Below, in pieces: positions 1 through 64,000 of a stretch of DNA of 64,000 nucleotides. Positions within the stretch are counted from its first letter, which is position 1. Each line of letters opens with the position of its first letter. The stretch covers positions 4,601,501-4,665,500 of the forward strand of contig NZ_CP150269.1 of NCBI RefSeq assembly GCF_037976825.1, written 5' to 3'. The stretch comes from Paenibacillus sp. FSL K6-1330. Its GTDB lineage: Bacteria > Bacillota > Bacilli > Paenibacillales > Paenibacillaceae. Both the position numbers and the translations under genes were made by a program. The notes under the pieces were generated by a model. That model worked only from the letters and a program-made list of their open reading frames with translations, was not told where the DNA came from and ran no database searches.

Positions 1-653
1 TCACCCGCCAATAATTCCTGCATGATATTGTATAAGGCAAAAGCATACAGCTCATTATCGACGTGCTCTTCATCCGAACGAAGCTCATCCCTATCCGCTG
101 CTATTGCGATATAAAGCGGCCCCGGAAGCGGAATATCAAAGTAAATCAGCTTGCTCTCGATCTCGGATCGCTTCATCGGCGATGACGCCAGTCGTTCGAG
201 AAATCGTTCCTTAAGCAAGACCAAGCTCTCATTCAACTGATATTTGAGCCTCTTCAAGTGCTCCGTACGTCCGTGTTCCTCATCCATCTCCAGCTTGAGT
301 TTATCAAGCATCTCCCTTAATTCCGCCGAGGTAACCGGTTTCATAATAAAATCCGTGACCTGCAGCTTCACCGCCTGCTGGGCATATTCGAAATCGTCAA
401 ACCCGGTCAGAATGATGATCTTCGTCTTAGGAAAACGTTCTGTAATATGGCGGGACAATTCCAGGCCATCCATGTACGGCATGTTGATGTCCGTTAACAC
501 CACATCAGGTGGTTGGCGGGTGACAGTCTCCAATGCATCCCTGCCGTTCTCGCAAACTCCGATGCATTCAAAGCCATGGTCCGCCCACTGAATCTGGTTT
601 CGAATCCCTTCCCTTACAATCGGTTCGTCGTCCACAATAAGAATCGTATACAA
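1..653 (-). CDS. YesN-type response regulator, truncated by window edge
   Basis: Receiver half of a two-component response regulator; about 217 residues are present and the rest lies outside the window. Visible receiver landmarks are the acidic pair D8-D9, the phospho-acceptor D55 in DVVLTDINMP and the conserved K105 in IMKPVT. The stretch after residue 120 is the variable linker typical of YesN proteins, whose C-terminus normally carries an AraC-type helix-turn-helix; that part is not visible. I start it at TTG (complement of 651-653), since the open frame has a stop directly before it and GGGGGA lies just upstream. Such regulators usually pair with a YesM-like kinase, which would be downstream outside the window. 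Family assignment is confident; target genes are unknown. Confidence 0.85.
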   Translation of the reverse strand, partial: MYTILIVDDEPIVREGIRNQIQWADHGFECIGVCENGRDALETVTRQPPDVVLTDINMPYMDGLELSRHITERFPKTKIIILTGFDDFEYAQQAVKLQVTDFIMKPVTSAELREMLDKLKLEMDEEHGRTEHLKRLKYQLNESLVLLKERFLERLASSPMKRSEIESKLIYFDIPLPGPLYIAIAADRDELRSDEEHVDNELYAFALYNIMQELLAG

Positions 654-721
654 TCAAAGCTTCCCCCGTTCATAAGCAAATCCCATTTGCTTAGGTTCTA
701 TCGTGTTACGAGGTGAATATA

Positions 722-760
722 CAGGAAAAGCCCTTTGGCAAGCAACTGCCAAAGGGCTCC
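722..760 (-). terminator. Rho-independent terminator of the FMN reductase gene
   Basis: A perfect 12-bp stem (AGCCCTTTGGCA at 729-740, TGCCAAAGGGCT at 747-758) around a 6-nt loop, followed on the minus strand by TTTTCC. It sits 15 bases past the reductase stop and separates it from the response regulator. Confidence 0.85.
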
Positions 761-772
761 ATGACTTCATAT

Positions 773-1315
773 TTATTTGCGGGTGTTCATCCATGTAATG
801 AAATTGTTCACCACAATATCGAGGAAACCGATGGTTGGCTCATGGATTAACTTGCCAGCCTCATCCATCTTCTCGTGTACCGCGCCGATGTATACTTCAT
901 TGTTCGGAAGCAGCGGCGAAGTAATGCCGACAGAAAACAGAATATCCCGGAGATGCTCTTGAGCGCGAACCGTTCCAAGCTGTCCCATCGACGCCCCCAT
1001 AATCCATGAAGGCTTCCCGTTCATGACCTTATCAACGCGCGATAACCAATCGAGCGCGTTCTTGAGCACGCCCGGTATGGAGTAATTATACTCCGGTGTG
1101 ATCCACAATACCGCATCGGCGGCAGCAATCCGCTCTTTGAAATCCTTAACAACCGCAGGAGGATCCAGCTCAATGTCTTGATCATAAAACGGAAGATCTC
1201 GAAGCCCCAAGATTTCAAACGCAATCTGATCCGAGTAGCGCTGCTTCAAATATTCCGCCAGTTTCATATTGTACGACTCTTTTCTAATGCTTCCTACAAC
1301 GATTGCGACTTTCAT
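773..1315 (-). CDS. NADPH-dependent FMN reductase family protein
   Basis: Flavodoxin-fold oxidoreductase of the NADPH-dependent FMN reductase family (ChrR/azoreductase/quinone-reductase group), 180 residues, the normal size. The phosphate-binding loop GSIRKESYN (8-16) and the flavin-contact segment TPEYNYSIPGVLKNALDW (73-90) are both present. Soluble, no signal peptide. It has its own promoter and terminator, so it is probably transcribed alone although it follows a second FMN reductase and a glyoxalase fusion on the same strand. The physiological acceptor (quinone, nitro- or azo-compound, chromate) cannot be read from sequence. Confidence 0.88.
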   Translation of the reverse strand: MKVAIVVGSIRKESYNMKLAEYLKQRYSDQIAFEILGLRDLPFYDQDIELDPPAVVKDFKERIAAADAVLWITPEYNYSIPGVLKNALDWLSRVDKVMNGKPSWIMGASMGQLGTVRAQEHLRDILFSVGITSPLLPNNEVYIGAVHEKMDEAGKLIHEPTIGFLDIVVNNFITWMNTRK

Positions 1316-1376
1316 GATACCCTCCAGTTCTATGCCTTCTAAGCATATTTCAATCTATTTTTAACAACTAATTTTT

Positions 1377-1405
1377 AGCCTAACACCATATTTTACCAAT
1401 GTCAA
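1377..1405 (-). promoter_or_regulatory. Sigma-A-like promoter of the FMN reductase gene
   Basis: On the minus strand TTGACA (complement of 1400-1405), a 17-base spacer and TAGGCT (complement of 1377-1382), about 60 bases before the start codon. The -35 is perfect and the -10 is weak. Confidence 0.5.
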
Positions 1406-1418
1406 AATATCCTTTGTC

Positions 1419-3131
1419 CTACTTCATCAACGAGAGCAGTTTACATACGCCGCGTTCCATATCTGCTCTTCTCTCTGGCGGCACGTACCGCATCAAGGAC
1501 AGTGCGGCATATGGCACCTTGATTGCATGCGGATCTTCATACAGCCCGCTCCAATAGGCCGAATCCGTAATCGAAGCTTCCTCTGCAGCCTCAACTCTCT
1601 GATTCGATAGCGCTTGTGGCTTTAAACGGTTGAGTTTTATTTGCAGCCTGTGATTGTTTTGACCAAGCTTGGCAAGCTGAGCATATCCGAGCCGTTCCAG
1701 CTCAATCAATGCGTGGGCGTGGGTAATGCCATGCTCAAGCTCACCAGCAAAAAAGTAGTACTTCCCTTCAACGTGTTGATCCGGCAGCACATGATCCAAC
1801 TCGGATAAAGCACGAATGGCCAGATCGGATGCATTCCGGTACGGCGGTATTTCCGAGAGTGAGATCTCCGATCGATCCAGCTTCGTATAATCATCAATTC
1901 CGTAATACCTGGCAAGCTTGTGTTCAACTGCTGCATCTTCCATCAGCTTAAGTAAACCTCGCACGATAGACGGCGTCAGTAAGTCCGGACGCTCACGCAA
2001 TGCTTTCAGTCCCAAGACGGCCAGGGTTACCCCGTGTCCGGAGGTACTCAGATTCGTCAGGTTAGGCAGCAGTCCTTCAATAAATCGATTCATTAATTCA
2101 GGCTGCGCAGGTTCGGGAGGATAGGGTTCGAACCAATCTTCATGCTGACTGCGCAAGTGCCAGCAATTGGAAGCCAACCCCTGCAGTACATCTTGCGGCA
2201 GATCAAACTCCTTCTGCATGTAATAAGCCGCCAAATACGCTCCGCCAACATGTCCTTCAAACCAGCCAATCTCGCCGCCGCGGCTCAAGGCTGTAAGACC
2301 ATCCTCCAAATACCGGTCACTAATGACCGAATTCACCTCCTTCCCTTCAATTGCACTTGGCAGATTCAGCCTGACTGCAATGTCTTTAGGAAAGCTTGTG
2401 ATCTTTAGTCGGATGCTGTAACCATACATTCTAAAATGCAAACCATCCTCGGTATCCGAAACCATCATCCGCCGATCCAGAGTGGATCGAACCCGGTCCA
2501 GAAACCGTTCGTCGGTTACTCCATAAGTTATCTCCAGGGATGGTGCCAGCGCATACATCGAAATCGGAATCCATTTGCGCTTTGTTGATACAACAACGGC
2601 ATGGGCTGTTCCTCCAATGACAAAAGCGAATTGCTCCGACTCCTTGGCGATCGTTAAACCGAGCGTCTTCTGCATCCATAATCTTGCGGCTATCGGATCC
2701 TCCACAGGTAATCCCACCTCCCGCAAATACAGGACGCCATAGGTGCCGTTCGGCGCCAGTACCCCTTCCTTCAGATCATCGTGCGCGATAAACTCAAGCA
2801 AGTTTCCATCGCCATCCTTGAAGTACACATTCACGCCGGAATCAAACCGCTCAACCACTTCACCATCAGGCCATTTCAACAAAGGTACCTGCTCTGCGAG
2901 CTTCTGGATCATGGATTCAAACTGGGAATAAGGCACTTCAAACGCGATATGGGCAGGAGCTATAGATTCATACGCTTCTTCAAATGCGAGTGTGAAATCC
3001 GGTGTAGGCTGGAATACGATCTCAACCTCGCTTTCGCTTGCAATCGGGAAATGAAGCAGTCCGTTGTAAAATTGTTTCACACCCTGAATGGAGACCGTTT
3101 TTAATTTCAATCCGGCAAAATGAGTGATCAT
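1419..3131 (-). CDS. Glyoxalase/VOC domain fused to an uncharacterised helical domain
   Basis: A 570-residue fusion. Residues 1 to about 225 read as a two-half glyoxalase/bleomycin-resistance (VOC) domain: AHIAFEVP near 62 and DGDGNLLEFI near 105-117 carry the usual metal-ligand His and Glu positions. The remaining 340 residues are mostly helical and I do not recognise them; notable are SGHGVTLAVLGL and a His-rich HGITHAHALIELERLG segment that could bind metal or heme. The start overlaps the stop of the upstream FMN reductase by 4 bases (ATGA), so the two are translationally coupled. Together with two flavin reductases this suggests detoxification or degradation of an electrophile or quinone. 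The VOC call is fairly safe, the function is not. Confidence 0.75.
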   Translation of the reverse strand: MITHFAGLKLKTVSIQGVKQFYNGLLHFPIASESEVEIVFQPTPDFTLAFEEAYESIAPAHIAFEVPYSQFESMIQKLAEQVPLLKWPDGEVVERFDSGVNVYFKDGDGNLLEFIAHDDLKEGVLAPNGTYGVLYLREVGLPVEDPIAARLWMQKTLGLTIAKESEQFAFVIGGTAHAVVVSTKRKWIPISMYALAPSLEITYGVTDERFLDRVRSTLDRRMMVSDTEDGLHFRMYGYSIRLKITSFPKDIAVRLNLPSAIEGKEVNSVISDRYLEDGLTALSRGGEIGWFEGHVGGAYLAAYYMQKEFDLPQDVLQGLASNCWHLRSQHEDWFEPYPPEPAQPELMNRFIEGLLPNLTNLSTSGHGVTLAVLGLKALRERPDLLTPSIVRGLLKLMEDAAVEHKLARYYGIDDYTKLDRSEISLSEIPPYRNASDLAIRALSELDHVLPDQHVEGKYYFFAGELEHGITHAHALIELERLGYAQLAKLGQNNHRLQIKLNRLKPQALSNQRVEAAEEASITDSAYWSGLYEDPHAIKVPYAALSLMRYVPPERRADMERGVCKLLSLMK

Positions 3132-3688
3132 GAGGTTTCAACCTCCTCTTTACCGCTGACCTTCTTTACCAGCTCCATAAAGATGGATAGCGCCTCTTTA
3201 GCCCGATAATCCAGCACAATCGTGCCTTCTGCCGCTTCGGATTCGTAAATGGTCCGCTGAGAACCGCCAATGGAGATCCATTCCGGACTATTAATTCCGT
3301 GCAAATTGCGTATGGTAGCTTGCATTTGCTGCAGTGAACTCACACCGACCGCCCCTCCCGCCGAGCTTACCGATAACACCGGTTTACCTGAGAAATGCAT
3401 CTGTCCCAAATGATCCAAGGCGTTCTTCAAAACCCCACTCATTCCTCCGTGGTACTCCGGTGTCGTCAATATAATTCCATCCGCTTCCATTAACAGACGC
3501 TGCAGCTCGCGCACGCCAGCATGGCGGTTGAATATCTCGTCTGGTGAATAGAACGGGAGCGGTGTCTCATACAAGTTAAACAGCTTCACCTCCACGAACA
3601 ACGTATTCATTTGCGCTTCCAAGGCTTTAGCCAGAACGGTGCTTGTTGCTTCCTTACGATTGCTGCCAGCTATAATCACAATCTTCAT
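3128..3688 (-). CDS. NADPH-dependent FMN reductase family protein
   Basis: Second flavodoxin-fold FMN reductase, 186 residues. GSNRKEATS (8-16) is the FMN phosphate loop and TPEYHGGMSGVLKNALDHL (76-94) the flavin-binding segment. An in-frame extension of 33 residues upstream is possible, but I start at ATG 3688 because GGGAGG lies 6 bases before it and the protein then begins with the family's usual MKIVIIAGSN. First gene of a two-gene operon with the VOC fusion (ATGA overlap). It resembles azobenzene/NADPH quinone reductases such as B. subtilis YhdA-type proteins, but the substrate is unknown. Confidence 0.87.
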   Translation of the reverse strand: MKIVIIAGSNRKEATSTVLAKALEAQMNTLFVEVKLFNLYETPLPFYSPDEIFNRHAGVRELQRLLMEADGIILTTPEYHGGMSGVLKNALDHLGQMHFSGKPVLSVSSAGGAVGVSSLQQMQATIRNLHGINSPEWISIGGSQRTIYESEAAEGTIVLDYRAKEALSIFMELVKKVSGKEEVETS

Positions 3689-3787
3689 GGTACTGCCTCC
3701 CTTATGGATATCGAATGTTTTGTTAAGTCCATTGTAGAGGAGGCAAGCCATGGAAATCGTCAACATTTGGAGTGATTTTACGAGCAA

Positions 3788-3815
3788 AAGCTCTCATGCC
3801 TTCGGCTGAGAGCTT
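3788..3815 (-). terminator. Terminator of the two-component operon
   Basis: Stem AAGCTCTCA/TGAGAGCTT with an inner GCC-TTC-GGC hairpin; on the minus strand it is followed by TTTTGC. It lies 52 bases downstream of the response regulator stop. Confidence 0.75.
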
Positions 3816-3867
3816 CTACAACTATAGTCTTAGATATGATCGTTATGTACGCCAAATACAGCAATCC

Positions 3868-4533
3868 TTATACGATTCCATGCTTGAGCGCATAAATGGC
3901 CGCCTGTGTCCGGTCGGCAACCCCCAGCTTATCGAGCAGATGGCTGACATGGGTTTTAACCGTCTTCTCGGTGATGTAAAGCGCTTCGCTGATTTCCCTG
4001 TTGTTCATACCCGATGCAATCAGCTGCAGTACCTCCTGCTCCCGGCGGGTAAGTTTATCCAACTGTGCTGCCTGTTCCTGATGGCCGGACCCGCTGGTCT
4101 CATCTGCTCCCGCTGGCGATGTAACATGCGTCATGAGCAGGCCTGCCGCATCCGGATGCAGTTCAACTTGGCCTTCATACACGCGCCTGATCGCAGCCAC
4201 CAGATCCTCAGGCTCAATATCTTTAAGAAGATAGCCGCGTGCGCCTGCCCGAATGGCGGGCAAAACATGGTCATAATCGATAAACGAGGTCAGCACGATG
4301 ACTTTAATGTGAGGCTGTTCTTTTGTTAACCGTGCGGTCGTATCGATTCCATTGAGGATTGGCATATTCAGATCCATTAATACGACATCGGGATTTAGAT
4401 GTTTGGCCGTCTCCAGCGTCTCCTCGCCATTCGCGGCTTCGCCAACCATCTCGATATCCGGCTGCGTAGCCAGAAAAACCTGCAATCCCCGGCGTACCAT
4501 GGCATGATCGTCAGCGATCAACAATCGGATCAT
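3868..4533 (-). CDS. NarL/LuxR-family response regulator
   Basis: DNA-binding response regulator of 221 residues. N-terminal receiver domain with D8-D9 and phospho-acceptor D54 (VVLMDLNMP), K104-type lysine in YLLKDI, then a flexible linker and a C-terminal LuxR helix-turn-helix (about 155-215: LTRREQEVLQLIASG, then EKTVKTHVSHLLDKL). The start codon overlaps the kinase stop by 4 bases, so the pair is co-translated. Its kinase is the GAF protein upstream. The pair is most like the YhcZ/LiaR/NarL group; its targets may include the flavin reductases just downstream, which is inference from position only. Confidence 0.93.
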   Translation of the reverse strand: MIRLLIADDHAMVRRGLQVFLATQPDIEMVGEAANGEETLETAKHLNPDVVLMDLNMPILNGIDTTARLTKEQPHIKVIVLTSFIDYDHVLPAIRAGARGYLLKDIEPEDLVAAIRRVYEGQVELHPDAAGLLMTHVTSPAGADETSGSGHQEQAAQLDKLTRREQEVLQLIASGMNNREISEALYITEKTVKTHVSHLLDKLGVADRTQAAIYALKHGIV

Positions 4534-6230
4534 CCGTTATCCCCCCCCTTCTCTGTTGATCTACCCCTTAAGGGCAGCGAAACCTCAATGATGGTTCCCT
4601 CTCTGTACACACTGTATAGACGGAATTGTCCTCCGAGCGATTCGGCCCGTTCCCGCATGCTCGACAACCCAATTGAATGCCGCGTCAGCTCGTTCAATCG
4701 TTGCTTGGTAATCCCGCGGCCATGATCTTCGATCCGAAGTTCAACTTCATTTTCCTGTAGAGTTAATACGACCGTTACTTCCTTCGTATCCGCATGCTTG
4801 CTTACATTGTTCAGCGCCTCTTGACCGATCCTCCACAAGGCTTCTTCCACGATCCGGGGCAGGTCCTGTATCCCGCTGATATGTGAACTTACATGAAGCT
4901 TCAATCGTTCGCCGTATTGTTTAAGGCCTGTCATAAGCCCTTCCTCAAGTCCGGGTGGGCGAAGCTGCATGATCAGTTCCCGCATTTCCTTAAGGGCGCT
5001 TTGCGATAAAAACTGTATATCATGGATGGTGTCCTGCAGCATGCTTTTCCGCTCATGCGGCTCCGCGGCAAGCATTCCCCCCACCCCCTTGGACATCATG
5101 ACTAACGAGAACAGGGTTTGACTTACCGAGTCGTGCAGGTCTCGGGCTAGACGATTGCGTTCATCCATTCTTGCGAGCTCCCGCCGGTTCTCCTCCAGAC
5201 GGATACGCTGAAGGGTCATGCCGATATGTTCAGCCAGTGCCTCGAGCACCTCCATATCCGCCCGGTACGCATCCCCGTAATGATCGTAGCCTATCAAAAG
5301 CAGTCCAAAAGAGGTATCTTCCGCAGCCGCCAGCGGAACCGCAACCGCTCGGGTGATGGAGGCTATCCATCCCTGTTCAACCAATAAATCCGCAAGCCGC
5401 TGCGCGTCTTCGGCACTGACCGAATCCGCAGAGACCTTTCCATTGCCAGACCGGATTCGTGCGGTTTCAGGAAGTGGAAATTGGGCATGGGGCAGCGTCG
5501 TCTGACCTCCGCTGTATAGGGCACGCAGTGTCATTTCGTTACCGATAGGTTCCAGTAATGCGGCAACATGCCAGTCAAAGTAACGTCCCATTAAACTCAT
5601 GACTTGCTTCGTTAATTCGGCCCGGTTAACCGCCTGGGAAGCATAAGCACCGAGAGCACTGCTATATTCCCCAAGCCGGGCAAACAAATCCGCGCGGCGC
5701 TGCTCAGCTGCGTACAGCCGCATGCGCTCAATGGCGCTGCCGATTTGGTAGGCTACCGATTCCAGCAGTGCCAGTTCCTCTTTGGTGAAATGCAGCTTCC
5801 CGGGCGCAGCCACATTCAGTACGCCGAACCTGCGGCTGCCAGATCGCAGCGGAACGGTTGCATGGTGGGTTATGCCCTCTGTATCCCCCCATTGATACCG
5901 AACGGCGTTATCCAGACGCTTGCAATTCAAAATGTTCACCGCATTTTTCAAGCGTCCGTCATCGTAACGCTCCAGGCACCAGCAGCTGCCGCATCTCATC
6001 GGTTCGTTATCATCCCGGCTCAGGGCAGGCGGCAAATTCCGGCTGGCTACGAATTCATGCGTTCCCCGATCTTCCACCAGGAACAGCCAGCCGGTCGTAA
6101 GTCCCGTTAGCTCCAGCAGCTTGGCAATAACAACGTCCAGCATGGGAGCAAGCTCATTGGACTCGTTCAACGTTTCTGCGATCGTTTTCAGCGTAATTAA
6201 CTCCTGAATATGCGGATCGTGATTGGACAT
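4530..6230 (-). CDS. GAF-domain sensor histidine kinase (NarX/HisKA_3 type)
   Basis: Cytoplasmic sensor kinase of 566 residues without membrane segments. Two GAF-like regions (about 25-170 and 195-340) precede a HisKA_3 dimerisation domain whose phospho-acceptor is H366 in ARDLHDSVSQTLFSL, and an HATPase_c domain (about 455-555; EALNNVSKHA, DHGRGI, GLSSMRERA). The first GAF domain has a cysteine cluster C80-X2-C83-X-C85-X17-C103, a pattern suited to a Fe-S cluster or redox switch and reminiscent of oxygen/redox-sensing kinases such as staphylococcal AirS. A promoter with TTGATG-16-TATAAT lies upstream. It forms an operon with the NarL regulator. The kinase call is firm; the redox role is inference. 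Confidence 0.93.
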   Translation of the reverse strand: MSNHDPHIQELITLKTIAETLNESNELAPMLDVVIAKLLELTGLTTGWLFLVEDRGTHEFVASRNLPPALSRDDNEPMRCGSCWCLERYDDGRLKNAVNILNCKRLDNAVRYQWGDTEGITHHATVPLRSGSRRFGVLNVAAPGKLHFTKEELALLESVAYQIGSAIERMRLYAAEQRRADLFARLGEYSSALGAYASQAVNRAELTKQVMSLMGRYFDWHVAALLEPIGNEMTLRALYSGGQTTLPHAQFPLPETARIRSGNGKVSADSVSAEDAQRLADLLVEQGWIASITRAVAVPLAAAEDTSFGLLLIGYDHYGDAYRADMEVLEALAEHIGMTLQRIRLEENRRELARMDERNRLARDLHDSVSQTLFSLVMMSKGVGGMLAAEPHERKSMLQDTIHDIQFLSQSALKEMRELIMQLRPPGLEEGLMTGLKQYGERLKLHVSSHISGIQDLPRIVEEALWRIGQEALNNVSKHADTKEVTVVLTLQENEVELRIEDHGRGITKQRLNELTRHSIGLSSMRERAESLGGQFRLYSVYREGTIIEVSLPLRGRSTEKGGDNG

Positions 6231-6270
6231 ACACGAAAGCTCCTTCTTTTTTGCATTCTGAAGTAACTAT

Positions 6271-6298
6271 ATTATATAATCCTGTCACACACCATCAA
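6271..6298 (-). promoter_or_regulatory. Promoter of the sensor kinase operon
   Basis: Minus-strand TTGATG (complement of 6293-6298), 16-base spacer, perfect TATAAT (complement of 6271-6276), about 40 bases before the kinase start, which has AAGGAG 9 bases upstream. Confidence 0.65.
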
Positions 6299-6457
6299 AA
6301 TCCCCTATGAGCCCTTTGGGCTTTTCACAGATCATTCACCCCATGAATTTTGGTAAAAAACAATTAATATTGTTTTATCTCTTGCAAATTTCCACCTACA
6401 TATGGCTTAATATAGAAGTCGGGGCCGACGAAATGAGCTGAAAGGAGGCTGATTGCA

Positions 6458-6490
6458 ATGATTCAGATCCGTGAGGTGGTATTCGCGTAA
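6458..6490 (+). CDS. Putative 10-residue leader peptide
   Basis: A minimal reading frame coding MIQIREVVFA, with the strong ribosome binding site AAAGGAGG 10 bases before ATG. Its stop codon lies inside a small hairpin (ATTCGC/GCGAAT, 6481-6496) and a strong terminator follows 18 bases later. This layout is that of a translated leader controlling read-through into the downstream genes. The coding claim rests only on the ribosome binding site and context. Confidence 0.4.
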   Translation: MIQIREVVFA

Positions 6491-6508
6491 AGCGAATATC
6501 CGTTAAAT

Positions 6509-6542
6509 GGGAGCCCGCTGCGGGCTCCCTATATCTATTTTT
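6509..6542 (+). terminator. Terminator/attenuator after the leader peptide
   Basis: A 9-bp GC-rich stem (GGGAGCCCG 6509-6517, CGGGCTCCC 6521-6529) with a 3-nt loop followed by TATATCTATTTTT. It lies between the leader peptide and the CD3324-like gene, so it may act as an attenuator instead of a simple operon end. Confidence 0.75.
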
Positions 6543-6599
6543 AAATCCAAAAATCTAAAAACCCAAAAAAACCAATATCACGAAAGGAGGAGGGCAAGC

Positions 6600-6737
6600 A
6601 TGATCAATGCAATTGTTTTGAAACTCAACGATAGCTTAAATATGTATACAGAAAGAGGAGGGCATCGATGGGCCATTACAAGAACGGAAGAGAAGTGCTT
6701 CCCCCCGAGCTGCTGCAGCAAATTCAACAGTATATAG
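6600..6737 (+). CDS. Small protein overlapping the CD3324-family gene
   Basis: A 45-residue frame starting MINAIVLKLNDSLNMYTERGG, preceded by AAAGGAGGAGGG at 6 bases. The last 70 bases overlap the next gene in another frame, so only the first 22 residues look protein-like. It may be a second leader whose translation exposes the ribosome binding site of the next gene. No homologue is recognised. Confidence 0.35.
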   Translation: MINAIVLKLNDSLNMYTERGGHRWAITRTEEKCFPPSCCSKFNSI

Positions 6738-6949
6738 ATGGAGAATTACTCTACATACCGAAACAGAGCGAGCAAAGAGCCGGCTGGGGAGAGTTAAGCG
6801 GTTCCAAACAACGCATCGAAAGTCGAAATAAAGAAATGTATCGCGCTTACTGCAAAGGACGGTCCATTGAGGAATTGGAACGGACCTACTTCCTGTCTGG
6901 AGAAAGCGTGCGCAAGATCATAAGTAAACTTACCCGCGTAGGGACCTGA
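6668..6949 (+). CDS. CD3324 family protein (Mor-like helix-turn-helix)
   Basis: A 93-residue protein matching the CD3324/Mor-activator-like small regulators: an N-terminal LPPELLQQIQQYIDGELLYIP segment, the conserved WGE followed by Ser-Gly and Arg-rich turn (R-x-E-S-R-N), then a helix-turn-helix with SIEELERTYFLSGESVRKIIS. The ATG has AGAGGAGGG 6 bases upstream. Presumed cytoplasmic DNA-binding protein; the family is common in Bacillota but its targets are not established. Two translated leader-like frames and a terminator lie upstream, hinting at translational or attenuation control. Confidence 0.82.
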   Translation: MGHYKNGREVLPPELLQQIQQYIDGELLYIPKQSEQRAGWGELSGSKQRIESRNKEMYRAYCKGRSIEELERTYFLSGESVRKIISKLTRVGT

Positions 6950-6986
6950 ATCGATGAGATTTAACGGTCTGTACACGGATTAACAT

Positions 6987-7016
6987 AGGACTGTTCCCCT
7001 GGGGCGCAGTCCTTTT
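6987..7016 (+). terminator. Terminator after the CD3324-family gene
   Basis: AGGACTG/CAGTCCT stem with a C/G-rich interior followed by TTTT, 38 bases past the stop codon. Confidence 0.7.
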
Positions 7017-7017
7017 C

Positions 7018-7683
7018 ACGTTGTATTGCATTAAAACTCACTTGTATCTGGCTAAAAACGTCAGCGCTATTAAGCATATCGATAACAAAGCATAATGAAG
7101 ACTTAAAAATGCTGATCTTTGCATCCGGGATAAGCCAAGTAAGGCATAAGTATCGGATATAAACCGTGACTTGAAAATACTATTACGGAAGACAGTAAAA
7201 AAGGAGAAAATGAGACATTGAGTTAAACTTATTTGACCACCGAGTTCTTTGCGTCAGCGAAAAAGAAACCACGAAGTAGTGGTTTGTCACAATGACTTTG
7301 AAAAGTCCAAAACAGGGTAAAATTGTTGTTTTATGAGCCAGCCTTGTTCGATTCAAATCAGTGATTTCAATAACATGACACAAACTACGATAAGCATTTG
7401 ACTGAGTAAATGAGAAAAACTGAGCATAAGCCGATGAGGGCAGTTGCTCTGAAATGACTGTGTATACCTTTTTCATTTCAAAAACGACGAAATTAGTCAG
7501 TGAAAATATATTTAAAAGAAAATACGGCGACCCTTCCCAAGTCAATCTCGGGAGAAGATCGCCGCATATTAAACTCTCTTTCTATGTCTAATCTAACGGA
7601 CATTGAATAGCAGTCCATTCTCTTGTTTAACTGAGACTATGTTTTCATTGGATGATAATTCTTAGTCTGATCCAATTTATTTT
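7018..7683. other. AT-rich stretch without a convincing gene
   Basis: About 660 bases with no gene I can support. A 120-residue open frame on the minus strand (7183-7545) has no good ribosome binding site and no recognisable domain. The base composition is clearly more AT-rich than the flanks. The only structured element is the hairpin at 7525-7564. Confidence 0.5.
7508..7564 (-). terminator. Probable terminator of the lipoprotein/protease genes
   Basis: An imperfect long hairpin: on the minus strand CGGCGATCTTCTCCC pairs with GGGAAGGGTCGCCG around a 10-nt loop and is followed by TATTTTCTTTT. It lies 120 bases past the lipoprotein stop, so a longer 3' untranslated region or a lost gene between them is possible. 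Confidence 0.55.
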
Positions 7684-8022
7684 CTAACGATCTAATCTAT
7701 TGATTTTTTTCGCAGTGACCTGACCTGGATATGAATCTTCTATAGAATTATATACAATCTCAATTTCCTCACCGACTGTAAACATAGCAGGATCTGTTCC
7801 AGTTACCCATAGTACATCTTTATACTTTTTTGACTCGATTAAGACGTTAGAATCTTCATGTAAATCCTCATTCTTCAACCCAGAAATGACTAGGATTTTT
7901 TTATTGTCTATATCAATCTCTTTAACAACACCAATTAATGTCTCATAATCAGAACTTGAACCATTACAAGCAGTTAGTAAGCATAAACATAAACATATTA
8001 AAAATGCTTTTTTTTTATACAT
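7684..8022 (-). CDS. Small lipoprotein, DUF3221-like
   Basis: A 112-residue exported lipoprotein: positively charged start, hydrophobic core and lipobox LTAC with the lipidated cysteine at 19. The mature part (GVVKEIDIDNKKILVISG near 31-48, then a beta-rich stretch ending SYPGQVTAKKINR) fits the DUF3221/YobA-type small OB-like lipoproteins of bacilli. It follows the protease gene by about 40 bases on the same strand and shares its AT-rich codon use, so both probably came together. The function of the family is unknown. Confidence 0.75.
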   Translation of the reverse strand: MYKKKAFLICLCLCLLTACNGSSSDYETLIGVVKEIDIDNKKILVISGLKNEDLHEDSNVLIESKKYKDVLWVTGTDPAMFTVGEEIEIVYNSIEDSYPGQVTAKKINRLDR

Positions 8023-8061
8023 AATTTCGCTCCCAGTTAGTATTACTTAGAAAAAGCTGAT

Positions 8062-9342
8062 TTAATTTAATATGGCGTTCATTTGAAGCCGACTTAATAC
8101 ATTGCCAACATGTGAATATGTTCCATCCCCATTATATCTCCCTTTATGAACGCCTTTTAAAATCGAACTATAATAGATTGGTCCTCCACTATCTCCTGGG
8201 TTTGAACTGTAACTTGCACTTCTTAAACCTGTAAAATTCACACCTTCAATCGTGTAAGAAACAGATTTACTTTTCAGCACTCCACAAGAAACTGGATTGT
8301 TAGATGAAGAAGCGCCTGAAATACAAATCATCTCCCCAACAAATTCATTACTACTATTTTGAACAAGATCAAAATATCCTCCTCTTGAATTATTAGTGTA
8401 CAGATTATTACTATATGTTAATGAAGATATACCAATTGCCGCTGCATCTACATTACCACCGTATATTCTTGCACCCATTGAGCCAACGTTATTTGTCCCT
8501 TGTTTAAAATTATTTCCAGTACTTCCACAATGTGCTGCCGTAATGATATATCCAGAACTTGTACTTGGATATTTGGCCATAAAGCCAAGCGTACAAAGAC
8601 CACCATTAGCATTAGTAATGGAAGTACCGGCTTGAAGAGGATTATATCCCAAACTTCTATTTTGATCTCTAACTAATGAAGATTCTCTTATCAATAACAT
8701 ATCAGAATTAAACTCTTCTTCCAGCACTTTTCTTTTTTCTAAATCTAGATTTTTGACTCCTACTTCTACTTTCTGTTCTGGTAGATTTATCAATGTATCA
8801 GTTATTATCACTCCATTATGCTCTACATTTAATAGCGTTAGTAATCTTTCATTAAGTTTAATCAGTTCTTGCTCAGTATACTTAGTTATGAAAACGTTAA
8901 TTAACGTGGGATCACCATAAATTTGTTTCAAATCAGATTCATACTTTGCTTTATCGTCCTCATTCTTAATTCCAACATTTAAGACTCCACCTAATTTTTG
9001 ATCAATAAATACGATAGTATCATTTTCATAATTATTGGTGTGCAGGTAATTTTTCACCAAAGGCAACTTTTTTAATTGATGTTCAATACGTAACGATAGT
9101 TGCTCTTCCTCAACTCTTGTTAATTTAATACCAAATTTAGAATCATCCGTTTTGTCATTGTTAAACAGAATTATATTATCTTCGCTTAACTGAGTTTTCA
9201 ATCCAAATTCTTCTCTGAATTTCAATTCATTTAAATAGCTATAGTAGGAATCAGTTTCGACTTCGTTTGCAATTACATTACCCGAAGAGAAAATAAGACT
9301 TATTATTACTATGAATGTAAAAGCTAAGTTTTTAATTTTCAT
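8062..9342 (-). CDS. Secreted trypsin-like serine protease with N-terminal prodomain
   Basis: Extracellular S1-type protease, 426 residues. I start at ATG 9342 because AAAGGAG lies 6 bases upstream. A signal peptide (about 1-26) is followed by a 205-residue charged prodomain, then the chymotrypsin-fold domain. Catalytic triad: H271 in ITAAHC, D299 in NVDAAAI, S385 in NPGDSGGP. Cysteines flank the His loop and a CI..SCG loop, as in alpha-lytic-protease/streptogrisin-type enzymes, which also need a prodomain to fold. Base composition is far more AT-rich than most of the window, suggesting horizontal acquisition. Substrate unknown. Confidence 0.9.
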   Translation of the reverse strand: MKIKNLAFTFIVIISLIFSSGNVIANEVETDSYYSYLNELKFREEFGLKTQLSEDNIILFNNDKTDDSKFGIKLTRVEEEQLSLRIEHQLKKLPLVKNYLHTNNYENDTIVFIDQKLGGVLNVGIKNEDDKAKYESDLKQIYGDPTLINVFITKYTEQELIKLNERLLTLLNVEHNGVIITDTLINLPEQKVEVGVKNLDLEKRKVLEEEFNSDMLLIRESSLVRDQNRSLGYNPLQAGTSITNANGGLCTLGFMAKYPSTSSGYIITAAHCGSTGNNFKQGTNNVGSMGARIYGGNVDAAAIGISSLTYSNNLYTNNSRGGYFDLVQNSSNEFVGEMICISGASSSNNPVSCGVLKSKSVSYTIEGVNFTGLRSASYSSNPGDSGGPIYYSSILKGVHKGRYNGDGTYSHVGNVLSRLQMNAILN

Positions 9343-9494
9343 GTTATTCTCCTTTATTTTAGATTTCAAAAATGTGTTTCGTTAGCAACCTTCTATCACT
9401 CTAAGGCAACCAAAAAATCCATACATATCATTTCCTTCCTAATTTTTACACTACACTATTAATGACTACTTAATTCAAGAGAAAGTTAAGGATA

Positions 9495-9519
9495 ATTTTA
9501 TTTTATTTTATTTTATTTT
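9495..9519. repeat. ATTTT microsatellite, five copies
   Basis: Five perfect tandem copies of ATTTT about 150 bases upstream of the protease start. Such tracts can change length by slippage. Confidence 0.85.
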
Positions 9520-9609
9520 CAAAATTATGTATTTAATTCATTTAATTAAACACCAGAAAATGGGGATTAGGACTACTCCATTGGTGGCTCACTCTGGTTG
9601 CCAACACAA

Positions 9610-9674
9610 AAACACCTCCAAGGTGACACCCATATCTTACGACATGATTTGGCAGATTTCTCTTGAAGGTGTTT
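9610..9674. repeat. Inverted repeat, 13-bp arms
   Basis: AAACACCTCCAAG (9610-9622) and CTTGAAGGTGTTT (9662-9674) match as inverted arms with one mismatch around 39 bases. It lies at the upstream boundary of the AT-rich block. It could be a terminator-like structure for the small protein gene at 9731 (minus strand) or the remnant of a mobile element end; no target-site duplication or transposase is visible. Confidence 0.45.
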
Positions 9675-9730
9675 GGATTTATCTCGATTAAGAGGTCAGT
9701 CTCCTCTGAGGAGAGTACCTTTTTAGTTTG

Positions 9731-10258
9731 CTATGCCTTCTCCCCCGCGACATCCCAACGATGGCGAAATTTCTCCAATCGCGGATGAAGCTGCGGCGGC
9801 TCGGACAAGAGGATGAGCCTCAGCTTCACAATCCATTCCTCGAATGAAGAAAAAGATGCAAACACATTGGCCATCTCAGGTGTCAGTATAAGAAAATGGG
9901 GACTTCCGTATTTCTCTACCAGATGACGAAGCGCGGTATCAATCGGCGTGTATTTTTTCCGTTTCGACTCGAAGGGTTCAATCACAACCGATGATCCTTC
10001 ATGCTCCTCTATCCATTCCTCAAGCTGTTTCTCCCGCTTGTAATAAGGGCTAACCGGCTCCTTGAACATCCGCCTGGCCGTCTCTTCATGCAGCGGATAC
10101 AGCACCAATTTTACAAATGACCGTTCTTCTAAAATGGCAGCAGCCTGCTCCAAATCCTTCTGGATCTGCTCGAAGAGATCGTAGAATATTAAGGTCCCTT
10201 TGGTTGTCGGCTTCGGGGGCTCGTAACCGTAAGGAACATACTCCAAATTGCGCGGCAT
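9731..10258 (-). CDS. Hypothetical protein, 175 residues
   Basis: Soluble, charged protein that I do not recognise. Visible features: an N-terminal Pro-rich start (YVPYGYEPPKPTTKG), a central helical part (DLFEQIQKDLEQAAAILEE), an acidic/basic KREKQLEEWIEEHEG helix and a hydrophobic strand FLILTPEMANVFASF. The start lies 20 bases after the amidase stop with a good AGGTGAAG ribosome binding site, so it is the second gene of the amidase operon. Codon use matches the core genome. No signal peptide or membrane segment. Confidence 0.7.
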   Translation of the reverse strand: MPRNLEYVPYGYEPPKPTTKGTLIFYDLFEQIQKDLEQAAAILEERSFVKLVLYPLHEETARRMFKEPVSPYYKREKQLEEWIEEHEGSSVVIEPFESKRKKYTPIDTALRHLVEKYGSPHFLILTPEMANVFASFSSFEEWIVKLRLILLSEPPQLHPRLEKFRHRWDVAGEKA

Positions 10259-10278
10259 GATGGAACTTCACCTCTCTT

Positions 10279-11775
10279 TTACTCTGATGACTGGGATGAA
10301 AGCTTTGGTGGAACCCGATGCTGGGTAGCCTGCTCAAAGCCGTAAGCTAATTGGATCAGTACGTGCTCGCTATATGCCGTCCCGATGAACGTAATGCCCT
10401 GTGGTCCCTTCGTAATATAGCCTCCAGGTGCAATGACGCCATTCTCGGCATAACCGCCGGGAACGGTAACCGATGGATACCCTGCCCGGGCAGCCAAATC
10501 TGGTCCATATTCATTACCCAGAAACAGCAGGGCGTCCAGCTGATATGTCTGCAGAACATGGTCAATCCCTCTCGTTCCCGCCATTTCTTTATTCTTCTGC
10601 TTGCTCTCAAGATACTCTGCTTCGGTTAGCGTACCGCTCGTCTCCTCGGCCCAAATCAATGTCCCCTGTCCATATTTCAAGGCAGCATCGGCGTGTGCCT
10701 CATTATAAGCGATAACTTCAGCCAACGAATGAACCGGCAGAGACGCGTCTAGGTTCGCCAAATAATCATTGACATATTTCTTGAACTCATAGCGAAGGAC
10801 ATTGGCATCCCACTTGGTATCCTGGCAAGGCAGCTCCACCGGATCAATAATAGTGGCTCCTTGATCCCGCAGCACTTCAATGGCGGACTCTACAATTTTT
10901 AGTCTATCCCGATCCAGGTGGTTATAGTAGTATCGGGGAATCCCGATTCGAGCTTTCTTCAAAAACTTTGAATCCAGAAACTTCGTGTAGTCCTCAACCC
11001 TTTTTTGGGGATCTATCTGGGTCACTTCGTCCAAATCATCGGTTCCCGCGATCACGCTAAGCAGAATTGCGGCATCTTCCACCGTTCTGGTCATCGGACC
11101 GGCCGTATCCTGCGTATGGGTGATGGGGATGATACCTGACCGGCTTACCAGTCCGATCGTCGGCTTAATGCCAACCAGACTGTTCTGGCTGGAAGGGCTG
11201 ATAATCGATCCGGATGTTTCCGTCCCGATGGCCGCTGCAGCCAAATTCGCCGCCACCGCAGCACCGGAGCCTGAGCTTGAACCTCCAATGAACATTTCGC
11301 CAGGGCCGTATGGATTTAACGTAAGTCCATGTCTTGATGAGTATCCGGCCCACATCGTCGATGACATGAAATTCGCCCACTCGGTCATATTGCTCTTACC
11401 CAAAATAACAGCACCCGCCTTACGCAGCTTCGCTGCAACAAAAGAGTCTTTCGTGGCAAACGAATCCGCAAGGGCGATGGAGCCGGCGCTCGTATGCAGC
11501 CGATCCCCGGTGTCGATATTGTCTTTGAGCAGGATGGGAATCCCGTGCAGCAATCCTCTTGCTCCCTGGTCTTTGCGCTCCCGATCCAACTCCCCGGCAA
11601 TTTGCAGCGCTTCAGGGTTCACTTCAAGAACCGAACGAAGAATTCCATCGTATAACCCGATCCGCTCCAGATACAATTGAACTAGCTCAACTGAAGTCAT
11701 CCAACCCTCTGCCATCGCCTGCTGCATATCCGAAATGGTTGCTTCCACAATCCATGTTTTTTTATCCATGATCAT
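10279..11775 (-). CDS. Amidase signature family protein
   Basis: Ser-cisSer-Lys amidase, 498 residues, the usual length. The catalytic Lys is K84 in GIPILLKDNID, the Gly/Ser-rich loop is GGSSSGSG (165-172) and the nucleophile lies in GTETSGSI (S190). It hydrolyses a carboxamide bond; the family includes peptide amidases, nitrile-pathway amidases and GatA. GatA is unlikely since no gatC or gatB is adjacent and the extended N-terminus resembles stand-alone amidases such as peptide amidase. No signal peptide, so cytoplasmic. It forms an operon with the hypothetical protein downstream. ATG 11775 has GGGGGA 7 bases upstream. Confidence 0.9.
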   Translation of the reverse strand: MIMDKKTWIVEATISDMQQAMAEGWMTSVELVQLYLERIGLYDGILRSVLEVNPEALQIAGELDRERKDQGARGLLHGIPILLKDNIDTGDRLHTSAGSIALADSFATKDSFVAAKLRKAGAVILGKSNMTEWANFMSSTMWAGYSSRHGLTLNPYGPGEMFIGGSSSGSGAAVAANLAAAAIGTETSGSIISPSSQNSLVGIKPTIGLVSRSGIIPITHTQDTAGPMTRTVEDAAILLSVIAGTDDLDEVTQIDPQKRVEDYTKFLDSKFLKKARIGIPRYYYNHLDRDRLKIVESAIEVLRDQGATIIDPVELPCQDTKWDANVLRYEFKKYVNDYLANLDASLPVHSLAEVIAYNEAHADAALKYGQGTLIWAEETSGTLTEAEYLESKQKNKEMAGTRGIDHVLQTYQLDALLFLGNEYGPDLAARAGYPSVTVPGGYAENGVIAPGGYITKGPQGITFIGTAYSEHVLIQLAYGFEQATQHRVPPKLSSQSSE

Positions 11776-11990
11776 ATATAGTCCCCCTGACTACTTATCT
11801 TTCTGACCTTACGGTAGGTGATGGGGATTAATGTTTCATATTTTAGCCTCCAGTCTGTTTATATCCTTATTTAATTCGGAATTCAGGAGCAAAATTCCTC
11901 TTATTATGCGTAATCCAAGCGGTACCTGTATGTTTCCGTCTTCCCTGATCTCTGCTTGCTATCTCTTTAATCGCCAACGAAACACAAAAC

Positions 11991-12017
11991 GCGGACCAAG
12001 AATAGTTCTTGATCCGC
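11991..12017 (-). terminator. Terminator of the peptide/ABC exporter operon
   Basis: Stem GCGGA-CCAAGAA / TTCTTGA-TCCGC with a 3-nt loop; on the minus strand followed by GTTTTGTGTTT. It lies 40 bases past the ABC transporter stop. Confidence 0.8.
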
Positions 12018-12056
12018 TCCTGTCCCCATTCGAAATCTTCAACTTAAGGTACGATT

Positions 12057-13844
12057 CTACCGATACCATTGAGCCTGCTTGTTGAACATCTCGGCATAGT
12101 GGGCACCCTGCTCAATTAACTCCTCGTGTCTTCCCTCTTCGACGATTCTCCCATCCTTAAGGACAAGAATGCGGTCCGCATGTCTGCAGCTTCCCAATCG
12201 GTGGGATATGAATATGGCAGTTTTGCCATCGGTCATGGACATCAGATTCTCGAAAATGGCGGATTCCGTCAACGGGTCTACTGCTGCTGTCGGCTCGTCC
12301 AGATAAATCACTTCGAAATCCCGATAGAACGCCCGAGCGATCGCTACCTTCTGCCATTGGCCCTGAGACAGTTCACGCCCTCCCGAGAAACGCGTTCCAA
12401 GCTGGGTTGTAACACCATCCTGCAGCGAATCCGCAAGTGAGGTCATCGATGCCTTTTCCATGGCATCGTTCAATTGGTAATGCGCTTGGCGATCATCCGG
12501 ATCAATCTCCCGCAGCGCTATGTTGGCCTCAAGGGTCAATTCATATCGGTAAAAATCTTGAAAGACCGCCGTTACTCTACTGCGAAAGCTCGCAGGATCA
12601 TAATCCTGTATCGGGACGCCGTCATAACGCACGACGCCATGCGTCGGTTCATATAGTCCCAGCATAACTTTTACGAGGGTACTCTTCCCCGCACCGTTCT
12701 CACCGACAATCGCGATCTTCTCTCCGGGCTTGATGCGAATCGTCAAATCCTCAAGAACAGGCTGTTTCTGATTCGGATATCGAAATGTTACGCCTTCCAC
12801 ATCGATTCCTTCCCGTAAAGGCGTGTCCATCGGCAGGGCTTGATCCGTTTGCGGAACCGGCGTATCCAGAAATTCAAACAGTTCGTGGATGAACAAGCCG
12901 TCATGATAGATTTGCCCGATGTTCTGACTGATGTTTTGTATGGAATAACGGGTGTCCTGTACCGCTTGATAGAGCGCGACATAGCTGCCGATGGTTAGTT
13001 TGACGCGGGAGGCGATCCATATGAATACAGCTAAAATACTAAAAGAAAAAATCGTGACGGCCGATTCCACGATCAGGCGATTCTTCATATTTTTCCGTTC
13101 GACGCCCAGCATTTCATACGTATTCTTGAAATAGATGCCCCGCCATTTGTTCAATAAGTAGTCTTTAGCATGAAACAGCCGGATTTCCTTGGCCGCTTCC
13201 TTCGTCTGCAGCAGCTGGTTCATATACGCCGCCATCCTGGATGAAGCGGTCTGCTGATGGATCACCACGAATCGGGAAGTGCCCTCTTTCTTCTGGATGA
13301 TCAGCAGTGGTATGATCAGAAGCAGCATGACAATAGGCAATATGTAATGAAAGCTAAACAATAGAATGAGCAAACCGACCAGCGTAATGACGCTCTGTGC
13401 AATCGAGAACATGTAGAACACCATGTTAATACCGCAGATATTCAGATTGCGCAGAGCCCGCTGCAGCTTGTCATAGCTTTCTGGAGATTCAAAGAATACG
13501 AACGGAAGCTTGCTTAACTTCTCAGATACCTGAAGGTTAAACCAGAAGGAGACATAAGCATTCATCTTTCGCTCGGTATACTTTTGAAGGGAAGCCAGCA
13601 CAATGCCAATCAGCATAGCCATCAGTTGAAGAGCCAGCCAATATAATGCATTGATTGGAGCTTCGCCCCGAGTAAGAACGCCGGTAATGGCGTTTATGAC
13701 TTGAGCTGTAACGTAAATCTGTGCTACAGGTAGAAAAGCTTGGAGTAAATATATCATCGTAGATCTAGTAAACATGCGTGGTGAGACACGGTACACCTGC
13801 TTCATAACCTCAAACATCAGGTTTGCATATTTCATGTTGTACAA
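12057..13844 (-). CDS. ABC transporter, fused permease and ATPase (candidate peptide exporter)
   Basis: Half-type ABC exporter of 595 residues: six-helix membrane domain (about 20-310) followed by the nucleotide-binding domain with Walker A GENGAGKST (near 393), Q-loop VFQDFY, the signature in variant form LSQGQWQ, Walker B VIYLDEPTAA and the switch His in ISHRLG. There is no N-terminal C39 peptidase domain, so it would not cut a double-glycine leader. TTG 13844 is chosen as start because GGAGG lies 7 bases before it. It is the last gene of an operon that begins with a six-cysteine peptide and two redox proteins, which suggests that it exports that peptide; this is inference. A homodimer is expected since no partner gene is present. 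Confidence 0.92.
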   Translation of the reverse strand: MYNMKYANLMFEVMKQVYRVSPRMFTRSTMIYLLQAFLPVAQIYVTAQVINAITGVLTRGEAPINALYWLALQLMAMLIGIVLASLQKYTERKMNAYVSFWFNLQVSEKLSKLPFVFFESPESYDKLQRALRNLNICGINMVFYMFSIAQSVITLVGLLILLFSFHYILPIVMLLLIIPLLIIQKKEGTSRFVVIHQQTASSRMAAYMNQLLQTKEAAKEIRLFHAKDYLLNKWRGIYFKNTYEMLGVERKNMKNRLIVESAVTIFSFSILAVFIWIASRVKLTIGSYVALYQAVQDTRYSIQNISQNIGQIYHDGLFIHELFEFLDTPVPQTDQALPMDTPLREGIDVEGVTFRYPNQKQPVLEDLTIRIKPGEKIAIVGENGAGKSTLVKVMLGLYEPTHGVVRYDGVPIQDYDPASFRSRVTAVFQDFYRYELTLEANIALREIDPDDRQAHYQLNDAMEKASMTSLADSLQDGVTTQLGTRFSGGRELSQGQWQKVAIARAFYRDFEVIYLDEPTAAVDPLTESAIFENLMSMTDGKTAIFISHRLGSCRHADRILVLKDGRIVEEGRHEELIEQGAHYAEMFNKQAQWYR

Positions 13845-13863
13845 CCTTGAGCCTCCTTCGTCA

Positions 13864-14454
13864 TTAAGCCGATTTGTTAAGGGCTGAAGGTTTTGCCTGC
13901 GGCAGCTGCTTGATCATTTGTTCAAAATGATGCAAGTAATTGGTTACGCTTTTGTTAATCACGATCTGCTCCTCAGATAAATAGAACGCCAACGGAAACC
14001 GGTTCACCTTAAACGAATCGATCAAAGCCCGATCAGCCCAGACCACCTGCAAATCCGTTAATCCGTTGGCACTGGCCATTTCAGCAGCCTCCTCGGCATC
14101 CTGGGCGTACAGAAACAACGTAATCGGAAGTTCCGGATGCGATGTCATGAACGTTTTGATGGCCCCGTATGTTTCCTTGCATGCATTGCAATGATTCATC
14201 GTGAACAGGAGGATTTTGGACTTATCGTCATACAGATTAAGGGGGTCCCCGTTCATACTCACATAGGTTGTTCGGGGAATCTGCATGCCGAGCTCTAGTC
14301 CCTCCTTCGGAACGGTCGGTTCCTCATCACCGCTTACGGCTGCCTGCGGCCTCAACTTCAACTCTCGAACATGCCGGTACAGCTTCATAACGAAGAAGGC
14401 CAAACTGAATATCAAGCCATATTGAATCACGAGTACAGTTGTAATCAAATCCAT
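13864..14454 (-). CDS. Membrane-anchored thioredoxin-like protein (MauD/redoxin type)
   Basis: A 196-residue protein with one N-terminal membrane helix (about 5-25) and a redoxin-fold domain outside it. The active-site pair C89-N-A-C92 sits in LFTMNHCNACKETYG; the cis-Pro loop is VNRFPLAFYL. This is the architecture of MauD-like and TlpA-like thiol-disulfide proteins, here expected to act on the outer face of the membrane. It lies between a MauE-like quinone/thiol partner (5 bases upstream) and the ABC exporter (19 bases downstream). In this setting it may form or correct disulfides in the six-cysteine peptide. Family firm, substrate inferred. Confidence 0.88.
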   Translation of the reverse strand: MDLITTVLVIQYGLIFSLAFFVMKLYRHVRELKLRPQAAVSGDEEPTVPKEGLELGMQIPRTTYVSMNGDPLNLYDDKSKILLFTMNHCNACKETYGAIKTFMTSHPELPITLFLYAQDAEEAAEMASANGLTDLQVVWADRALIDSFKVNRFPLAFYLSEEQIVINKSVTNYLHHFEQMIKQLPQAKPSALNKSA

Positions 14455-14459
14455 AGATT

Positions 14460-14987
14460 TTATTCTCCCCTCGCCTGTATGGAATCAAGAGTATAAACAT
14501 TCAATGCGATTAACGAAATAGCGGCAATCCCGACGGAGGACAGCAAGGTGAGAACCGCCTCTTGGACCGGCATACTGAGTGGATTCACGGGTTCTGAAAA
14601 AAGCCAAATTAGCGCATTTAATAAACCTAAGCATGCAACTTTAACAACCGTATTCCTGCCGAGAGTCTCATTAGACCATGAGCCGAAGCAGCTGCATGTT
14701 ATCACCTGTTTCTGCACGATCCTTGCTTGGTAAACAGCGTAGCCGAACCCTGCCAGCAAAATAAAAATCACAATTTGCGCAAGCATCCTGCTCCAGGAAA
14801 ACAATAAACCTACCCCAGCTGCGATCTCAGCGGTGCAAATGAGAACAGCTACAATCGGTAAGTGACCTGCAGGCAGCTGCAGTCGTTCGATTGTCATCCT
14901 GAAATCCGCTAACGACAACAGTTTCGACACTCCCGAAAACACAAAAATCAAGCTCAGATACATTAGGCATAGCGCACTCATGGACAC
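14460..14987 (-). CDS. MauE/DoxX-family redox-associated membrane protein
   Basis: Integral membrane protein of 175 residues with four predicted helices, matching the MauE/DoxX-like family that accompanies MauD/TlpA proteins and passes electrons to or from membrane thiols. Helix 1 ends GVSKLLSLADF; the redox signature is C98-S-C100-F-G, the place where MauE has CGCFG. GTG 14987 is chosen as start since AAGGAG is 8 bases upstream; the ATG at 14981 is too far. The start overlaps the end of a short reading frame on the same strand. It works as a pair with the thioredoxin-like protein encoded next. Confidence 0.85.
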   Translation of the reverse strand: MSMSALCLMYLSLIFVFSGVSKLLSLADFRMTIERLQLPAGHLPIVAVLICTAEIAAGVGLLFSWSRMLAQIVIFILLAGFGYAVYQARIVQKQVITCSCFGSWSNETLGRNTVVKVACLGLLNALIWLFSEPVNPLSMPVQEAVLTLLSSVGIAAISLIALNVYTLDSIQARGE

Positions 14988-15129
14988 CGTTCATTCTCCT
15001 TCCCGACAACCAGGGAGACCAAGCCCCCATCCGATGACATTGATATCTTGCTAACACTGCTCGTTGCTGTTCTTCTTCGCTGTTCACTGTCTCTCTTTCA
15101 TATTGCAATTGCAATGGACCCGTCATCAT
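14978..15129 (-). pseudogene. Possible small frameshifted gene between peptide and MauE-like gene
   Basis: From ATG 15129, with a GAGGT site 7 bases upstream, a frame reads MMTGPLQLQYERETV and continues with SEEEQQ, but then runs out of frame into the MauE gene. The -1 frame picks up a natural-looking tail (ISMSSDGGLVSLVVG, KENERCP) ending TGA at 14978-14980, overlapping the MauE start in the way coupled genes do. A single-base indel near 15065-15080 would join both into a protein of about 50 residues. It may be a disrupted second peptide or an accessory protein. Low certainty. Confidence 0.3.
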
Positions 15130-15185
15130 AATTGATACCTCACTCTTCAACGGTGATAAGAAACCAGAGGACCGGCGCTAAATAT

Positions 15186-15214
15186 AAACAGCGGAACAAG
15201 GAGTTCCGCTGTTT
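15186..15214 (-). terminator. Internal terminator after the six-cysteine peptide gene
   Basis: Perfect 12-bp stem (AAACAGCGGAAC/GTTCCGCTGTTT) with a 5-nt loop, 22 bases after the peptide stop, followed on the minus strand by ATATTTAG. The tail is weak, so partial read-through into the redox and transporter genes is likely, giving more peptide transcript than transporter transcript. Confidence 0.75.
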
Positions 15215-15236
15215 ATGCATGCGCTTTCATAAAATG

Positions 15237-15362
15237 TTAGCAACCGCAAGTATATCTCTCTTCGGAACCATTGCCGCAGTCCCATACCTCAAGACGAACG
15301 CCAAATTTATCACGTCCGCATTGCTCCGTTGTGTTACAGGAAGTATGACGAAGAATACACAT
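15237..15362 (-). CDS. Six-cysteine 41-residue peptide, candidate bacteriocin-like precursor
   Basis: A short gene with an exceptional ribosome binding site (AAAGGAGGTGAAC, ending 4 bases before ATG). The 41-residue product begins MCILRHTSCNTTEQCG and has cysteines at 2, 9, 15, 29, 39 and 41, ending C-G-C. There is no hydrophobic signal peptide and no double-glycine leader. It heads an operon with a MauE-like membrane protein, a thioredoxin-like protein and an ABC exporter, with a terminator directly after it. I infer a secreted, disulfide-stabilised peptide, perhaps a leaderless or defensin-like bacteriocin or a signal peptide. A metal-binding or redox-carrier peptide is the main alternative. 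Not matched to a named family from memory. Confidence 0.7.
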   Translation of the reverse strand: MCILRHTSCNTTEQCGRDKFGVRLEVWDCGNGSEERYTCGC

Positions 15363-15552
15363 AAATGTTCACCTCCTTTCAAGTCATGAAATTCATCCAT
15401 ATATATGAAAGGTGTTGCCGTGCTGAAGGATCGAGGTGTATTAAACGCTGGATGTAGGAGCTTTCATTTCATAAGCCGAAAACACTGTAAGCGGGTTCAA
15501 TTCAGAAGTAGCGTAAGAGGAGCTTGTCCTAACTAACTAGCTTTCAAGATAC

Positions 15553-15584
15553 TACAAATATACTATATTTGTAATTTATTACAA
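15553..15584. promoter_or_regulatory. Two overlapping palindromes between divergent genes
   Basis: Arms TACAAATATA and TATATTTGTA around a single C (15553-15573, perfect), overlapping TTGTAAT-TT-ATTACAA (15569-15584). They lie between the six-cysteine peptide operon (minus) and the 126-residue gene (plus), over the -35 region of the latter, as an operator would. Confidence 0.55.
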
Positions 15585-15606
15585 GGATAATATCTTACAG
15601 TAAAAT
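15579..15606 (+). promoter_or_regulatory. Candidate promoter of the DUF4183-like gene
   Basis: TTACAA (15579-15584), 16 bases, TAAAAT (15601-15606), ending about 40 bases before the start codon. The -35 is embedded in a palindrome. Confidence 0.45.
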
Positions 15607-15644
15607 AATAGAATATTATCCCTGAATAGAAAGAGGAGTCGACC

Positions 15645-16025
15645 GTGCAAATCCAGATCCGATTATCCAACCATCATCCGAAAGGCATCCAAGGATTACC
15701 CGGTAGCGTGATTGTGCCGGAGATCATTGTAATACCGACCACGCTTCGTAATTTTTACGTTTTGATGTCCGAAGTTAATCTGGATGTTCCCTTTGTCATA
15801 CCTGTCCAGCAATTTACGGATGATGACGGAAACCATACATTTCAGAGCATTGAGGTCGGTCCGAACACCACATCAACGTTTTATATCAATGGCATGATTC
15901 AGGAAGGCCGAATATACACCCTCACGCCGGGATCACTAACCTTGTATTCTCCCGGCGATGTACTCCTGGCCGGCACGCCGATCTTGCTGGAGGTTTTATA
16001 CCTCACCGTTCAGGTGGTGGCTTAA
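15645..16025 (+). CDS. DUF4183-like protein
   Basis: A 126-residue beta-rich protein. The second half, with TFYINGMIQEGRIYTLTPG, then LTLYSPGDVLLAGTPILLEVL, follows the pattern of DUF4183, a domain found in Bacillus and Paenibacillus surface, exosporium and collagen-like proteins (a strand pair, F-V-N-G-x-x-Q, then G-x-L-x-L and G-T-P-I-I-L). There is no signal peptide. AAGAGGAG lies 8 bases before the start (GTG at 15645). It stands alone between two divergent or opposing operons and is closed by a terminator. A structural role on spores or the cell surface is plausible but not shown. Confidence 0.7.
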   Translation: MQIQIRLSNHHPKGIQGLPGSVIVPEIIVIPTTLRNFYVLMSEVNLDVPFVIPVQQFTDDDGNHTFQSIEVGPNTTSTFYINGMIQEGRIYTLTPGSLTLYSPGDVLLAGTPILLEVLYLTVQVVA

Positions 16026-16032
16026 CACACAC

Positions 16033-16070
16033 AAAGACCCCCCACTCCATTTAGGCAGTGAGGGGTCTTT
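16033..16070. terminator. Bidirectional terminator between DUF4183-like gene and fucU
   Basis: AAAGACCCC/GGGGTCTTT with an inner CACT/AGTG extension. It sits 8 bases past each of the two converging genes. Confidence 0.85.
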
Positions 16071-16077
16071 AGCATAA

Positions 16078-16506
16078 TTAAATGACAACGCCTTTTTTGA
16101 GGATCACATTTGCATACAGCGCCTTTTCACCTGTTGACACGATGGCATAAGCATTCTTCGCCCGTTCATAGAACGAGAATCGCTCTACCTCATCAAATTC
16201 TATGGGAACGCTGTGAAACTGCTGAACGATCTCACGGTATTCACCCCAGATCGGAGTTTCCACGGTATCCCCAGGCGTCACAGCCATCAGCGCTACCGGG
16301 GACTCAACATACGTATCCAGCGGGAATAACGGCAATATCGCGTTTAATAACGCAGGAATCCCGTGTCCGTCTGCCCGGACCAACCGCTGGGCATGACTGG
16401 CTGCCGGAAAATTGGCATCACCGAGCACAATTTCATCCGCGTGACCCATCTCCATCAGAATCTTCAGCAGCTCAGGCGAGAGCAAATGAGATATGCCTTT
16501 TAGCAT
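16078..16506 (-). CDS. fucU: L-fucose mutarotase (RbsD/FucU family)
   Basis: RbsD/FucU-fold mutarotase, 142 residues, converting alpha- and beta-L-fucopyranose. Motifs seen: MGHADEIVLGDANFPA (20-35) with the catalytic His22, LRADGHGIPALL-type loop (VRADGHGIPALLNAIL) and the C-terminal NAYAIVSTGE followed by YANVILKKGVV with the conserved Tyr. It is the last gene of the fucose operon, 80 bases after the kinase. FucU is separated from RbsD by the presence of fucose isomerase and aldolase in the operon. AAAGGATG ribosome binding site upstream of ATG. Confidence 0.92.
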   Translation of the reverse strand: MLKGISHLLSPELLKILMEMGHADEIVLGDANFPAASHAQRLVRADGHGIPALLNAILPLFPLDTYVESPVALMAVTPGDTVETPIWGEYREIVQQFHSVPIEFDEVERFSFYERAKNAYAIVSTGEKALYANVILKKGVVI

Positions 16507-16587
16507 GGTATGACATCCTTTTTCATCAAATTAAGATGCAAAGATTAAATCTACGCCAGGAACGTCAGTCCCAGGAGTCGATGAACC

Positions 16588-18099
16588 TCACTGTTGTACC
16601 TGCTGCTGCTCAACAATGGTCTTGTAATGTTGGAATGCTGCCTCCCAATCCTCGTTGGACTCAGGCTCGTACCAGGCAAGCGGAAAAGACCGCTTGACGA
16701 GTTCTACTCCCTCTTCCCGAGTGCGCAATGTACCATTCGCCACAAATTGAACCAGCATATTCCCGATAGCACTTGCTTCGATCGGTCCGGCCCACACCGT
16801 ACGGCCCATGGCATTGGCCGTATACCGGCATAACAGCTCGTTTTGTATGCCGCCGCCAACCATATGAAGCCCATCGTAATACTGTCCTGTAAGAACCTCC
16901 ATCCGCTCAAGCACTTCACGGTATCTTAGGGCCAAGCTCTGCAGTATACACTGGACATACTCTCCGGTGCTATGCGGAATAGGTTGCCCTGTCTCCCGGC
17001 AGTAATCCCGAATTTCTGCCGTCATATCCGCCGGATTCATGAAGCGCAGGTCATCCGGGTTTATGAAGCTGCGGAACGATTCTGCAGCCTGCGCGAGTTC
17101 AACCAGCTCTGCAAAAGAATACGTTAATCCTTGATTCTCCCATTGACGCTTGCACTCCTGAAGTATCCAAAGGCCCATGATATTCTTCAGCAATTGAAAG
17201 GTTTGATAAGCTCCACCCTCATTGGAGAAGTCTGCTTCCAGCACGTCCGTATGGACAAGCGGCTCCGGAAGCTCGGTGCCAAGAAGCGACCAAGTTCCAC
17301 ATACAAGATAGGCAAAACGGGATGTGTTTGCCGGAACGGCTACCACGGCGGATTCCGTATCATGCGAAGCTACAGCAATCGCTTTAATCGCCGGAACGCC
17401 CAGCTCTTGCGCTACGGTATCCTGCAGCCTTCCAATCACGGTTCCCGGCTGTACGGGTTCAATGAACAGGGATGCGGGAAGCCCCAGTTCCTCCATTAAC
17501 GGTTCATTCCACTTGCCTTCAGTAACATGGTATAGCTGAGTAGTGGTTGCCATAGTAAACTCGCACGCCTGGACCCCCGTCAGAAAATAGTTCAGAAGAT
17601 CCGGAGTGAGCAGAAACTTATCCGCAATTTCCAGCATCGGGGATTTTGATTTCAGCATCGCATTTAACTGGAAGATCGTGTTAAACGGCATGAATTGCAG
17701 ACCGGTTTCTTGAAACAGACGTTCTCTGCCGACCTGGTCGCAGGTTTCCTCCACCATGCCTTCCGTCCGCAGATCCCGGTAATGATAAGGAACTCCGATG
17801 AGCTCTCCATTACGGTCAATCAGTCCATAATCGACGCCCCATGAATCGATGCCATAACTGACCGGTTGATAGCCGGCCTGGAACGCTTTGCGGATGCCAT
17901 GCTTAACCTCCTGCAGCAGCATCGGGAAATTCCAGTGCAAATGCTTTCCCATCTGGACGGGTATATTGGCAAAGCGGTGAATCTCGGTAATCTTCAGCGT
18001 GCCGGGTGATTCATGATCAGAAGAGGTGATCTCGCCCAGCAGCGCCCGGCCGCTGCTGGCCCCCAAGTCAAACGCAAGCACCGCAGATGATTTGCTCAT
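16588..18099 (-). CDS. FGGY-family kinase of the rhamnulokinase type, probable L-fuculokinase
   Basis: Sugar kinase of the FGGY family, about 503 residues. N-terminal phosphate loop VLAFDLGASSGRALLG, the hinge GIDSWGVDYGLID and the C-terminal GLHMVGGGIQNELLC adenosine site are all present. Sequence features are those of rhamnulokinases (RhaB), yet it sits between fucU and fucose aldolase/isomerase genes, so it most likely phosphorylates L-fuculose. A true RhaB paralogue lies at 47.6-49.1 kb. ATG 18099 has AAAGGA 8 bases upstream; an ATG three codons earlier (18108) is also possible. Ends in a Gln-rich tail. Confidence 0.9.
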   Translation of the reverse strand: MSKSSAVLAFDLGASSGRALLGEITSSDHESPGTLKITEIHRFANIPVQMGKHLHWNFPMLLQEVKHGIRKAFQAGYQPVSYGIDSWGVDYGLIDRNGELIGVPYHYRDLRTEGMVEETCDQVGRERLFQETGLQFMPFNTIFQLNAMLKSKSPMLEIADKFLLTPDLLNYFLTGVQACEFTMATTTQLYHVTEGKWNEPLMEELGLPASLFIEPVQPGTVIGRLQDTVAQELGVPAIKAIAVASHDTESAVVAVPANTSRFAYLVCGTWSLLGTELPEPLVHTDVLEADFSNEGGAYQTFQLLKNIMGLWILQECKRQWENQGLTYSFAELVELAQAAESFRSFINPDDLRFMNPADMTAEIRDYCRETGQPIPHSTGEYVQCILQSLALRYREVLERMEVLTGQYYDGLHMVGGGIQNELLCRYTANAMGRTVWAGPIEASAIGNMLVQFVANGTLRTREEGVELVKRSFPLAWYEPESNEDWEAAFQHYKTIVEQQQVQQ

Positions 18100-18173
18100 A
18101 AGCCGCATCCTTTCTCACCTTTAGTACTATACCGATCCGAGTTTTGAACAACCGGATCTGTTCCACAATCTTT

Positions 18174-18833
18174 CTATTTCATCTTCTGCAGAAGCTGAAT
18201 ACGATAATCTTCGCTCTCCAGCGCAGCAATATCGTCCACTTCCTGGTCTGTCAGCGGCACCGGTGTGCCGGCTGCCTTGGCGCTCAGATAAATTTTGGCG
18301 CTCTCTTCAACTACCTGAGTTCGGTAATACGCTTCACGCAGATTCCGGCCAGTTGTGACCAGTCCGTGGTTCCCCAGCAGGATTGAACTGGCTGCAGTTA
18401 CTTTCTCCGCGACGGCATCTGCCAGCAAATCCGTCGTAGGAATGATGTAAGGGATATAGGCCGTACGTCCAACCAATGCCGCCTGATCCGGGAACATCAC
18501 CGGCAGTTCCTTCTCCACCAACGTAAAGGCAATGCAATGCGATGGATGCGTATGCACCATCGCCCCGATATCGGGGTTGCTGCGGTATCCATACAGATGC
18601 ATCAGCACTTCGGAAGATGGTCGTAGACCTATATCGGTAATATCGCCGGTCGGGATATCCACTTCAATCCATTGCTCCGGTTCAATCTCCTCCAGCGCAA
18701 AACCGCTCGGGGACAAATACATTTTGTCCCCGGCTCTGGCGCTGATGTTTCCTCCCGGTCCTACAACGAGTCCACTGTCGACGATTTTTTTGGCATACTT
18801 GCAGAGCTCGTTTCTCGTGTCCATATTCAGCAT
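18174..18833 (-). CDS. fucA: Class II aldolase, probable L-fuculose-phosphate aldolase
   Basis: Zinc-dependent class II aldolase of 219 residues, cutting L-fuculose-1-phosphate into dihydroxyacetone phosphate and L-lactaldehyde. Phosphate-binding GPGGNISAR and SPSG motifs, the Zn ligands in MVHTHPSHC and NHGLVTTG, and the catalytic Glu in LRPSSE are visible. It lies between fucI and the kinase. The family also includes ribulose-phosphate epimerases, but context supports FucA. The lactaldehyde formed could enter the lactate route encoded at 44-52 kb. Confidence 0.92.
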   Translation of the reverse strand: MLNMDTRNELCKYAKKIVDSGLVVGPGGNISARAGDKMYLSPSGFALEEIEPEQWIEVDIPTGDITDIGLRPSSEVLMHLYGYRSNPDIGAMVHTHPSHCIAFTLVEKELPVMFPDQAALVGRTAYIPYIIPTTDLLADAVAEKVTAASSILLGNHGLVTTGRNLREAYYRTQVVEESAKIYLSAKAAGTPVPLTDQEVDDIAALESEDYRIQLLQKMK

Positions 18834-18858
18834 GATGTCCTACTCCTCTCGATTGACC

Positions 18859-20652
18859 TTATTTATATAGAGGACCGAAGTTCTGACAAGCGCGGAAATC
18901 GGCGCTCTCCGGATCGGTCGTTCCAAACATCCCCCATGCACGCGGGCGGAACACCTCTTCGGCAGGTACATTATGCATGTTGACCGGAATACGCAGGACC
19001 GAAGCCAGGGTGATAAGATCCGCTCCGATATGTCCATAACTGATCACGCCATGGTTAGCCCCCCACTGGTTCATGACCTCATAAACGCTTGAGAACGCAC
19101 CCTGTCCCGTAAGGTTCGGTACAAACCAGGTCGTTGGCCATGTTGGGTCGGTACGCTTGTCGAGCGTGTCGTGCACCTCCGCCGGCAGGTCCACGGAATA
19201 GCCTTCGGCGATTTGCAGGACGGGACCAAGCCCTTTTACCAAGTTTAGACGGAACATCGTCATCGGCATGCCGCCGCGCGTCAAGTAGTCGGTTGAGTAA
19301 CCGCCGCCTCGGAAATACTCCAGGTTAGCCGGTCTCCATTGCGTGGCCTTCAGCGTGCGATCAACCTCTTCATCCGTGATCTCCCAGAATGGTTTCATAG
19401 CCGGTTTGCCGTCAATCTCCTGCTCGCCCGTTCCATCCAGTGCAGCCGAGCCGGAATTGATCAAATGCAGGATGCCGTTCTCCGCTTTGCCTTCAAGCTT
19501 ATAGCCGGTCACCCGTTCCACCGAAGCCGGACTCCAGTACGTCCGTACATCCGCAAAAATCTGTGCCGTATTGGTTAACAGGTATCCGAACAGCATGCCG
19601 ACTCCATTGAGGCTGTCATTCTCCGTTGCCACGATATAAGGCGAACGTCTGCCGTTCCAATCGAAGGAGGAATTGAGGATGGTCTCCAGGAAGTCACCGT
19701 TAGGGGAATGATCCGTCCACTGGCGCTGACCTTGGAATCCGGAAGCGATTGCGCTGTGGCCCTGAGCTTCCTCTTCGAAGCCAAGCTCCTTCAGACGCGG
19801 ATTGCCGATCATCAAATCGCGGGTGATCAGCGTCATTTTGACGACGGTTTCCCACTCCAGATCCTTGCGCTCCCGGCTGTTCTGGAGATGATCCGGATTG
19901 TTATCCGCTCCTTCGGTACAGTTCTCCTTCACCCAAGCGAGCGCCTGCTTATACTCTTCAGGGTCATAAATGCCTTCTTCCAAGCGGCGCGTAAACTCGC
20001 TCATGTCCACATATTCATTCCGCATGCCCAGATACTCCTGGAAGAAGCTGTCGTCCACGATCGAGCCGGCGATGCCCATCGACACCGAGCCCATAGATAA
20101 ATACGATTGTTCGCGCATATACGCAGCAGCCAAGCCGCTCCGTGCAAAACGCAGAAGCTTCTCTTGAACGTCATCCGGAATACGGGTATCCCCTTCATCC
20201 TGAACGTCTTCACCATAGATACCGAATGCAGGAAGCCCCTTCTGGGCATGGGCCGACAATACAGCGGCCAGGTAAACCGCCCCTGGACGTCCTGTTCCGT
20301 TGAAGCCCCATACAGCCTTCGGACGGGAAGGATCGGCATCCATCGTCTCGGTGCCGTAACACCAGCAAGGCGTAACGGTTATCGTCAGGCCGACCTCGGC
20401 ATTCTTGAATTTTTTGGCGGCTGCAGTCGCTTCGGCAACACCACCAATGCACGTATCCGCAATCACGCATTCAACCGGCTCGCCGTTCGGATATTTGAGC
20501 TCCTTCGTCAACATCTCGGCGACAGCCTTAGCCAGATTCATGGTCTGTTCCTCGAGAGATTCCCGTACCCCTCTCCGTCTTCCATCTATCGTAGGGCGAA
20601 TGCCGATTTTCGGAAATCCGTCCCGCCATCTGTAATCGTTTTCAATTGTCAT
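18859..20652 (-). CDS. fucI: L-fucose isomerase
   Basis: L-fucose/D-arabinose ketol isomerase, 597 residues, close to the E. coli length. It starts with the family's [28 protein letters not shown] opening (seen here as [18 protein letters not shown]) and has [22 protein letters not shown] and the C-terminal [17 protein letters not shown] with the metal-ligand His. Mn2+-dependent, cytoplasmic, hexameric in known members. First gene of the fucose operon (fucI, fucA, kinase, fucU), read divergently from an AraC regulator. GGGAGG lies 10 bases before ATG. Confidence 0.97.
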
Positions 20653-20855
20653 GTGTGTTACGCCTCCCTATAAGGATTATGACATCATTGTAAGATTATT
20701 CGGTGCAAGAGATAACCCACTATTTTGTTATATCGAATCATAATTTCAGCAAGACAGTGAACCATTCCGAATAGCAGATGTAAACGATATCCGCATCGAA
20801 GGGCGTTTTGCATTATAATAGGTAGAGGATGTTGCTTTCCAGGAGGGACAAGAAC

Positions 20856-21713
20856 GTGCCAAAGATCGAAATCTCGCATAGCAAAAGCGATCACTTCCGC
20901 TTCATCAAAAATCCGCAGCTGCTCTTTGCCGGGCAGGTCGTGGACGAGGACTTCTTTTATGGACCGCCGCAAATTCATGATTTCTGCGAGATCATCTATG
21001 TTGTAGAAGGACGCGGAGAATTCACTATTGCAGGAAAAGTATACGAACTCCACAAAGGCGATGTCGCGATTTATAACCCCGGCATTCCTCACGAGGAGAG
21101 ATCTATCACGGACGGGCCTTTTAAGGTGATCTACTGCGGCGTGGATTCGCTTCACATTGAAGGGGTTCCCCAGGGCATGCTGCTCCCGGCTTATGTGGAG
21201 CCGGTCATATCCTGTGAGAAATACGCCTATAAAGTGGAGAGCTATCTTTCCGAGATCCTCCGTGAATGCGATTCTCAGGTGCTGGGGTATGAAACACTGA
21301 GCACCAACCTGCTGATGTCATTGATTACCGTGATCTATCGCATTGTGGACGTGAAGCACCAATTCCAGTCCTTGAAGGGCAAGAACGAAATTGCGCTGCG
21401 GACCAAACACTTTATCGACACCAATTATACCCAGAGCATCAGTCTCAAGGACATTGCCGATACGATGTATGTCAGTCAGCATTATTTATCGCATCTGTTC
21501 AAAAAAGAAGTCGGCGATTCCCCCTTCAATTACTTGATATCCCGCCGGATTGAAGAGGCCAAGCGCCTGCTGGCAGATTCCGAAATGCCGATACATGAGG
21601 TTGCTTCTCAAGTAGGTTACGGCAACGACAAGTACTTCTCGATGTTATTCAAGAAAATTACCGGACAAACGCCGAGTTCGTTCCGGGAACAGAGCAAAAT
21701 GGGTACGGAGTAA
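20856..21713 (+). CDS. AraC-family transcriptional regulator of the fucose genes
   Basis: AraC/XylS regulator of 285 residues. N-terminal cupin-like sensor domain (IHDFCEIIYVVEGRGEF, then HKGDVAIYNPGIPHEE) and a C-terminal double helix-turn-helix (about 185-280: SLKDIADTMYVSQHYLSHLFKK and HEVASQVGYGNDKYFSMLFKK). I choose GTG 20856, since AGGAGG lies 9 bases upstream; a longer frame from 20829 would place that site inside the gene. Divergent from fucI with about 200 bases between, so it probably activates the fucose operon in response to L-fucose or fuculose. No transporter gene for fucose is in the window. Confidence 0.92.
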   Translation: MPKIEISHSKSDHFRFIKNPQLLFAGQVVDEDFFYGPPQIHDFCEIIYVVEGRGEFTIAGKVYELHKGDVAIYNPGIPHEERSITDGPFKVIYCGVDSLHIEGVPQGMLLPAYVEPVISCEKYAYKVESYLSEILRECDSQVLGYETLSTNLLMSLITVIYRIVDVKHQFQSLKGKNEIALRTKHFIDTNYTQSISLKDIADTMYVSQHYLSHLFKKEVGDSPFNYLISRRIEEAKRLLADSEMPIHEVASQVGYGNDKYFSMLFKKITGQTPSSFREQSKMGTE

Positions 21714-21741
21714 GGGATTGCAATTTTATCTTTCCAGCAAA

Positions 21742-21777
21742 GCAGGCAGCCGTTGTGGTACGGCTGCCTGCTTTTTT
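21742..21777 (+). terminator. Terminator of the AraC regulator gene
   Basis: GCAGGCAGCCG/CGGCTGCCTGC (11 bp, perfect) followed by TTTTTT, 28 bases after the stop. Confidence 0.92.
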
Positions 21778-21807
21778 AAATATGAACGGCATCCGCCTTC
21801 TATGTCG

Positions 21808-22194
21808 TCAAAAGTATGGGGCATGCTTGATTTTGATGGGACCGACCGCTTCGATCTTGCTCTGGCATCCCAGACGATATCCTTCTTCGATCTCCTCAGG
21901 ATCCAAGCGTTGTTCTTCGGCCAGATTGGGCTCGGACAAATACTCGATTCCCTCCGCCACCATGCAGCGGCAGCGCGCACAAGTTCCTCTTTTGCAAAAA
22001 GAGTTCCAGTCCACGTCATTCCGTTCGGCCAGATCAAGCACTGTCATGCCAAGAACAGGCGCCACACTGCGGCGAACCTCGCGACCTGTTAGTTCAATGA
22101 TCCGATCCGGTACGGCTTCGATCATCTCTTCCGGGATGGACGAGTTGTTGGCTTCGCTATTCCTACCCTTTTTGTTTTTCCAGAATTTAAACAC
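21808..22194 (-). CDS. 2Fe-2S ferredoxin
   Basis: Plant-type [2Fe-2S] ferredoxin of about 128 residues. The cluster ligands are in FCKRGTCARCRC (C-x4-C-x2-C, plus one extra Cys) and the fourth in RLGCQSKI. The N-terminus carries a short basic stretch (KFWKNKKGR) and a Ser/Asn-rich linker before the domain. GTG 22194 is preferred: GGGGG lies 9 bases upstream, while the ATG 7 codons earlier has no ribosome binding site. Stand-alone gene; the redox partner is not apparent. Cytoplasmic electron carrier. Confidence 0.88.
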   Translation of the reverse strand: MFKFWKNKKGRNSEANNSSIPEEMIEAVPDRIIELTGREVRRSVAPVLGMTVLDLAERNDVDWNSFCKRGTCARCRCMVAEGIEYLSEPNLAEEQRLDPEEIEEGYRLGCQSKIEAVGPIKIKHAPYF

Positions 22195-22421
22195 GCGCGT
22201 TATCCCCCTATGCATGTAATCATCAGGTTATGTATAAAATCCTTCATTTATTATACCGGAAAGTTTAAAAAATCAACATGCTTACTCTTATCTATTCTAT
22301 GACATTGACATCATGGAATTGGAACTCTATGAAAATTTTGCTATACTAGCGTATGCTAGACCTAATTCCATATTCTATGAAATCATTCTATTATTTAATG
22401 GATCGGAGGAAATACCAAAGC

Positions 22422-23696
22422 ATGCTGCATAAACAAATAGGAAAAACAGCTGTCGCTGCCGTTCTTGCCTTATCCTTGCTCGGCACCGCACCCCATGTTG
22501 GTCAGGTATATGCTGAGCCTGCCATATCGGTAAAGCTGGATGATGTTACGCTAACCTTCGATGCGGCTCCGCGGGTAGACAAAGGGGTCACCTACGTTCC
22601 ATTCCGGACGGTCGGTGAAGCGCTGGGCATTCAAATCACTTGGAATAGCAAGACGCAAACCGTAAAGGCCATCGGCAGTGTGAAAGGCCAATCGACTGAA
22701 GTGTTACTTCAGGTGGGAAGCACGACAGCAACGGTCAATGGAAAACAAGTGAAGCTTGCGGCCCCGCCGGTTCAACGGGAAGGCCGTGTACTGATCCCGC
22801 TTAGCTCGTTCAGCAGCCAATTCGGTGTCGATGTGGGCTGGAATCAGGCAACTCGCACGGTCTCCCTTGTATCGCCGCAGCGCGAGATGCATTTGAGAGC
22901 CTTCTATGCATTGCAATCTTTCCAAGAACGGGATCTTGTTGCATCTATGAATTCAGTCGCCTTTGGATGGAGCCGCATCGATCGTGAGGGTCAGTTCACG
23001 CTTCAAGGCGACGAGTACCGCCTGCCCGCTGCGGCCGGTGACGTTACGCCGCAATCGATGGTAGCAGATGCTGCGGACCAGAAGATTAAACCATACCTCA
23101 TGGTCTACGCCTTGGATGGAAACGGCGAATTAACCAAAGTACTGAGCGATAGCAGCCTGCGCCAAAAGTCCATTGAAGGCATCACAGCCGCGGTAACGGA
23201 GAACGGCTTCGGCGGCGTCGTACTTGATTTTGAAGGGCTCGGTTTTAAACTGGATGTCGTAAACCAGCAGAAGCTGCTCAATGATTATGTCAAGCAATTA
23301 AAGGCAGCATTGCCGCATGACATTGCTCTGTCCTTAGCGGTGCCGCCATTGAACAGCGCCTATAAAGGCTATGATTACAAAACGCTTGCTTCCATCGCCG
23401 ATGATCTCATCGTTATGGCTTATCAGTACAATCCGGTCGGAACCAAATCTCAGGTTCCCGAACCAAACAGTCTGGTGGACCAAGCGATCCAGTTGGCACT
23501 CCAAGCAGGTGTCCCGAAGCAGAAGCTTTTGCTTGGCATCAGCTTAAGCAGCGAAACAGCCACTTCCGTGGACGATAAGCTCGGTTTGGCCAAACGCTAT
23601 GATCTGAAAGGCGCTGCTTTCTGGCGTCTTGGCTTGTTCCGTCTCTATAATAACGGGATGGAAGCAGCTGTGAATGCCTCTGTTGTTAAGGAGTAA
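22422..23696 (+). CDS. Secreted GH18-domain protein with copper amine oxidase N-terminal domain
   Basis: Secreted protein of 424 residues: signal peptide (1-31, ending VYA), a copper-amine-oxidase-like N-terminal domain (about 38-150, with YVPFRTVGEALGI and RVLIPLSSFSSQFG, a module typical of Paenibacillus surface proteins), then a GH18-type barrel (155-420) with the catalytic-type strand GGVVLDFEGLG (D269, E271). Such proteins resemble YaaH/YdhD spore and cell-wall glycosidases acting on N-acetylglucosamine polymers. ATG 22422 is chosen, since GGAGG precedes it and the signal peptide then has normal length; longer starts exist. Substrate (chitin or peptidoglycan) is open. Confidence 0.87.
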   Translation: MLHKQIGKTAVAAVLALSLLGTAPHVGQVYAEPAISVKLDDVTLTFDAAPRVDKGVTYVPFRTVGEALGIQITWNSKTQTVKAIGSVKGQSTEVLLQVGSTTATVNGKQVKLAAPPVQREGRVLIPLSSFSSQFGVDVGWNQATRTVSLVSPQREMHLRAFYALQSFQERDLVASMNSVAFGWSRIDREGQFTLQGDEYRLPAAAGDVTPQSMVADAADQKIKPYLMVYALDGNGELTKVLSDSSLRQKSIEGITAAVTENGFGGVVLDFEGLGFKLDVVNQQKLLNDYVKQLKAALPHDIALSLAVPPLNSAYKGYDYKTLASIADDLIVMAYQYNPVGTKSQVPEPNSLVDQAIQLALQAGVPKQKLLLGISLSSETATSVDDKLGLAKRYDLKGAAFWRLGLFRLYNNGMEAAVNASVVKE

Positions 23697-23731
23697 CCGA
23701 ACAACCCCTGTGGGATTGACAAACTTATAGT

Positions 23732-23842
23732 AAGAAAAACTTCTATCGACGCTACTTTCACAGATGACAGACCGCAGTTAGTAGACGTTTTTCTTGCGAT
23801 ATCAGGAAGTCACAAGCTTCGAAGTTTATACTTTCTGATATC
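23732..23842 (+). repeat. Dispersed intergenic repeat, family 1, copy A
   Basis: About 111 bases. Opens AAGAAAAAC, contains TATCGAC...GACAGACCGC, then GTTTTTCTT closing a first stem, and a second stem between GATATCAGGAAG and CTTTCTGATATC. The same layout recurs at 38974, 43565, 54031 (three units) and, in part, 58667. Confidence 0.85.
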
Positions 23843-23890
23843 TAAAAAAAAGAAAGCCTGACAAGGACAACCCTTTGTCAGGCTTTCTGG
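23843..23890 (-). terminator. Terminator of the NlpC/P60 gene
   Basis: AGAAAGCCTGACAA/TTGTCAGGCTTTCT (14 bp) with a run of eight T on the minus strand, 36 bases after the stop. Also positioned to stop plus-strand transcription from the GH18 gene. Confidence 0.92.
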
Positions 23891-23925
23891 TTATGTATTG
23901 AACCCTAAACTGCAATGTAATCCAA

Positions 23926-24402
23926 TTAGCTTGCGCTTCCTACCAGCCTCGCATAATTTTCTTGACTCAACACACGACGTGCCGTGACATAACGTGGCTC
24001 GTAATATGAATCGCTAAGCTTGCTGATTCTGACTCCCTTGCTGCTGGAAGCATGCGCAAATTGTCCGTCACCAATGTAAACGCCTGCATGAGAAATTCCG
24101 CTGCCGCTTGTATTGAAGAATACCAAATCTCCAACCCGCAGATCTTCGCGATCTACATGTTCACCGGCTTGAGCCTGGCTTTGGGAAGTGCGTGGAAGAT
24201 CCATATCGAAATTTCTAAACATGTACAGAATAAATCCGGAGCAATCAAACCCGCTAGTGGTCGTTCCGCCCCATTTGTATGGCGTTCCTACCAATTGCTT
24301 CACTTGATACTGAAAATTCGGTTGTTGATCAGCAAATGCTGATACGGCACCAGAAGAAAAAATAATTGCAGACCCTAGCAAAGTGATGACAAACTTCTTC
24401 AA
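23926..24402 (-). CDS. Secreted NlpC/P60 peptidoglycan hydrolase
   Basis: Cell-wall endopeptidase of 158 residues that cuts gamma-D-Glu-meso-DAP-type stem-peptide bonds. Signal peptide 1-24 (ending AFA), then a lone NlpC/P60 domain: nucleophile C54 in SGFDCSGFILYMF, H105 in ISHAGVYIGDG and the third-site H117 in QFAHASS. There is no separate wall-binding domain. TTG 24402 is the start (AAGGAG 8-10 bases upstream). A c-di-AMP riboswitch precedes it, a well-known arrangement for wall hydrolases in Bacillota: high c-di-AMP would switch the gene off. Confidence 0.95.
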   Translation of the reverse strand: MKKFVITLLGSAIIFSSGAVSAFADQQPNFQYQVKQLVGTPYKWGGTTTSGFDCSGFILYMFRNFDMDLPRTSQSQAQAGEHVDREDLRVGDLVFFNTSGSGISHAGVYIGDGQFAHASSSKGVRISKLSDSYYEPRYVTARRVLSQENYARLVGSAS

Positions 24403-24411
24403 AATATGTTC

Positions 24412-24545
24412 TCTCCTTCGATGCCTACGGAGTTAGCTAAGGGTTCGGTTGAAGGTTCCCTATACTCTCTATACAAGAGTAATTCACCCAAGACGGTTCC
24501 CCCGTTTTCCAAACGAAATTCGGCAAAATTCATTAACGTTTTGTA
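24412..24545 (-). ncRNA. c-di-AMP riboswitch (ydaO-yuaA type)
   Basis: On the minus strand, upstream of the NlpC/P60 gene, the conserved blocks of the ydaO-yuaA RNA appear in order: GGGGGAACC, TTGGGTGAATT, ATAGGG, CTTCAACCGAACCC, TTAGCTAACTCCGTAGGC and GGAGAG. These match the consensus blocks GGAACC, GGGGUGAAU, CAACCCGAAUCCGUCAGCUAAC and GUAGGC. The aptamer ends right at the ribosome binding site region, so control may be on transcription or on initiation. Confidence 0.93.
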
Positions 24546-24784
24546 ACCTTCTCTTAATATAGTATACAAGCAAGGATGCTGTCAATCATATCCTAAAAAT
24601 CTATCGTTTTATGTTTGGAGCTGTCGTAAAGATGGTTAATTTCGTCCGACTATTTTTTAACCATCTCACACAGTCATGACAATTATGTAACTCTGCTTTC
24701 CTTCTCGAACTGCTTGTTACTCTCTTATTCTGTTCTCTTAAGCTGTTAATCTTTTATCTTTTGAACTTGGGAGTTTTACCCACC

Positions 24785-24890
24785 CAGCGGAGGTTTGAGG
24801 ATAGCCGATCCTTTGGGAGTCCGTTTCTACCCTACCTATTCATTCCGGAAACGGACGGACAACAGAGCGGATAGCATCAAACCGGAGCGC
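24785..24890 (+). repeat. Dispersed repeat, family 2, copy 1
   Basis: Opens CAGCGGAGGTTTGAGGATAG, contains an inner stem GTCCGTTTC/GGAAACGGAC and closes GATAGCATCAAACCGGAGCG. The outer arms GGTTTGAGG and CATCAAACC are nearly inverted. The terminal CGGAGCG acts as the ribosome binding site of the next gene. Two more copies are at 37546-37728. Confidence 0.85.
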
Positions 24891-24893
24891 CCT

Positions 24894-25421
24894 ATGAGTC
24901 AAATCACGATGGCTGAAGCTTTGGCAGTCCGGGCAGCAATCAACCGTCTCATGAATCAATTGATGTCGGAACGCTTAAACAACAGCAGCACAATCATTGA
25001 AAAAGGGGAAACGGCGGAATATCCTGCACGCAGTGTGGATGCCATTACGGAAGAAATCGAAGCCGCCGCCGCGGATTACAGAAAGCTGGATTTGCTGATG
25101 GCAATCTCCAATACAACGCAAACCATTAGCTGGAACGGCGCCGACATGACCATCATGGAAGCGATCGAGCTGGCCAAACAGATCCGCAGCGATATCGGAC
25201 AACTTGCTCATCTCGGCTCCCGTAAGAAGCTGGAGCGGCAGAGCAGCCGTGGCAGCGGAGATGGTGCCGTAACGCTGTTCAACGTCGCTTTATATGATCC
25301 GGAAGCTTATCAGGCGCAAGCGCGGAAGAAGGAACGCGAAGTAACCAAGCTCTCTTCACTGATTGAACATGCCAATCATACGTCCATGATTACGTTTGAC
25401 GCATCCAAGTACATGGAATAG
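24894..25421 (+). CDS. DIP1984 family protein
   Basis: Helical cytoplasmic protein of 175 residues. The pattern MAEALAVRAAINRLMNQLMSERL, then a short acidic middle, YRKLDLLMAISNTTQT and TIMEAIELAKQI is that of the DIP1984 family, a coiled-coil-like group of unknown function once linked to septicolysin. ATG 24894 is the start; the frame is open for 33 more codons upstream, but those lie in a dispersed repeat, whose CGGAGCG end supplies the ribosome binding site. Followed by a strong terminator. Monocistronic. Confidence 0.85.
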   Translation: MSQITMAEALAVRAAINRLMNQLMSERLNNSSTIIEKGETAEYPARSVDAITEEIEAAAADYRKLDLLMAISNTTQTISWNGADMTIMEAIELAKQIRSDIGQLAHLGSRKKLERQSSRGSGDGAVTLFNVALYDPEAYQAQARKKEREVTKLSSLIEHANHTSMITFDASKYME

Positions 25422-25426
25422 CGGCA

Positions 25427-25484
25427 GCCGCCGGCTCCAAGCCTGCAGGTCACCCCACGTGCGGGTTTGGAGCCGGCGGTTTCC
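25427..25484 (+). terminator. Terminator of the DIP1984-family gene
   Basis: GCCGCCGGCTCCAA/TTGGAGCCGGCGGT, a 14-bp GC-rich stem, with a short TTTCC tail, directly after the stop codon. Confidence 0.7.
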
Positions 25485-25677
25485 GCCGGCATCGCGGGAA
25501 AGTGTGAGCAACCGCTTATTGTTTGTCGGATACAAACAAACCTAACCAGGAAACCAAAAACTCGCCTCCAGTGAAAACGGATGACGGCTTACGGTTCACG
25601 CCTATCACTTGTCACATGTTACGGACTTATAACGAAAAAAATGATCGCTCCGTTTCCCGCTCTCTATGAATAATTGG
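25485..25677. other. Intergenic stretch with an 8-bp inverted repeat
   Basis: No gene seen. The one notable element is TTGTTTGT (25519-25526) and ACAAACAA (25532-25539) around five bases, a perfect operator-like inverted repeat without an adjacent promoter-proximal gene. Confidence 0.45.
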
Positions 25678-25706
25678 AAAGCCGCCCCCTGAAGGGCGGC
25701 TTTTGT
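25678..25706. terminator. Terminator between converging transcription units
   Basis: AGCCGCCC/GGGCGGCT with TTTTG on the plus strand and TTTCC on the minus strand. It lies 108 bases beyond the ROK kinase stop and probably ends that long operon. Confidence 0.7.
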
Positions 25707-25814
25707 CTAATTCGCTTAAGCTCGGTTAAAATGAAACTAAGTCGCCGATCCGAACGCTTATCTAACCTCTATTCCATCCTTTATCCTATCCGTAACGTTC
25801 TCTTTACACCTATG

Positions 25815-26768
25815 CTACTGGAACAAGGCCGCAGCTCCAACCAGACCAACATCGTCCCGAAGTCCTGCAGGAACGATCTCGTACGTGCCTAAATAGGATG
25901 GCATGACCAGCTTATCTGTCATTTCCCGCAGCTGCGGGAATAAAAGATCGCCTGCTCTGCTTACTCCCCCTCCAATCACGATGCGATCGGGGTTAAAACT
26001 GTGAATGACGTTAACCAGACCAAGCGCCATGTAATAAATAGCACGATCGATGACCTCCACTGCGACGGGGTCATAAAGACGTTTAGCCTCGAATACATGT
26101 TTAGCGTTCACTCCCACCTCGGCTGCGGCCAGTTCAGAAATTACGCTGGGCTGGGTGAGCATCCGCTGGGATGCTGCCTGGCCGATGGCCGTTCCTGAAG
26201 CAAATACCTCCCAGCAGCCGTGGCTCCCGCAATTGCACTGCGGACCGCTGGGATCAATGATATGATGTCCCAGTTCCCCAGCAAATGAACTGCTGCCCAG
26301 GAACAGCTTCCCATCCAGCACGATCCCTGAGCCGATACCGGTGCTTAGCGTCACGTACACCATGTTCGTCGACCCTCTTCCGGCACCTCTTACATACTCT
26401 CCCCATGCGGCTGCATTCGCGTCATTCAGCACCTGTACTTCCGTATAAAGATCACGTTCCATCCAGGCTTTGAGGGGGACATTCGTCCATTCCGGCAGAT
26501 TCGTACCATGAATGACAATCCCCTCCCTACTGTTAACTGTTCCGGGTGAAGCCATCCCTACGCCTCGAAGAGGGTGGCCGTCCGACACGCTGCGGATCAT
26601 GTTCGTAATTCTCGCGACCACTTCTTCAGCCGTACGCGCACCCGCTGTCTCCATTTGCTCCCGGTTCAGCAGCTGTCCTTCGGAATCAAAGAGCGCTGCC
26701 GCGATCTTCGTACCCCCAAGGTCAACGCCAACCACAAATTCTTGCTGTTTATTCCATACGGTTTGCAA
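25815..26768 (-). CDS. ROK-family sugar kinase (glucokinase/N-acylhexosamine kinase type)
   Basis: ROK kinase of 317 residues. Phosphate loop VGVDLGGTKIAAALF, the sugar-binding/catalytic LNDANAAAWGEY with the base Asp, a second phosphate loop STGIGSGIV and the ROK zinc motif GHHIIDPSGPQCNCGSHGCWE all appear. It phosphorylates glucose or an N-acetylated hexosamine; sequence alone does not decide. TTG 26768 has AGGTGA 7 bases upstream. It is the last gene of a ten-gene operon that starts with a ROK regulator, which suggests that the imported compound contains a hexose or amino sugar. Confidence 0.9.
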   Translation of the reverse strand: MQTVWNKQQEFVVGVDLGGTKIAAALFDSEGQLLNREQMETAGARTAEEVVARITNMIRSVSDGHPLRGVGMASPGTVNSREGIVIHGTNLPEWTNVPLKAWMERDLYTEVQVLNDANAAAWGEYVRGAGRGSTNMVYVTLSTGIGSGIVLDGKLFLGSSSFAGELGHHIIDPSGPQCNCGSHGCWEVFASGTAIGQAASQRMLTQPSVISELAAAEVGVNAKHVFEAKRLYDPVAVEVIDRAIYYMALGLVNVIHSFNPDRIVIGGGVSRAGDLLFPQLREMTDKLVMPSYLGTYEIVPAGLRDDVGLVGAAALFQ

Positions 26769-26803
26769 TTTTTGTTCACCTGTTTCCGATAGGTTTGCTA
26801 CTT

Positions 26804-27490
26804 CTATTGATGTATGCTCTCAGCCAGCGATCGCAGCTCGACCGGATCGATGGGCTTCAGCCCTGATCGACCGTACCGAACAGCTGAGCCGAAATGGACC
26901 TCGCTCACACCGGTCCGGTCGATAAAATCGTGTATGATTTCCCACTTCAGACCATTGCCGGCCAATATTTTAAGTTCACTGCCTGCCGTTTGTTCTACAA
27001 GCTCCCGAATTCTCGGGATGGCCTGCGGTGCAGGCTGCGGTCCTCCTGACGTTAGGACACGGGTAACCGACGGGTATTTCTGCAATGTACGCAGTCCTTC
27101 AAACTGATCCTTCAGTTCATCAAAAGCCCGGTGGAACGTGACTTGCATATCTCCTGTCCATTCCAGCATTTTGACCAAGGAGTCCTCGTCAATCTTCCCT
27201 TCCGGAGTCAGCATGCCAAGCACAACGCCAGCTGCACCTGCCTTGCGGATCGCCTTAACCTCCGCCATCATGGTAGCTATATCATGTTCGTTGTACACAA
27301 AGGATCTGCTATGTGGTCTGACCATGACATGAACAGGAATCTGAACGGCTTTCACAACCTCTTCAACAAGCCCGATTCCCGGCGTAAGCCCGCCTTCGGT
27401 TATCGCCGTGATCAATTCCAGACGGTCCGCGCCATTCTTCTCTGCTGTGATGGCATCATCCACGCATGTTGCGATTATTTCAAGCAGCAT
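26804..27490 (-). CDS. cutC: CutC family protein
   Basis: TIM-barrel protein of 228 residues of the CutC family (IATCVDDAITAEKNGADRLELI, then GGLTPGIGLV, VHVMVRPHSRSFVYNEHD, GVLGMLT-type strand and TFHRAFDEL). Originally named for copper homeostasis, but a direct copper role is doubtful and many members sit in sugar or peptide operons, as here between an aminopeptidase and a ROK kinase. ATG 27490 is the start (AAGGAG 8 bases upstream); the GTG three codons earlier is too close to that site. The barrel and conserved His suggest an enzyme of unknown reaction. Confidence 0.9.
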   Translation of the reverse strand: MLLEIIATCVDDAITAEKNGADRLELITAITEGGLTPGIGLVEEVVKAVQIPVHVMVRPHSRSFVYNEHDIATMMAEVKAIRKAGAAGVVLGMLTPEGKIDEDSLVKMLEWTGDMQVTFHRAFDELKDQFEGLRTLQKYPSVTRVLTSGGPQPAPQAIPRIRELVEQTAGSELKILAGNGLKWEIIHDFIDRTGVSEVHFGSAVRYGRSGLKPIDPVELRSLAESIHQ

Positions 27491-27519
27491 CGTCGTCACT
27501 CCTTACTGAAGTTGATTCT

Positions 27520-28980
27520 TTATGCATGGAGAAACTGCTTCTCCACATAATCGGCGAGCAATCTTGCACCATAGCCGGTAGCCCCCGCTGCGGAGTGGGG
27601 GAATTCCCTTTTATACTGGACCGTGCCCGCCATATCGATGTGCACCCATTTCATGGAATCCGCCACAAAATGACGGATAAACAGCGCAGCCGTTATAGCG
27701 CCTGCCAAAGTTGACGTACCCACATTTTTCAGATCGGCATAATCGCTTCTGAGATCCGATTCATACTCGTCCATCAGCGGCATAGGCCATAGGCGCTCTC
27801 CGTTACGCTCACCGATCTCAACCAAATCGGCCGTAATCTGTTGATCGCCCCAGATGCCCGCAATCTCCAAGCCCAGTGCGGCTCCGACATTACCGGTAAG
27901 GGTTGCGATATCAATCACCTTATCTGCGCCAAGTTTCGCTGCATGCAGCAGCGCATCCGCAATGATCAATCTCCCCTCCCCATCCGTATTCGCTACCTGA
28001 ACGCTTAAACCATTCGGATAATGAACAACGGAAGAAGGAAGCATTGCATCCGGTCCCGATAAATTATCCGCAACGGCTATAAGCGCCGTTACGCGTACCG
28101 GAGCTTTTTGCGATACCAGAATATCCATTGCACCCACGACGGCTGCAGCGCCTCCCATATCCATACGTGCATCGCTGATGTCTCGGCCGATTTTGACGTT
28201 CATCCCGCCCATATCAAAGGTTACGCCTTTGCCAATGAGCACAATATGAGGACTTTCCTTCTCGGAATCCACCCCATTATAGGAAATCTCAATCATGGCA
28301 GGCTCGTATTTGCTGCCAGCACCCACAGCGATCAGACCGTTCATTTGCCGATCATGGAGCTCTTGTCCGCGATACGCATGAAGCTGAACGGGTGCCTTCT
28401 TGAAACGATCCTCGACAACCGCAACAAACGCCTCCGGATTTAGCGTTTCCGGTGATTCATTCACCAGGTCTCGGGTGAGCTGTGTCCCTACGATTCGGAT
28501 TTCTGCCGTCTGGATGATGGCTTCCATCTCTACACGGGAAAGCCCCTGCCAATCTTCCTGTCGAAGATTTAGGGACAGAACTTGCAGATTGGCCGTAACC
28601 CCACGATGCTTATTGAATTGATACAATCCATACATCCAGCCTTCAACCCACGCCTGGAGTTCTTCTTCTATAGATATCCGGGAAGCAGCCCCACCATCAC
28701 GGGCTGAAGCTCGGATCAGCGCTGCACTTGATTTGTTTTCCTTGAGCAGTGCTCTCGCAGCGGATGCGCCTGTTCTGCGCACTTGCTCCAAGGTAAGGTT
28801 CGAGCGCTGCCCCATTCCAACAACGAGATCGTCCGCTTCTTGATCAGAGCGGCCATAGAACCAAGTCAGCTTCATGCTATGCTTTCGAGATTCCGTTAAA
28901 CGGAAATGAGACTCCTCGCCCTCATAAACCACATAAATCGAAGTATCTGCCAATGAAGCTTCATCTATTGTGATATTCAT
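27520..28980 (-). CDS. M17-family leucyl aminopeptidase
   Basis: Cytosolic M17 metallo-aminopeptidase of 486 residues. The C-terminal catalytic domain keeps the metal ligands: GKGVTFDMGG (Lys, Asp), DARMDMGGAAAVVG (Asp) and VANTDGEGRLIIADAL (Asp, Glu plus catalytic Arg; Gly replaces the usual Ala of NTDAEGR). The N-terminal domain is divergent. It releases N-terminal amino acids from imported peptides and sits directly behind an oligopeptide ABC transporter. ATG 28980 preferred, with GGAGGG 11 bases upstream; the frame is open 11 codons further. Confidence 0.93.
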   Translation of the reverse strand: MNITIDEASLADTSIYVVYEGEESHFRLTESRKHSMKLTWFYGRSDQEADDLVVGMGQRSNLTLEQVRRTGASAARALLKENKSSAALIRASARDGGAASRISIEEELQAWVEGWMYGLYQFNKHRGVTANLQVLSLNLRQEDWQGLSRVEMEAIIQTAEIRIVGTQLTRDLVNESPETLNPEAFVAVVEDRFKKAPVQLHAYRGQELHDRQMNGLIAVGAGSKYEPAMIEISYNGVDSEKESPHIVLIGKGVTFDMGGMNVKIGRDISDARMDMGGAAAVVGAMDILVSQKAPVRVTALIAVADNLSGPDAMLPSSVVHYPNGLSVQVANTDGEGRLIIADALLHAAKLGADKVIDIATLTGNVGAALGLEIAGIWGDQQITADLVEIGERNGERLWPMPLMDEYESDLRSDYADLKNVGTSTLAGAITAALFIRHFVADSMKWVHIDMAGTVQYKREFPHSAAGATGYGARLLADYVEKQFLHA

Positions 28981-29018
28981 ATCGAGACATTCCCTCCTGT
29001 ATAAGAGAATCAACGCTG

Positions 29019-30008
29019 TTAAGCATTTTTCATGATTTCTTCGTCATATAAATGACATGCCACCTGATGGCCCGGCTCCACCTCACGATAAACCGGCGTA
29101 ATCTGTTTGCACACTTCCATGCAGGATGGACAGCGTGTATGGAAGCGGCAGCCTGTCGGCGGATTCACCGGACTCGGCAGATCTCCCTTCAGAATGATCC
29201 GTTCCTTCTTCTGCTTCGGATCCGGAACAGGTACCGAGGACAGCAGGGCTTGCGTATAAGGGTGCAGTGGGCGGTCGTAAAGCGTATCTTTATCGGCCGT
29301 CTCCACGAGCGCGCCCAGATACATGACACCAATCCGATCGCTGATATGCTCAACCACGCTGAGATCATGGGAGATGAACAGATAAGTCAGGCCGTATTCC
29401 TCCTGAAGATCCTGCAGCAGGTTCAGCACCTGCGATTGGATGGAAACATCCAGCGCTGATACTGGTTCGTCGGCTACGATCAGATTCGGACGCACGGACA
29501 GCGCTCTGGCAATGCCGATCCGCTGCCGCTGACCGCCGCTGAACTCATGGGCAAAGCGTTCGGCGTGGAAGCTGTTCAATCCGACCGTTTCCAGCAGCTC
29601 GCAAGCCAGTTTGTCCCGCTCTTTGGTGCTCAGCTTGGTATGAATGAGCAAGGGCTCCGCGACCAGTTCTTTGACCTTCATTCTTGGATTTAGGGAAGCG
29701 TATGGATCCTGGAAGACCATCTGCATGTCTTTGCGCAGCGGGCGCATCTGATTCTCATTGTATCCGCTAATATCCGTTCCGTTAAACAGAACCTCGCCGC
29801 TATTCGGCGTCAGCAGACGGGTCACCAGGCGACCGGTCGTCGATTTTCCGCAGCCGCTTTCGCCAACCAGACTGAAGGTCTCGCCCTTATGGATCGCGAA
29901 GGAGATTCCATCCACGGCACGAAGCTGCTTGGACGTACCGAAGAATCCTTTTTTCACCGTGAATGATTTCTGCAAATTCTTTACTTCTAATAGAGGTGTT
30001 TCTTTCAT
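29019..30008 (-). CDS. Oligopeptide/dipeptide ABC transporter ATP-binding protein (OppF/DppF type)
   Basis: ATPase of 329 residues for a peptide importer. Walker [10 protein letters not shown], signature [15 protein letters not shown], Walker [13 protein letters not shown] and the C-terminal Opp/Dpp extension with Cys residues ([16 protein letters not shown]), where a 4Fe-4S cluster is known in some members. The start overlaps the stop of the OppD-like gene by 4 bases. Works as a heterodimer with that protein, energising the two permeases encoded upstream. Peptide substrate range unknown. Confidence 0.95.
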
Positions 30009-31009
30009 GCGGTTTCTCCTCCCTTCGAGTGACCTTCCTGTGTCAGCCAGCAGCGGCTCTTGCGATGTTCTTCATGTGCGACAGGGAGAAGCTCCGGCTC
30101 CTGGGAGAGGCACTGCTCCATCACGAACGGACACCGCGGGGCAAACTTGCAGCCTTTCGGCATGTTCCGCAGATCCGGCACATTCCCTGGAATGGATTCC
30201 AAACGGCGCACCTTTTGTCTAAGCTTGGGCACTGAATTTATGAGTCCTTTGGTGTACGGATGCTGAGGATTCTCGAACAGCTCTTCAACCGTCGCCTCTT
30301 CCACGACTCTGCCTGCGTACATGACAACCACCCGGTCGCACATTTCGGCCACGACGCCAAGATCATGGGTAATAAGCAGCATGCCCATTTCCTGCTCGGT
30401 CTTCAGTCGATTCATCAGATCCAGGATCTGAGCCTGAATCGTGACGTCAAGGGCGGTGGTCGGCTCGTCGGCAATCAGCAGCTTCGGATTGCAGGACATC
30501 GCCATCGCAATCATGACCCGCTGTCGCATACCGCCGGACAATTGGTGCGGATAGTCATCCACAACTTCATCAGCCCGCGGAATACCCACGAGTTTGAGCG
30601 AGTCGATGGCATGCTGCCGCGCTTTCTTGCGGCTATAGCCCAAGTGCAGCATGATGGATTCCTCCAGCTGTTTCCCGATACGAAGGACGGGATTCAGCGA
30701 TGTCATCGGCTCTTGGAAGATCATGGCCAGCTCGTTTCCACGATAGCGGCGCATTTCTTTTTCCGACATTTGTACGAGATCCTTACCCTCAAAGCTTACC
30801 GAGCCCCCGGATATTCTGCCGGGCGTATCTTTAAGGAGCCTCATGATGGACAGGGAGGTCACGCTTTTGCCGCATCCGGATTCACCCACGAGTCCAAGCA
30901 CTTCGCCTTTATTGATGTGAAAATCGACCCCTGCTACGGCAAGCACCGATGAGCCATCGCGTTTGAACTCGGTTTTGAGGCCTTTTACTTCAAGCAATGT
31001 TTGCGTCAC
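30005..31009 (-). CDS. Oligopeptide/dipeptide ABC transporter ATP-binding protein (OppD/DppD type)
   Basis: First of two ATPases, 334 residues: Walker A GESGCGKS, signature [15 protein letters not shown], Walker [15 protein letters not shown] and the C-terminal oligo_HPY region with [18 protein letters not shown] start at 31009 with a GGGGGG-type site. Lies 15 bases after the OppC-like permease and overlaps the next ATPase. Subunit of the membrane importer on the cytoplasmic face. Confidence 0.95.
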
Positions 31010-31024
31010 GATCTATCCCCCCTA

Positions 31025-31933
31025 TTAGTTTTTCGTTTTCGGATCAAGGGCATCATTCAGTCCGTCACCGATCAGATTGAATGCTAGCACGGTCAGGAAT
31101 ATCAGAAGTCCCGGGTAGTACACGATATGCGGTGCAATACTTAAGTAATCGCGCCCCATACTGAGCATGGCGCCCCAGTCCGGTTCCGTCGGCTTGGCAC
31201 CGAGTCCGAGGAAGCTTAACGAAGAAGCAGCCAGAATGGCGCCGCCGATTCTCATCGACACGTTGACAATGATGCTGGGAACCGTCTCAGGAAAAATATG
31301 CTTCCATATAATCCGGTTATGTTTGGCGCCCATGGACCGTGCTGCCTCTACATATAAAGACTCCTTCGCGGAGAGTGTTACGCTTCGGATGATTCTGGCA
31401 AACGACGGGGTGCCGAAGACCGCCACGGCGATGACCACATTCGATAAGCCTGGTCCCAGAATCGCTACGATACCGATCGCAAGCAGCAGATCGGGGAAGG
31501 AGAACATGACGTCACTGCCTCGCATGATAAGACGGTCGATCCAGCCGCCATAGTACCCGCTGATCAGTCCGAGAATCGTACCGAGAATTGCGGATATAAA
31601 TACGGCGCTTAAGCTGACCACCATGGTCAACCTTGTTCCGTCAATCAAGCGGCTCAGAATATCACGACCGTACTCATCCGTACCTGCCCAATGGGCAGCC
31701 GACGGGCCTTGCATCATCGCATCATAGTTCGGCTCATTCGGAGGATACGGAACGATTTGCGGACCGATCACCGCCAGCACTAGTAGTAACAAGATAAATC
31801 CGCTTGATATAACAGCAAGCTTTTGTTTCATGAATTTAGACGTGAACGCTTTAAATTTGCCAGTTGCCTGACTCTTCGCAAGCGTATCCTCCGGTACGGA
31901 GGAATTGACCGTCACTGTTGAATTGTCGCTCAT
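31025..31933 (-). CDS. Peptide ABC transporter permease (OppC/DppC type)
   Basis: Inner-membrane permease of 302 residues with six predicted helices, an N-terminal OppC-type cytoplasmic segment and helix 1 (VISSGFILLLLVLAVIGPQI). The binding-protein-dependent transport motif is EAARSMGAKHNRIIWKHIFP (near 195-214), which docks to the ATPases. Pairs with the OppB-like permease 12 bases upstream. Confidence 0.95.
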   Translation of the reverse strand: MSDNSTVTVNSSVPEDTLAKSQATGKFKAFTSKFMKQKLAVISSGFILLLLVLAVIGPQIVPYPPNEPNYDAMMQGPSAAHWAGTDEYGRDILSRLIDGTRLTMVVSLSAVFISAILGTILGLISGYYGGWIDRLIMRGSDVMFSFPDLLLAIGIVAILGPGLSNVVIAVAVFGTPSFARIIRSVTLSAKESLYVEAARSMGAKHNRIIWKHIFPETVPSIIVNVSMRIGGAILAASSLSFLGLGAKPTEPDWGAMLSMGRDYLSIAPHIVYYPGLLIFLTVLAFNLIGDGLNDALDPKTKN

Positions 31934-31945
31934 GGGTTCCCCCTC

Positions 31946-32872
31946 CTATTTCGATGCATACCGGATTTTTGGATTCAGTACACCGTACAATAAATCGACA
32001 ATCAGGTTAATCAGAATAAATTCGGCTGCAAACAGCAGTAATAGCGCTTGAATGACGGTATAATCACGGAACGCGATCGAGTCTACCAGGAGTCGCCCCA
32101 TGCCAGGAATACTGAATACCGTCTCAACCATAACTGAGCCGCCCAGCAAAAATCCGAACTGCAGTCCCGCTACGGTCACGACCTGAATCAGGGAGTTGCG
32201 CAGTGCGTGTCTTCCGACTACAACGAATTCCCGCAGACCCTTCGCGCGTCCCGTCCGGACATAATCCTCACGCATCGTCTCCAGCATCGATGTACGGGAG
32301 TACCTTGCCAGCATGGACATAATTCCGGCCCCCAGCGTAAAGGAAGGCAGAATGTAGGACTGCCAGCTGTCGACACCGCCTGTCGGGAACCAGCCCAGCT
32401 CAACGGAGAAAATTTGAATAAGTACAAGACCAAGCCAGAAACCTGGCAGGGAAATACCGGATATCGCCGTCAACATCCCGATATAGTCCGGCCATTTTCC
32501 GCGGTTGACGGCAGATACGATACCAATGATCAGACCAATGACCAGTGCCCAGCCAAGGCTGGTAAAGGTCAGGACAATCGTCGGGAAAAAGCGGCTTTCC
32601 AACATGTCCGTCACCGGCAAACCGGAAGTAACGGATACACCCAAGTCACCCTTCAACAGATCACCCATGTAGTTCACATACTGCTGCCATAGCGGCAAGT
32701 TTAAGCCTAGCTGCTCTCGAATCCCGTTGATCTCCTCAAGGGTGGCATCCTTACCTGCAACAAGTCGTGCCGGATCTCCAGGAATAAGGTGAATGAACAT
32801 AAATACAAGAATAGATACAACGAACAACAGCGGGATAACACCCAGCAGCCTCTGAATTGCATATCTTCCCAA
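31946..32872 (-). CDS. Peptide ABC transporter permease (OppB/DppB type)
   Basis: Permease of 308 residues, six helices, with the OppB start RYAIQRLLGVIPLLFVVSIL, the FMFIHLIPGDPARL loop and the ATPase-docking motif RTGRAKGLREFVVVGRHALR. TTG 32872 is the start (AAAGGAGG 7 bases upstream). A hairpin between the binding-protein gene and this gene probably lowers permease expression relative to the binding protein. Confidence 0.95.
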   Translation of the reverse strand: MGRYAIQRLLGVIPLLFVVSILVFMFIHLIPGDPARLVAGKDATLEEINGIREQLGLNLPLWQQYVNYMGDLLKGDLGVSVTSGLPVTDMLESRFFPTIVLTFTSLGWALVIGLIIGIVSAVNRGKWPDYIGMLTAISGISLPGFWLGLVLIQIFSVELGWFPTGGVDSWQSYILPSFTLGAGIMSMLARYSRTSMLETMREDYVRTGRAKGLREFVVVGRHALRNSLIQVVTVAGLQFGFLLGGSVMVETVFSIPGMGRLLVDSIAFRDYTVIQALLLLFAAEFILINLIVDLLYGVLNPKIRYASK

Positions 32873-32913
32873 AGGATGTGCCTCCTTTCAACATGCCAGC
32901 TTTTAAAATACGA

Positions 32914-32948
32914 TGGGCCGCTTCCTTATTGATTCAAGAGGCGGCCCA
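32914..32948 (-). terminator. Read-through hairpin between binding protein and permease genes
   Basis: TGGGCCGC/GCGGCCCA stem with extra TTCC/GAGG-type pairs, followed on the minus strand by ATCGTATTTTAAAA. It lies 40 bases after the binding-protein stop, as commonly found after the high-copy binding protein of ABC operons. Confidence 0.65.
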
Positions 32949-32986
32949 CCACAAGGTATACGTTTAGCAAGCTCTTCGCTGCCTGA

Positions 32987-34576
32987 TTATTTGACTTCTG
33001 CGTTAATCACGCTGATCGATCCGTCCGGAAGAGCTTTAACGCCTTCAAGATAAGCTCTCTTGCCGGTGATGACCTGATCGACCCCGAGGAATGCCCAAGG
33101 AGCGTCTTCCCAGATTTGTTTTTGGATGTTTGCATAGATTTCTTTTGCATCTTCAGCTTTTACGGATGCGTTGGCATCCTTGATCCATTGGTCTACATTG
33201 TCGTTCTTGTAGTAAGCCGTATTGGAACCGGCCGGCGGGAAGAATTCGCTGCTGAACAGACCTTTTGTCGCACCGTCAGCATCACCTGACGAAGGGGACC
33301 AGCTTACATACCACATTTGAATTTTTGCGTTTTCCGGCGTAGCCGAGTTAATCTGATCAGACAGGGTAGCACCCTCCATCGATTTCGGTTCAACTTTGAT
33401 TCCGACAAGCGCCAGCTGCTGCTGAATGAACTGCATGCCTTTTACCGTTTCGGAATCGTTTTCTCCCCAAATCTCAGCTTCGAATCCATCTGGATAGCCT
33501 GCTTCCGCCAAGAGGGATTTGGCTTTCTCCGGATCATACTCATAACCGGATTGCTCAGCGTAATACTGCGTCATGGAGGACATGGAAGAGTTCAGCTTCG
33601 AGCCCAGTCCGGATTTAACTACTTTAATGTAAGCATCTTTATCGATAGCATAGTTGATGGCTTGACGAACCTTCAGATCGTCATAAGGTTTCTTCATGGT
33701 GTTAAGCGTAATATAACGAACGATGGTGGAATCGGTCTTATCAATGACGATATTGGAATCGCCTTCTACTTCAGAGACTTGCTCGGTAGGCATTGGATAG
33801 ATGAAATCCGCTTCGCCCGTCTTCAGCATCGCGATCCGGGAACCGTTCTCCGGTACCGGTTTGAACGTAATGCTGTCTACCTTCGGAAGACCTTCTTGCC
33901 AGTAATCTTCATTCTTTACAACAACAAGGCGGTCACCTTGAATCCATTCCTTGAACTTGTATGCCGCCGTACCTACAGGGTTCTTCGTGATGTCGGCACT
34001 TTCTTTAAGCGCTTTCGGGCTGATCATCAACGCCATTGCGGTTTTGTTCAAGAAAGCGTTGTACGGCTGGCTAAGGGTGATGACAACCGTGTGGTCATCC
34101 GGAGTTTTAACATCGGCGACGGTAGAGAAGCTTTTACGCATTCTAAGATTGTTCTTTTCATCCATGATGCGATCCAGGTTGACTTTTACAGCTTCTGCAT
34201 TGAAATCCGTTCCATCATGGAACTTTACGTTCTGGCGCAGATTGAATGTGTAGGTCAAACCGTCTTCACTGATCTTGTAGTCTTCAGCCAGCACAGGAAC
34301 AAGTTCCATCTTCTCGTTGAAGCCCATCAAACCTTCGTACATCGTGCGTGCACCGGAAATGGAGTGCGTGTCTCCGGCATTGTGAGGGTCAAGCGTAATG
34401 AAGTTGGCGTTAATCGCAATGACAACATCTTTGTTATCTTTTGTCACCGGCTTACTCTCGCCGCCGCCTTCACTTGCCCCTTTGCCGCTTCCGCTGTTTC
34501 CGCCGCAGCCTGCCGCAACAATCGTAAATGCGAGCAGCAGCATGAGCAGTGACCATGTTCTACCTTTGAATCTCAT
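32987..34576 (-). CDS. Peptide-binding lipoprotein (SBP family 5)
   Basis: Extracytoplasmic solute-binding protein, 529 residues, of family 5 (DppA/OppA/GsiB/NikA group). Lipoprotein signal with lipobox VAAGC (Cys24) and a Gly/Ser/Lys-rich tether. Family marks: AINANFITLDPHNAGDTHS, GLTYTFNLRQNVKFHDGTDF and VRQAINYAIDKDAYI. It delivers ligand to the OppBC permease encoded downstream. Whether it binds di- or oligopeptides, glutathione or a glycopeptide is not readable from sequence. GGGGGAG ribosome binding site before ATG. Confidence 0.94.
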   Translation of the reverse strand: MRFKGRTWSLLMLLLAFTIVAAGCGGNSGSGKGASEGGGESKPVTKDNKDVVIAINANFITLDPHNAGDTHSISGARTMYEGLMGFNEKMELVPVLAEDYKISEDGLTYTFNLRQNVKFHDGTDFNAEAVKVNLDRIMDEKNNLRMRKSFSTVADVKTPDDHTVVITLSQPYNAFLNKTAMALMISPKALKESADITKNPVGTAAYKFKEWIQGDRLVVVKNEDYWQEGLPKVDSITFKPVPENGSRIAMLKTGEADFIYPMPTEQVSEVEGDSNIVIDKTDSTIVRYITLNTMKKPYDDLKVRQAINYAIDKDAYIKVVKSGLGSKLNSSMSSMTQYYAEQSGYEYDPEKAKSLLAEAGYPDGFEAEIWGENDSETVKGMQFIQQQLALVGIKVEPKSMEGATLSDQINSATPENAKIQMWYVSWSPSSGDADGATKGLFSSEFFPPAGSNTAYYKNDNVDQWIKDANASVKAEDAKEIYANIQKQIWEDAPWAFLGVDQVITGKRAYLEGVKALPDGSISVINAEVK

Positions 34577-34670
34577 TGTTTTACTCCCCCTTTGATGTAG
34601 TGAATATCTATAGATTCACTCGCCACGTCAGCATATAACATCCTGCCGATCGCCTTGAGTTCCTCACAGC

Positions 34671-35675
34671 TTAAACATTCCATTCATACACCGCGCGTCG
34701 CTTCCCAACCAGCGTACCGCCATCATTGAAAATCTCATTCGGAACAAGCGCATACAAGCGGTCGATCGTAGCCTGATCGCTGTAGCCGAGACGCTCCAGG
34801 ATGGAAGCGATGATGCAAGGCCATACTTGCTCGGAGCCATCGGATACTTTAAGCGAGATCGCCAAGCGTTCTTTCCGAAGTCCGATGCCATACACACCCT
34901 TAGCGCCGCCCTTGGCTGCCAGATTGTGGTCCCGGAGCAAGGCGGAGCACACAAACTTCGTGTCTGCAATGATATCCGGATACTCATTCATCAGCTTTGC
35001 CATTCTGGCAGCTGCATCCGCCGTCTCCGCGTCCTTGATCAAATCCGGGCAGGCCAGCTTAAGGAAAGCGTATCCGATACGGTCCAGCGGGAGCGCAAAA
35101 ATGGGAAGCCCACAGCCATCAATGCCTTGCGGAATCGAGGAAACCGGAACTTCGGCAAAATAAGCCAGCGTCTCGATGATCTCTTGCTGAACCGGATGCT
35201 CCGGCTTATAATACGTGCTCTCGTCCCAGCCCATATGCTTACACAAAGCAATCAAGCCGCTGTGCTTACCCGAGCAGTTATGGAAGATCCGCCGCTTGTC
35301 CTCATGATCTCGATGGCGCTGCGCCTTGGCATCCTCGTTCAATGGATAAGTTGCGCAGCAGTGTAGCGTTTCTTCCTGAATCCCGGTTTTCTTCAAAATA
35401 GATTCCAAGGCATCAATGTGGAAGCGTTCGCCCCGGTGGGAAGCGGCAAACAAGGCCGTTTCTTCCCCCGTAAGTCCGTACACCTCGTCAATCCGGCGTT
35501 TCATTACCGGTATTGCTTGGAATGGTTTAGCCGCCGATCTCAGAAAGGTCATATGATGCGGATCACCCGCTGCATAAACCACCTTTCCGTTCTCGTCTAC
35601 AACGCTGATCGCTCCGTAGTGAATGTTCTCCAGTACGTTTCCGCGATATTCCTCTACCAATGGCACAAATCCCAT
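34671..35675 (-). CDS. Asparaginase of the rhizobial (PF06089) type
   Basis: Enzyme of 334 residues in the asparaginase II family typified by Rhizobium etli AnsA, unrelated to the E. coli enzymes. Motifs: MTFLRSAAKPFQAIP (48-62), ASHRGERFH, the HNCSGKHSGLIALC loop with the catalytic Ser-Lys pair, and GIDGCGLPIFALPL with a structural/metal Cys. Cytoplasmic. It hydrolyses L-asparagine or a related beta-amide. It is the second gene of the operon, after the ROK regulator and before the peptide importer, so its substrate may be a product of the imported compound. Confidence 0.88.
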   Translation of the reverse strand: MGFVPLVEEYRGNVLENIHYGAISVVDENGKVVYAAGDPHHMTFLRSAAKPFQAIPVMKRRIDEVYGLTGEETALFAASHRGERFHIDALESILKKTGIQEETLHCCATYPLNEDAKAQRHRDHEDKRRIFHNCSGKHSGLIALCKHMGWDESTYYKPEHPVQQEIIETLAYFAEVPVSSIPQGIDGCGLPIFALPLDRIGYAFLKLACPDLIKDAETADAAARMAKLMNEYPDIIADTKFVCSALLRDHNLAAKGGAKGVYGIGLRKERLAISLKVSDGSEQVWPCIIASILERLGYSDQATIDRLYALVPNEIFNDGGTLVGKRRAVYEWNV

Positions 35676-35703
35676 GATTTTGCTCCCCCGATCTCCAGTT
35701 GTA

Positions 35704-36864
35704 TTAATTCAATCGAAAATAACGATCCTGTGCGACAAGTCCCGACCCTATGATGACCCCATGTTCGTGAAGCTCGGAGCGGACAATCGTGAAGGAATCC
35801 TGAAGCGGTTCCCAGATATACTGTGAGTAGCACAGGTCGGTGATCTCTTCATATACTTCAGGAAACTTGTCCAGAATCTCACCACTCAATATGACGCTGT
35901 CCGGATTGTACATGCTGACGACGTTATTAATCGTAATCGCCATATACGCGAGTGCCCTATCGATTAAATAGGTCGCCCATCGTGTTCCAGCCCGTCTTTC
36001 CGCGAACAGTTCCTCAATCGTACGAACAGGCTTAATCTTGCTGGCTTCCGACAACAAAGACGGTATATTGATATAAGTTTGGAGGCAACCGGCTTTTCCG
36101 CAGTCACACATCATACCTTCAGGATCAACGGTCGTGTGTCCGATTTCCCCCGCGCTATTGGTCACCCCGCGGTAAATCTCCCCTTCCAGGATCAGCGCTG
36201 AGCCTACGCCATTACCGAACCCAAGGAGAACCGTCCGGTTGGAGCCGTATGCCGAGCCTTTAAGCTGCTCTGCCAACGCCTTTACCTTCAGCTCATTGTC
36301 TACGACCGCTTGAAGCCCGGTTAATTCCTTGAGCCTCTCGGCAAGCCTCACATTCTTCCAACCAAGCTGTACCGAGAAATTAACCACTCCGGCATCAACA
36401 TCGATGATGCCCGGCAGTCCAACGCCAATGCCCACCACCCGCCTGCGATCGATATCGCATTCCGCGATGAGTTCTTCAATGGTGTCTGCAATTCGAGCCA
36501 CCGTGGCTTCGGCTGTATCCTCCGACGATCTCGGAAAACTTCCGCTGCACAATACATTTCCCTGAACATCGATGAAGCCAATATGGGCTTGATGGCGATC
36601 GAGCTCAACGCCAATCGAGATGACCGCCGTATCCAGCAGTCTTATTAAGGAAGACTTTCTTCCGCGTCCCGCCGAGGCTTGTTCTTCCGTTTCGTGAACG
36701 TACCCTTCTTCCGTCAGCTCTGACACGATCCGACTGACCGTTGTCGGACTCATTCCCGTCTGTTTGGCAATAGCTGCTCTTGAAATCGGCTGTTCGTTCT
36801 TGATGATTTGGAATACTGTGAGTCTGTTCTGCCGCTTCATAAAGTCTTGATCATGCTTTTTCAT
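35704..36864 (-). CDS. ROK-family transcriptional regulator (XylR/NagC type)
   Basis: Regulator of 386 residues: N-terminal winged helix-turn-helix (about 20-65, ISRAAIAKQTGMSPTTVSRIVSEL) followed by a ROK sugar-binding domain with GVGLPGIIDVDAGVV, GFGNGVGSALIL and the zinc motif GHTTVDPEGMMCDCGKAGCLQ. The kinase phosphate loop is degenerate (ISIGVELDRHQAHIG), as normal for regulators. It opens the operon that ends in a ROK kinase and most likely represses it until a sugar ligand is present. A perfect 11-bp inverted repeat 145-173 bases upstream is a candidate operator. Confidence 0.92.
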   Translation of the reverse strand: MKKHDQDFMKRQNRLTVFQIIKNEQPISRAAIAKQTGMSPTTVSRIVSELTEEGYVHETEEQASAGRGRKSSLIRLLDTAVISIGVELDRHQAHIGFIDVQGNVLCSGSFPRSSEDTAEATVARIADTIEELIAECDIDRRRVVGIGVGLPGIIDVDAGVVNFSVQLGWKNVRLAERLKELTGLQAVVDNELKVKALAEQLKGSAYGSNRTVLLGFGNGVGSALILEGEIYRGVTNSAGEIGHTTVDPEGMMCDCGKAGCLQTYINIPSLLSEASKIKPVRTIEELFAERRAGTRWATYLIDRALAYMAITINNVVSMYNPDSVILSGEILDKFPEVYEEITDLCYSQYIWEPLQDSFTIVRSELHEHGVIIGSGLVAQDRYFRLN

Positions 36865-37008
36865 GAAGACATCCCCTATTTAATTTCACCAGTAGATTAA
36901 TTAGATCATTTTTCCAAATAAAACGATCCGAAATCATCAAAAAACCGTGATTATTATCAAATTTATTATTTTTATTCTCCAGTGATATTAATAATAAAAC
37001 GTGTTTTG

Positions 37009-37037
37009 TAAATGTGTCAATATATATGACACATTTA
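37009..37037. promoter_or_regulatory. Perfect 11-bp inverted repeat, candidate operator
   Basis: TAAATGTGTCA (37009-37019) and TGACACATTTA (37027-37037) around seven A/T bases. It is the strongest palindrome upstream of the ROK regulator operon. Confidence 0.5.
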
Positions 37038-37202
37038 AATTAATATTTTTTTGCTTCTGGAAATGTAAGTGTTTCAATCTTTTGCGAAAGAAATTCATTC
37101 TCGTACATACATACAGATGACCGCGCTTCGTGCACAACATGACATCAACTTAACACGAAGTCTCCTAAAATGTAGATAACAACGTCGTTCCACCTCATAA
37201 AT

Positions 37203-37254
37203 AAAGCCATCTGAGGAAAGAATGATTGGGGCATTCTTCATCTCGGATGGCTTC
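37203..37254 (+). other. Two-part hairpin before a mini reading frame
   Basis: AAGCCATC...GATGGCTT enclosing AAAGAATG/CATTCTTC. It is followed within 10 bases by AGGAGG and an ATG on the plus strand. The 3' side has no T-run, so it is not a standard terminator. Confidence 0.4.
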
Positions 37255-37269
37255 AAAAGGAGGAAATCT

Positions 37270-37317
37270 ATGATATTTCCGGTATTGTCCCAGGTCTTTA
37301 GTTGCTTCCCGGCATGA
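37270..37317 (+). CDS. Possible 15-residue peptide
   Basis: ATG 37270 with AGGAGG exactly 6 bases upstream, coding MIFPVLSQVFSCFPA and then TGA. No gene follows on the plus strand for nearly 1 kb, so it may be the start of a decayed gene or a leader that lost its operon. Coding status uncertain. Confidence 0.25.
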   Translation: MIFPVLSQVFSCFPA

Positions 37318-37545
37318 TCCGCCTAAAACGAATTAAACCACCCGAGAAATAAATTCGAGGTGACCCTCAAATGATCCCGGATGGCTTATGTATAGAGAAC
37401 ACGCATTTTGATTATCATGAAGCAGGTTAACGCTCAATTTTCCAACTAATTATCTTAGCCGCCTTTATTTGTTTACTAGTCTTCTATCTTTAATTAATCT
37501 TTTAATCTCTTATCTCTTTATCTTTAATCTTTTGATCTTTCCCAC

Positions 37546-37728
37546 CAGCGGAGGTTTGAGGATAGCAGATCCTTTGGGAGTCCGTTTCTACCTTACCATT
37601 TCATTCTGGAAACGGACGGACAACAGAGCGGATAGCCTCAAACCGGAGCGCACGGAGTCCGTTTCTACCTTACTTATTCCATTCAGGAAACGGACGGACA
37701 ACAGAGCGGATAGCCTCAAACCGGAGCG
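37546..37728 (+). repeat. Dispersed repeat, family 2, copies 2 and 3 in tandem
   Basis: Copy 2 (37546-37650) is complete: CAGCGGAGGTTTGAGGATAG, GTCCGTTTC/GGAAACGGAC and GATAGCCTCAAACCGGAGCG. Copy 3 (37653-37728) lacks the first arm. Short fragments ACCGGAGCG follow. The block lies against the 3' end of the ferredoxin gene. Confidence 0.85.
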
Positions 37729-37745
37729 AACCAAACCGGAGCGAC

Positions 37746-37982
37746 CTACTTGTTTTTGTAATATTCAACCGCTTTATCAAAATAATGCTTCTGGTCTTCC
37801 GGCAGATCCTCAAAATAGAAAATGGCCGCAACCGGACAAGCCGCTTCGCAAGCCCCGCAGGAAATACAAATATCGGTATCGATATAGAACTGGTCATCTC
37901 CTTCTTCTATGCAATCCACAGGGCAAACGTCAACGCATTCTCCCGCTTTCTCTTCAATACAAGCTGAGCCAATAACATACAT
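37746..37982 (-). CDS. 4Fe-4S ferredoxin (two-cluster type)
   Basis: Small ferredoxin of 78 residues. Cluster motifs: GECVDVCPVDCI near the N-terminus and the classical CISCGACEAACPVA (C-x2-C-x2-C-x3-CP), giving ligands for two clusters of the 3Fe/4Fe-4S kind as in B. subtilis Fer. The tail EDLPEDQKHYFDKAVEYYKNK is typical of Bacillota ferredoxins. ATG 37982 has GGTGG 7 bases upstream; 12 more codons are open but less likely. Cytoplasmic electron carrier. It is divergent from a SufR-like regulator, which may control it. Confidence 0.93.
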   Translation of the reverse strand: MYVIGSACIEEKAGECVDVCPVDCIEEGDDQFYIDTDICISCGACEAACPVAAIFYFEDLPEDQKHYFDKAVEYYKNK

Positions 37983-38269
37983 CCGTATTCCACCTTCCGT
38001 AGTGTAATAATCTTTCAAATATTCGACTGGCTATCATTGCAAAAAGCTCAAACTTCATCAATTCCTTAGTTTTCTATACTTTTTATACTAAAATATATCA
38101 TAATTATGTGGTTAATCATGCCAATTGTCAATAAACCGCGTGATGATAGCCTCAAAACAGCCATTCCGGTTGACTTATAGAAAGTAAAGACATAAGATGA
38201 GACATATTGCTTTTTAACCTTTTTTGTTAAAAAAGAAAGCATTCATCGAGAAACAAGGCGGTGATTATA

Positions 38270-38917
38270 GTGGATCAAGAAGTCGCATACAGTACTCGCG
38301 AGTATATCATGCAAATGTTAAAAATAAATGGTGAACTCAGCACAAAATCCATTACCGAGGCACTGGGCATAACAGGGATGGCCGTTCGGCGCCATCTGGA
38401 GAGCTTGAAGAGCGAGGGTTACATCACCTATCGAACCGTGAAACAACCGATGGGAAGACCCGTCTCCTTATATAGTCTTACGGAATCCGCCGAAGATTTT
38501 TTCCCTAAGAACTATCATGCACTTGCACTCGATCTGCTGAACGAGCTGCAGGACGAGGCCGGTGATGAAATGATTTCACGGCTGTTCGACAAGCGTAAGG
38601 ATACATTGCTGAACAAGTACACGCCTACGGTGAAAGCCGATGCGCTCGAAGATCGAGTTGCAGCCCTGGCCCAGGTTCAGAATGACAACGGATATATGGT
38701 GGATTACAAAAAAGTCAACGAAGAAGAATATCTCCTCGAAGAACTGAACTGCCCCATATCCCAAGTAGCCAACCGGTACCAACACGCATGCCGCTGTGAG
38801 CTTGACCTGTTTCAATCCTTGCTGGAGGCGGATGTGGAACGTACCGAGTGCCTTGCCAAGGGTGACAAAAAATGCGTCTACCGTATTCGAAAACAAACCG
38901 AAGCCAAACAAACATAA
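38270..38917 (+). CDS. SufR/DeoR-like transcriptional regulator with C-terminal cysteine cluster
   Basis: Regulator of 215 residues. N-terminal winged helix (TREYIMQMLKINGELSTKSI, EALGITGMAVRRHLESLKSEG, GRPVSLYSLT wing), then a helical domain and a C-terminal cysteine pattern C-x12-C-x-C-x17-C-x7-C within residues 160-208. This is the layout of SufR-type regulators, where cysteines bind a Fe-S cluster that senses iron/sulfur status. GTG 38270 preferred, since AAGGCGG lies 8 bases upstream. The divergent gene encodes a ferredoxin, supporting a Fe-S link. Family assignment good, ligand inferred. Confidence 0.85.
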   Translation: MDQEVAYSTREYIMQMLKINGELSTKSITEALGITGMAVRRHLESLKSEGYITYRTVKQPMGRPVSLYSLTESAEDFFPKNYHALALDLLNELQDEAGDEMISRLFDKRKDTLLNKYTPTVKADALEDRVAALAQVQNDNGYMVDYKKVNEEEYLLEELNCPISQVANRYQHACRCELDLFQSLLEADVERTECLAKGDKKCVYRIRKQTEAKQT

Positions 38918-38936
38918 TATCTGTTATTGCCACTTC

Positions 38937-38969
38937 AGGCTCCTTCCATACAGGAAGGGGCCTTTTTTT
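38937..38969 (+). terminator. Terminator of the SufR-like gene
   Basis: AGGC-CCTTCC/GGAAGG-GGCCT with a 5-nt loop followed by seven T, 20 bases after the stop. Confidence 0.92.
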
Positions 38970-38973
38970 GTTA

Positions 38974-39083
38974 AGAGATAAGAAAGTATAAACTTCAGAG
39001 GCTTACCCACCTTATCTCGCAAGAAAAACTTCCGCTATATGCGGTCTGTCTTCTGAGAAAGTACGTCGATAGACGTTTTTCTT
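38974..39083 (-). repeat. Dispersed intergenic repeat, family 1, copy B (inverted)
   Basis: On the minus strand: AAGAAAAACGTCTATCGACG, then TTTCTCAGAAGACAGACCGC, GTTTTTCTTGCGAGATA and TTTATACTTTCTTATC. Opposite orientation to copy A. Confidence 0.85.
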
Positions 39084-39139
39084 ATTGTACTTGTCCTATC
39101 TTATTCTCTTAAATTGCAAGACATGTACAATTCTTTGAA

Positions 39140-40225
39140 TTATTTCAGCACCAGCAGTCGATCATCCTGATCGGAGGGCACCCCACGGCCATCGGTATTG
39201 TTGGTAATGACATAAGTTTTGCCATCATGGACTTTGACGTCTCTTAATCGGCCTTCCCCCTCCAATACCAACTCAAGTGAGGCATTCTCCGGCTGAAATC
39301 GGTACAGCTTCTGGCCGCGAAGGGTGGCCACGTACATGTGATCCTCCTCATCAAAAGCGATGCCTGATGGAGCAATAGCCGTTTCACTGCTGTGGTAGAG
39401 CGGGGATTTCATTCCCTCTTGCTGTTCATCTCCAATAATCTCGGGCCAGCCGTAATTGCTGCCAGCCGTGATCTCATTAATCTCATCATGTCCGCCGGGT
39501 GTGCCGGACGGTCCATGCTCTGAGCTGTAGAACTCACCTTCCGAATTCCAAGCCAACCCCTGCGAATTCCGATGCCCTAACGTATAGACATAAGAGCCTG
39601 CAGTGGGATTATCCGCCGGGACCTTGCCATCCAGCGTCAATCGCAATATTTTGCCTGCTAGACTTTCCTGGTTTTGCGCAAGCTCTCCTTCACCTGAATC
39701 TCCCGTTGTTACGTAGAGCATCTCGTCGGGTCCGATCGCAATTCTGCCGCCGTTATGTACGTTAGAGCCGGGAATGCGCTCAAGAAAGACATGCGACTCT
39801 GTCCATTGATTCCCCTCCTGCTTTAGAAGGACCAACCGGTTCATGACTTTTCCATCCTGATTATAGGTGTGGTAGGCGAAGGCCTTGCCGGAATTTTGAA
39901 AATCAGGGGCTAACGCAAAGCCCAGAAATCCGCCTTCTCCTTGATGAGCGACCGGCTTCTCGGTATGTACCGACTGTCTGGTAAAAGTGCCGTCCTGGAT
40001 CTGAACGATATTTCCTTCCCGCTCGCTAATATAAATCGTATCGCCGTCAAAATCGATAGACCAAGGTGTCCTCAACTGCTCTGCAAGCACTTGATAAGCG
40101 GAATCATTTTTTTCCTCCCGATGATCTTCCTGCCTCCCTTCTTCCTTAGAAGGAGAAGACTGTGTACAGGCAGTAATAAGCAGCAAAGCTGCAATTAAAG
40201 TTGCCCCAACCACCATTCGTTTCAA
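39140..40225 (-). CDS. PQQ-dependent sugar dehydrogenase-like lipoprotein
   Basis: Exported lipoprotein of 361 residues: lipobox ITAC (Cys20), charged tether, then a six-bladed beta-propeller of the glucose/sorbosone dehydrogenase family (soluble-GDH/YliI-like). Typical stretches: RTPWSIDFDGDTIYISEREG, GEGGFLGFALAPDF, VHNGGRIAIGPDEMLYVTTGD and SEHGPSG. In homologues the His-Asp and Arg around these loops bind PQQ and Ca2+. TTG 40225 (GGAGGTG 7 bases upstream). Probable aldose oxidation at the membrane; PQQ synthesis genes are not in the window, so the cofactor would be scavenged or the activity lost. Confidence 0.9.
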   Translation of the reverse strand: MKRMVVGATLIAALLLITACTQSSPSKEEGRQEDHREEKNDSAYQVLAEQLRTPWSIDFDGDTIYISEREGNIVQIQDGTFTRQSVHTEKPVAHQGEGGFLGFALAPDFQNSGKAFAYHTYNQDGKVMNRLVLLKQEGNQWTESHVFLERIPGSNVHNGGRIAIGPDEMLYVTTGDSGEGELAQNQESLAGKILRLTLDGKVPADNPTAGSYVYTLGHRNSQGLAWNSEGEFYSSEHGPSGTPGGHDEINEITAGSNYGWPEIIGDEQQEGMKSPLYHSSETAIAPSGIAFDEEDHMYVATLRGQKLYRFQPENASLELVLEGEGRLRDVKVHDGKTYVITNNTDGRGVPSDQDDRLLVLK

Positions 40226-40248
40226 AATCCAGCACCTCCCGGGTAATT

Positions 40249-41448
40249 TTATAGCTCCGGTGTCATCATCTGGATGCCTTGCTCCATGTCCAGCAAGGAA
40301 CGCAACACAATATCCTCATCGCTAAACGATTCGATCTGGCTGCCTGCTACATAACGGGTCTCATGTCCTCGTCCGGTAATAATGATCCTGTCCTCGTCAC
40401 CTGCCAATTCCACAGCTCGTTGAATGGCTTCTTTACGATTCAGGATCACCTCCCAATTCCCCGCTTCATGCGAGGTTAAGCCACCCAGCATCTCAGCCAT
40501 AATCTGCTCCGGATCCTCCGAGAACGAATTGTCTGTCGTGAACAATACATAATCCGAATACGAAGCTGCAATGTCCGCCATGAGCGGACGTTTCAAGCGA
40601 TCTCTTTCGCCCCGGCAGCCCATCACGCATATCATTTTTCCTGAAGTGATTTCTTTGGCGGATTGCAAAGTTGCCTTAAGTCCACCTGGATTATGCGCAT
40701 AATCCACAACCACGTGAAATCTTCGTCCTGTTTCTATTTCTTGAAATCGTCCATGAACCCCTGCAAATTGGTGAAGACTTCTACGGATTTCTTCAAGCGT
40801 TACCCCTTCCAGCAAACAAGTGGTCATGGCAGCAAGTGCGTTATACACATTGTGAACACCATGCACCTTCAGACTGAAGTCGCCGTGTCCCCATGGCGTT
40901 TCTACATGGAATGTGCAACCTTCACGCATGTTTTGAATTTGTGTTGCCCGAACATCAGCCTCGTTACGAATGCCATAAGTTACGATCTGTGCGGATGTAC
41001 GTTTTGCATAATAGGACGATGCTTCATCATCCGCATTCAGGACTGCCTTCTTCAGCATATCACGGTTACTGTTACCGATCTGGGCGAACAAAAGCTCCTT
41101 CGTATTGCGATAGCCCTCCATATTCTGGTGGAAGTCCAGATGATCATGCGTTAAATTCGTAAAGACCACGGTCTGAAAATCGCATCCGCGCACTCTCCCC
41201 ATATCCAATCCGTGCGAAGACACTTCCAACACGGCATAGGCCCCGCCATGAGTGACCATCGTGTGAAAATAACGCTGCAGTTGGATCGTATCCGGCGTGG
41301 TATTCAGCGTCTTCTCCATATGATCTCCGATCTTCATGTAAAGTGTGCCAATAATGCCCGTTTTGCGGTGAGCGTCATTAAGTATTTTTTCTACCATATG
41401 GGTTGTCGTTGTCTTGCCGTTCGTCCCGGTAATTCCGATCAGCTTCAA
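40249..41448 (-). CDS. MurE-like Mur ligase, central and C-terminal domains (frame-disrupted gene)
   Basis: Mur ligase of 399 residues lacking its N-terminal domain, which lies in another frame immediately upstream. ATP site GITGTNGKTTTTH (5-17), LEVSSHGL, the carbamylated-lysine region and the C-terminal HGRFQ and DYAHNPGGL motifs are intact. The residue set DNPR, which recognises meso-diaminopimelate in MurE, reads D-N-S-F here. Expression would need the TTG at 41448, which has no clear ribosome binding site, or a +1 shift. Probably a paralogue of the main murE, perhaps using another amino acid, or a decaying gene. It ends 23 bases before the PQQ-type gene start. Confidence 0.72.
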   Translation of the reverse strand: MKLIGITGTNGKTTTTHMVEKILNDAHRKTGIIGTLYMKIGDHMEKTLNTTPDTIQLQRYFHTMVTHGGAYAVLEVSSHGLDMGRVRGCDFQTVVFTNLTHDHLDFHQNMEGYRNTKELLFAQIGNSNRDMLKKAVLNADDEASSYYAKRTSAQIVTYGIRNEADVRATQIQNMREGCTFHVETPWGHGDFSLKVHGVHNVYNALAAMTTCLLEGVTLEEIRRSLHQFAGVHGRFQEIETGRRFHVVVDYAHNPGGLKATLQSAKEITSGKMICVMGCRGERDRLKRPLMADIAASYSDYVLFTTDNSFSEDPEQIMAEMLGGLTSHEAGNWEVILNRKEAIQRAVELAGDEDRIIITGRGHETRYVAGSQIESFSDEDIVLRSLLDMEQGIQMMTPEL

Positions 41449-41737
41449 AAAAAGCGTTTGCGAGAATCGGCAGAATTCTTCGGGTATCCGGTACCGTTAT
41501 ACGCGTTACGTTTCCTGGAAGCACTGGCAGCTCCCGCTCAGCTACAATGGCAACTGCGCCGTTGCTTATCGCATGCCGGGCATAATCATGGCCGTCCACG
41601 TGAAAGCCCGGAACACAGACAAACAGGCCTCCAGGCCGAATCTCTCTTGAATCTGTATCCAAGTTCGTGATATCCACGGAAGTACTGCCCGTTATCGTCT
41701 TAAGTATCAGCTGATCCGTCAGTGATTTCAGAATCAT
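41378..41737 (-). pseudogene. MurE-like N-terminal domain fragment, out of frame with the rest
   Basis: The UDP-MurNAc-binding N-terminal domain: ITNLDTDSREIRPGGLFVCV, GHDYARHAISNGAVAIVAE and DTRRILPILANAFF. A run of seven T (complement of 41447-41453) then puts translation out of frame and it stops at 41378. Removing one T joins it in frame with the ATP-binding part, but even then the usual linker of about seven residues is missing, which suggests a real deletion instead of a sequencing slip. ATG 41737 has GAGG 8 bases upstream. Confidence 0.7.
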
Positions 41738-41895
41738 GTCAGGTTCCTCATCTCGTGATGTAATCAAAATCCCATGGTCAGTGGCAGTATGATATATAAG
41801 ATGTAGAATTTACGACGATGTATCGTTTTAACCAGTATTTCTTATTAACCTAACCAAGCAAAGGCATTCTGAAACTGAAAAAGGAGGATTCCGTG

Positions 41896-41991
41896 ATGAT
41901 CAAGCTCGATCGTGCGCACAGGGAGCAGTGCGCACGATGTCTACTAACCCTCCCATATACTGGAACCTCCATTTGGCTCCTGCGTATTTAA
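41896..41991 (+). CDS. Possible 31-residue peptide
   Basis: ATG 41896 (or GTG one codon earlier) follows AAAGGAGG by 5-8 bases. The product starts MIKLDRAHREQCARCL. An 11-bp perfect hairpin (ATCGTGCGCAC 41909-41919, GTGCGCACGAT 41928-41938) lies within the coding part, so this may be a regulated leader. No homologue recognised. Confidence 0.3.
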   Translation: MIKLDRAHREQCARCLLTLPYTGTSIWLLRI

Positions 41992-42062
41992 CATCAAGGG
42001 GTTGATCTTATGTTTTACTAATACTCTATGCTCTGATCATAACGGTCAACGTTCTGATCGTT

Positions 42063-42254
42063 TTGTTCGGCTTGTATGTCTTCAATCATCCAGATAATGA
42101 TTGGTTACGAATGTTCAATGGAATTCCTGAGGATGTAGAACAAGATGATATTGATTTATTGAAAATTAAATTCAGGGCTGTAATCGCAATAATAGTCGGT
42201 CTGATCATGGGTTCGTTTTCGGTATTGCAGGTCATCGTTACACATATTGGGTAG
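42063..42254 (+). CDS. Small membrane protein, start damaged or non-standard
   Basis: At least 63 residues from TTG 42063: end of helix 1, a hydrophilic acidic loop (GIPEDVEQDDIDLLKIK) and helix 2 (AVIAIIVGLIMGSFSVLQVI). The same frame is open upstream for 17 codons that encode the rest of helix 1 (LLILYALIITVNVLIVLFG), but contains no usual start. A good ribosome binding site and ATG (42010) exist in another frame that stops after three codons. A one-base indel would restore a two-helix protein of about 82 residues. Function unknown. Confidence 0.5.
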   Translation: MFGLYVFNHPDNDWLRMFNGIPEDVEQDDIDLLKIKFRAVIAIIVGLIMGSFSVLQVIVTHIG

Positions 42255-42381
42255 GGAGGTAAATCATTTGTTTCCAATGCTAGTTGGTGTGATACTGAAA
42301 TAGACGATCATGACATTTTAAAGGTGCAAGCACTTGGAATTTTAATTCCAACAAATTCATTTGAAATGAGGTAAATATATC

Positions 42382-42495
42382 ATGAGAAAGATTAACTGGC
42401 CCGGACGAACCAAGTTAGAAAATTCATCTGGTAACGCCTCTCTGGTTCTGGATGTAATTCTCTATATCCCTCGTTGGATAATGAGGCTTTTTTAG
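42382..42495 (+). CDS. Possible 37-residue peptide with hydrophobic C-terminus
   Basis: ATG 42382 with GAGGT 9 bases upstream. The product begins MRKINWPGRTKLENSSG and ends LVLDVILYIPRWIMRLF, an amphipathic or membrane-seeking helix. The stop lies in a T-rich tract. Follows the two-helix membrane protein by 130 bases. Coding status rests on the start site and composition only. Confidence 0.3.
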   Translation: MRKINWPGRTKLENSSGNASLVLDVILYIPRWIMRLF

Positions 42496-42699
42496 TGGAG
42501 GGTATTCGCTCCATCACCTTGTCCGGTTGCAATCGGGAATCACTTAAAGAATGTGATGACTGGAAGTCTTAACCATGTTACGCTGGAAGTAAGCGGTTGC
42601 AACACCAATGTTGCCAGATGTTAATGCAGCCTGCCAATAAAGGATGTGTACAGAGGATCCGCTACGCTACTCCATATCTGCTTGAAAGGAGAACCATCG

Positions 42700-43554
42700 A
42701 TGGGACCGTTCACTGACGATTTGCTTCAAAATAAAGTCGTATTGATCACGGGAGGCGCCACGGGGCTGGGGCGTGCCATGGGGGAGAAATTCGCCCAGCT
42801 TGGCGCCAAACTCGCCATCTGCGGACGCCGTGAGGAAGTTCTGCAGCAAACGGCCGAAGAATTAAGACAGCAGGGCTGTGAGGTATGGTACAAGAGCTGC
42901 GATGTACGGGACCCTGCACAGATCTCGGAACTTGTTGAAGCGGCAGAGCAGCATTACGGAGGCATTGATGTGCTTGTCAACAATGCAGCCGGGAATTTTA
43001 TCAGCCCCACGGAGCGTCTCTCCCCTCGGGCTGTAGATGCCGTGCTGAACATTGTGCTGCACGGCACCTTCTACGCAACCCTTGAAGTCGGCAAACGCTG
43101 GATTGAACAGGGCAAAAGCGGAACGATGCTCAACATCGTCACAACATATGCCTCGACAGGCTCTGGCTACGTGGTCCCTTCGGCAGCTGCAAAAGCGGGC
43201 GTGCTTGCGCTGACACGGTCCCTCGCGGTGGAATGGGCTCCTTACGGCATCCGTCAGGTAGCGATCGCCCCGGGTCCGTTCCCGACCGAAGGCGCCTGGT
43301 CAAGATTATCGCCCACACCGGAACTGGAACAGAAAATGATCGACCGCATCCCCCTGAAGCGCGTAGGGGACGCAGAAGAACTGGCCAATCTCGCCGCGTA
43401 TCTCATTTCCGATTATGCCGGTTATATTAATGGTGACGTGATCACCATCGATGGCGGCGAATGGCTGAGGGGTGCGGGGCAATTCAACGACTTGGCGGAA
43501 GTGACCCATGAGCAATGGGACCGTCTGGCCGAACTGACACGCAAAGGCAAATAA
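42700..43554 (+). CDS. SDR oxidoreductase, 2,4-dienoyl-CoA reductase-like
   Basis: Short-chain dehydrogenase of 284 residues. NAD(P)-binding TGGATGLG, the NNAAGNFISP motif typical of 2,4-dienoyl-CoA reductases, and PSAAAKAGVLALT, where the classical catalytic Tyr of YxxxK is replaced by Ala-type residues with the Lys kept, again as in dienoyl-CoA reductases. The tail GEWLRGAGQFNDLAEVT is also characteristic. It would reduce polyunsaturated acyl-CoA in beta-oxidation. ATG 42700 (AAAGGAG 8 bases upstream). Monocistronic; no other fatty-acid genes nearby. Confidence 0.9.
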   Translation: MGPFTDDLLQNKVVLITGGATGLGRAMGEKFAQLGAKLAICGRREEVLQQTAEELRQQGCEVWYKSCDVRDPAQISELVEAAEQHYGGIDVLVNNAAGNFISPTERLSPRAVDAVLNIVLHGTFYATLEVGKRWIEQGKSGTMLNIVTTYASTGSGYVVPSAAAKAGVLALTRSLAVEWAPYGIRQVAIAPGPFPTEGAWSRLSPTPELEQKMIDRIPLKRVGDAEELANLAAYLISDYAGYINGDVITIDGGEWLRGAGQFNDLAEVTHEQWDRLAELTRKGK

Positions 43555-43564
43555 CCTCATATTT

Positions 43565-43660
43565 AAGAAAGACATCTATCGACGTACTTTTACTACAGCA
43601 GACAGACTGCCTTTAGAGGTTTATCGAAATTTTCAGCTTCACTGAAAACTTATACATTCC
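43565..43660 (+). repeat. Dispersed intergenic repeat, family 1, copy C (diverged)
   Basis: Starts AAGAAAGACATCTATCGACG and keeps AGACAGACTGCCTTTAGAGG, then loses the second half (CAGCTTCACTGAAAACTTAT). Clearly related to copies A and B but eroded. Confidence 0.65.
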
Positions 43661-43673
43661 ATAATCTTATAAA

Positions 43674-43717
43674 AGCCCCAAGCCGTGAGCATGTCATAAC
43701 TGCTCCCGCTTGGGGCT
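43674..43717 (-). terminator. Terminator of the lut operon
   Basis: AGCCCCAAGC/GCTTGGGGCT with an inner GAGCA/TGCTC stem, followed on the minus strand by TTTTA. 32 bases past the lutC stop; also placed to stop the SDR transcript. Confidence 0.88.
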
Positions 43718-43748
43718 ATCCGGTATCCTGTGTTTCCTATGTTATTCG

Positions 43749-44489
43749 TTAACTCTCATAGGTATCGACCAGCAGGGCATACACGATACCTGGCCCGTGA
43801 ACGCCAATCGTAAGATCATTCTCGATATCGGCGGAACGGCTCGGACCCGAGATGAAGTGGATTCCCGCCGGCAGCTGCTCGCGTCCGGACTGATCGAACT
43901 GAACCAGAATCTCGCCTAGTCGGGTAACCATCCGCTCTACGGGGATGATAGCCATCAACACGGTCGGTAGCAGGCTGACGGATCTGCCTTTATGCGGGGC
44001 CGATTTCACCGTAATCGAACCGGTATAAGCCGCTGCGTAATCCGCCATGACGACGCCAAAATCAGCCCTGGCCGCTACAGCCCTCCAGTCCGTGTCCGCT
44101 GCATCATTCCAGGAGAGAACAAGAGCCTCCGGCAGGCTCTCCTCCAGCCCCAGGCGGTCCAGTGCCTCTTCCTGCTGACGAAGAATCGTAGCCGCACTCA
44201 TCTCCTTCGCTTTGTCCCTGATAAACCGGCTGACCTCTTCGCGATTGCTCAGCCTTACCACATGGCCCCCGGCCGCTTCAAAGTTGGCGGTAAACTGTGT
44301 AATCCTCTCCTCAAGCGGCCACTCAAATTCATTCCAGAAGTCGGGGGCACCGCGGAAAGGGTGTTCCGGGGCGGTGCGAACCCGGTCTCTCCCCAGCTTC
44401 GCGGCGATTCCATCCATGAACTGCTCCTGCTTCTTGCGAGACTGTTCTTCAAGACGGTTCAGCCAGCTGCGATCAGTTTCGTTAGTCAT
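43749..44489 (-). CDS. lutC: Lactate utilization protein C (LutC)
   Basis: LutC of about 246 residues, a LUD-domain subunit of the LutABC L-lactate dehydrogenase complex. Motifs: HPFRGAPDFW near 40-50, LSWNDAADTDWRAVAARADFG-like middle and the C-terminal FISGPSRSADIENDLTIGVHGPG (binding loop of LUD proteins). Start overlaps the lutB stop by 8 bases. Cytoplasmic; the complex oxidises L-lactate to pyruvate. Directly preceded by lutA and lutB. Confidence 0.96.
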   Translation of the reverse strand: MTNETDRSWLNRLEEQSRKKQEQFMDGIAAKLGRDRVRTAPEHPFRGAPDFWNEFEWPLEERITQFTANFEAAGGHVVRLSNREEVSRFIRDKAKEMSAATILRQQEEALDRLGLEESLPEALVLSWNDAADTDWRAVAARADFGVVMADYAAAYTGSITVKSAPHKGRSVSLLPTVLMAIIPVERMVTRLGEILVQFDQSGREQLPAGIHFISGPSRSADIENDLTIGVHGPGIVYALLVDTYES

Positions 44490-46002
44490 GTGCATTCTCC
44501 CCCTTTCCGGACTTCTGCTGCTGAAGCCGCTCCTTCAATCGGTTTGCGATTTCAGGGTCCATCGACCCGGAGGTTCTGCGAATATCCTGCTCCATCTCCG
44601 ACCATCGGTCACGGAAGGATTCCTTAGGGAGACTCGGCGTTACCCTGTACGAATTCCACCCCTTCAAAGGACCGATCCTCGTTCGGATCTCCCCGCCTCG
44701 CACCACCAATTTCTGCCCCCACTTTCCGAGGGATACCACACTACGGTAACGCTTGGCATTCCCCATAATCGCCGAGAAGCCCTTCATTCCCATCGCTTCC
44801 AGCTTGTCACCGCGCCCAGCTTCAATCTTCCGGCGGCGCAGGGAAACTAGCATATCATGCAGCGGAATCTTCACGGGGCATGCTTCATAACAGGCCCCGC
44901 ACAGGCTGGATGCGTTGGCGATATCGTCCCATTCCGCGACATTCTTGTTCAAGGCCGGCGTTAATACGGCACCGATGGGGCCGCTATATGTGCCTCCATA
45001 GGCGTGCCCGCCAATATGGCGATATACCGGACAAGCATTCAGGCATGCGCCGCAGCGTATGCAGTTGAGCAGCTCCTGAAATTCGGGGTCGCCGAGCTGG
45101 AGAGAACGTCCGTTATCGATGATGATAATATGCATTTCGTCCGGTCCATCGGCATCCAATTCTCTCTTCGGACCACTGATTCCAGACATGTAGACTGTCA
45201 GCTTCTGACCGGTCGCCGAGCGCGGCAGCAAGGTAGCCATCACTTCGAGATCCGCCCATGACGGGATAATCCGCTCCATGCCCATCAGGGTAATCTGTGT
45301 CTTGGGCACCGTCGTCACCATGCGGGCATTGCCCTCATTCTCAAACAATACCATCGAGCCTGTCTCGGCGATCGCAAAATTACAACCCGTCATGCCAATG
45401 TCCGCTTCTAGGAATTTCTCGCGCAGCTTCATGCGGACAAAGCCCGCCATAATCGCCGTATCGGGCGGCAGCGTTTCGCCTGCCTCTGCGGACAACAGCT
45501 CCGCGATCTGATAACGGTTCTTATGGATGGCAGGAATGATGATATGAGATGGCGTTTCATCCGCAAGCTGAATAATATACTCACCGAGATCCGTTTCGAC
45601 GGCCTCCACCCCGATCGAGTCGAGCGCCTTGTTCAGATGCAGCTCCTCGGACACCATCGATTTTGATTTTACGACGGACTTGGCCGCCTTATGCTCCGCA
45701 ATCTGCAAGGAGATCGTGACCGCTTCTTCCGCCGTCTCCGCAAAATGGACATGGGCTCCGTTCGCCCTGGCCTGTTCAGCAAACTCATTCAAATAGTAAT
45801 CCAAGTGCGCAATGGTATGGAGCCGAATTTGGCGTCCTCGTTCCCTCCACGCATCCCAGTTGCCATGTTCCTCCGACGCAAGCTTTTTGCCAAGCCGCAA
45901 CCGCTCTGTCGTAAACTTCACCGCATTGCGCAAAAAATCGTTATTAAGGGCGTAGCCTGCACGCTCCTTAACTGTCTGTGCTTTCGATTCAGCTGTGCTC
46001 AT
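44482..46002 (-). CDS. lutB: Lactate utilization iron-sulfur protein B (LutB)
   Basis: LutB, about 506 residues: an N-terminal LUD domain and a C-terminal ferredoxin domain with two 4Fe-4S motifs, CIRCGACLNACPVYRHIGG and CGACYEACPVKIPLHDML. The LUD domain carries KSKSMVSEELHLNKAL and GMTGCNFAIAETGS. ATG 46002 is preferred over a start two codons earlier. Overlaps lutA and lutC, showing a tightly coupled operon. Electron-transfer centre of the lactate oxidation complex. Confidence 0.97.
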   Translation of the reverse strand: MSTAESKAQTVKERAGYALNNDFLRNAVKFTTERLRLGKKLASEEHGNWDAWRERGRQIRLHTIAHLDYYLNEFAEQARANGAHVHFAETAEEAVTISLQIAEHKAAKSVVKSKSMVSEELHLNKALDSIGVEAVETDLGEYIIQLADETPSHIIIPAIHKNRYQIAELLSAEAGETLPPDTAIMAGFVRMKLREKFLEADIGMTGCNFAIAETGSMVLFENEGNARMVTTVPKTQITLMGMERIIPSWADLEVMATLLPRSATGQKLTVYMSGISGPKRELDADGPDEMHIIIIDNGRSLQLGDPEFQELLNCIRCGACLNACPVYRHIGGHAYGGTYSGPIGAVLTPALNKNVAEWDDIANASSLCGACYEACPVKIPLHDMLVSLRRRKIEAGRGDKLEAMGMKGFSAIMGNAKRYRSVVSLGKWGQKLVVRGGEIRTRIGPLKGWNSYRVTPSLPKESFRDRWSEMEQDIRRTSGSMDPEIANRLKERLQQQKSGKGENAHD

Positions 46003-46726
46003 GTACACTCATCCCCTCATACAGAAGCTCGGCCAAATGTTTAACCTGAACCTTCTCGCCCCGGTGACGCAGATTGCCGGCAATATTCATGAGGCAGGCC
46101 ATATCGAGACCGACAAGCACGGACGCCTCGGTCTCCAGCACATGATCGCTTTTCTCTGTCACCATGGCCCCCGAAATGTCCGCCATTTTCACGGCAAACG
46201 TTCCACCGAACCCGCAGCAATCCTCGGCAAAAGGCAAGGGAACAAGCTCCAGCCCCTTGACGTGGCTGAGCAGTTTCATCGGTTGCTCCTTAACGCCGAG
46301 CAGGCGGCTTCCGTGACAGGAAGGATGATAGGTTACCTTTTGCGGATAAACGGCGCCTACATCGGTCACGCCCAGCACGTCAACAAGGAATTGCGTAAAC
46401 TCATAGCATTTGGATTGAAGCGCTTTCGCTTTATCCAGGTATATGGGATCGTCCTTGAACAAATCCGGATAATGATGAATCATATACGTGCAGGAGCCGG
46501 AAGGGGACACAACGAAGTCGCTATCGTCAAAAGCGTCCAGAATCGTCTTGGCACTTATGCGTGCATCATCCCAATAACCACTGTTATAGGCCGGTTGGCC
46601 GCAGCAAGTCTGGATTTCGGGGAATTCCAGCTGCACGCCGTACCTTGCCAGCAATCTTGCCATCGATTCAGCTACCCGCGGGAACAAGGCGTCGCTGAGA
46701 CAAGTGACAAACAATGAAATCTTCAA
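45989..46726 (-). CDS. lutA: Lactate utilization protein A (LutA)
   Basis: LutA of 245 residues with two CCG cysteine-rich domains: TCCGQPAYNSGYWDDAR and DCCGFGGTFAVK, likely ligands of a non-cubane 4Fe-4S cluster as in heterodisulfide-reductase-type proteins. I choose TTG 46726, which gives the family start KISLFVTCLSDAL; GGGGTGA precedes it, and the 27 extra upstream codons run into a hairpin. First of the three lut genes, located just after the rhamnose regulator gene, so lactate from rhamnose may be its main source. Confidence 0.94.
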   Translation of the reverse strand: MKISLFVTCLSDALFPRVAESMARLLARYGVQLEFPEIQTCCGQPAYNSGYWDDARISAKTILDAFDDSDFVVSPSGSCTYMIHHYPDLFKDDPIYLDKAKALQSKCYEFTQFLVDVLGVTDVGAVYPQKVTYHPSCHGSRLLGVKEQPMKLLSHVKGLELVPLPFAEDCCGFGGTFAVKMADISGAMVTEKSDHVLETEASVLVGLDMACLMNIAGNLRHRGEKVQVKHLAELLYEGMSVHEHS

Positions 46727-46782
46727 CCTCTTCACCCCGCTAATCATCAGGATATGGACCGAAGAATCGGCCTCTAGCAAGA

Positions 46783-46800
46783 ACCCCCCGGAACGGGGGG
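46783..46800 (-). terminator. GC hairpin between rhamnose regulator and lutA
   Basis: CCCCCC/GGGGGG around five bases, followed on the minus strand by TTCTTG. It lies about 30 bases after the regulator stop. The T-run is poor, so partial read-through from the rhamnose genes into lutABC is possible. Confidence 0.55.
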
Positions 46801-46830
46801 ATTCCATGTGATACGTTATAGTAGTTTGCT

Positions 46831-47610
46831 CTACACAGATTCGATCTTGATGCCCAATGCTCGATAAGGTGCCGCTTCCTCTTCCTTCAAGCTGCGATCG
46901 GTAATGATCAGATTCACTTGGGAGAGATCGGCAACCTGCGCAAAAGCCTGCGTGCCGAATTTGCTGGCATCGGCGAGCAGAATGGTCTCATCCGTCATTC
47001 CGATCATTTTATGCTTGATTCTCGCTTGAAGCTCATTGGATTCGCTAAGGCCCCGCTCGATGTGCACACCCTTGCATGACAGAAAGGCTTTATCCACGTA
47101 GTATGCATCCAGCGAGCGTTCTGCGAGCGGACCGACAAAGGACAGGGAGCGATGAGCCAGAATGCCGCCTGTGGAGATCACCTGAACCCTCTCCTTGGTG
47201 CTCAGCTCAGCAGCCACCTTTATCGAATTCGTCAGCACGGTAATCGGAATATCCGGTATGATTTTCGCCATGTACCAAGCCGTAGAGCTTGCATCCAGCA
47301 GGATGCGATCATTCGGATGGATTCGCTTGACCGCTTCCTCCGCGATTCGCTGCTTCTCCAGCGCATGCATGATTTCCCGCTCAGCATACGGTATTTCCGG
47401 CTGCGACCGCTGAATTTCCGGTTGATCCTTCACGCTAACCGCTCCGCCATGGGAACGGCGCAGGCGCCCTGCCTGCTCCAGCCTGTCAAGATCGCGGCGA
47501 ATCGTTTCTTCCGTTACACCGCAGAGCTGACTCAGCTCGGAGACTCGGATGCTCCCTCTTTCGTTGACCAACTGTACTATTTTCTCATATCGTTCTGCAA
47601 CCAGCATCAT
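46831..47610 (-). CDS. DeoR-family transcriptional regulator of the rhamnose genes
   Basis: DeoR-type repressor of about 259 residues: N-terminal helix-turn-helix (ERYEKIVQLVNERGSIRVSELSQLCGV in two parts, then EETIRRDLDRLEQAGRLRRSHGGA) and a C-terminal sensor domain (DRILLDASSTAWYMA, VLTNSIKVAAEL, STGGIL, LLADASKFG). ATG 47610 chosen because AAGGA lies 8 bases upstream. It lies 27 bases after rhaB and corresponds in position to RhaR of B. subtilis, which responds to rhamnulose-1-phosphate. Likely represses its own operon. Confidence 0.92.
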   Translation of the reverse strand: MMLVAERYEKIVQLVNERGSIRVSELSQLCGVTEETIRRDLDRLEQAGRLRRSHGGAVSVKDQPEIQRSQPEIPYAEREIMHALEKQRIAEEAVKRIHPNDRILLDASSTAWYMAKIIPDIPITVLTNSIKVAAELSTKERVQVISTGGILAHRSLSFVGPLAERSLDAYYVDKAFLSCKGVHIERGLSESNELQARIKHKMIGMTDETILLADASKFGTQAFAQVADLSQVNLIITDRSLKEEEAAPYRALGIKIESV

Positions 47611-47637
47611 ACCGCCCATCCTTACTGTTCATATATT

Positions 47638-49107
47638 CTATCGCTTCCCGGTCCGCTGACCGAACACTCCGTAAGCTTCCTCCCATAAGGGAGTTTCCTT
47701 CGGCTCATAAGTCTTGACCGGGAAGGACTCTCTAATGACTGCGCGTGCTTCCCATATATCGGATAGCTCGCCTTGAGCGATCCATTGCACGGCCATATTG
47801 CCGATAGCACTGCCCTCTGCGGGACCTGCCCAAACGGGCTTCCCTATCGCATTCGCAGTCCACTGACATAATGTTTCATTATGAATGCCACCACCTACCA
47901 TATGCAAGCCCTGAAATTTTTGCCCGGACAATTCCTCAGTCAACTCCAGCACATAACGGTATTGCATAGCCAGACTCTCCATTATGCAGCGCACAAGAGC
48001 ACTTATCCCCTGCGGAACGCTCTGGTTCGTGCGGGCCGCATATTCCACTACCCGCTTCGGCATATCACCTGCAGGGAGGAATACAGGATCATCGGGATCA
48101 ATGAAACAAGCAAATGCTGGCACCGCATCCGCCATATTAACCAATTCGGGGTAGGAGTACGTTAACCCTTCCCGTCCCCAGGTCCGCTGGCATTCCTGCA
48201 GAATCCAAAGTCCCATGATGTTCTTGAGCAGCCGGTACGTACCGTACGCTCCTCCCTCATTCGTGAAGTTCAGCTCTCTGGCCCGTTCATGTATGACAGG
48301 CTGGTCGACTTCGGTTCCCATCAGCGACCAGGTACCACAGCTTAAGTAAGCAAATGATCGTTCCAGTGCCGGAACCGCGACAACGGCGGAAGCCGTATCA
48401 TGCTCTGCAACCGTATAGAGCGGAATGGATGGAATCCCCAGCTCCTCTGTTACGGATGACCTCAAAGCCCCAACAAGCGTACCGGGTTGAACAACAGGAT
48501 GAAATAACTTAGGAGGGATATTTAATGATTTCAAGAGATGATCATCCCAGCTGGCCAAAAGCGGGTTAAACAGCTGCGTTGTGGTAGCATTCGTAAATTC
48601 ATTCGCCAGTTCGCCGGTCAAGAAGTATCGCAGCAAATCGGGAATCATTAGAAAACGCTTGGCCTCTTGAAGCAGGTAGGGCTTCTGCCGTTGCAATGAA
48701 GCCAGCTGATAGATTGTGTTAAACGAGAGGAACTGAATCCCCGTCCGATCGAAGATCTCGGCAGGCGGCACATCCCGGAAGACCTGTTCCATCACGCCAT
48801 CCGTACGTGTGTCCCGATAATGATACGGATTCATGAGCAGCTCCCCGCTCCGATCCAGGAGTCCATAATCCACCGCCCAGGAATCAATGCCGATGCTCGA
48901 CGGCAAGTTATGCTGTCCCTTCAACCGGAGCAAGCCCTGCTTCATCTCGTGGTAGATCCGTAATATATCCCATTGGAAACGGTCGCCGATTCGAACCGGA
49001 TCGTTCGGGAACCGGTGGATTTCCGTTACGTCGATGGTTCGGCCATTCCATTGACCCAGCATAGCCCTGCCACTGCTTGCGCCCAAATCAAATGCAAGAA
49101 TGCTCAA
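47638..49107 (-). CDS. rhaB: Rhamnulokinase
   Basis: FGGY-family kinase of 489 residues phosphorylating L-rhamnulose at O1. ILAFDLGASSGRAMLG, GIDSWAVDYGLLD, YLSCGTWSLMGTEVD and GLHMVGGGIHNETLC motifs are all RhaB-like. It is a clear paralogue of the kinase in the fucose operon at 16.6-18.1 kb. TTG 49107 start; 74 bases downstream of the isomerase stop. Genes around it encode isomerase, aldolase/dehydrogenase and DeoR regulator, fixing its role. Confidence 0.96.
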   Translation of the reverse strand: MSILAFDLGASSGRAMLGQWNGRTIDVTEIHRFPNDPVRIGDRFQWDILRIYHEMKQGLLRLKGQHNLPSSIGIDSWAVDYGLLDRSGELLMNPYHYRDTRTDGVMEQVFRDVPPAEIFDRTGIQFLSFNTIYQLASLQRQKPYLLQEAKRFLMIPDLLRYFLTGELANEFTNATTTQLFNPLLASWDDHLLKSLNIPPKLFHPVVQPGTLVGALRSSVTEELGIPSIPLYTVAEHDTASAVVAVPALERSFAYLSCGTWSLMGTEVDQPVIHERARELNFTNEGGAYGTYRLLKNIMGLWILQECQRTWGREGLTYSYPELVNMADAVPAFACFIDPDDPVFLPAGDMPKRVVEYAARTNQSVPQGISALVRCIMESLAMQYRYVLELTEELSGQKFQGLHMVGGGIHNETLCQWTANAIGKPVWAGPAEGSAIGNMAVQWIAQGELSDIWEARAVIRESFPVKTYEPKETPLWEEAYGVFGQRTGKR

Positions 49108-49181
49108 CGCTCCCCAGCCTCCTTGTCAGATCAAAATCAACGATTCGGGCACCAACCCGAGGGTACTCCGTCTTCTCATCC

Positions 49182-50441
49182 TTACGAACGCTTCAGCAAT
49201 ACATCCTGCTCATACTGTTTCACTTCGGACAGCCACTCTTCTCTGATGGGTACACCCATTCGTTCGCAGTAATAATCCCACACCGCTCCAAACGGATAGG
49301 ACTTAAACTCTTCCGATATCGCCAGGCGGGTCGTGTAATCGCCTTCAAGTTCAGCCTGCTTCAGCCTATCGATGGGTTCCAGCTTGGCACGCAGCAGTGC
49401 CTTTATCGTATTGCGTGTGCCAATAACCCACGCCGCGATGCGGTTAATGCTGGCATCAAAAAAGTCCAGTCCGATATGGGTAACTTCCAGCAGGTTATTG
49501 CGAACCAGCTCGCGTCCAATCTCGATCAGTTCATCATCCATGATGACAACATGGTCGCTGTCCCAGCGCATTGGCCGGCTGACATGGAGAAGAAGTCCAT
49601 CGGTGAAAAGAGCAAGCGACGACAGTTTGCCGGCAATGCTCTCGGTTGGGTGGAAGTGGCCCGCATCCAGGCAGATCAGCTTGTTGTTTCGAATGCCGTA
49701 CCCCATATAAAACTCGTGGGAACCCACAACATAAGCCTCAGAGCCTAGTCCGAACAGCTTGCTCTCGACGGCATCGAGGTTCCATTGCGGATTCATTTCT
49801 TCAGCAAAAATCTCATCCAGCGCATCCTTCAGCCGCTGCCTCGGCGCCATTCGGTCTACCGGCATATCCTTGTATCCATCCGGAACCCAGATATTCGTTA
49901 CACAGGTTTGACCCAGCTGTTCCCCGAAGTAAGCCCCGATTCTTCGCGACGCCTTGCAATGCTCAATCCAAAATTGACGGATTGCTTGATCGGCATGACT
50001 CAGCGTAAATCCATCCTTCGATTTGTCGTGGGAGAAGCAGGTCGGATTAAAATCGAGGCCAATGCCTTGCTCCTTGGCCCAATCCACCCAAGACTGGAAG
50101 TGCCTCGGCTCGAGCTGATCCAAATCAACGGACTCGTCGGTATCCGCGTAGATTGCATGAAGGTTCACTTTGTGGGATCCCGGAATGAGCGACATCGCTT
50201 TTTCCAGATCGGCCCGCAGCTGATCCGGCGTACCTGCAGCCCCGGGATATTCCCCAGTCACGGAGATGCCCCCGGATAGCTTCTGATCGCGGAACAGAAA
50301 TCCTCGGACATCATCTCCTTGCCAGCAGTGGATGGAGATTTTGATGCGCTCAAGTTCCGTCAAGATTTCGTCCACGTTGATGCCATGCTGCCCATAGAGC
50401 TTTTTAGCTTCTTCAAAGTTCCTTGCAACATCCTGCCTCAT
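49182..50441 (-). CDS. rhaA: L-rhamnose isomerase
   Basis: L-rhamnose isomerase of the RhaA type, 419 residues, converting L-rhamnose to L-rhamnulose. Motifs: [43 protein letters not shown] (metal-site region), [11 protein letters not shown] and [20 protein letters not shown] 50441 has GGAGG 7 bases upstream. Lies about 100 bases after the fused aldolase/dehydrogenase gene in the same operon. Confidence 0.97.
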
Positions 50442-50547
50442 CACATATCCTCCCGTATGATGGATAGCCGGGTCATATTAGACCCAGCGCCCCATCTTAA
50501 TAAGAAACCTTGATTCCTTGCGGTAGATGTGTCATACCTTCATTCGA

Positions 50548-52617
50548 TTAACGAGTAAATGCAGCAGGTACTCCGCCGTCAATCGTCAGCATGCAGCCGG
50601 TCGTCTTCGAAGATCTTGATGATGCAAAGTAAGCGATGCCTTCGGCAATATCCTGCGGATAGATGTTGACAAGAAGCGTTGTGCGTTTACGATAATGCTC
50701 TTCCAGCTGATCGGGTTCAATCCCGTAAGCTGCTGCCCGCTCGTTTCTCCAGTTCGAATTCCAGATCGCGGAACCTTGCAGAATGGCGTCCGGCAGAATG
50801 GTGTTGACTCGAATGCCGTATTCTCCGCCTTCAGCAGCAATGCAGCGCGCCAGATGAGCCTCCAGTGCTTTTACAGAGCTGTATGCGGTCACGTTCTTGC
50901 CGGCATAGACGGAATTCTTCGATCCGACAAACACCATGCTTCCGCCAACGCCCTGTGTCTTCATCAACGAGAAGGCTTCCCGCGCAACCAGGAAATAACC
51001 TGTGCCCAGCACGTTCATGTTCAGGTTCCATTCCTTCAACGATGTCTCGTCAAACGGGCTGGATGTTGCAAGGCCCGCATTGTTGACGATAATATCAACA
51101 CCGCCATAAGTGATGGAAGTTTCTCGATAGGCGCGCTTCACCGCCTCTTCGTCGGTTACATCCATCTTAACAGCAAATGCCCGATTCTCCCCGTGTTTTG
51201 CGTTGATCTCCTCGGCAACCTGCTGCGCCCCTTCCAGGTTCAAATCCGCCAAAACGACATGCGCACCTTCTGCTACTAGCCTGCGGGCTGTGGCACTTCC
51301 GATACCGCCTGCTCCCCCGGTAATAAAAGCGATCTGGCGGGAAAACTCCGCCTCAGCCGGTGCAAGACTCAATTTATACAACTCAAGCGGCCAATACTCC
51401 ACGTTGTAGGATTCATTTTCACTCAGGGATACAAAATTGCCCAGGGCCGTCGCACCGCGCATGACCGCAATCGCCCGATGATACAGGGCGCCGCTGACTT
51501 GCGACATCGCCCAGCTCTTGCCCGTGTTGATCATTCCGATGCCAGGAATAAGAATGACGCGCGGAGCCGCCTCGAACATGACGTCCCCTTCATGATGGTT
51601 GCGTTCAAAATAAGCTTTATACTGCTCTTTGTAAGCAGCAATCCCATCGATAAGCTTTGCCTTAAGACCTTCCACATCTTCGGCGTCAGGTGTCCAGTCG
51701 ATGAAGAGAGGAACTACCTTGGTATGAACCAGATGATCGGGGCAAGCTGCGCCTACCTGGGACAGCTTCGGCGAATCGGCACCGCCGACAAAGTCCAGTA
51801 CATCATCTTGATCGTCGAAGGAGAGGATCATTTTCTTCACGTCGCTGACGGCGCCGCGAACAGCAGGCATCACTTTGGCAGCGATGCTGCGACGCACTTC
51901 CGATGCAAGCGGTGTATGCTTCCGGCCGCCGAACAGCTTGTCGTTATCTACTCGAGCTTCGATGAAAGCTTCCGCTTCACTAATGATACGAATCGTTTGC
52001 GCGTAACAGGCTTCCGATGTATCGCCCCATGTGACAAGCCCATGCTTCTCCATCAATACCAGCTCGGCCTTCGGATTAGCCAACACCCCTTCGGCAATCA
52101 TCTTCGACAAGGTAAATCCGGGACGAACGTAAGGAACCCACACAAATCGGTCGCCAAAGATCTCCCGTGCTAATTCTTTGCCGTTATGGGCGCAGCATAA
52201 GCTGATAATGGCATCCGGGTGGGTATGGTCCACATGCTGAAACGGCAAGAACGCATGCAGCAGCGTTTCAATGGATGCGCGCGGGTGTTTCGCATCGACC
52301 ATGCAATGCCCCAGATAAGCCACCATTTCCTCATCCGACATCGAATCCCTTTCGAATAACGGCCGAATATCCTCCATGCGCAAGCCTGTGAAATTGCCCG
52401 ATTTCATGGTAGCCAGATCGGAACCGCTGCCTTTCACGTACATAACCTCTATGTCTTTGCCGCGAAAATCCTGAATCGTTGTTTTGCTGGATGTGTTGCC
52501 GCCGCCCCAGTTGCATACGCGCCGGTCGGAACCGATCAAATTCGAACGGTAGACGAGCTCATCCAATGTATGTTGTGCCTGCTGTGCCTTTGACTGTTCC
52601 CATAAGCTTTGAACCAT
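50548..52617 (-). CDS. rhaEW: Bifunctional rhamnulose-1-phosphate aldolase / L-lactaldehyde dehydrogenase
   Basis: Fusion of 689 residues. Residues 1-410 form a class II aldolase domain (CNWGGGNTSSKT, VDHTHPDAIISLC, LVLMEKHGLVTWGD) that splits L-rhamnulose-1-phosphate into dihydroxyacetone phosphate and L-lactaldehyde. Residues 425-689 form a short-chain dehydrogenase (AFITGGAGGIGSATA, NNAGLATSSPF, YSSVKALEAHL) that oxidises lactaldehyde to L-lactate with NAD. This is the RhaEW arrangement of B. subtilis and Chloroflexi. First gene of the operon; GGAGGGG ribosome binding site. Its product L-lactate is the substrate of LutABC encoded downstream. Confidence 0.96.
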   Translation of the reverse strand: MVQSLWEQSKAQQAQHTLDELVYRSNLIGSDRRVCNWGGGNTSSKTTIQDFRGKDIEVMYVKGSGSDLATMKSGNFTGLRMEDIRPLFERDSMSDEEMVAYLGHCMVDAKHPRASIETLLHAFLPFQHVDHTHPDAIISLCCAHNGKELAREIFGDRFVWVPYVRPGFTLSKMIAEGVLANPKAELVLMEKHGLVTWGDTSEACYAQTIRIISEAEAFIEARVDNDKLFGGRKHTPLASEVRRSIAAKVMPAVRGAVSDVKKMILSFDDQDDVLDFVGGADSPKLSQVGAACPDHLVHTKVVPLFIDWTPDAEDVEGLKAKLIDGIAAYKEQYKAYFERNHHEGDVMFEAAPRVILIPGIGMINTGKSWAMSQVSGALYHRAIAVMRGATALGNFVSLSENESYNVEYWPLELYKLSLAPAEAEFSRQIAFITGGAGGIGSATARRLVAEGAHVVLADLNLEGAQQVAEEINAKHGENRAFAVKMDVTDEEAVKRAYRETSITYGGVDIIVNNAGLATSSPFDETSLKEWNLNMNVLGTGYFLVAREAFSLMKTQGVGGSMVFVGSKNSVYAGKNVTAYSSVKALEAHLARCIAAEGGEYGIRVNTILPDAILQGSAIWNSNWRNERAAAYGIEPDQLEEHYRKRTTLLVNIYPQDIAEGIAYFASSRSSKTTGCMLTIDGGVPAAFTR

Positions 52618-52680
52618 GAAGCTTCCCCTCCGATTGACCCTATGAATTTGCTTTCATTTGTTTCCCATAATATCACGCCC

Positions 52681-52735
52681 GTTTATCTTTGAATAGTGTA
52701 TTTTCAAAAATAAACAAAGATTCATATGCGTTTAT
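52681..52735. promoter_or_regulatory. Repeated TTTATCTTTGAA-like half-sites upstream of rhaEW
   Basis: GTTTATCTTTGAAT (52681-52694) and AATAAACAAAGATTCA (52709-52724) form inverted half-sites, with a further GTTTATTC near 52730. The region lies 65-120 bases before rhaEW, where a DeoR-type operator would be expected. Confidence 0.4.
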
Positions 52736-52794
52736 TCAGAATTCCATCTTATAAATCTGTTGCAAACAAAAAAAAAGCCCTGCCAGAGTTATCT

Positions 52795-53025
52795 CTAGAC
52801 AAAAGCTGCTAAATTACAATCTAAAGATGGGTCTGAGCCTGCGGCTGCCATTTGATCCGCCTTCGCAATTCCTTCCATTAAGGCATCACGAAAGGCGATT
52901 TCATCCTCATTGACATAACCCATAAATACAATTTCCGAAATGTCCTTATGGTTGAAAAAGATATTTGAATCTGCGGTAAGATTAACACTTGCTTCATCCC
53001 CGGCTTTAGTCCAGCCCAGAAATCA
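52795..53025 (-). pseudogene. Gene remnant, C-terminal fragment of an unknown protein
   Basis: An open stretch of about 75 codons without a start: FLGWTKAGDEASVNL, then NIFFNHKDISEIVFMGYVNE, DEIAFRDALMEGIAKADQMAAAG and a stop at 52795-52797. It has the codon pattern of real coding sequence and is followed by a run of nine T whose stem is damaged. Probably the surviving tail of a deleted gene; product not recognised. Confidence 0.45.
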
Positions 53026-53127
53026 TTCCGGGGTACAGGGTTCTGTTACATCCCCAGCCCGTTAAAGTCACCCCCATTCTCCTGTAAATTATAAACAATT
53101 CATCATTACGGAGAGGGTGTCATTCAT

Positions 53128-54021
53128 ATGAATCAACTTGCACGTGAAACGACGAACTGGGCGTTCAAGCTGTATAAGCAGGAGACTTGGCTTTTGCTGA
53201 CAGGGCTGCTCGGGTTTTTGTTAGCCGGAATATGCGGGATATGGGTATTGCTGAATGGAGGGTCTGTCTCGCCGGATGGAGATATCTCCAAAGCGTTTTC
53301 CTTCAACGCGGCTCTGGGGATCTTCATCGTATCAACCGCAATCATTTTGCCGGTTTCCGGTATGAGGCCACGAAGCAAATCGTTCTACCGCTGGTGCTAT
53401 ATTCCGCTCGTTCTGTTCTCCTACTTCGCCGAAACCGTTCAAAATTTCCGCGGTGTCGATCCGCGATTCGTTCAAAACGGCTCGACCTTTGATTATGTCA
53501 TCTCGACTATTTTCCCTGCCGTTGCGATGCTGCTTGTCGTGTTCTACCTGGCCCTTGGCGCCCAATACTTCCGCAAGCATGTAATGGAAGCCCATCCGGA
53601 ACTCGGACTCGGCATTCGTTATGCCATGATCGCGGTGCTGGTATCTTTTGCTGCCGGCATATGGATCTCCATCAATGCGGGACGCTTTACCGGGATCGGC
53701 GGCAATATCATCTGGCTGCACGGACTTGGGTTTCATGCGCTGCAAGCGATCCCTTTTGTGGCGTGGCTGTCCATGAGGAAATCCGTCAATCCTGCAGTTA
53801 AACCGATCCTCATCCATATTAGCGGTCTGGCATATTTGCTCGGATTAATCGCCATCGGATGGCAGACGGTTCTTGGATACTCCATCGCTGAATGGTCCTT
53901 GCTTCCAATTCTGGCGGGCAGCTGTTTTCTCGTCGCATTCACGCCAGTTATATGGCTGCTCAGTCAGACCAATGCAACCGCTGAACCTGTCCACCATGCC
54001 CAATCCACACGTAATGTATAA
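53128..54021 (+). CDS. Multi-pass membrane protein of unknown function
   Basis: Integral membrane protein, 297 residues, about eight hydrophobic helices (for example LLLTGLLGFLLAGICGIWVL, IFIVSTAIILPVSG, AVAMLLVVFYLALGAQYF, LLPILAGSCFLVAFTPVIWLL). Conserved-looking polar points are FAETVQNFRGVDPRF and WLHGLGFHALQAIP, with His residues inside helices. I do not recognise the family; a heme- or quinone-binding role is possible but not shown. GGAGAGGG ribosome binding site. Monocistronic, followed by the tandem repeat array. Confidence 0.75.
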   Translation: MNQLARETTNWAFKLYKQETWLLLTGLLGFLLAGICGIWVLLNGGSVSPDGDISKAFSFNAALGIFIVSTAIILPVSGMRPRSKSFYRWCYIPLVLFSYFAETVQNFRGVDPRFVQNGSTFDYVISTIFPAVAMLLVVFYLALGAQYFRKHVMEAHPELGLGIRYAMIAVLVSFAAGIWISINAGRFTGIGGNIIWLHGLGFHALQAIPFVAWLSMRKSVNPAVKPILIHISGLAYLLGLIAIGWQTVLGYSIAEWSLLPILAGSCFLVAFTPVIWLLSQTNATAEPVHHAQSTRNV

Positions 54022-54030
54022 GACTTGCAT

Positions 54031-54366
54031 AAGAAAAACGGCTATCGACGAACTTTCTCAGAAGACAGACCGCGTTTATAGGATGTTTTTCTTGCGATAT
54101 CAGGAAGGCCCATGCTTCGAAGTTTATACTTTCTGATATCTAAAGAAAAACGACTATCGACGAACTTTCTCAGAAGACACACCGCGTTTATAAGATGTTT
54201 TTCTTGGAGATATCGGGAAGGTCCATGCTTCGAAGTTTATACTTTCTGATATCTAAAGAAAAACGACTATCGACGAACATTCTCAGAAGACACACCGCGT
54301 TTATATGATGTTTTTCTTGCGAGATATCGGGAAGGTCCATGCTTCGAAGTTTATACTTTCTGATAT
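54031..54366 (+). repeat. Tandem array of three family 1 repeat units
   Basis: Three units of about 112 bases (54031-54140, 54142-54253, 54255-54366), nearly identical. Each opens AAAGAAAAACGACTATCGAC, carries ACTTTCTCAGAAGACAC, a GTTTTTCTT closing arm, GAGATATCGGGAAGGTCC and CTTCGAAGTTTATACTTTCT then GATATC. Two stems per unit: AAGAAAAAC/GTTTTTCTT and GATATC.../...GATATC. Confidence 0.92.
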
Positions 54367-54367
54367 C

Positions 54368-54411
54368 TAAAAAAAAAAGACAGTACTGGGATATTCCCAC
54401 CTGTCTCTTCT
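54368..54411 (-). terminator. Terminator of the 114-residue protein gene
   Basis: AGACAG/CTGTCT with an inner GGG/CCC pair, then a run of ten T on the minus strand (complement of 54368-54378). Confidence 0.88.
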
Positions 54412-54449
54412 ATAAAAACACTGCGCCCGTGATCTAAATTCCTTGACGT

Positions 54450-54794
54450 TTAGATAAACAAGAACGGAATGAGGAACAACAGCGCTATGGCTTCCCAAGC
54501 AAACACATTGCCTCCCCAGCCGTATCCACCGTATGCACCGTAGCCACCGCCGTAGCCGTAAGGTCCAAATGCGGACGTTTGCGCACCGCTTTTAGCTGAC
54601 TTCGAAGACTTTTTGCCCTTTTTACCTTTTGTGGACAATGTATATACGGATGGGTTCGCAAATTCGAGTTCAAGGCCTCGATCATGTACACCGCGAATAG
54701 TCCCCACGACTTCTGTTCCATCACGCATGACAGCGCAAACGGTTTTGCCGACGTAACCTCTGCATCCTTCTGCCGAAATTGGTATTGGTTGCAC
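54450..54794 (-). CDS. Hypothetical protein with Gly/Tyr-rich segment and C-terminal membrane helix
   Basis: A 114-residue protein: N-terminal small beta domain (GKTVCAVMRDGTEVVGTIRGVHDRG, like a KOW/Sm-type barrel), a Lys/Ser linker (KGKKGKKSSKSAKSG), a Gly/Tyr-rich run (GPYGYGGGYGAYGGYGWGG) and a hydrophobic C-terminus (AIALLFLIPFLFI). The order suggests a tail-anchored or spore/envelope-associated protein. GTG 54794 has GGGAGGGGG 7 bases upstream. Similar short proteins occur in Paenibacillus; no function known to me. Confidence 0.72.
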   Translation of the reverse strand: MQPIPISAEGCRGYVGKTVCAVMRDGTEVVGTIRGVHDRGLELEFANPSVYTLSTKGKKGKKSSKSAKSGAQTSAFGPYGYGGGYGAYGGYGWGGNVFAWEAIALLFLIPFLFI

Positions 54795-54891
54795 TTATTT
54801 TCCCCCTCCCCAGCGTTTGTGTATTATATTCCGCCTGGGGAGAAGACGGCAGAGATAGGTGTCCACATCTCCAAAAATCCGCCATTTAACC

Positions 54892-55983
54892 TCACTTAAT
54901 CGCGCTAGCTTTTCGGTAGGCTCTAATCATTAAATCTTCGTCAACCGCGCCTTGAAACCGCTCAGATATCAGACCGTCCGGCGAGATGACGTAGGTGGTC
55001 GGATAGGCTACCACCTCGTACCGTCTGGTGCTTGCTCCGTTCGGGTCGTATAGGACAGGAAAGGTTAAACCGTTCTGCTCGACAAAAGACTGTACCTCAC
55101 TCATGCTATTTTCCAGATGCGTCATATTTACAGCTAGTATTATCACGTTCTCATCCTGATGTTTATCGTAAAAATCCTGCATATAAGGCATTTCTACCTT
55201 GCAAGGCGGACACCAGGATGCCCAAAAGTTCAGAAGAACCGTTTGCCCACGATAATCGGACAGTTTGATCCCCTGCCCTTCCCGATTCATCAGCGTAAAA
55301 TCCGGTGCGCGAAGCCCGGGCTTCAACCCTTCAGCAACGGCTTCGGGATTGTTTTTGTCATTCGGCGATACGAGTGCTTCTCGTTCGCTGACCGAGGTGG
55401 AAGCGAAGTCATAGATTGCCCACACGAAAAGAGCGCCTATGATGAGTTGCACCGCTCCATTTCTCCCTAATCCCAGGGTAAGAAAACGGGTGAGAGGAGA
55501 ATGGAATTGAAGCCAGCTCATCGTCAGCAATGTACCGAATAATAGCATATAGAATAAGGAAGAGTTTAGACCAGCCCCGTCCGCCCACAACCACTGAAAT
55601 ACATACCCGGCCCATCCGCTCGCGAATGCCGACAACAGAGCGGACTTCAGCAGTAGACCTGAATCTTTTCTATTCTTGTTCCAGCGCAGAGCTATGTAGA
55701 TCAGGGATAAAACGACCCCAATCCATATTCCCTTCGTTCCGCCCGTCATGTAAATAAGCGAGGTCGGATGCTGCAAGGTGCGGATCGGATCGAACATCAG
55801 CATCCCGAATTTCCATGAAATAAAACCGATGATAAGTACAGATAAATAGGTGTCCAGGATCCATTCCCGCTCCGGCATCTGACGCAAACGAATTCGAAGC
55901 GCAGCGAAACCAGCCGCCGCGCAGATCAGAAAAATCACAATGTCGGCCCTCACCATAAAAGGACCTATCGGAATTATACTCAA
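54892..55983 (-). CDS. Membrane-anchored TlpA/ResA-type thiol-disulfide protein
   Basis: About 363 residues: a six- to seven-helix N-terminal membrane domain (Lgt-like in layout, residues 1-200), a short linker, then a TlpA/ResA thioredoxin domain (225-360) with the active pair C258-P-P-C261 in NFWASWCPPCKVEMP, the cis-Pro loop VVAYPTTYVI and APDFTLMNREGQG. I choose TTG 55983 because AGGAGG lies exactly 6 bases upstream; an ATG 13 codons earlier lacks a site. The domain faces outside and reduces or oxidises exported thiols, for example apocytochrome c. A CsoR-like operator overlaps the promoter. Confidence 0.87.
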   Translation of the reverse strand: MSIIPIGPFMVRADIVIFLICAAAGFAALRIRLRQMPEREWILDTYLSVLIIGFISWKFGMLMFDPIRTLQHPTSLIYMTGGTKGIWIGVVLSLIYIALRWNKNRKDSGLLLKSALLSAFASGWAGYVFQWLWADGAGLNSSLFYMLLFGTLLTMSWLQFHSPLTRFLTLGLGRNGAVQLIIGALFVWAIYDFASTSVSEREALVSPNDKNNPEAVAEGLKPGLRAPDFTLMNREGQGIKLSDYRGQTVLLNFWASWCPPCKVEMPYMQDFYDKHQDENVIILAVNMTHLENSMSEVQSFVEQNGLTFPVLYDPNGASTRRYEVVAYPTTYVISPDGLISERFQGAVDEDLMIRAYRKASAIK

Positions 55984-56028
55984 ATGCGAACCTCCTATGG
56001 TCGGCAAAGCAATTGTAAGCATCGCTAT

Positions 56029-56042
56029 TACCCTCCGGGGTA
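56029..56042. promoter_or_regulatory. CsoR/CstR-like operator
   Basis: TACCC-TCCG-GGGTA, extended to ATTACCCTCCGGGGTATAA, resembles the G-tract operators of the CsoR/RcnR/CstR family. It lies just after the -10 box of the TlpA-like gene. Confidence 0.5.
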
Positions 56043-56049
56043 TAACCCC

Positions 56050-56078
56050 ATCATAGTAGATTCCCTCTCTAATGTAAA
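56050..56078 (-). promoter_or_regulatory. Promoter of the TlpA-like gene
   Basis: Minus-strand TTTACA (complement of 56073-56078), 17-base spacer, TATGAT (complement of 56050-56055). Both boxes match the consensus at five of six positions. Confidence 0.6.
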
Positions 56079-56095
56079 CTCAAGCGGAGCACTTT

Positions 56096-56623
56096 TTAAG
56101 AGAAGGACCGAATCCGGTCAATGGAACTCCACAGCAACGCCATTTCAGTATGTGTTTTTCCGCCGATGACAATCTCTTTTCGTTTCAGTTCCTGGCCGCC
56201 CATATATTTATAAAAATGCTCAGCCTTATTGCCTTCCAACACCCAGACCAATAATGAACGATATCCTCTAACTTGCAGAAGTTCCTTCAGCCTCGCAAAC
56301 AGCTGCTTCCCCCAGCCCTTCCCCTGAAGCTCTTCCAAAAGATAGATCGCGTAAAGTTCTCCTTCATGAGAAATCTTCTGCTCTCGCTCCGTGCCGTAAG
56401 ACATGAACCCGTATACCTCGCCATCTTCATCTGCAATGACCAGCAGTTGTTCGTCCTCCGGCATATTGGCAAGCTTCCAGCGCCAGCCTTCTATCCGATC
56501 CGCAGCAGACAAATTTTCTAAGAAGCTATCATCCACGATTCCTTTATACGTCGTTTTCCAGCTATTCACGTGGACGTTAGCGATGCCTGCAACATCATGT
56601 TCATTTGCGTGTCTAATATGCAT
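56096..56623 (-). CDS. GNAT-family N-acetyltransferase
   Basis: Acetyltransferase of 175 residues. IRHANEHDVAGIANVHVNSW at the start and the acetyl-CoA loop LLEELQGKGWGKQLFARL (Q-x-x-G-x-G/A type) followed by LLVWVLEGNKAEHFYKYMGG are typical GNAT marks. ATG 56623 has GAGGA 5 bases upstream; eight more codons are open. Target unknown; such proteins act on amines of small molecules or N-termini. Its promoter region is shared with the divergent DUF2334 gene. Confidence 0.9.
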   Translation of the reverse strand: MHIRHANEHDVAGIANVHVNSWKTTYKGIVDDSFLENLSAADRIEGWRWKLANMPEDEQLLVIADEDGEVYGFMSYGTEREQKISHEGELYAIYLLEELQGKGWGKQLFARLKELLQVRGYRSLLVWVLEGNKAEHFYKYMGGQELKRKEIVIGGKTHTEMALLWSSIDRIRSFS

Positions 56624-56794
56624 AAACTTCCTCTTCCTCCTGCTCATATCTTAATCTCTATGTATTCGCGGACACGATTCTGCGATCCTCTTTTTTTATG
56701 AACGCTTCATCCCTGATGACGCAATGCCCATTCCCGTCATACATATATCGAGATCGGTACTCCGAGCAGCTACCTATGGAAGGAGCGCATCTTG

Positions 56795-58624
56795 ATGAAT
56801 AAAGCATTGATACGGCTTGAAGATATCGGACCGGGCGGCTGGTATGAGACGGAGGAACAACAGGCGAAGCTGCTGGTCATCGCACAGTTCCTGCATCATC
56901 AACAGATCCCCTTTCACCTGGCCGTCATTCCGCGATATGTCGATCCGGTGCACCGTGTGGATCGATCGATAGATGATCTGCATGATGAAGTTTCCCTTCG
57001 GTTTGCAAGACTGCTACGAAGGATGGTAGCCCTTGGAGCCTCGCTAGGTATTCATGGATATACGCATCAGTACGGGGAATCGGTAAGCGGCGACGGATTC
57101 GAATTTGCTTATCCCGAATGTTGCGCCAATTGTCCTCCGGATGATCCGCCCGAGGCGCTCCATTCGCTCCGGCAGCTGCAGCAATCCTATGCTTATCAGC
57201 AGGTACAACGGGCTCATAAGATGTTTCAAGCGGCTGGTCTTACAGCGGTCTGGTATGAAACTCCCCACTATACCGCTTCATCTGTCCAGCGGCATATTAT
57301 TGAGATCTGTAACGGCATCCTCTATGAATCTCCGCCTTCCAGCCCGGATGCAAGGAGAGCCGCACTCCAGCACACCCCGGACGATCCGATGACAAACGGA
57401 ACGATCTACGTTCCCACTCCGCTTTATTATGTGGCAGGTGACAAGATCGAGGAAGAAGTCACTCGTATGGAACGGACATTACAGGATTTCACAGGCGATG
57501 GTGAACTGGCCTCGTTCTTCTACCACCCCTATCTCGAATTCCCCTATATCCGTTTCCTTGCTAACGGCACTGTACATTATGAAGAGCATTCGCCGCTTAG
57601 AAGAATCATTCAGTCCTTCAATAGGGAGCGTAAATCGTTTGTGACCATAACCTCAATCTTGCCCTTCATACCGGATTTCAGGGAAACCCGATGGCAGGAC
57701 AGGATGACCATGAAACTCCCTAAGTTTCTGCACGCCACGAGAAAAGAGCAGCCGGATCGATGGATCGTCCGGGACGAGGCCAACAACTTATGGTACGACG
57801 CTTCTTTTGGGGTCTTGTCCCCCATTAAAATCCATAATGGGATACAGTATATACGCCCGCTGTTGGCAGGCTGGCCGCTTTACCCCGGTGGAACTGCGAT
57901 GGCAGGCGATTATGATGGAGATGGCAGCGTCGATGCGGCTGTATGGCATGCGGAGCTGGGGATCTGTGAGGTTGCCTTGGGTTCAGGCAGCCGTTTAGTA
58001 CCATCGGGTCATTGGCTCTGTGAATTTGGAGCCGTGGACTGGAAAGCTCTTACGGGGGATTTGGACGGGGACGGCAGACATGATTTATTTCTATGGGACC
58101 CTGTCACAGGAAAAGCCGCCATTGCTTATGGCTCCGGGTGTCATTTTTATTCTCCCCTCATTCAGCATGAGGTTTCCGTACAGGGTGAAGGCGTGATTCC
58201 CTCCATAGGAGATGTGAATGGCGATGGACTGGATGACCTGGTTGTGTGGAACTCCGACTCAGGCACATGCCAGGTCTGGTTAAGCAGCGGAAAACAGCTC
58301 GTGGACGCCGGAAATTGGTATTCTGACAAAGATTCTATCGGTTCACCCATATCTGTGATGTTAGGTGACGTGGATGGGGATGGGCTGAAAGATTTGATTC
58401 TCGTTGAACATATCGCAGGGAGATGGCTCGTTCTCTATAGCTCGGGAACCGCCTTCGGGCGGCAGGAAGAACGGTTTGGGCCTTGGGTTGCCGGTGAATC
58501 AATGACACCTCTCATTGGCGATCTAACGGGCAATGGCCGTGTCAGTCTGCTGGCATGGTCTCCGAATCGGCTCGGCGGAACCTTGGACGCCGCCATCAAT
58601 TCCAGGGACCGGACAATCGGATAA
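56795..58624 (+). CDS. DUF2334 domain fused to FG-GAP/VCBS beta-propeller repeats
   Basis: A 609-residue fusion. Residues 1 to about 330 match DUF2334, a polysaccharide-deacetylase-like fold (LIRLEDIGPGG, GIHGYTHQYGE with the His pair, WYETPHY, FYHPYLEFP), with the metal-type Asp and His residues present. Residues 355-605 hold five FG-GAP/VCBS-like blades, each with a Ca-binding D-x-D/N-G-D/N loop: GDYDGDGSVD, GDLDGDGRHD, GDVNGDGLDD, GDVDGDGLKD, GDLTGNGRVS. No signal peptide is visible, unusual for both parts. ATG 56795 (AAGGAG 9 bases upstream) or TTG just before it. Possible glycan deacetylase or binder. Confidence 0.87.
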   Translation: MNKALIRLEDIGPGGWYETEEQQAKLLVIAQFLHHQQIPFHLAVIPRYVDPVHRVDRSIDDLHDEVSLRFARLLRRMVALGASLGIHGYTHQYGESVSGDGFEFAYPECCANCPPDDPPEALHSLRQLQQSYAYQQVQRAHKMFQAAGLTAVWYETPHYTASSVQRHIIEICNGILYESPPSSPDARRAALQHTPDDPMTNGTIYVPTPLYYVAGDKIEEEVTRMERTLQDFTGDGELASFFYHPYLEFPYIRFLANGTVHYEEHSPLRRIIQSFNRERKSFVTITSILPFIPDFRETRWQDRMTMKLPKFLHATRKEQPDRWIVRDEANNLWYDASFGVLSPIKIHNGIQYIRPLLAGWPLYPGGTAMAGDYDGDGSVDAAVWHAELGICEVALGSGSRLVPSGHWLCEFGAVDWKALTGDLDGDGRHDLFLWDPVTGKAAIAYGSGCHFYSPLIQHEVSVQGEGVIPSIGDVNGDGLDDLVVWNSDSGTCQVWLSSGKQLVDAGNWYSDKDSIGSPISVMLGDVDGDGLKDLILVEHIAGRWLVLYSSGTAFGRQEERFGPWVAGESMTPLIGDLTGNGRVSLLAWSPNRLGGTLDAAINSRDRTIG

Positions 58625-58666
58625 GGACATGATATACTTCTATACAACATAATCAGGTTTATTCAG

Positions 58667-58735
58667 AACTCCCGTAATATGCGGTCTGTCTTCTGAGAAA
58701 GTACGTCGATGGAAATGATTCTTATAAGTTCTCAT
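58667..58735 (-). repeat. Dispersed intergenic repeat, family 1, partial copy
   Basis: Contains ATATGCGGTCTGTCTTCTGA followed by GAAAGTACGTCGAT, identical to the inner part of copy B, without the outer arms. Lies in the leader of the pentapeptide-repeat gene. Confidence 0.75.
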
Positions 58736-58769
58736 CTCTATACTTATTTCTATGTTCGGAGGAGAAGTC

Positions 58770-59462
58770 ATGTCATCCAAAAGCGAAAACCATACCAACA
58801 GCAATACAGCCAGTCCATCCCCCTCAGTCAAAATTGTGAAACCCAAGCTCCCCAAACAGCTTGAGCCTATGATTCTATCCGATGCCGGCGTTGACGATGA
58901 ATCCTCGTTCATTCAATCCACTTGTCAGGACGAGACCCTGTCTTATATTTCAGCCGACAAGGTTCAATTCGATCAAATGATATTCCATAACGTTACGTTC
59001 CAGCACGTCACGCTCCACCATGCCGAACTAACGGATCTGGTATTTAACCATTGCGACTTGTCCAATGTAGATCTCAGTGAGGCCATTATGTACCGCGTAC
59101 AATTCAATCATTGCAAAATTCTGGGGCTCGACTTGACGGCAGCCACCATCCGTAATGTCGTGTTCGATCATTGCACGGGCGACTACGCTACGTTCCGTTT
59201 TGCTAACATGAAGCAGGTGTCATTCCAATCCACCTCCCTCGTAAAGTCGGATTTTTATCATTCCGAATTAAGCAAGGTGGAATTTGTGGATTGTCAGATC
59301 GACCAATCGCAGTTCTCCGGTACGAAGCTTGCGGGGATCGACTTAAGCCGAACCGATTTCCATAATATTGGCGTGACCCTGGAGGATCTTCAAGGATGCA
59401 TCATTTCACCGCATCAAGCTATCCCGTTAACCAAAATATTCGGTCTTGTCGTCAAAGAATGA
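58770..59462 (+). CDS. Pentapeptide repeat protein
   Basis: A 230-residue protein. After a Ser/Asn/Pro-rich N-terminal 60 residues, positions 65-205 form pentapeptide-like A(D/N)LxX repeats in loose form (VQFDQMIFHNVTFQHVTL, DLSNVDLSEAIMYRVQF, SELSKVEFVDCQIDQSQF, KLAGIDLSRTDFHN), expected to build a right-handed quadrilateral beta-helix. Some family members protect gyrase from quinolones, but most have unknown roles and nothing here points to resistance. ATG 58770 has GGAGGA 6 bases upstream. Monocistronic with terminator. Confidence 0.87.
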   Translation: MSSKSENHTNSNTASPSPSVKIVKPKLPKQLEPMILSDAGVDDESSFIQSTCQDETLSYISADKVQFDQMIFHNVTFQHVTLHHAELTDLVFNHCDLSNVDLSEAIMYRVQFNHCKILGLDLTAATIRNVVFDHCTGDYATFRFANMKQVSFQSTSLVKSDFYHSELSKVEFVDCQIDQSQFSGTKLAGIDLSRTDFHNIGVTLEDLQGCIISPHQAIPLTKIFGLVVKE

Positions 59463-59531
59463 CCGTAAGTTATATGTGCCTAAATCATCGAGTTCGTTCG
59501 TTTATATGGAGAACGTATCCGTGCATAGCAT

Positions 59532-59583
59532 AAAGCGGCTTACTCCGAGGTCCGCTTGGACCTTTCGGGTTAAGCCGCTTTTT
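59532..59583. terminator. Bidirectional terminator
   Basis: AAAGCGGCTTA/TAAGCCGCTTT with an inner AGGTCC/GGACCT stem and T-runs on both sides, between the pentapeptide gene and the converging sugar operon. Confidence 0.88.
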
Positions 59584-59594
59584 AGATCATCCTG

Positions 59595-60701
59595 TTATTG
59601 ATCAAGAGTATACTTCTGCAAATCCAGCGGCAGTGGTGCCGGGATGTCACAGGTGCTGACCATCTCATAGCGCTTGCCTTCATCGGAAGCATCATGGAAT
59701 CCCCACATAGCTTCAAGCACATGGTAGGCAAGCTCGCCACTCGCACGGTGAGCTCTCCCGCTGCGGATAGCATAGGCCATATCCGCTGGGCCGATCCCTC
59801 TTGTATTCTCGTTATACCCCGGAAGCAATGGTTCTTCCGTCCACTCGGTTTCTCCGGTCAACCGATATTGAACCGAGCCGCCAAAGCCGTTGGGATCTGG
59901 GACGAGCATTGTACCCTTGGTGCCGTAGATTTCAATATTAGGAAGCGTGCTCCCTCCAAATACATCAAAACTCGTAATCAGCGTGCCAATCGCACCGTTA
60001 TGAAACTCCATAAGTCCAGCCACGTGAGTAGGAATGTCCACCTGAATCTTCTGACCCTGTTTCTTCTCACTGGTAATCGTCCGTTCCGTAAGGGCCGTTC
60101 CGGTCATGCCGCTAATACGGCGGATGGGTCCCAGCAGCTGAACCAGCGCTGTCAGGTAGTAAGGCCCCATGTCAAACATCGGACCACCGCCAGCGGCATA
60201 ATAAAATTCCGGATCAGGATGCCAATGCTCGTGTCCGCGGCTCATCATAAATGCGGTCGCTGCAATCGGCTTGCCGATGCGTCCGTCTTTAATGAGTTTC
60301 AGTGCCGTTTGGATACCGGCTCCAAGGAATGTCTCAGGAGCGCATCCGACAAGCAGCCCTTTGGACGCAGCCATATCCAGCACCGCCTTACCCTCTTCTC
60401 GGGTCACGCCAAGCGGCTTTTCCACGTACACATGCTTGCCGGCTTGCAGTGCATCCAGCATAATTTGCGCGTGAAGTGCAGGTATCGTCAGATTAATGAC
60501 CAGCTCAATCTCCGGATCTGCAAGCAGTTCCTCGGTAGTGTATACATTCGGGATATTATACTTGGCAGCCTGTTCCTCGGCACGCGCACGATCGATATCC
60601 GCACAAGCCGTCAGCTCCAGGATATCGAACTTATGGCAGTTTTCCATATATATGCCGCTGATTTTTCCGCAGCCGATGATGCCAACCTTTACTTTCTTCA
60701 T
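59595..60701 (-). CDS. Gfo/Idh/MocA-family oxidoreductase
   Basis: NAD(P)-dependent sugar or inositol dehydrogenase, 368 residues. N-terminal Rossmann fold (VKVGIIGCGKISGIYMENC), the EKPLGVT motif holding the catalytic Lys (near 94-100), and the C-terminal substrate domain (GGGPMFDMGPYYLTALVQLLG). It is the last gene of the LacI-controlled operon, 20 bases after the ThuA-like gene. In characterised pairs such enzymes oxidise a hydroxyl at C3 of a sugar or reduce the keto product. Substrate not readable. Confidence 0.93.
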   Translation of the reverse strand: MKKVKVGIIGCGKISGIYMENCHKFDILELTACADIDRARAEEQAAKYNIPNVYTTEELLADPEIELVINLTIPALHAQIMLDALQAGKHVYVEKPLGVTREEGKAVLDMAASKGLLVGCAPETFLGAGIQTALKLIKDGRIGKPIAATAFMMSRGHEHWHPDPEFYYAAGGGPMFDMGPYYLTALVQLLGPIRRISGMTGTALTERTITSEKKQGQKIQVDIPTHVAGLMEFHNGAIGTLITSFDVFGGSTLPNIEIYGTKGTMLVPDPNGFGGSVQYRLTGETEWTEEPLLPGYNENTRGIGPADMAYAIRSGRAHRASGELAYHVLEAMWGFHDASDEGKRYEMVSTCDIPAPLPLDLQKYTLDQ

Positions 60702-60721
60702 GATCCAAGTCTCCTTCTGCC

Positions 60722-61453
60722 TTATTGGCTGTCTCCCATGCCTGTGTAGCTTTGACCTTCCGTAAACACAGTCATGTCCGAACCTGAATACAACGCTTTG
60801 CCTTCAGCAGCCCAGAGCAATCCCCTGCGTATCATTTCCTTTACCTGCGGCATATCGACGATATCCGCATGATGGCCGAGGGAATTGTAATAGACCCGTC
60901 CATATCCCCAGCGCTTCGTCCACGCCACCGGCATGTCGACCGCTTTGTTAAGCAGGTGCGGTCCGGCCGCAACCGGAAAACGAGTGGTTGCCAGCACTTC
61001 AACGGCCGGATCCACATGCAGATAATACTGCTCGGAGGCCACCGTGAAATCCTGCATTCCTGCTACCAGCGGACTGGAGCTCGATTTAATCTCAACCCGG
61101 TATTTCACGCCGTCGTTGCCTGGATGCGCAACCCAGTTTCCTCCTGTCATGAACTGCCAATCCACATTGTTGCGGAACGAATCACACATACCGCCGTGGC
61201 AGCCCGCCAAACCGGTTCCCTTCTGTACGGCAAGCGATACGTTCTCCACCTGCTCCTTCGATATTTCGCCCATCGTCCATACCGGCACGATCAGATCCAA
61301 GGCTTGAAGCTTCTCTGCATCATTAAAAGCATCCAGCGTGCCGGATACTTCTACCTCATATTGCTCATCCCGAAGCAATTCCGCGAAAATGCCGGCAACC
61401 TGCTCGGGTTCATGTCCGTCCCAGCCGCCCCATACAATTAAAGCCTTTTTCAT
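60722..61453 (-). CDS. ThuA-like domain protein
   Basis: A 243-residue protein of the ThuA-like (trehalose utilisation) family with a class I glutamine amidotransferase-like fold: LIVWGGWDGHEPEQVAGIFAELL at the start, the GLAGCHGGMCDSFRNN loop (the nucleophile position holds Cys or Gly-Gly in the family), GGNWVAHPG, and WTKRWGYGRVYYNSLGHH. Proteins of this family occur with Gfo/Idh/MocA dehydrogenases in pathways that pass through 3-keto sugars. Lies between two such dehydrogenases here. Exact reaction unknown. Confidence 0.9.
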   Translation of the reverse strand: MKKALIVWGGWDGHEPEQVAGIFAELLRDEQYEVEVSGTLDAFNDAEKLQALDLIVPVWTMGEISKEQVENVSLAVQKGTGLAGCHGGMCDSFRNNVDWQFMTGGNWVAHPGNDGVKYRVEIKSSSSPLVAGMQDFTVASEQYYLHVDPAVEVLATTRFPVAAGPHLLNKAVDMPVAWTKRWGYGRVYYNSLGHHADIVDMPQVKEMIRRGLLWAAEGKALYSGSDMTVFTEGQSYTGMGDSQ

Positions 61454-61506
61454 GATGATAGCACTCCTTTTTTATGTGTCCGGCCAAGATCGGCCGAATG
61501 ACTTGA

Positions 61507-62667
61507 TTACATTTCCGACAGCTGCACCCAGCGGCGCTCTGCAATGGATTTATCCACGGCTTCCAGCACTGCCTGGCATTTCACGCCATCCTCGAAATTG
61601 GGCATAGGCTGCCTTCCCTCGGATATAGCGGTCGACAGCTCCAGAATTTCATGCGTAAAGGTGTGCTCGAAACCAATCGTATGTCCCGGAGGCCACCATG
61701 CTTCCATATAATCGTGAACGGGATCGGTTGCGAGTACGCGGCGGAAGCCCTGAACATCCTCAGCGTCGGATGTAAAGTAAACCTCCAGCTCATTCATCCG
61801 TTCAAAATCGAATTTAACACTGCCCAAGCTGCCGTTGATCTCGAAGGAGTTGGTGCTGCGGTGACCCGCAGCAAAGCGAGTCGCCTCAAAACTGCCCAGC
61901 GCCCCGTTCTCAAAGCGGGTCATGAACAGCGTAGCGTCATCTACCGTCACTTTCCCCATGGGACCGCCTGTGCTTCCTTTTGCGCTTAACCCGGTCATCT
62001 CGCTGGCAATAGGACGCTCCTTGATAAAGGTTTCACTCATTCCAATCACTTCCTGCATATCGCCGACCAGATAATGGGCGAGATCGATCAGGTGAGCACC
62101 AAGATCCCCGTGCGATCCGGATCCAGCCACTTCCTTCTGCAGCCTCCATACCAGCGGAAACTGCGGGTCCATGATCCAATCCTGCAAAAACCAGGCGCGA
62201 AAATGATAGATCTGACCCAATCTTCCACCTTCAATCAGCTTCTTGGCCAGTCTTACGGCTGGTGAAAATCTATAGTTAAATCCGACCATATGGGTGACTC
62301 CCGCTTCTTCCGCTGCCTGCAGCATCTCTCTGGCGTCCGCCAGGGTCAAAGCAAGCGGCTTCTCGCAAAATATATGCTTGCCCGCCTTGGCCGCGGCAAT
62401 GGCAATCTCCTTATGGGCATCGCTTGGAGCATTGATATCGATCAGATCGATATCTTCCCGATGGACAAGCTCCTTCCAATCGGTAACGCTTTCACTCCAG
62501 CCCAGCTGAACCGCCGCTGCTTGAACGGCCGACACATTACGGCCGCAGATTGCTACCATTTCTGGCTTCAGCGCCTCTGGAAAAAACATCGGGAGGCTCC
62601 GGTACGCATTGCTGTGGGCTTTACCCATAAATTTATAACCAATCATGCCGATACGTAATTGTTTCAT
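61507..62667 (-). CDS. Gfo/Idh/MocA-family oxidoreductase
   Basis: Second dehydrogenase of the operon, 386 residues, only distantly like the first. Rossmann start LRIGMIGYKFMGKAHSNAYR, catalytic EKPLALTLADA (near 97-107), then GFNYRFSPAVRLAKKLIEGG and the acid-base region GSGSHGDLGAHLIDLAHYLVG. It has the sequence style of enzymes acting on inositols or 3-keto glycosides. First structural gene after the LacI regulator (about 25 bases apart). AAGGAGG ribosome binding site. Confidence 0.93.
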   Translation of the reverse strand: MKQLRIGMIGYKFMGKAHSNAYRSLPMFFPEALKPEMVAICGRNVSAVQAAAVQLGWSESVTDWKELVHREDIDLIDINAPSDAHKEIAIAAAKAGKHIFCEKPLALTLADAREMLQAAEEAGVTHMVGFNYRFSPAVRLAKKLIEGGRLGQIYHFRAWFLQDWIMDPQFPLVWRLQKEVAGSGSHGDLGAHLIDLAHYLVGDMQEVIGMSETFIKERPIASEMTGLSAKGSTGGPMGKVTVDDATLFMTRFENGALGSFEATRFAAGHRSTNSFEINGSLGSVKFDFERMNELEVYFTSDAEDVQGFRRVLATDPVHDYMEAWWPPGHTIGFEHTFTHEILELSTAISEGRQPMPNFEDGVKCQAVLEAVDKSIAERRWVQLSEM

Positions 62668-62692
62668 CCTTCATTCCTCCTTAAATAAGGGT

Positions 62693-63745
62693 TCATTGAT
62701 TTCGATGAAGCGAAGATGCACGGATTACCAGGCGAGTTGGAAGTTGGCGATGGAGAACTGCGTTCGTTACGTTACCTGCTGGCAAATCGGAGGCTTCCAG
62801 CATCCGAAGCACATGCTCCGCTGCAAGGCATCCCAGCTCATAAAACGGAACTCTCACGCTGGTAAGCGGCGGAGTACACAGCTCGGCGGCATCCGAATCG
62901 TCATACCCGACAAAGGCAGGCATTCGTTCTTCTGAAATGCCTAATGCCCGCAGTCCCTGCTGAAGTCCAATCGCCATGCGGTCATTGGCGGCAAATACGG
63001 CTTCAATCCGGTCCAACTTCCCGGCGATTAACTCGGCTGCGGCATAACCGCTTTTACGGCTGAAGTTGCCTTCGAACAGCAAGGATTCATCCAGCACGAT
63101 TCCCGCTTCATTCAGTGCCCGGGCGTACCCCTTCAACCGGTCGCGACTGTTGGAATACTGAGGCGGCCCATTCAGAAAAGCAATCTTCCGGAATCCCTGC
63201 TGCGTCAAGTGATGAACCGCTTGATAGCTTCCATCCACATGATCGGCATCCATAACGTGAAACGCCTCACCGTCAAAGTATTGATTAATCAGGCAATAGG
63301 GTTGATTCGCTTCACTCAGCTGTTTGATGGCCGCACGTTCGCCTTCATCATCCCGGGCGCCCAGAATAATGCAGGCATCAACTTTCTGGGTTCGGAACAG
63401 GTTCAAGTAGTCCATCGAACCGCCGGGCTCGCGGAACAGCATCAACAGGTCATATTGACTCTCCAACGCCTTACTGCCAATACCGCTCAATATTTCGGAA
63501 AAATAGTAAGCGGAGAATATACGAGCCTTCGGCAGATAGGGCATGACGACGCCCAGGTTACCGCTTCTTCGACGGGCAAAACTTCGGGCAAGCGCACTCG
63601 GGGTATACCCGAGCTGATCCGCCGCTTCCAGCACCCGCTGCTTGGTCTCCTCCTTGATTGGTCCGACCCCGTTCAGTACACGGGATACCGTTGCTTCCGA
63701 AACGCCGGCAAGCTGTGCAACTTCTTTACGACTAGCGATATTCAT
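62693..63745 (-). CDS. LacI-family transcriptional regulator
   Basis: LacI/GalR repressor, 350 residues: N-terminal helix-turn-helix (ASRKEVAQLAGVSEATVSRVLNG), hinge region YTPSALARSFARRRSG and a periplasmic-binding-like effector domain (GVVMPYL to FVGYDDSDAAELCTPPLTSVRVP). ATG 63745 preferred (AGGAGG 5 bases upstream). A perfect 16-bp palindrome lies 18 bases before the start, so it most likely represses its own operon and responds to the sugar degraded by the ThuA/MocA enzymes. Confidence 0.95.
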   Translation of the reverse strand: MNIASRKEVAQLAGVSEATVSRVLNGVGPIKEETKQRVLEAADQLGYTPSALARSFARRRSGNLGVVMPYLPKARIFSAYYFSEILSGIGSKALESQYDLLMLFREPGGSMDYLNLFRTQKVDACIILGARDDEGERAAIKQLSEANQPYCLINQYFDGEAFHVMDADHVDGSYQAVHHLTQQGFRKIAFLNGPPQYSNSRDRLKGYARALNEAGIVLDESLLFEGNFSRKSGYAAAELIAGKLDRIEAVFAANDRMAIGLQQGLRALGISEERMPAFVGYDDSDAAELCTPPLTSVRVPFYELGCLAAEHVLRMLEASDLPAGNVTNAVLHRQLPTRLVIRASSLHRNQ

Positions 63746-63762
63746 CAAGCCTCCTGCAATTT

Positions 63763-63778
63763 ATGTACGCGCGTACAT
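63763..63778. promoter_or_regulatory. LacI-type operator, perfect palindrome
   Basis: ATGTACGCGCGTACAT, a 16-bp perfect palindrome with the central CG typical of LacI-family operators, directly upstream of the lacI-type gene. Confidence 0.8.
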
Positions 63779-64000
63779 TTTCTCATGGAGCCTTTCTGTT
63801 GTCAACCGCCTTGATCTAATTTCATGTATAATAGGGCGCCAAGAAACGCTGCTGCGGTTCTCCATGATCCTGATGCCGATCAATCCTCGGCGGGACCATC
63901 ATGCTTCTGCGATAGTCTCATACTGCTTCTAGTATTAGAGCGTCCGCATCGATTATCCTTGGTTGCGAACGTTCTTTTTCTGTCCTCCTGATATCCTCCG
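63779..64000. other. Upstream region at window end
   Basis: No gene can be called before the window ends. A plus-strand extended -10 (TGTATAAT at 63825-63832) suggests a divergent transcript leaving the window. Confidence 0.35.

Follow-up and report, generated by a model that had tools for sequence, protein, structure and literature searches.

What does the 41-codon, six-cysteine gene in the window (the whole 64,000-nucleotide stretch from Paenibacillus sp. FSL K6-1330 analysed here) produce, and what do the redox and transport genes next to it contribute? An earlier reading of the sequence alone had reported this small gene, its six cysteines and a near-perfect ribosome binding site, and we saw all three again: the cysteines occupy positions 2, 9, 15, 29, 39 and 41, and the site AAAGGAGGTGA is separated from the ATG by 6 bases (Table 1). 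The peptide is slightly acidic by computation, with a calculated average mass without methionine of 4528.0 when reduced and 4522.0 with three disulfides (keeping the methionine would give ~4653 Da instead of ~4522 Da), and its AlphaFold model is three-stranded (pLDDT 86.9). Comparison with PDB sequences returned brief matches to parts of carbohydrate-binding repeats and of other proteins, which we took as chance. Spacing and shared strand suggest that the peptide gene and the three genes after it form one operon.

Table 1. Features of the peptide locus, in window coordinates
Feature	Position	Strand	Basis
Six-cysteine peptide gene, leaderless, 41 aa	15237..15362	minus	ORF, conservation, codon changes
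Ribosome binding site AAAGGAGGTGA	15369..15379	minus	sequence unchanged in three further genomes
Hairpin, 14-bp stem, between peptide and MauE genes	15184..15216	minus	folding, conservation
MauE/DoxX-type membrane protein, 175 aa, CxC at 98-100, five hydrophobic segments	14460..14987	minus	Pfam profile
Thioredoxin-like protein (TRX), 196 aa, CNAC, N-terminal membrane anchor	13864..14454	minus	sequence features
ABC exporter, membrane and ATPase parts in one chain, no peptidase domain	12057..13844	minus	profiles
Terminator-like hairpin with T-rich tail, 3' of exporter gene	11991..12017	minus	consensus match

The sequence-only reading had made its proposal depend on conservation of the peptide beside the same genes in relatives, and three other Paenibacillus genomes were indeed found to keep it with the same genes in the same order. 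Across these genomes the peptide is far better conserved than its own machinery: where MauE retains only 77% identity the peptide is unchanged, its codons showing 9 synonymous but 0 nonsynonymous differences. Since dN is 0 and dS 0.47 in the comparison with G078, we do not regard it as a chance ORF, and the codon changes together with the control-DNA counts given below make a chance or untranslated frame very unlikely. When the peptide alone was searched against 60 relatives, 17 genomes gave matches at E <= 1, but significance was reached by the window's own copy alone (5.1e-26; next best E, 0.056); a full-length match in L006 (E 0.14) was rejected, as none of the cassette genes lies nearby. 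A profile search with nine peptides yielded no new relatives, and the entries P0009, P0010 and probably P0011 were set aside as database copies of L131, L146 and L148, already part of that query.

Behind the peptide gene a strong terminator had been proposed. A stable hairpin is present and conserved (the 81-base stretch holding it has -29.1 kcal/mol, z = -5.0, and three other genomes share its stem base for base), but its strength as a terminator is only plausible, because the U-tract is not clean and the consensus terminator scan did not list it; it is likely a terminator or an mRNA-stabilising 3' end. The hairpin behind the exporter gene probably marks the operon end and is to be read as a consensus match only, because that scan gave fewer sites than in shuffles. 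Rfam models over positions 11900-15800 gave nothing at E <= 1. An ORF of 97-100 codons lies between the first hairpin and the MauE gene, which it overlaps, and stays uninterrupted in four genomes, where its indels keep the frame; we did not accept it as a gene given the nonsynonymous changes in its 27-codon core (2-9, against 0-6 synonymous changes, over six pairs, with synonymous changes ahead by one in one pair).

The proposed partners of the peptide were borne out. The membrane protein scored 73.4 bits against the Pfam MauE profile (PF07291; curated cut-off 27) and carries the expected C98-S-C100, which identifies it as a MauE; no relative of it was found in viral contigs or on plasmids, and its structure model (pLDDT 42.5 from two sequences) was too poor for use. 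The TRX has the CNAC motif and, in line with the anchoring described earlier, an N-terminal hydrophobic segment; the 15 residues after this anchor hold five K/R. It has only weak family matches, staying below the cut-off of the MauD profile TIGR02661. In the exporter, whose gene starts with TTG or with ATG at 13835, the peptidase-bearing profiles align only from their positions 205 (TIGR01193) and 196 (TIGR03796) onward; the protein therefore has no C39 domain, and a Pfam scan likewise found no peptidase domain. The set beside the precursor consists of MauE, TRX and ABC genes only, with no lanthipeptide, sactipeptide or LAP-type modification enzyme, and no immunity gene was seen at the window locus. 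The four scanned neighbours encode an amidase, a DUF4183 protein, an RbsD/FucU protein and a weakly trypsin-like protein, while a 175-aa ORF at 9731-10258 lies outside that scan.

The set of MauE, CxxC protein and ABC exporter is widespread in Bacilli. MauE occurred together with a CxxC protein and an exporter-sized ABC protein in 89 of 144 MauE loci, with CxC in 88/89 of these MauE proteins and CxxC in all 150 TRX of the same loci. Of the 89 cassette loci, 64 contain a short ORF that is rich in cysteines and preceded by a strong ribosome site, versus 4 of the 55 other MauE loci; the same criteria picked out none in 108 kb of control sequence and 604 of 38,181 random loci matched for composition. 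Nearly all cysteine-rich ORFs (71/73) lie on the same strand as the closest cassette gene, and the cysteine number is even in 66 of 68 distinct peptides and in 22 of the 24 groups formed at 40% identity, compared with 85/276 for random-DNA matches with at least 5 cysteines. The cargo peptides differ strongly between loci, with tandem copies at some, and cassettes are present on two plasmids typed mobilizable.

Laterosporulin, an antibacterial peptide (PMC3293901) described with three disulfides (PMC6510442) and with solved structures, turned out to belong to this cassette. Attempts to produce it in other hosts from the cloned cluster are reported to have been unsuccessful (PMC6510442). All four laterosporulin genes found sit inside it, each time in the order peptide-TRX-ABC-TRX-MauE, and the arrangement at the window is thus not unlike that of laterosporulin, contrary to the earlier view that it differs from known systems. 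The laterosporulin family models NF033806/PF17861 were matched by L135 and also by three genomes from a different family, while the window peptide matched neither at E <= 1; the L135 laterosporulin had no match on plasmids. As far as the text available from the original laterosporulin paper goes, the neighbours were reported as a hypothetical protein, an ABC transporter and a dehydrogenase. We found no literature in open-access PMC linking MauE with laterosporulin, the single joint text match being the author name Mauerer.

Because the peptide is kept, the cassette is widespread with even-cysteine peptides and laterosporulin genes lie within it, the most likely product is a bacteriocin resembling laterosporulin, made without a leader and holding three disulfides, yet from a sequence family of its own, as the shared machinery indicates. 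We put at roughly 0.7 the probability that the window genes make such an exported, disulfide-stapled peptide, oxidised by TRX/MauE and exported uncut. The putative translation would begin, without a leader, at the gene's own strong and conserved ribosome site. The anchored CxxC protein would then put three disulfides into the peptide and MauE would pass the released electrons on to quinones in the membrane, as suggested by the CxC/CxxC motifs, the even cysteine counts and the mau precedent for MauE/CxxC electron transfer, and the peptidase-free exporter would send the peptide out uncut. If both redox centres face the cytoplasm, as sequence charges indicate with less certainty, folding would precede export.

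We infer an antimicrobial function from the same comparison. That the machinery makes a signal, sporulation or host-association peptide instead seems unlikely: the window peptide's conservation, far above that of its machinery, is not what bacteriocins often show, as these tend to diversify, and its slight acidity and the lack of a visible immunity gene also fit such a role, but the only characterised cargo found for this machinery is antibacterial (PMC3293901), cargo varies strongly between loci and is partly in tandem, and mobilizable plasmids carry cassettes, as with bacteriocins. A metallothionein-like peptide buffering metal or redox, its thiols kept reduced by MauE/TRX, would account for small size, many cysteines and adjoining redox proteins; it is highly improbable given the predicted three-stranded sheet, an exporter that would serve no purpose, and the three disulfides (PMC6510442) and solved structures of laterosporulin from the same cassette.

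On which side of the membrane would the disulfides form? Sequence charges suggest that the MauE CxC and the TRX CxxC domains face the cytoplasm. K/R are more numerous after than before the anchor in 73 of 89 anchored TRX (the opposite in 10), the CxC side is the one richer in K/R in cassette MauE (83 of 84 scored), and 61 of 150 TRX lack a membrane segment before CxxC, including both TRX of L135 and L237, which carry laterosporulin. Anchored ResA-type controls (n=29) scored opposite to cassette TRX in 21 cases, with 0 reversed and 8 ties. With this bias on the cytoplasmic side, bonds may therefore form before export. The genuine mau proteins MauD and MauE carry the same charge pattern (2/2 records), and their substrate MauA has an SRR signal of Tat type at its N-terminus, Tat being a route for folded proteins.

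Even so, the same parts could work on the other side, the reduced peptide being exported first and then oxidised outside by the redox pair in a Dsb/Bdb-like manner. Known bacterial disulfide oxidases work outside the cytoplasm, the mau pair with its identical charge pattern is taken to serve a periplasmic enzyme, and ten anchored TRX have the opposite bias; moreover, an unfolded chain would be easier to export and the producer would be spared by a peptide that gains activity only on oxidation. The prevailing charge bias of TRX and MauE, the TRX without a preceding membrane segment, the opposite scores of ResA-type proteins and the Tat-type signal of MauA all argue against this arrangement, which we consider doubtful. 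Conservation lends good support to the earlier proposal of a leaderless disulfide peptide with redox pair and exporter, which also extends to a large number of loci, but oxidative folding outside the cell is not favoured by the sequence, because the charges of the anchored TRX put its CxxC domain on the cytoplasmic side. Tentatively, and at somewhat less than even odds, MauE and its CxxC partner may represent a cytoplasm-facing disulfide system (an 'inside-out Dsb') that in Bacilli folds hypervariable, mostly leaderless cysteine-rich peptides before ABC export and in methylotrophs oxidises MauA before Tat export, with laterosporulin as one of some twenty peptide families, most of them undescribed.

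Laterosporulin bacteriocins hereby gain a likely complete biosynthetic set, with suggested identities for the 'hypothetical' and 'dehydrogenase' neighbours. The combination of MauE, CxxC protein and peptidase-free exporter can serve as a search rule for small disulfide-rich peptide genes, easily missed by annotation, in many Bacilli, and a dedicated bacterial oxidase forming disulfides at the cytoplasmic membrane side becomes a testable question.

Among known systems, mauE/mauD of methylamine utilisation share with the window a MauE CxC, a CxxC partner, the charge pattern and an adjoining cysteine-rich exported substrate, but this substrate is MauA with a Tat-type signal rather than a peptide with an ABC exporter, and the window TRX, at 24 bits, stays far below the MauD cut-off (188.6). 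Aeropyrum pernix reportedly has an inward-facing VKOR, a membrane thiol oxidase making disulfides in the cytoplasm; this system is archaeal, uses VKOR rather than MauE and has no dedicated peptide cargo. Actifensin of Actinomyces (PMC6989792) is likewise a six-cysteine defensin-like bacteriocin with ABC genes nearby, but it has a 32-residue leader and a different operon, for which the available text does not name MauE. The decRiPPter study of Streptomyces (PMC7794033), in which mauE (three families, one also with mauD) adjoins predicted precursors with at least 8 cysteines and the authors propose precursor modification by the mauE/mauD products, is partial prior art for mauE beside cysteine-rich precursors, although its available text mentions neither laterosporulin nor a leaderless peptide, an exporter set or topology. 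Closest are the operons of laterosporulin and laterosporulin10 (Brevibacillus; class IId), which have in common with the window a leaderless six-cysteine peptide, a peptidase-free ABC exporter, a CxxC protein and an adjoining MauE. They differ from it in a peptide that belongs to the NF033806/PF17861 family, in two TRX instead of one, in gene order (peptide-MauE-TRX-ABC in the window) and in a MauE from another well-supported FastTree group, in a tree whose deep branches are weak.

A leaderless six-cysteine gene adjoins genes for a MauE-type protein, a thioredoxin-like CxxC protein (TRX) and a peptidase-free ABC exporter, as the sequence-only reading had claimed, and it is conserved. The minus-strand order is peptide gene, hairpin, MauE, TRX and exporter, with 5 bases between MauE and TRX and 19 between TRX and the exporter. 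The peptide, whose gene is preceded by AAAGGAGGTGA, begins with M-C and carries cysteines at residues 2, 9, 15, 29, 39 and 41. Between the hairpin and MauE lies an ORF of about 100 codons that overlaps MauE and is open in four genomes, though constraint on its codons is not clear; a conserved MGAWSPWLSGRRMN stretch covers the MauE ribosome site. A divergent DUF4183 gene adjoins the peptide gene, and DUF4183 matches occurred twice each in loci L019, L024 and L026 and not in L025. The nearby gene for a trypsin-like protein (a weak match, under the Pfam cut-off) showed no sign of operon membership.

Features of the window and of compared loci
Feature	Location	Coordinates	Strand
Six-cysteine peptide gene, 41 codons	window	15362-15237	minus
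MauE-type gene	window	14460-14987	minus
TRX gene	window	13864-14454	minus
ABC exporter gene	window	12057-13844	minus
Terminator-like hairpin after exporter gene	window	12017-11991	minus
ORF between hairpin and MauE	window	14827-15150	minus
DUF4183 gene	window	15645-16025	plus
Trypsin-like protein	window	8062-9369	minus
Bacillus-like six-cysteine peptide	L051	8193-8405	
Plasmid cassette	L293	3215-5983	
Peptide genes of this cassette	L293	2207 and 1934 (low ends)	minus
Plasmid cassette	L296	3159-6001	
Peptide genes of this cassette	L296	2197 and 7989	minus
MauA, Tat-type signal at start	L294	3000-3566	
MauA, Tat-type signal at start	L295	3096-3635	

Within Paenibacillus, TRX was present in 4 of 100 genomes, the window's own counted, and the peptide was found at the same position in the three others. 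It is identical in G104 and G078 and 93% identical in G075, with MauE identities of 93, 77 and 67%, respectively. Relative to the window, its gene shows nine synonymous and no nonsynonymous codon changes in G078, and eight and three in G075. The expectation that the peptide is kept beside the same genes in relatives was thus borne out, and the four genomes have identical hairpin stems. Paenibacillus sp. EZ-K15 has the same set (MauE 92.6%, TRX and ABC 98% identical), and two further peptide sequences, 93% and 73% identical, were found in a protein database of 5.8 billion. A profile search with nine peptides returned copies of the query peptides and no new relatives.

A MauE model matched 17 of 398 phylum, 44 of 299 class and 71 of 296 order genomes, as well as 14 of 80 from one, probably Bacillus-like, family of the class, in draws that overlap. 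The 144 MauE loci examined, the window among them, leave out most order-draw matches weaker than about 1e-8 and part of such class-draw matches; 89 qualified as cassettes, which required MauE to be accompanied within 5 kb by TRX and by an ABC protein 560-700 aa long. Cysteine-rich ORFs (28-110 codons; at least four cysteines and at least 8% cysteine; a cysteine within the last three residues; a ribosome site of at least 6 bases) were found at 64 of the 89 cassettes versus 4 of the 55 other MauE loci. These counts include related loci: L026 and the window come from one species, and several others are near copies. Among the four non-cassette loci, L178, L229 and L255 resemble incomplete or broken cassettes. 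Random loci of like composition carried such an ORF in 10 of 445 cases in a first run, and a longer run gave 604 of 38,181. No such ORF turned up in 108 kb of control sequence, which comprised the remainder of the window and 17 loci from the peptide search. A looser pattern adds ten Bacillus-like loci, L136 and L149 (76/89); a few matches appear to be spurious, for example the arginine-rich 39-mer of L220. Nearly all cysteine-rich ORFs (71/73) share the strand of the cassette gene closest to them. The window set thus belongs to a large class of such loci, which includes the laterosporulins found. Two Exiguobacterium plasmids typed as mobilizable, pE73 and pEYLC1.1, also carry cassettes with cysteine-rich peptide genes, and the system may therefore travel.

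The cysteine number is even (4, 6, 8 or 10) in 66 of 68 distinct peptides; the two exceptions have five and seven. Grouping at 40% identity by single linkage placed 42 of them in one group, and the number is even in 22 of 24 groups (P = 1.8e-5 against one half). Of ORFs with at least five cysteines, 63 of 65 peptides had an even number versus 85 of 276 from random DNA, a pattern that points to all cysteines being paired. The first cysteine stands at residue 2-5 in 41 of the 68, which therefore leaves no room for a leader; the remainder have up to 28 residues ahead of it. Four loci (L152, L154, L158 and L251) have two MauE genes each and form a separate group in the MauE tree (support 93); the peptides of L152, L158 and L251 are longer, share I-x-G-x-C-G-(W/F)-G and are perhaps a separate precursor class. 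L051 and ten further loci (L110-L116, L118-L120) encode a Bacillus-like six-cysteine peptide with an N-terminal MLDRFLNKM stretch, similar cysteine spacing and a terminal CGC, near MauE, two TRX and ABC genes. Some cassettes (L231, L236, L155, L168, L137 and L140) contain two or three copies of the peptide, either diverged or identical, and so resemble diversifying bacteriocin clusters.

CxC is present in 88 of 89 cassette MauE proteins and CxxC in all 150 TRX of cassette loci, a motif that the TRX profile itself favours. We judged the membrane side by simple hydropathy and charge counts under the positive-inside rule. A membrane segment precedes CxxC in 89 TRX and is missing in 61; K/R surplus in the anchored proteins lies after the segment in 73, before it in 10 and is tied in 6. 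Likewise, the surplus is on the CxC side in 83 of 84 scored cassette MauE (of 89; mean 10.7 versus 2.8 over those scored). In the control, 30 of 80 ResA-type matches in 25 genomes were scored, and the 29 with an anchor had the surplus before it in 21, after it in none and tied in 8. By this rule the cassette redox centres would face the cytoplasm. Non-cassette MauE are mixed (48 scored: 32 as in cassettes, 15 opposite, 1 tie), and the true mau proteins, from Paracoccus and from Indioceanicola, show the cassette pattern in 2/2 each. The true mau proteins have been regarded as acting outside, which would weaken the cytoplasmic placement; yet MauA, on which the original MauD/MauE pair acts, begins with an SRR Tat-type signal in both records, and Tat carries folded proteins. 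This would fit folding and oxidation ahead of export, and would extend the cytoplasmic placement instead.

The peptide of cassette L135 belongs to the family of laterosporulin, an antibacterial six-cysteine peptide of Brevibacillus (52.5 bits, cut-off 40). This peptide family was found in 1 of 296 order genomes (that of L135) and in 3 of 39 from a different bacterial family, and all four genes lie within a cassette, ordered peptide-TRX-ABC-TRX-MauE. The peptide of L237 aligns with the 49 residues of PDB 4OZK, and its letters 3-50 are identical to that sequence, so these genomes are probably Brevibacillus. The window peptide did not score as a member of the family. As excerpted, a 2012 report assigns to the 4-kb laterosporulin region an ABC transporter that lacks a protease domain, along with a regulator, a protein labelled hypothetical and a 'dehydrogenase' (PMC3293901); the gene labelled hypothetical is probably TRX, and that of the 'dehydrogenase' TRX or MauE. 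According to an excerpt of PMC6510442, attempts to express the cluster in heterologous hosts were unsuccessful.

We propose that the four window genes would form one operon, that TRX and MauE would oxidise the peptide, and that it would be exported without cleavage to act as a bacteriocin; oxidation may, less certainly, precede export. In the open-access PMC literature we found no description of the wider cassette class as such, apart from a remark in the decRiPPter paper, as excerpted, on mauE in Streptomyces candidate clusters (PMC7794033). The claim that the gene order differs from known systems holds only in part, because laterosporulins share the MauE/TRX/ABC set, whereas the window peptide lies outside their sequence family. 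Judged by its machinery, the window set most likely works like the laterosporulin system.
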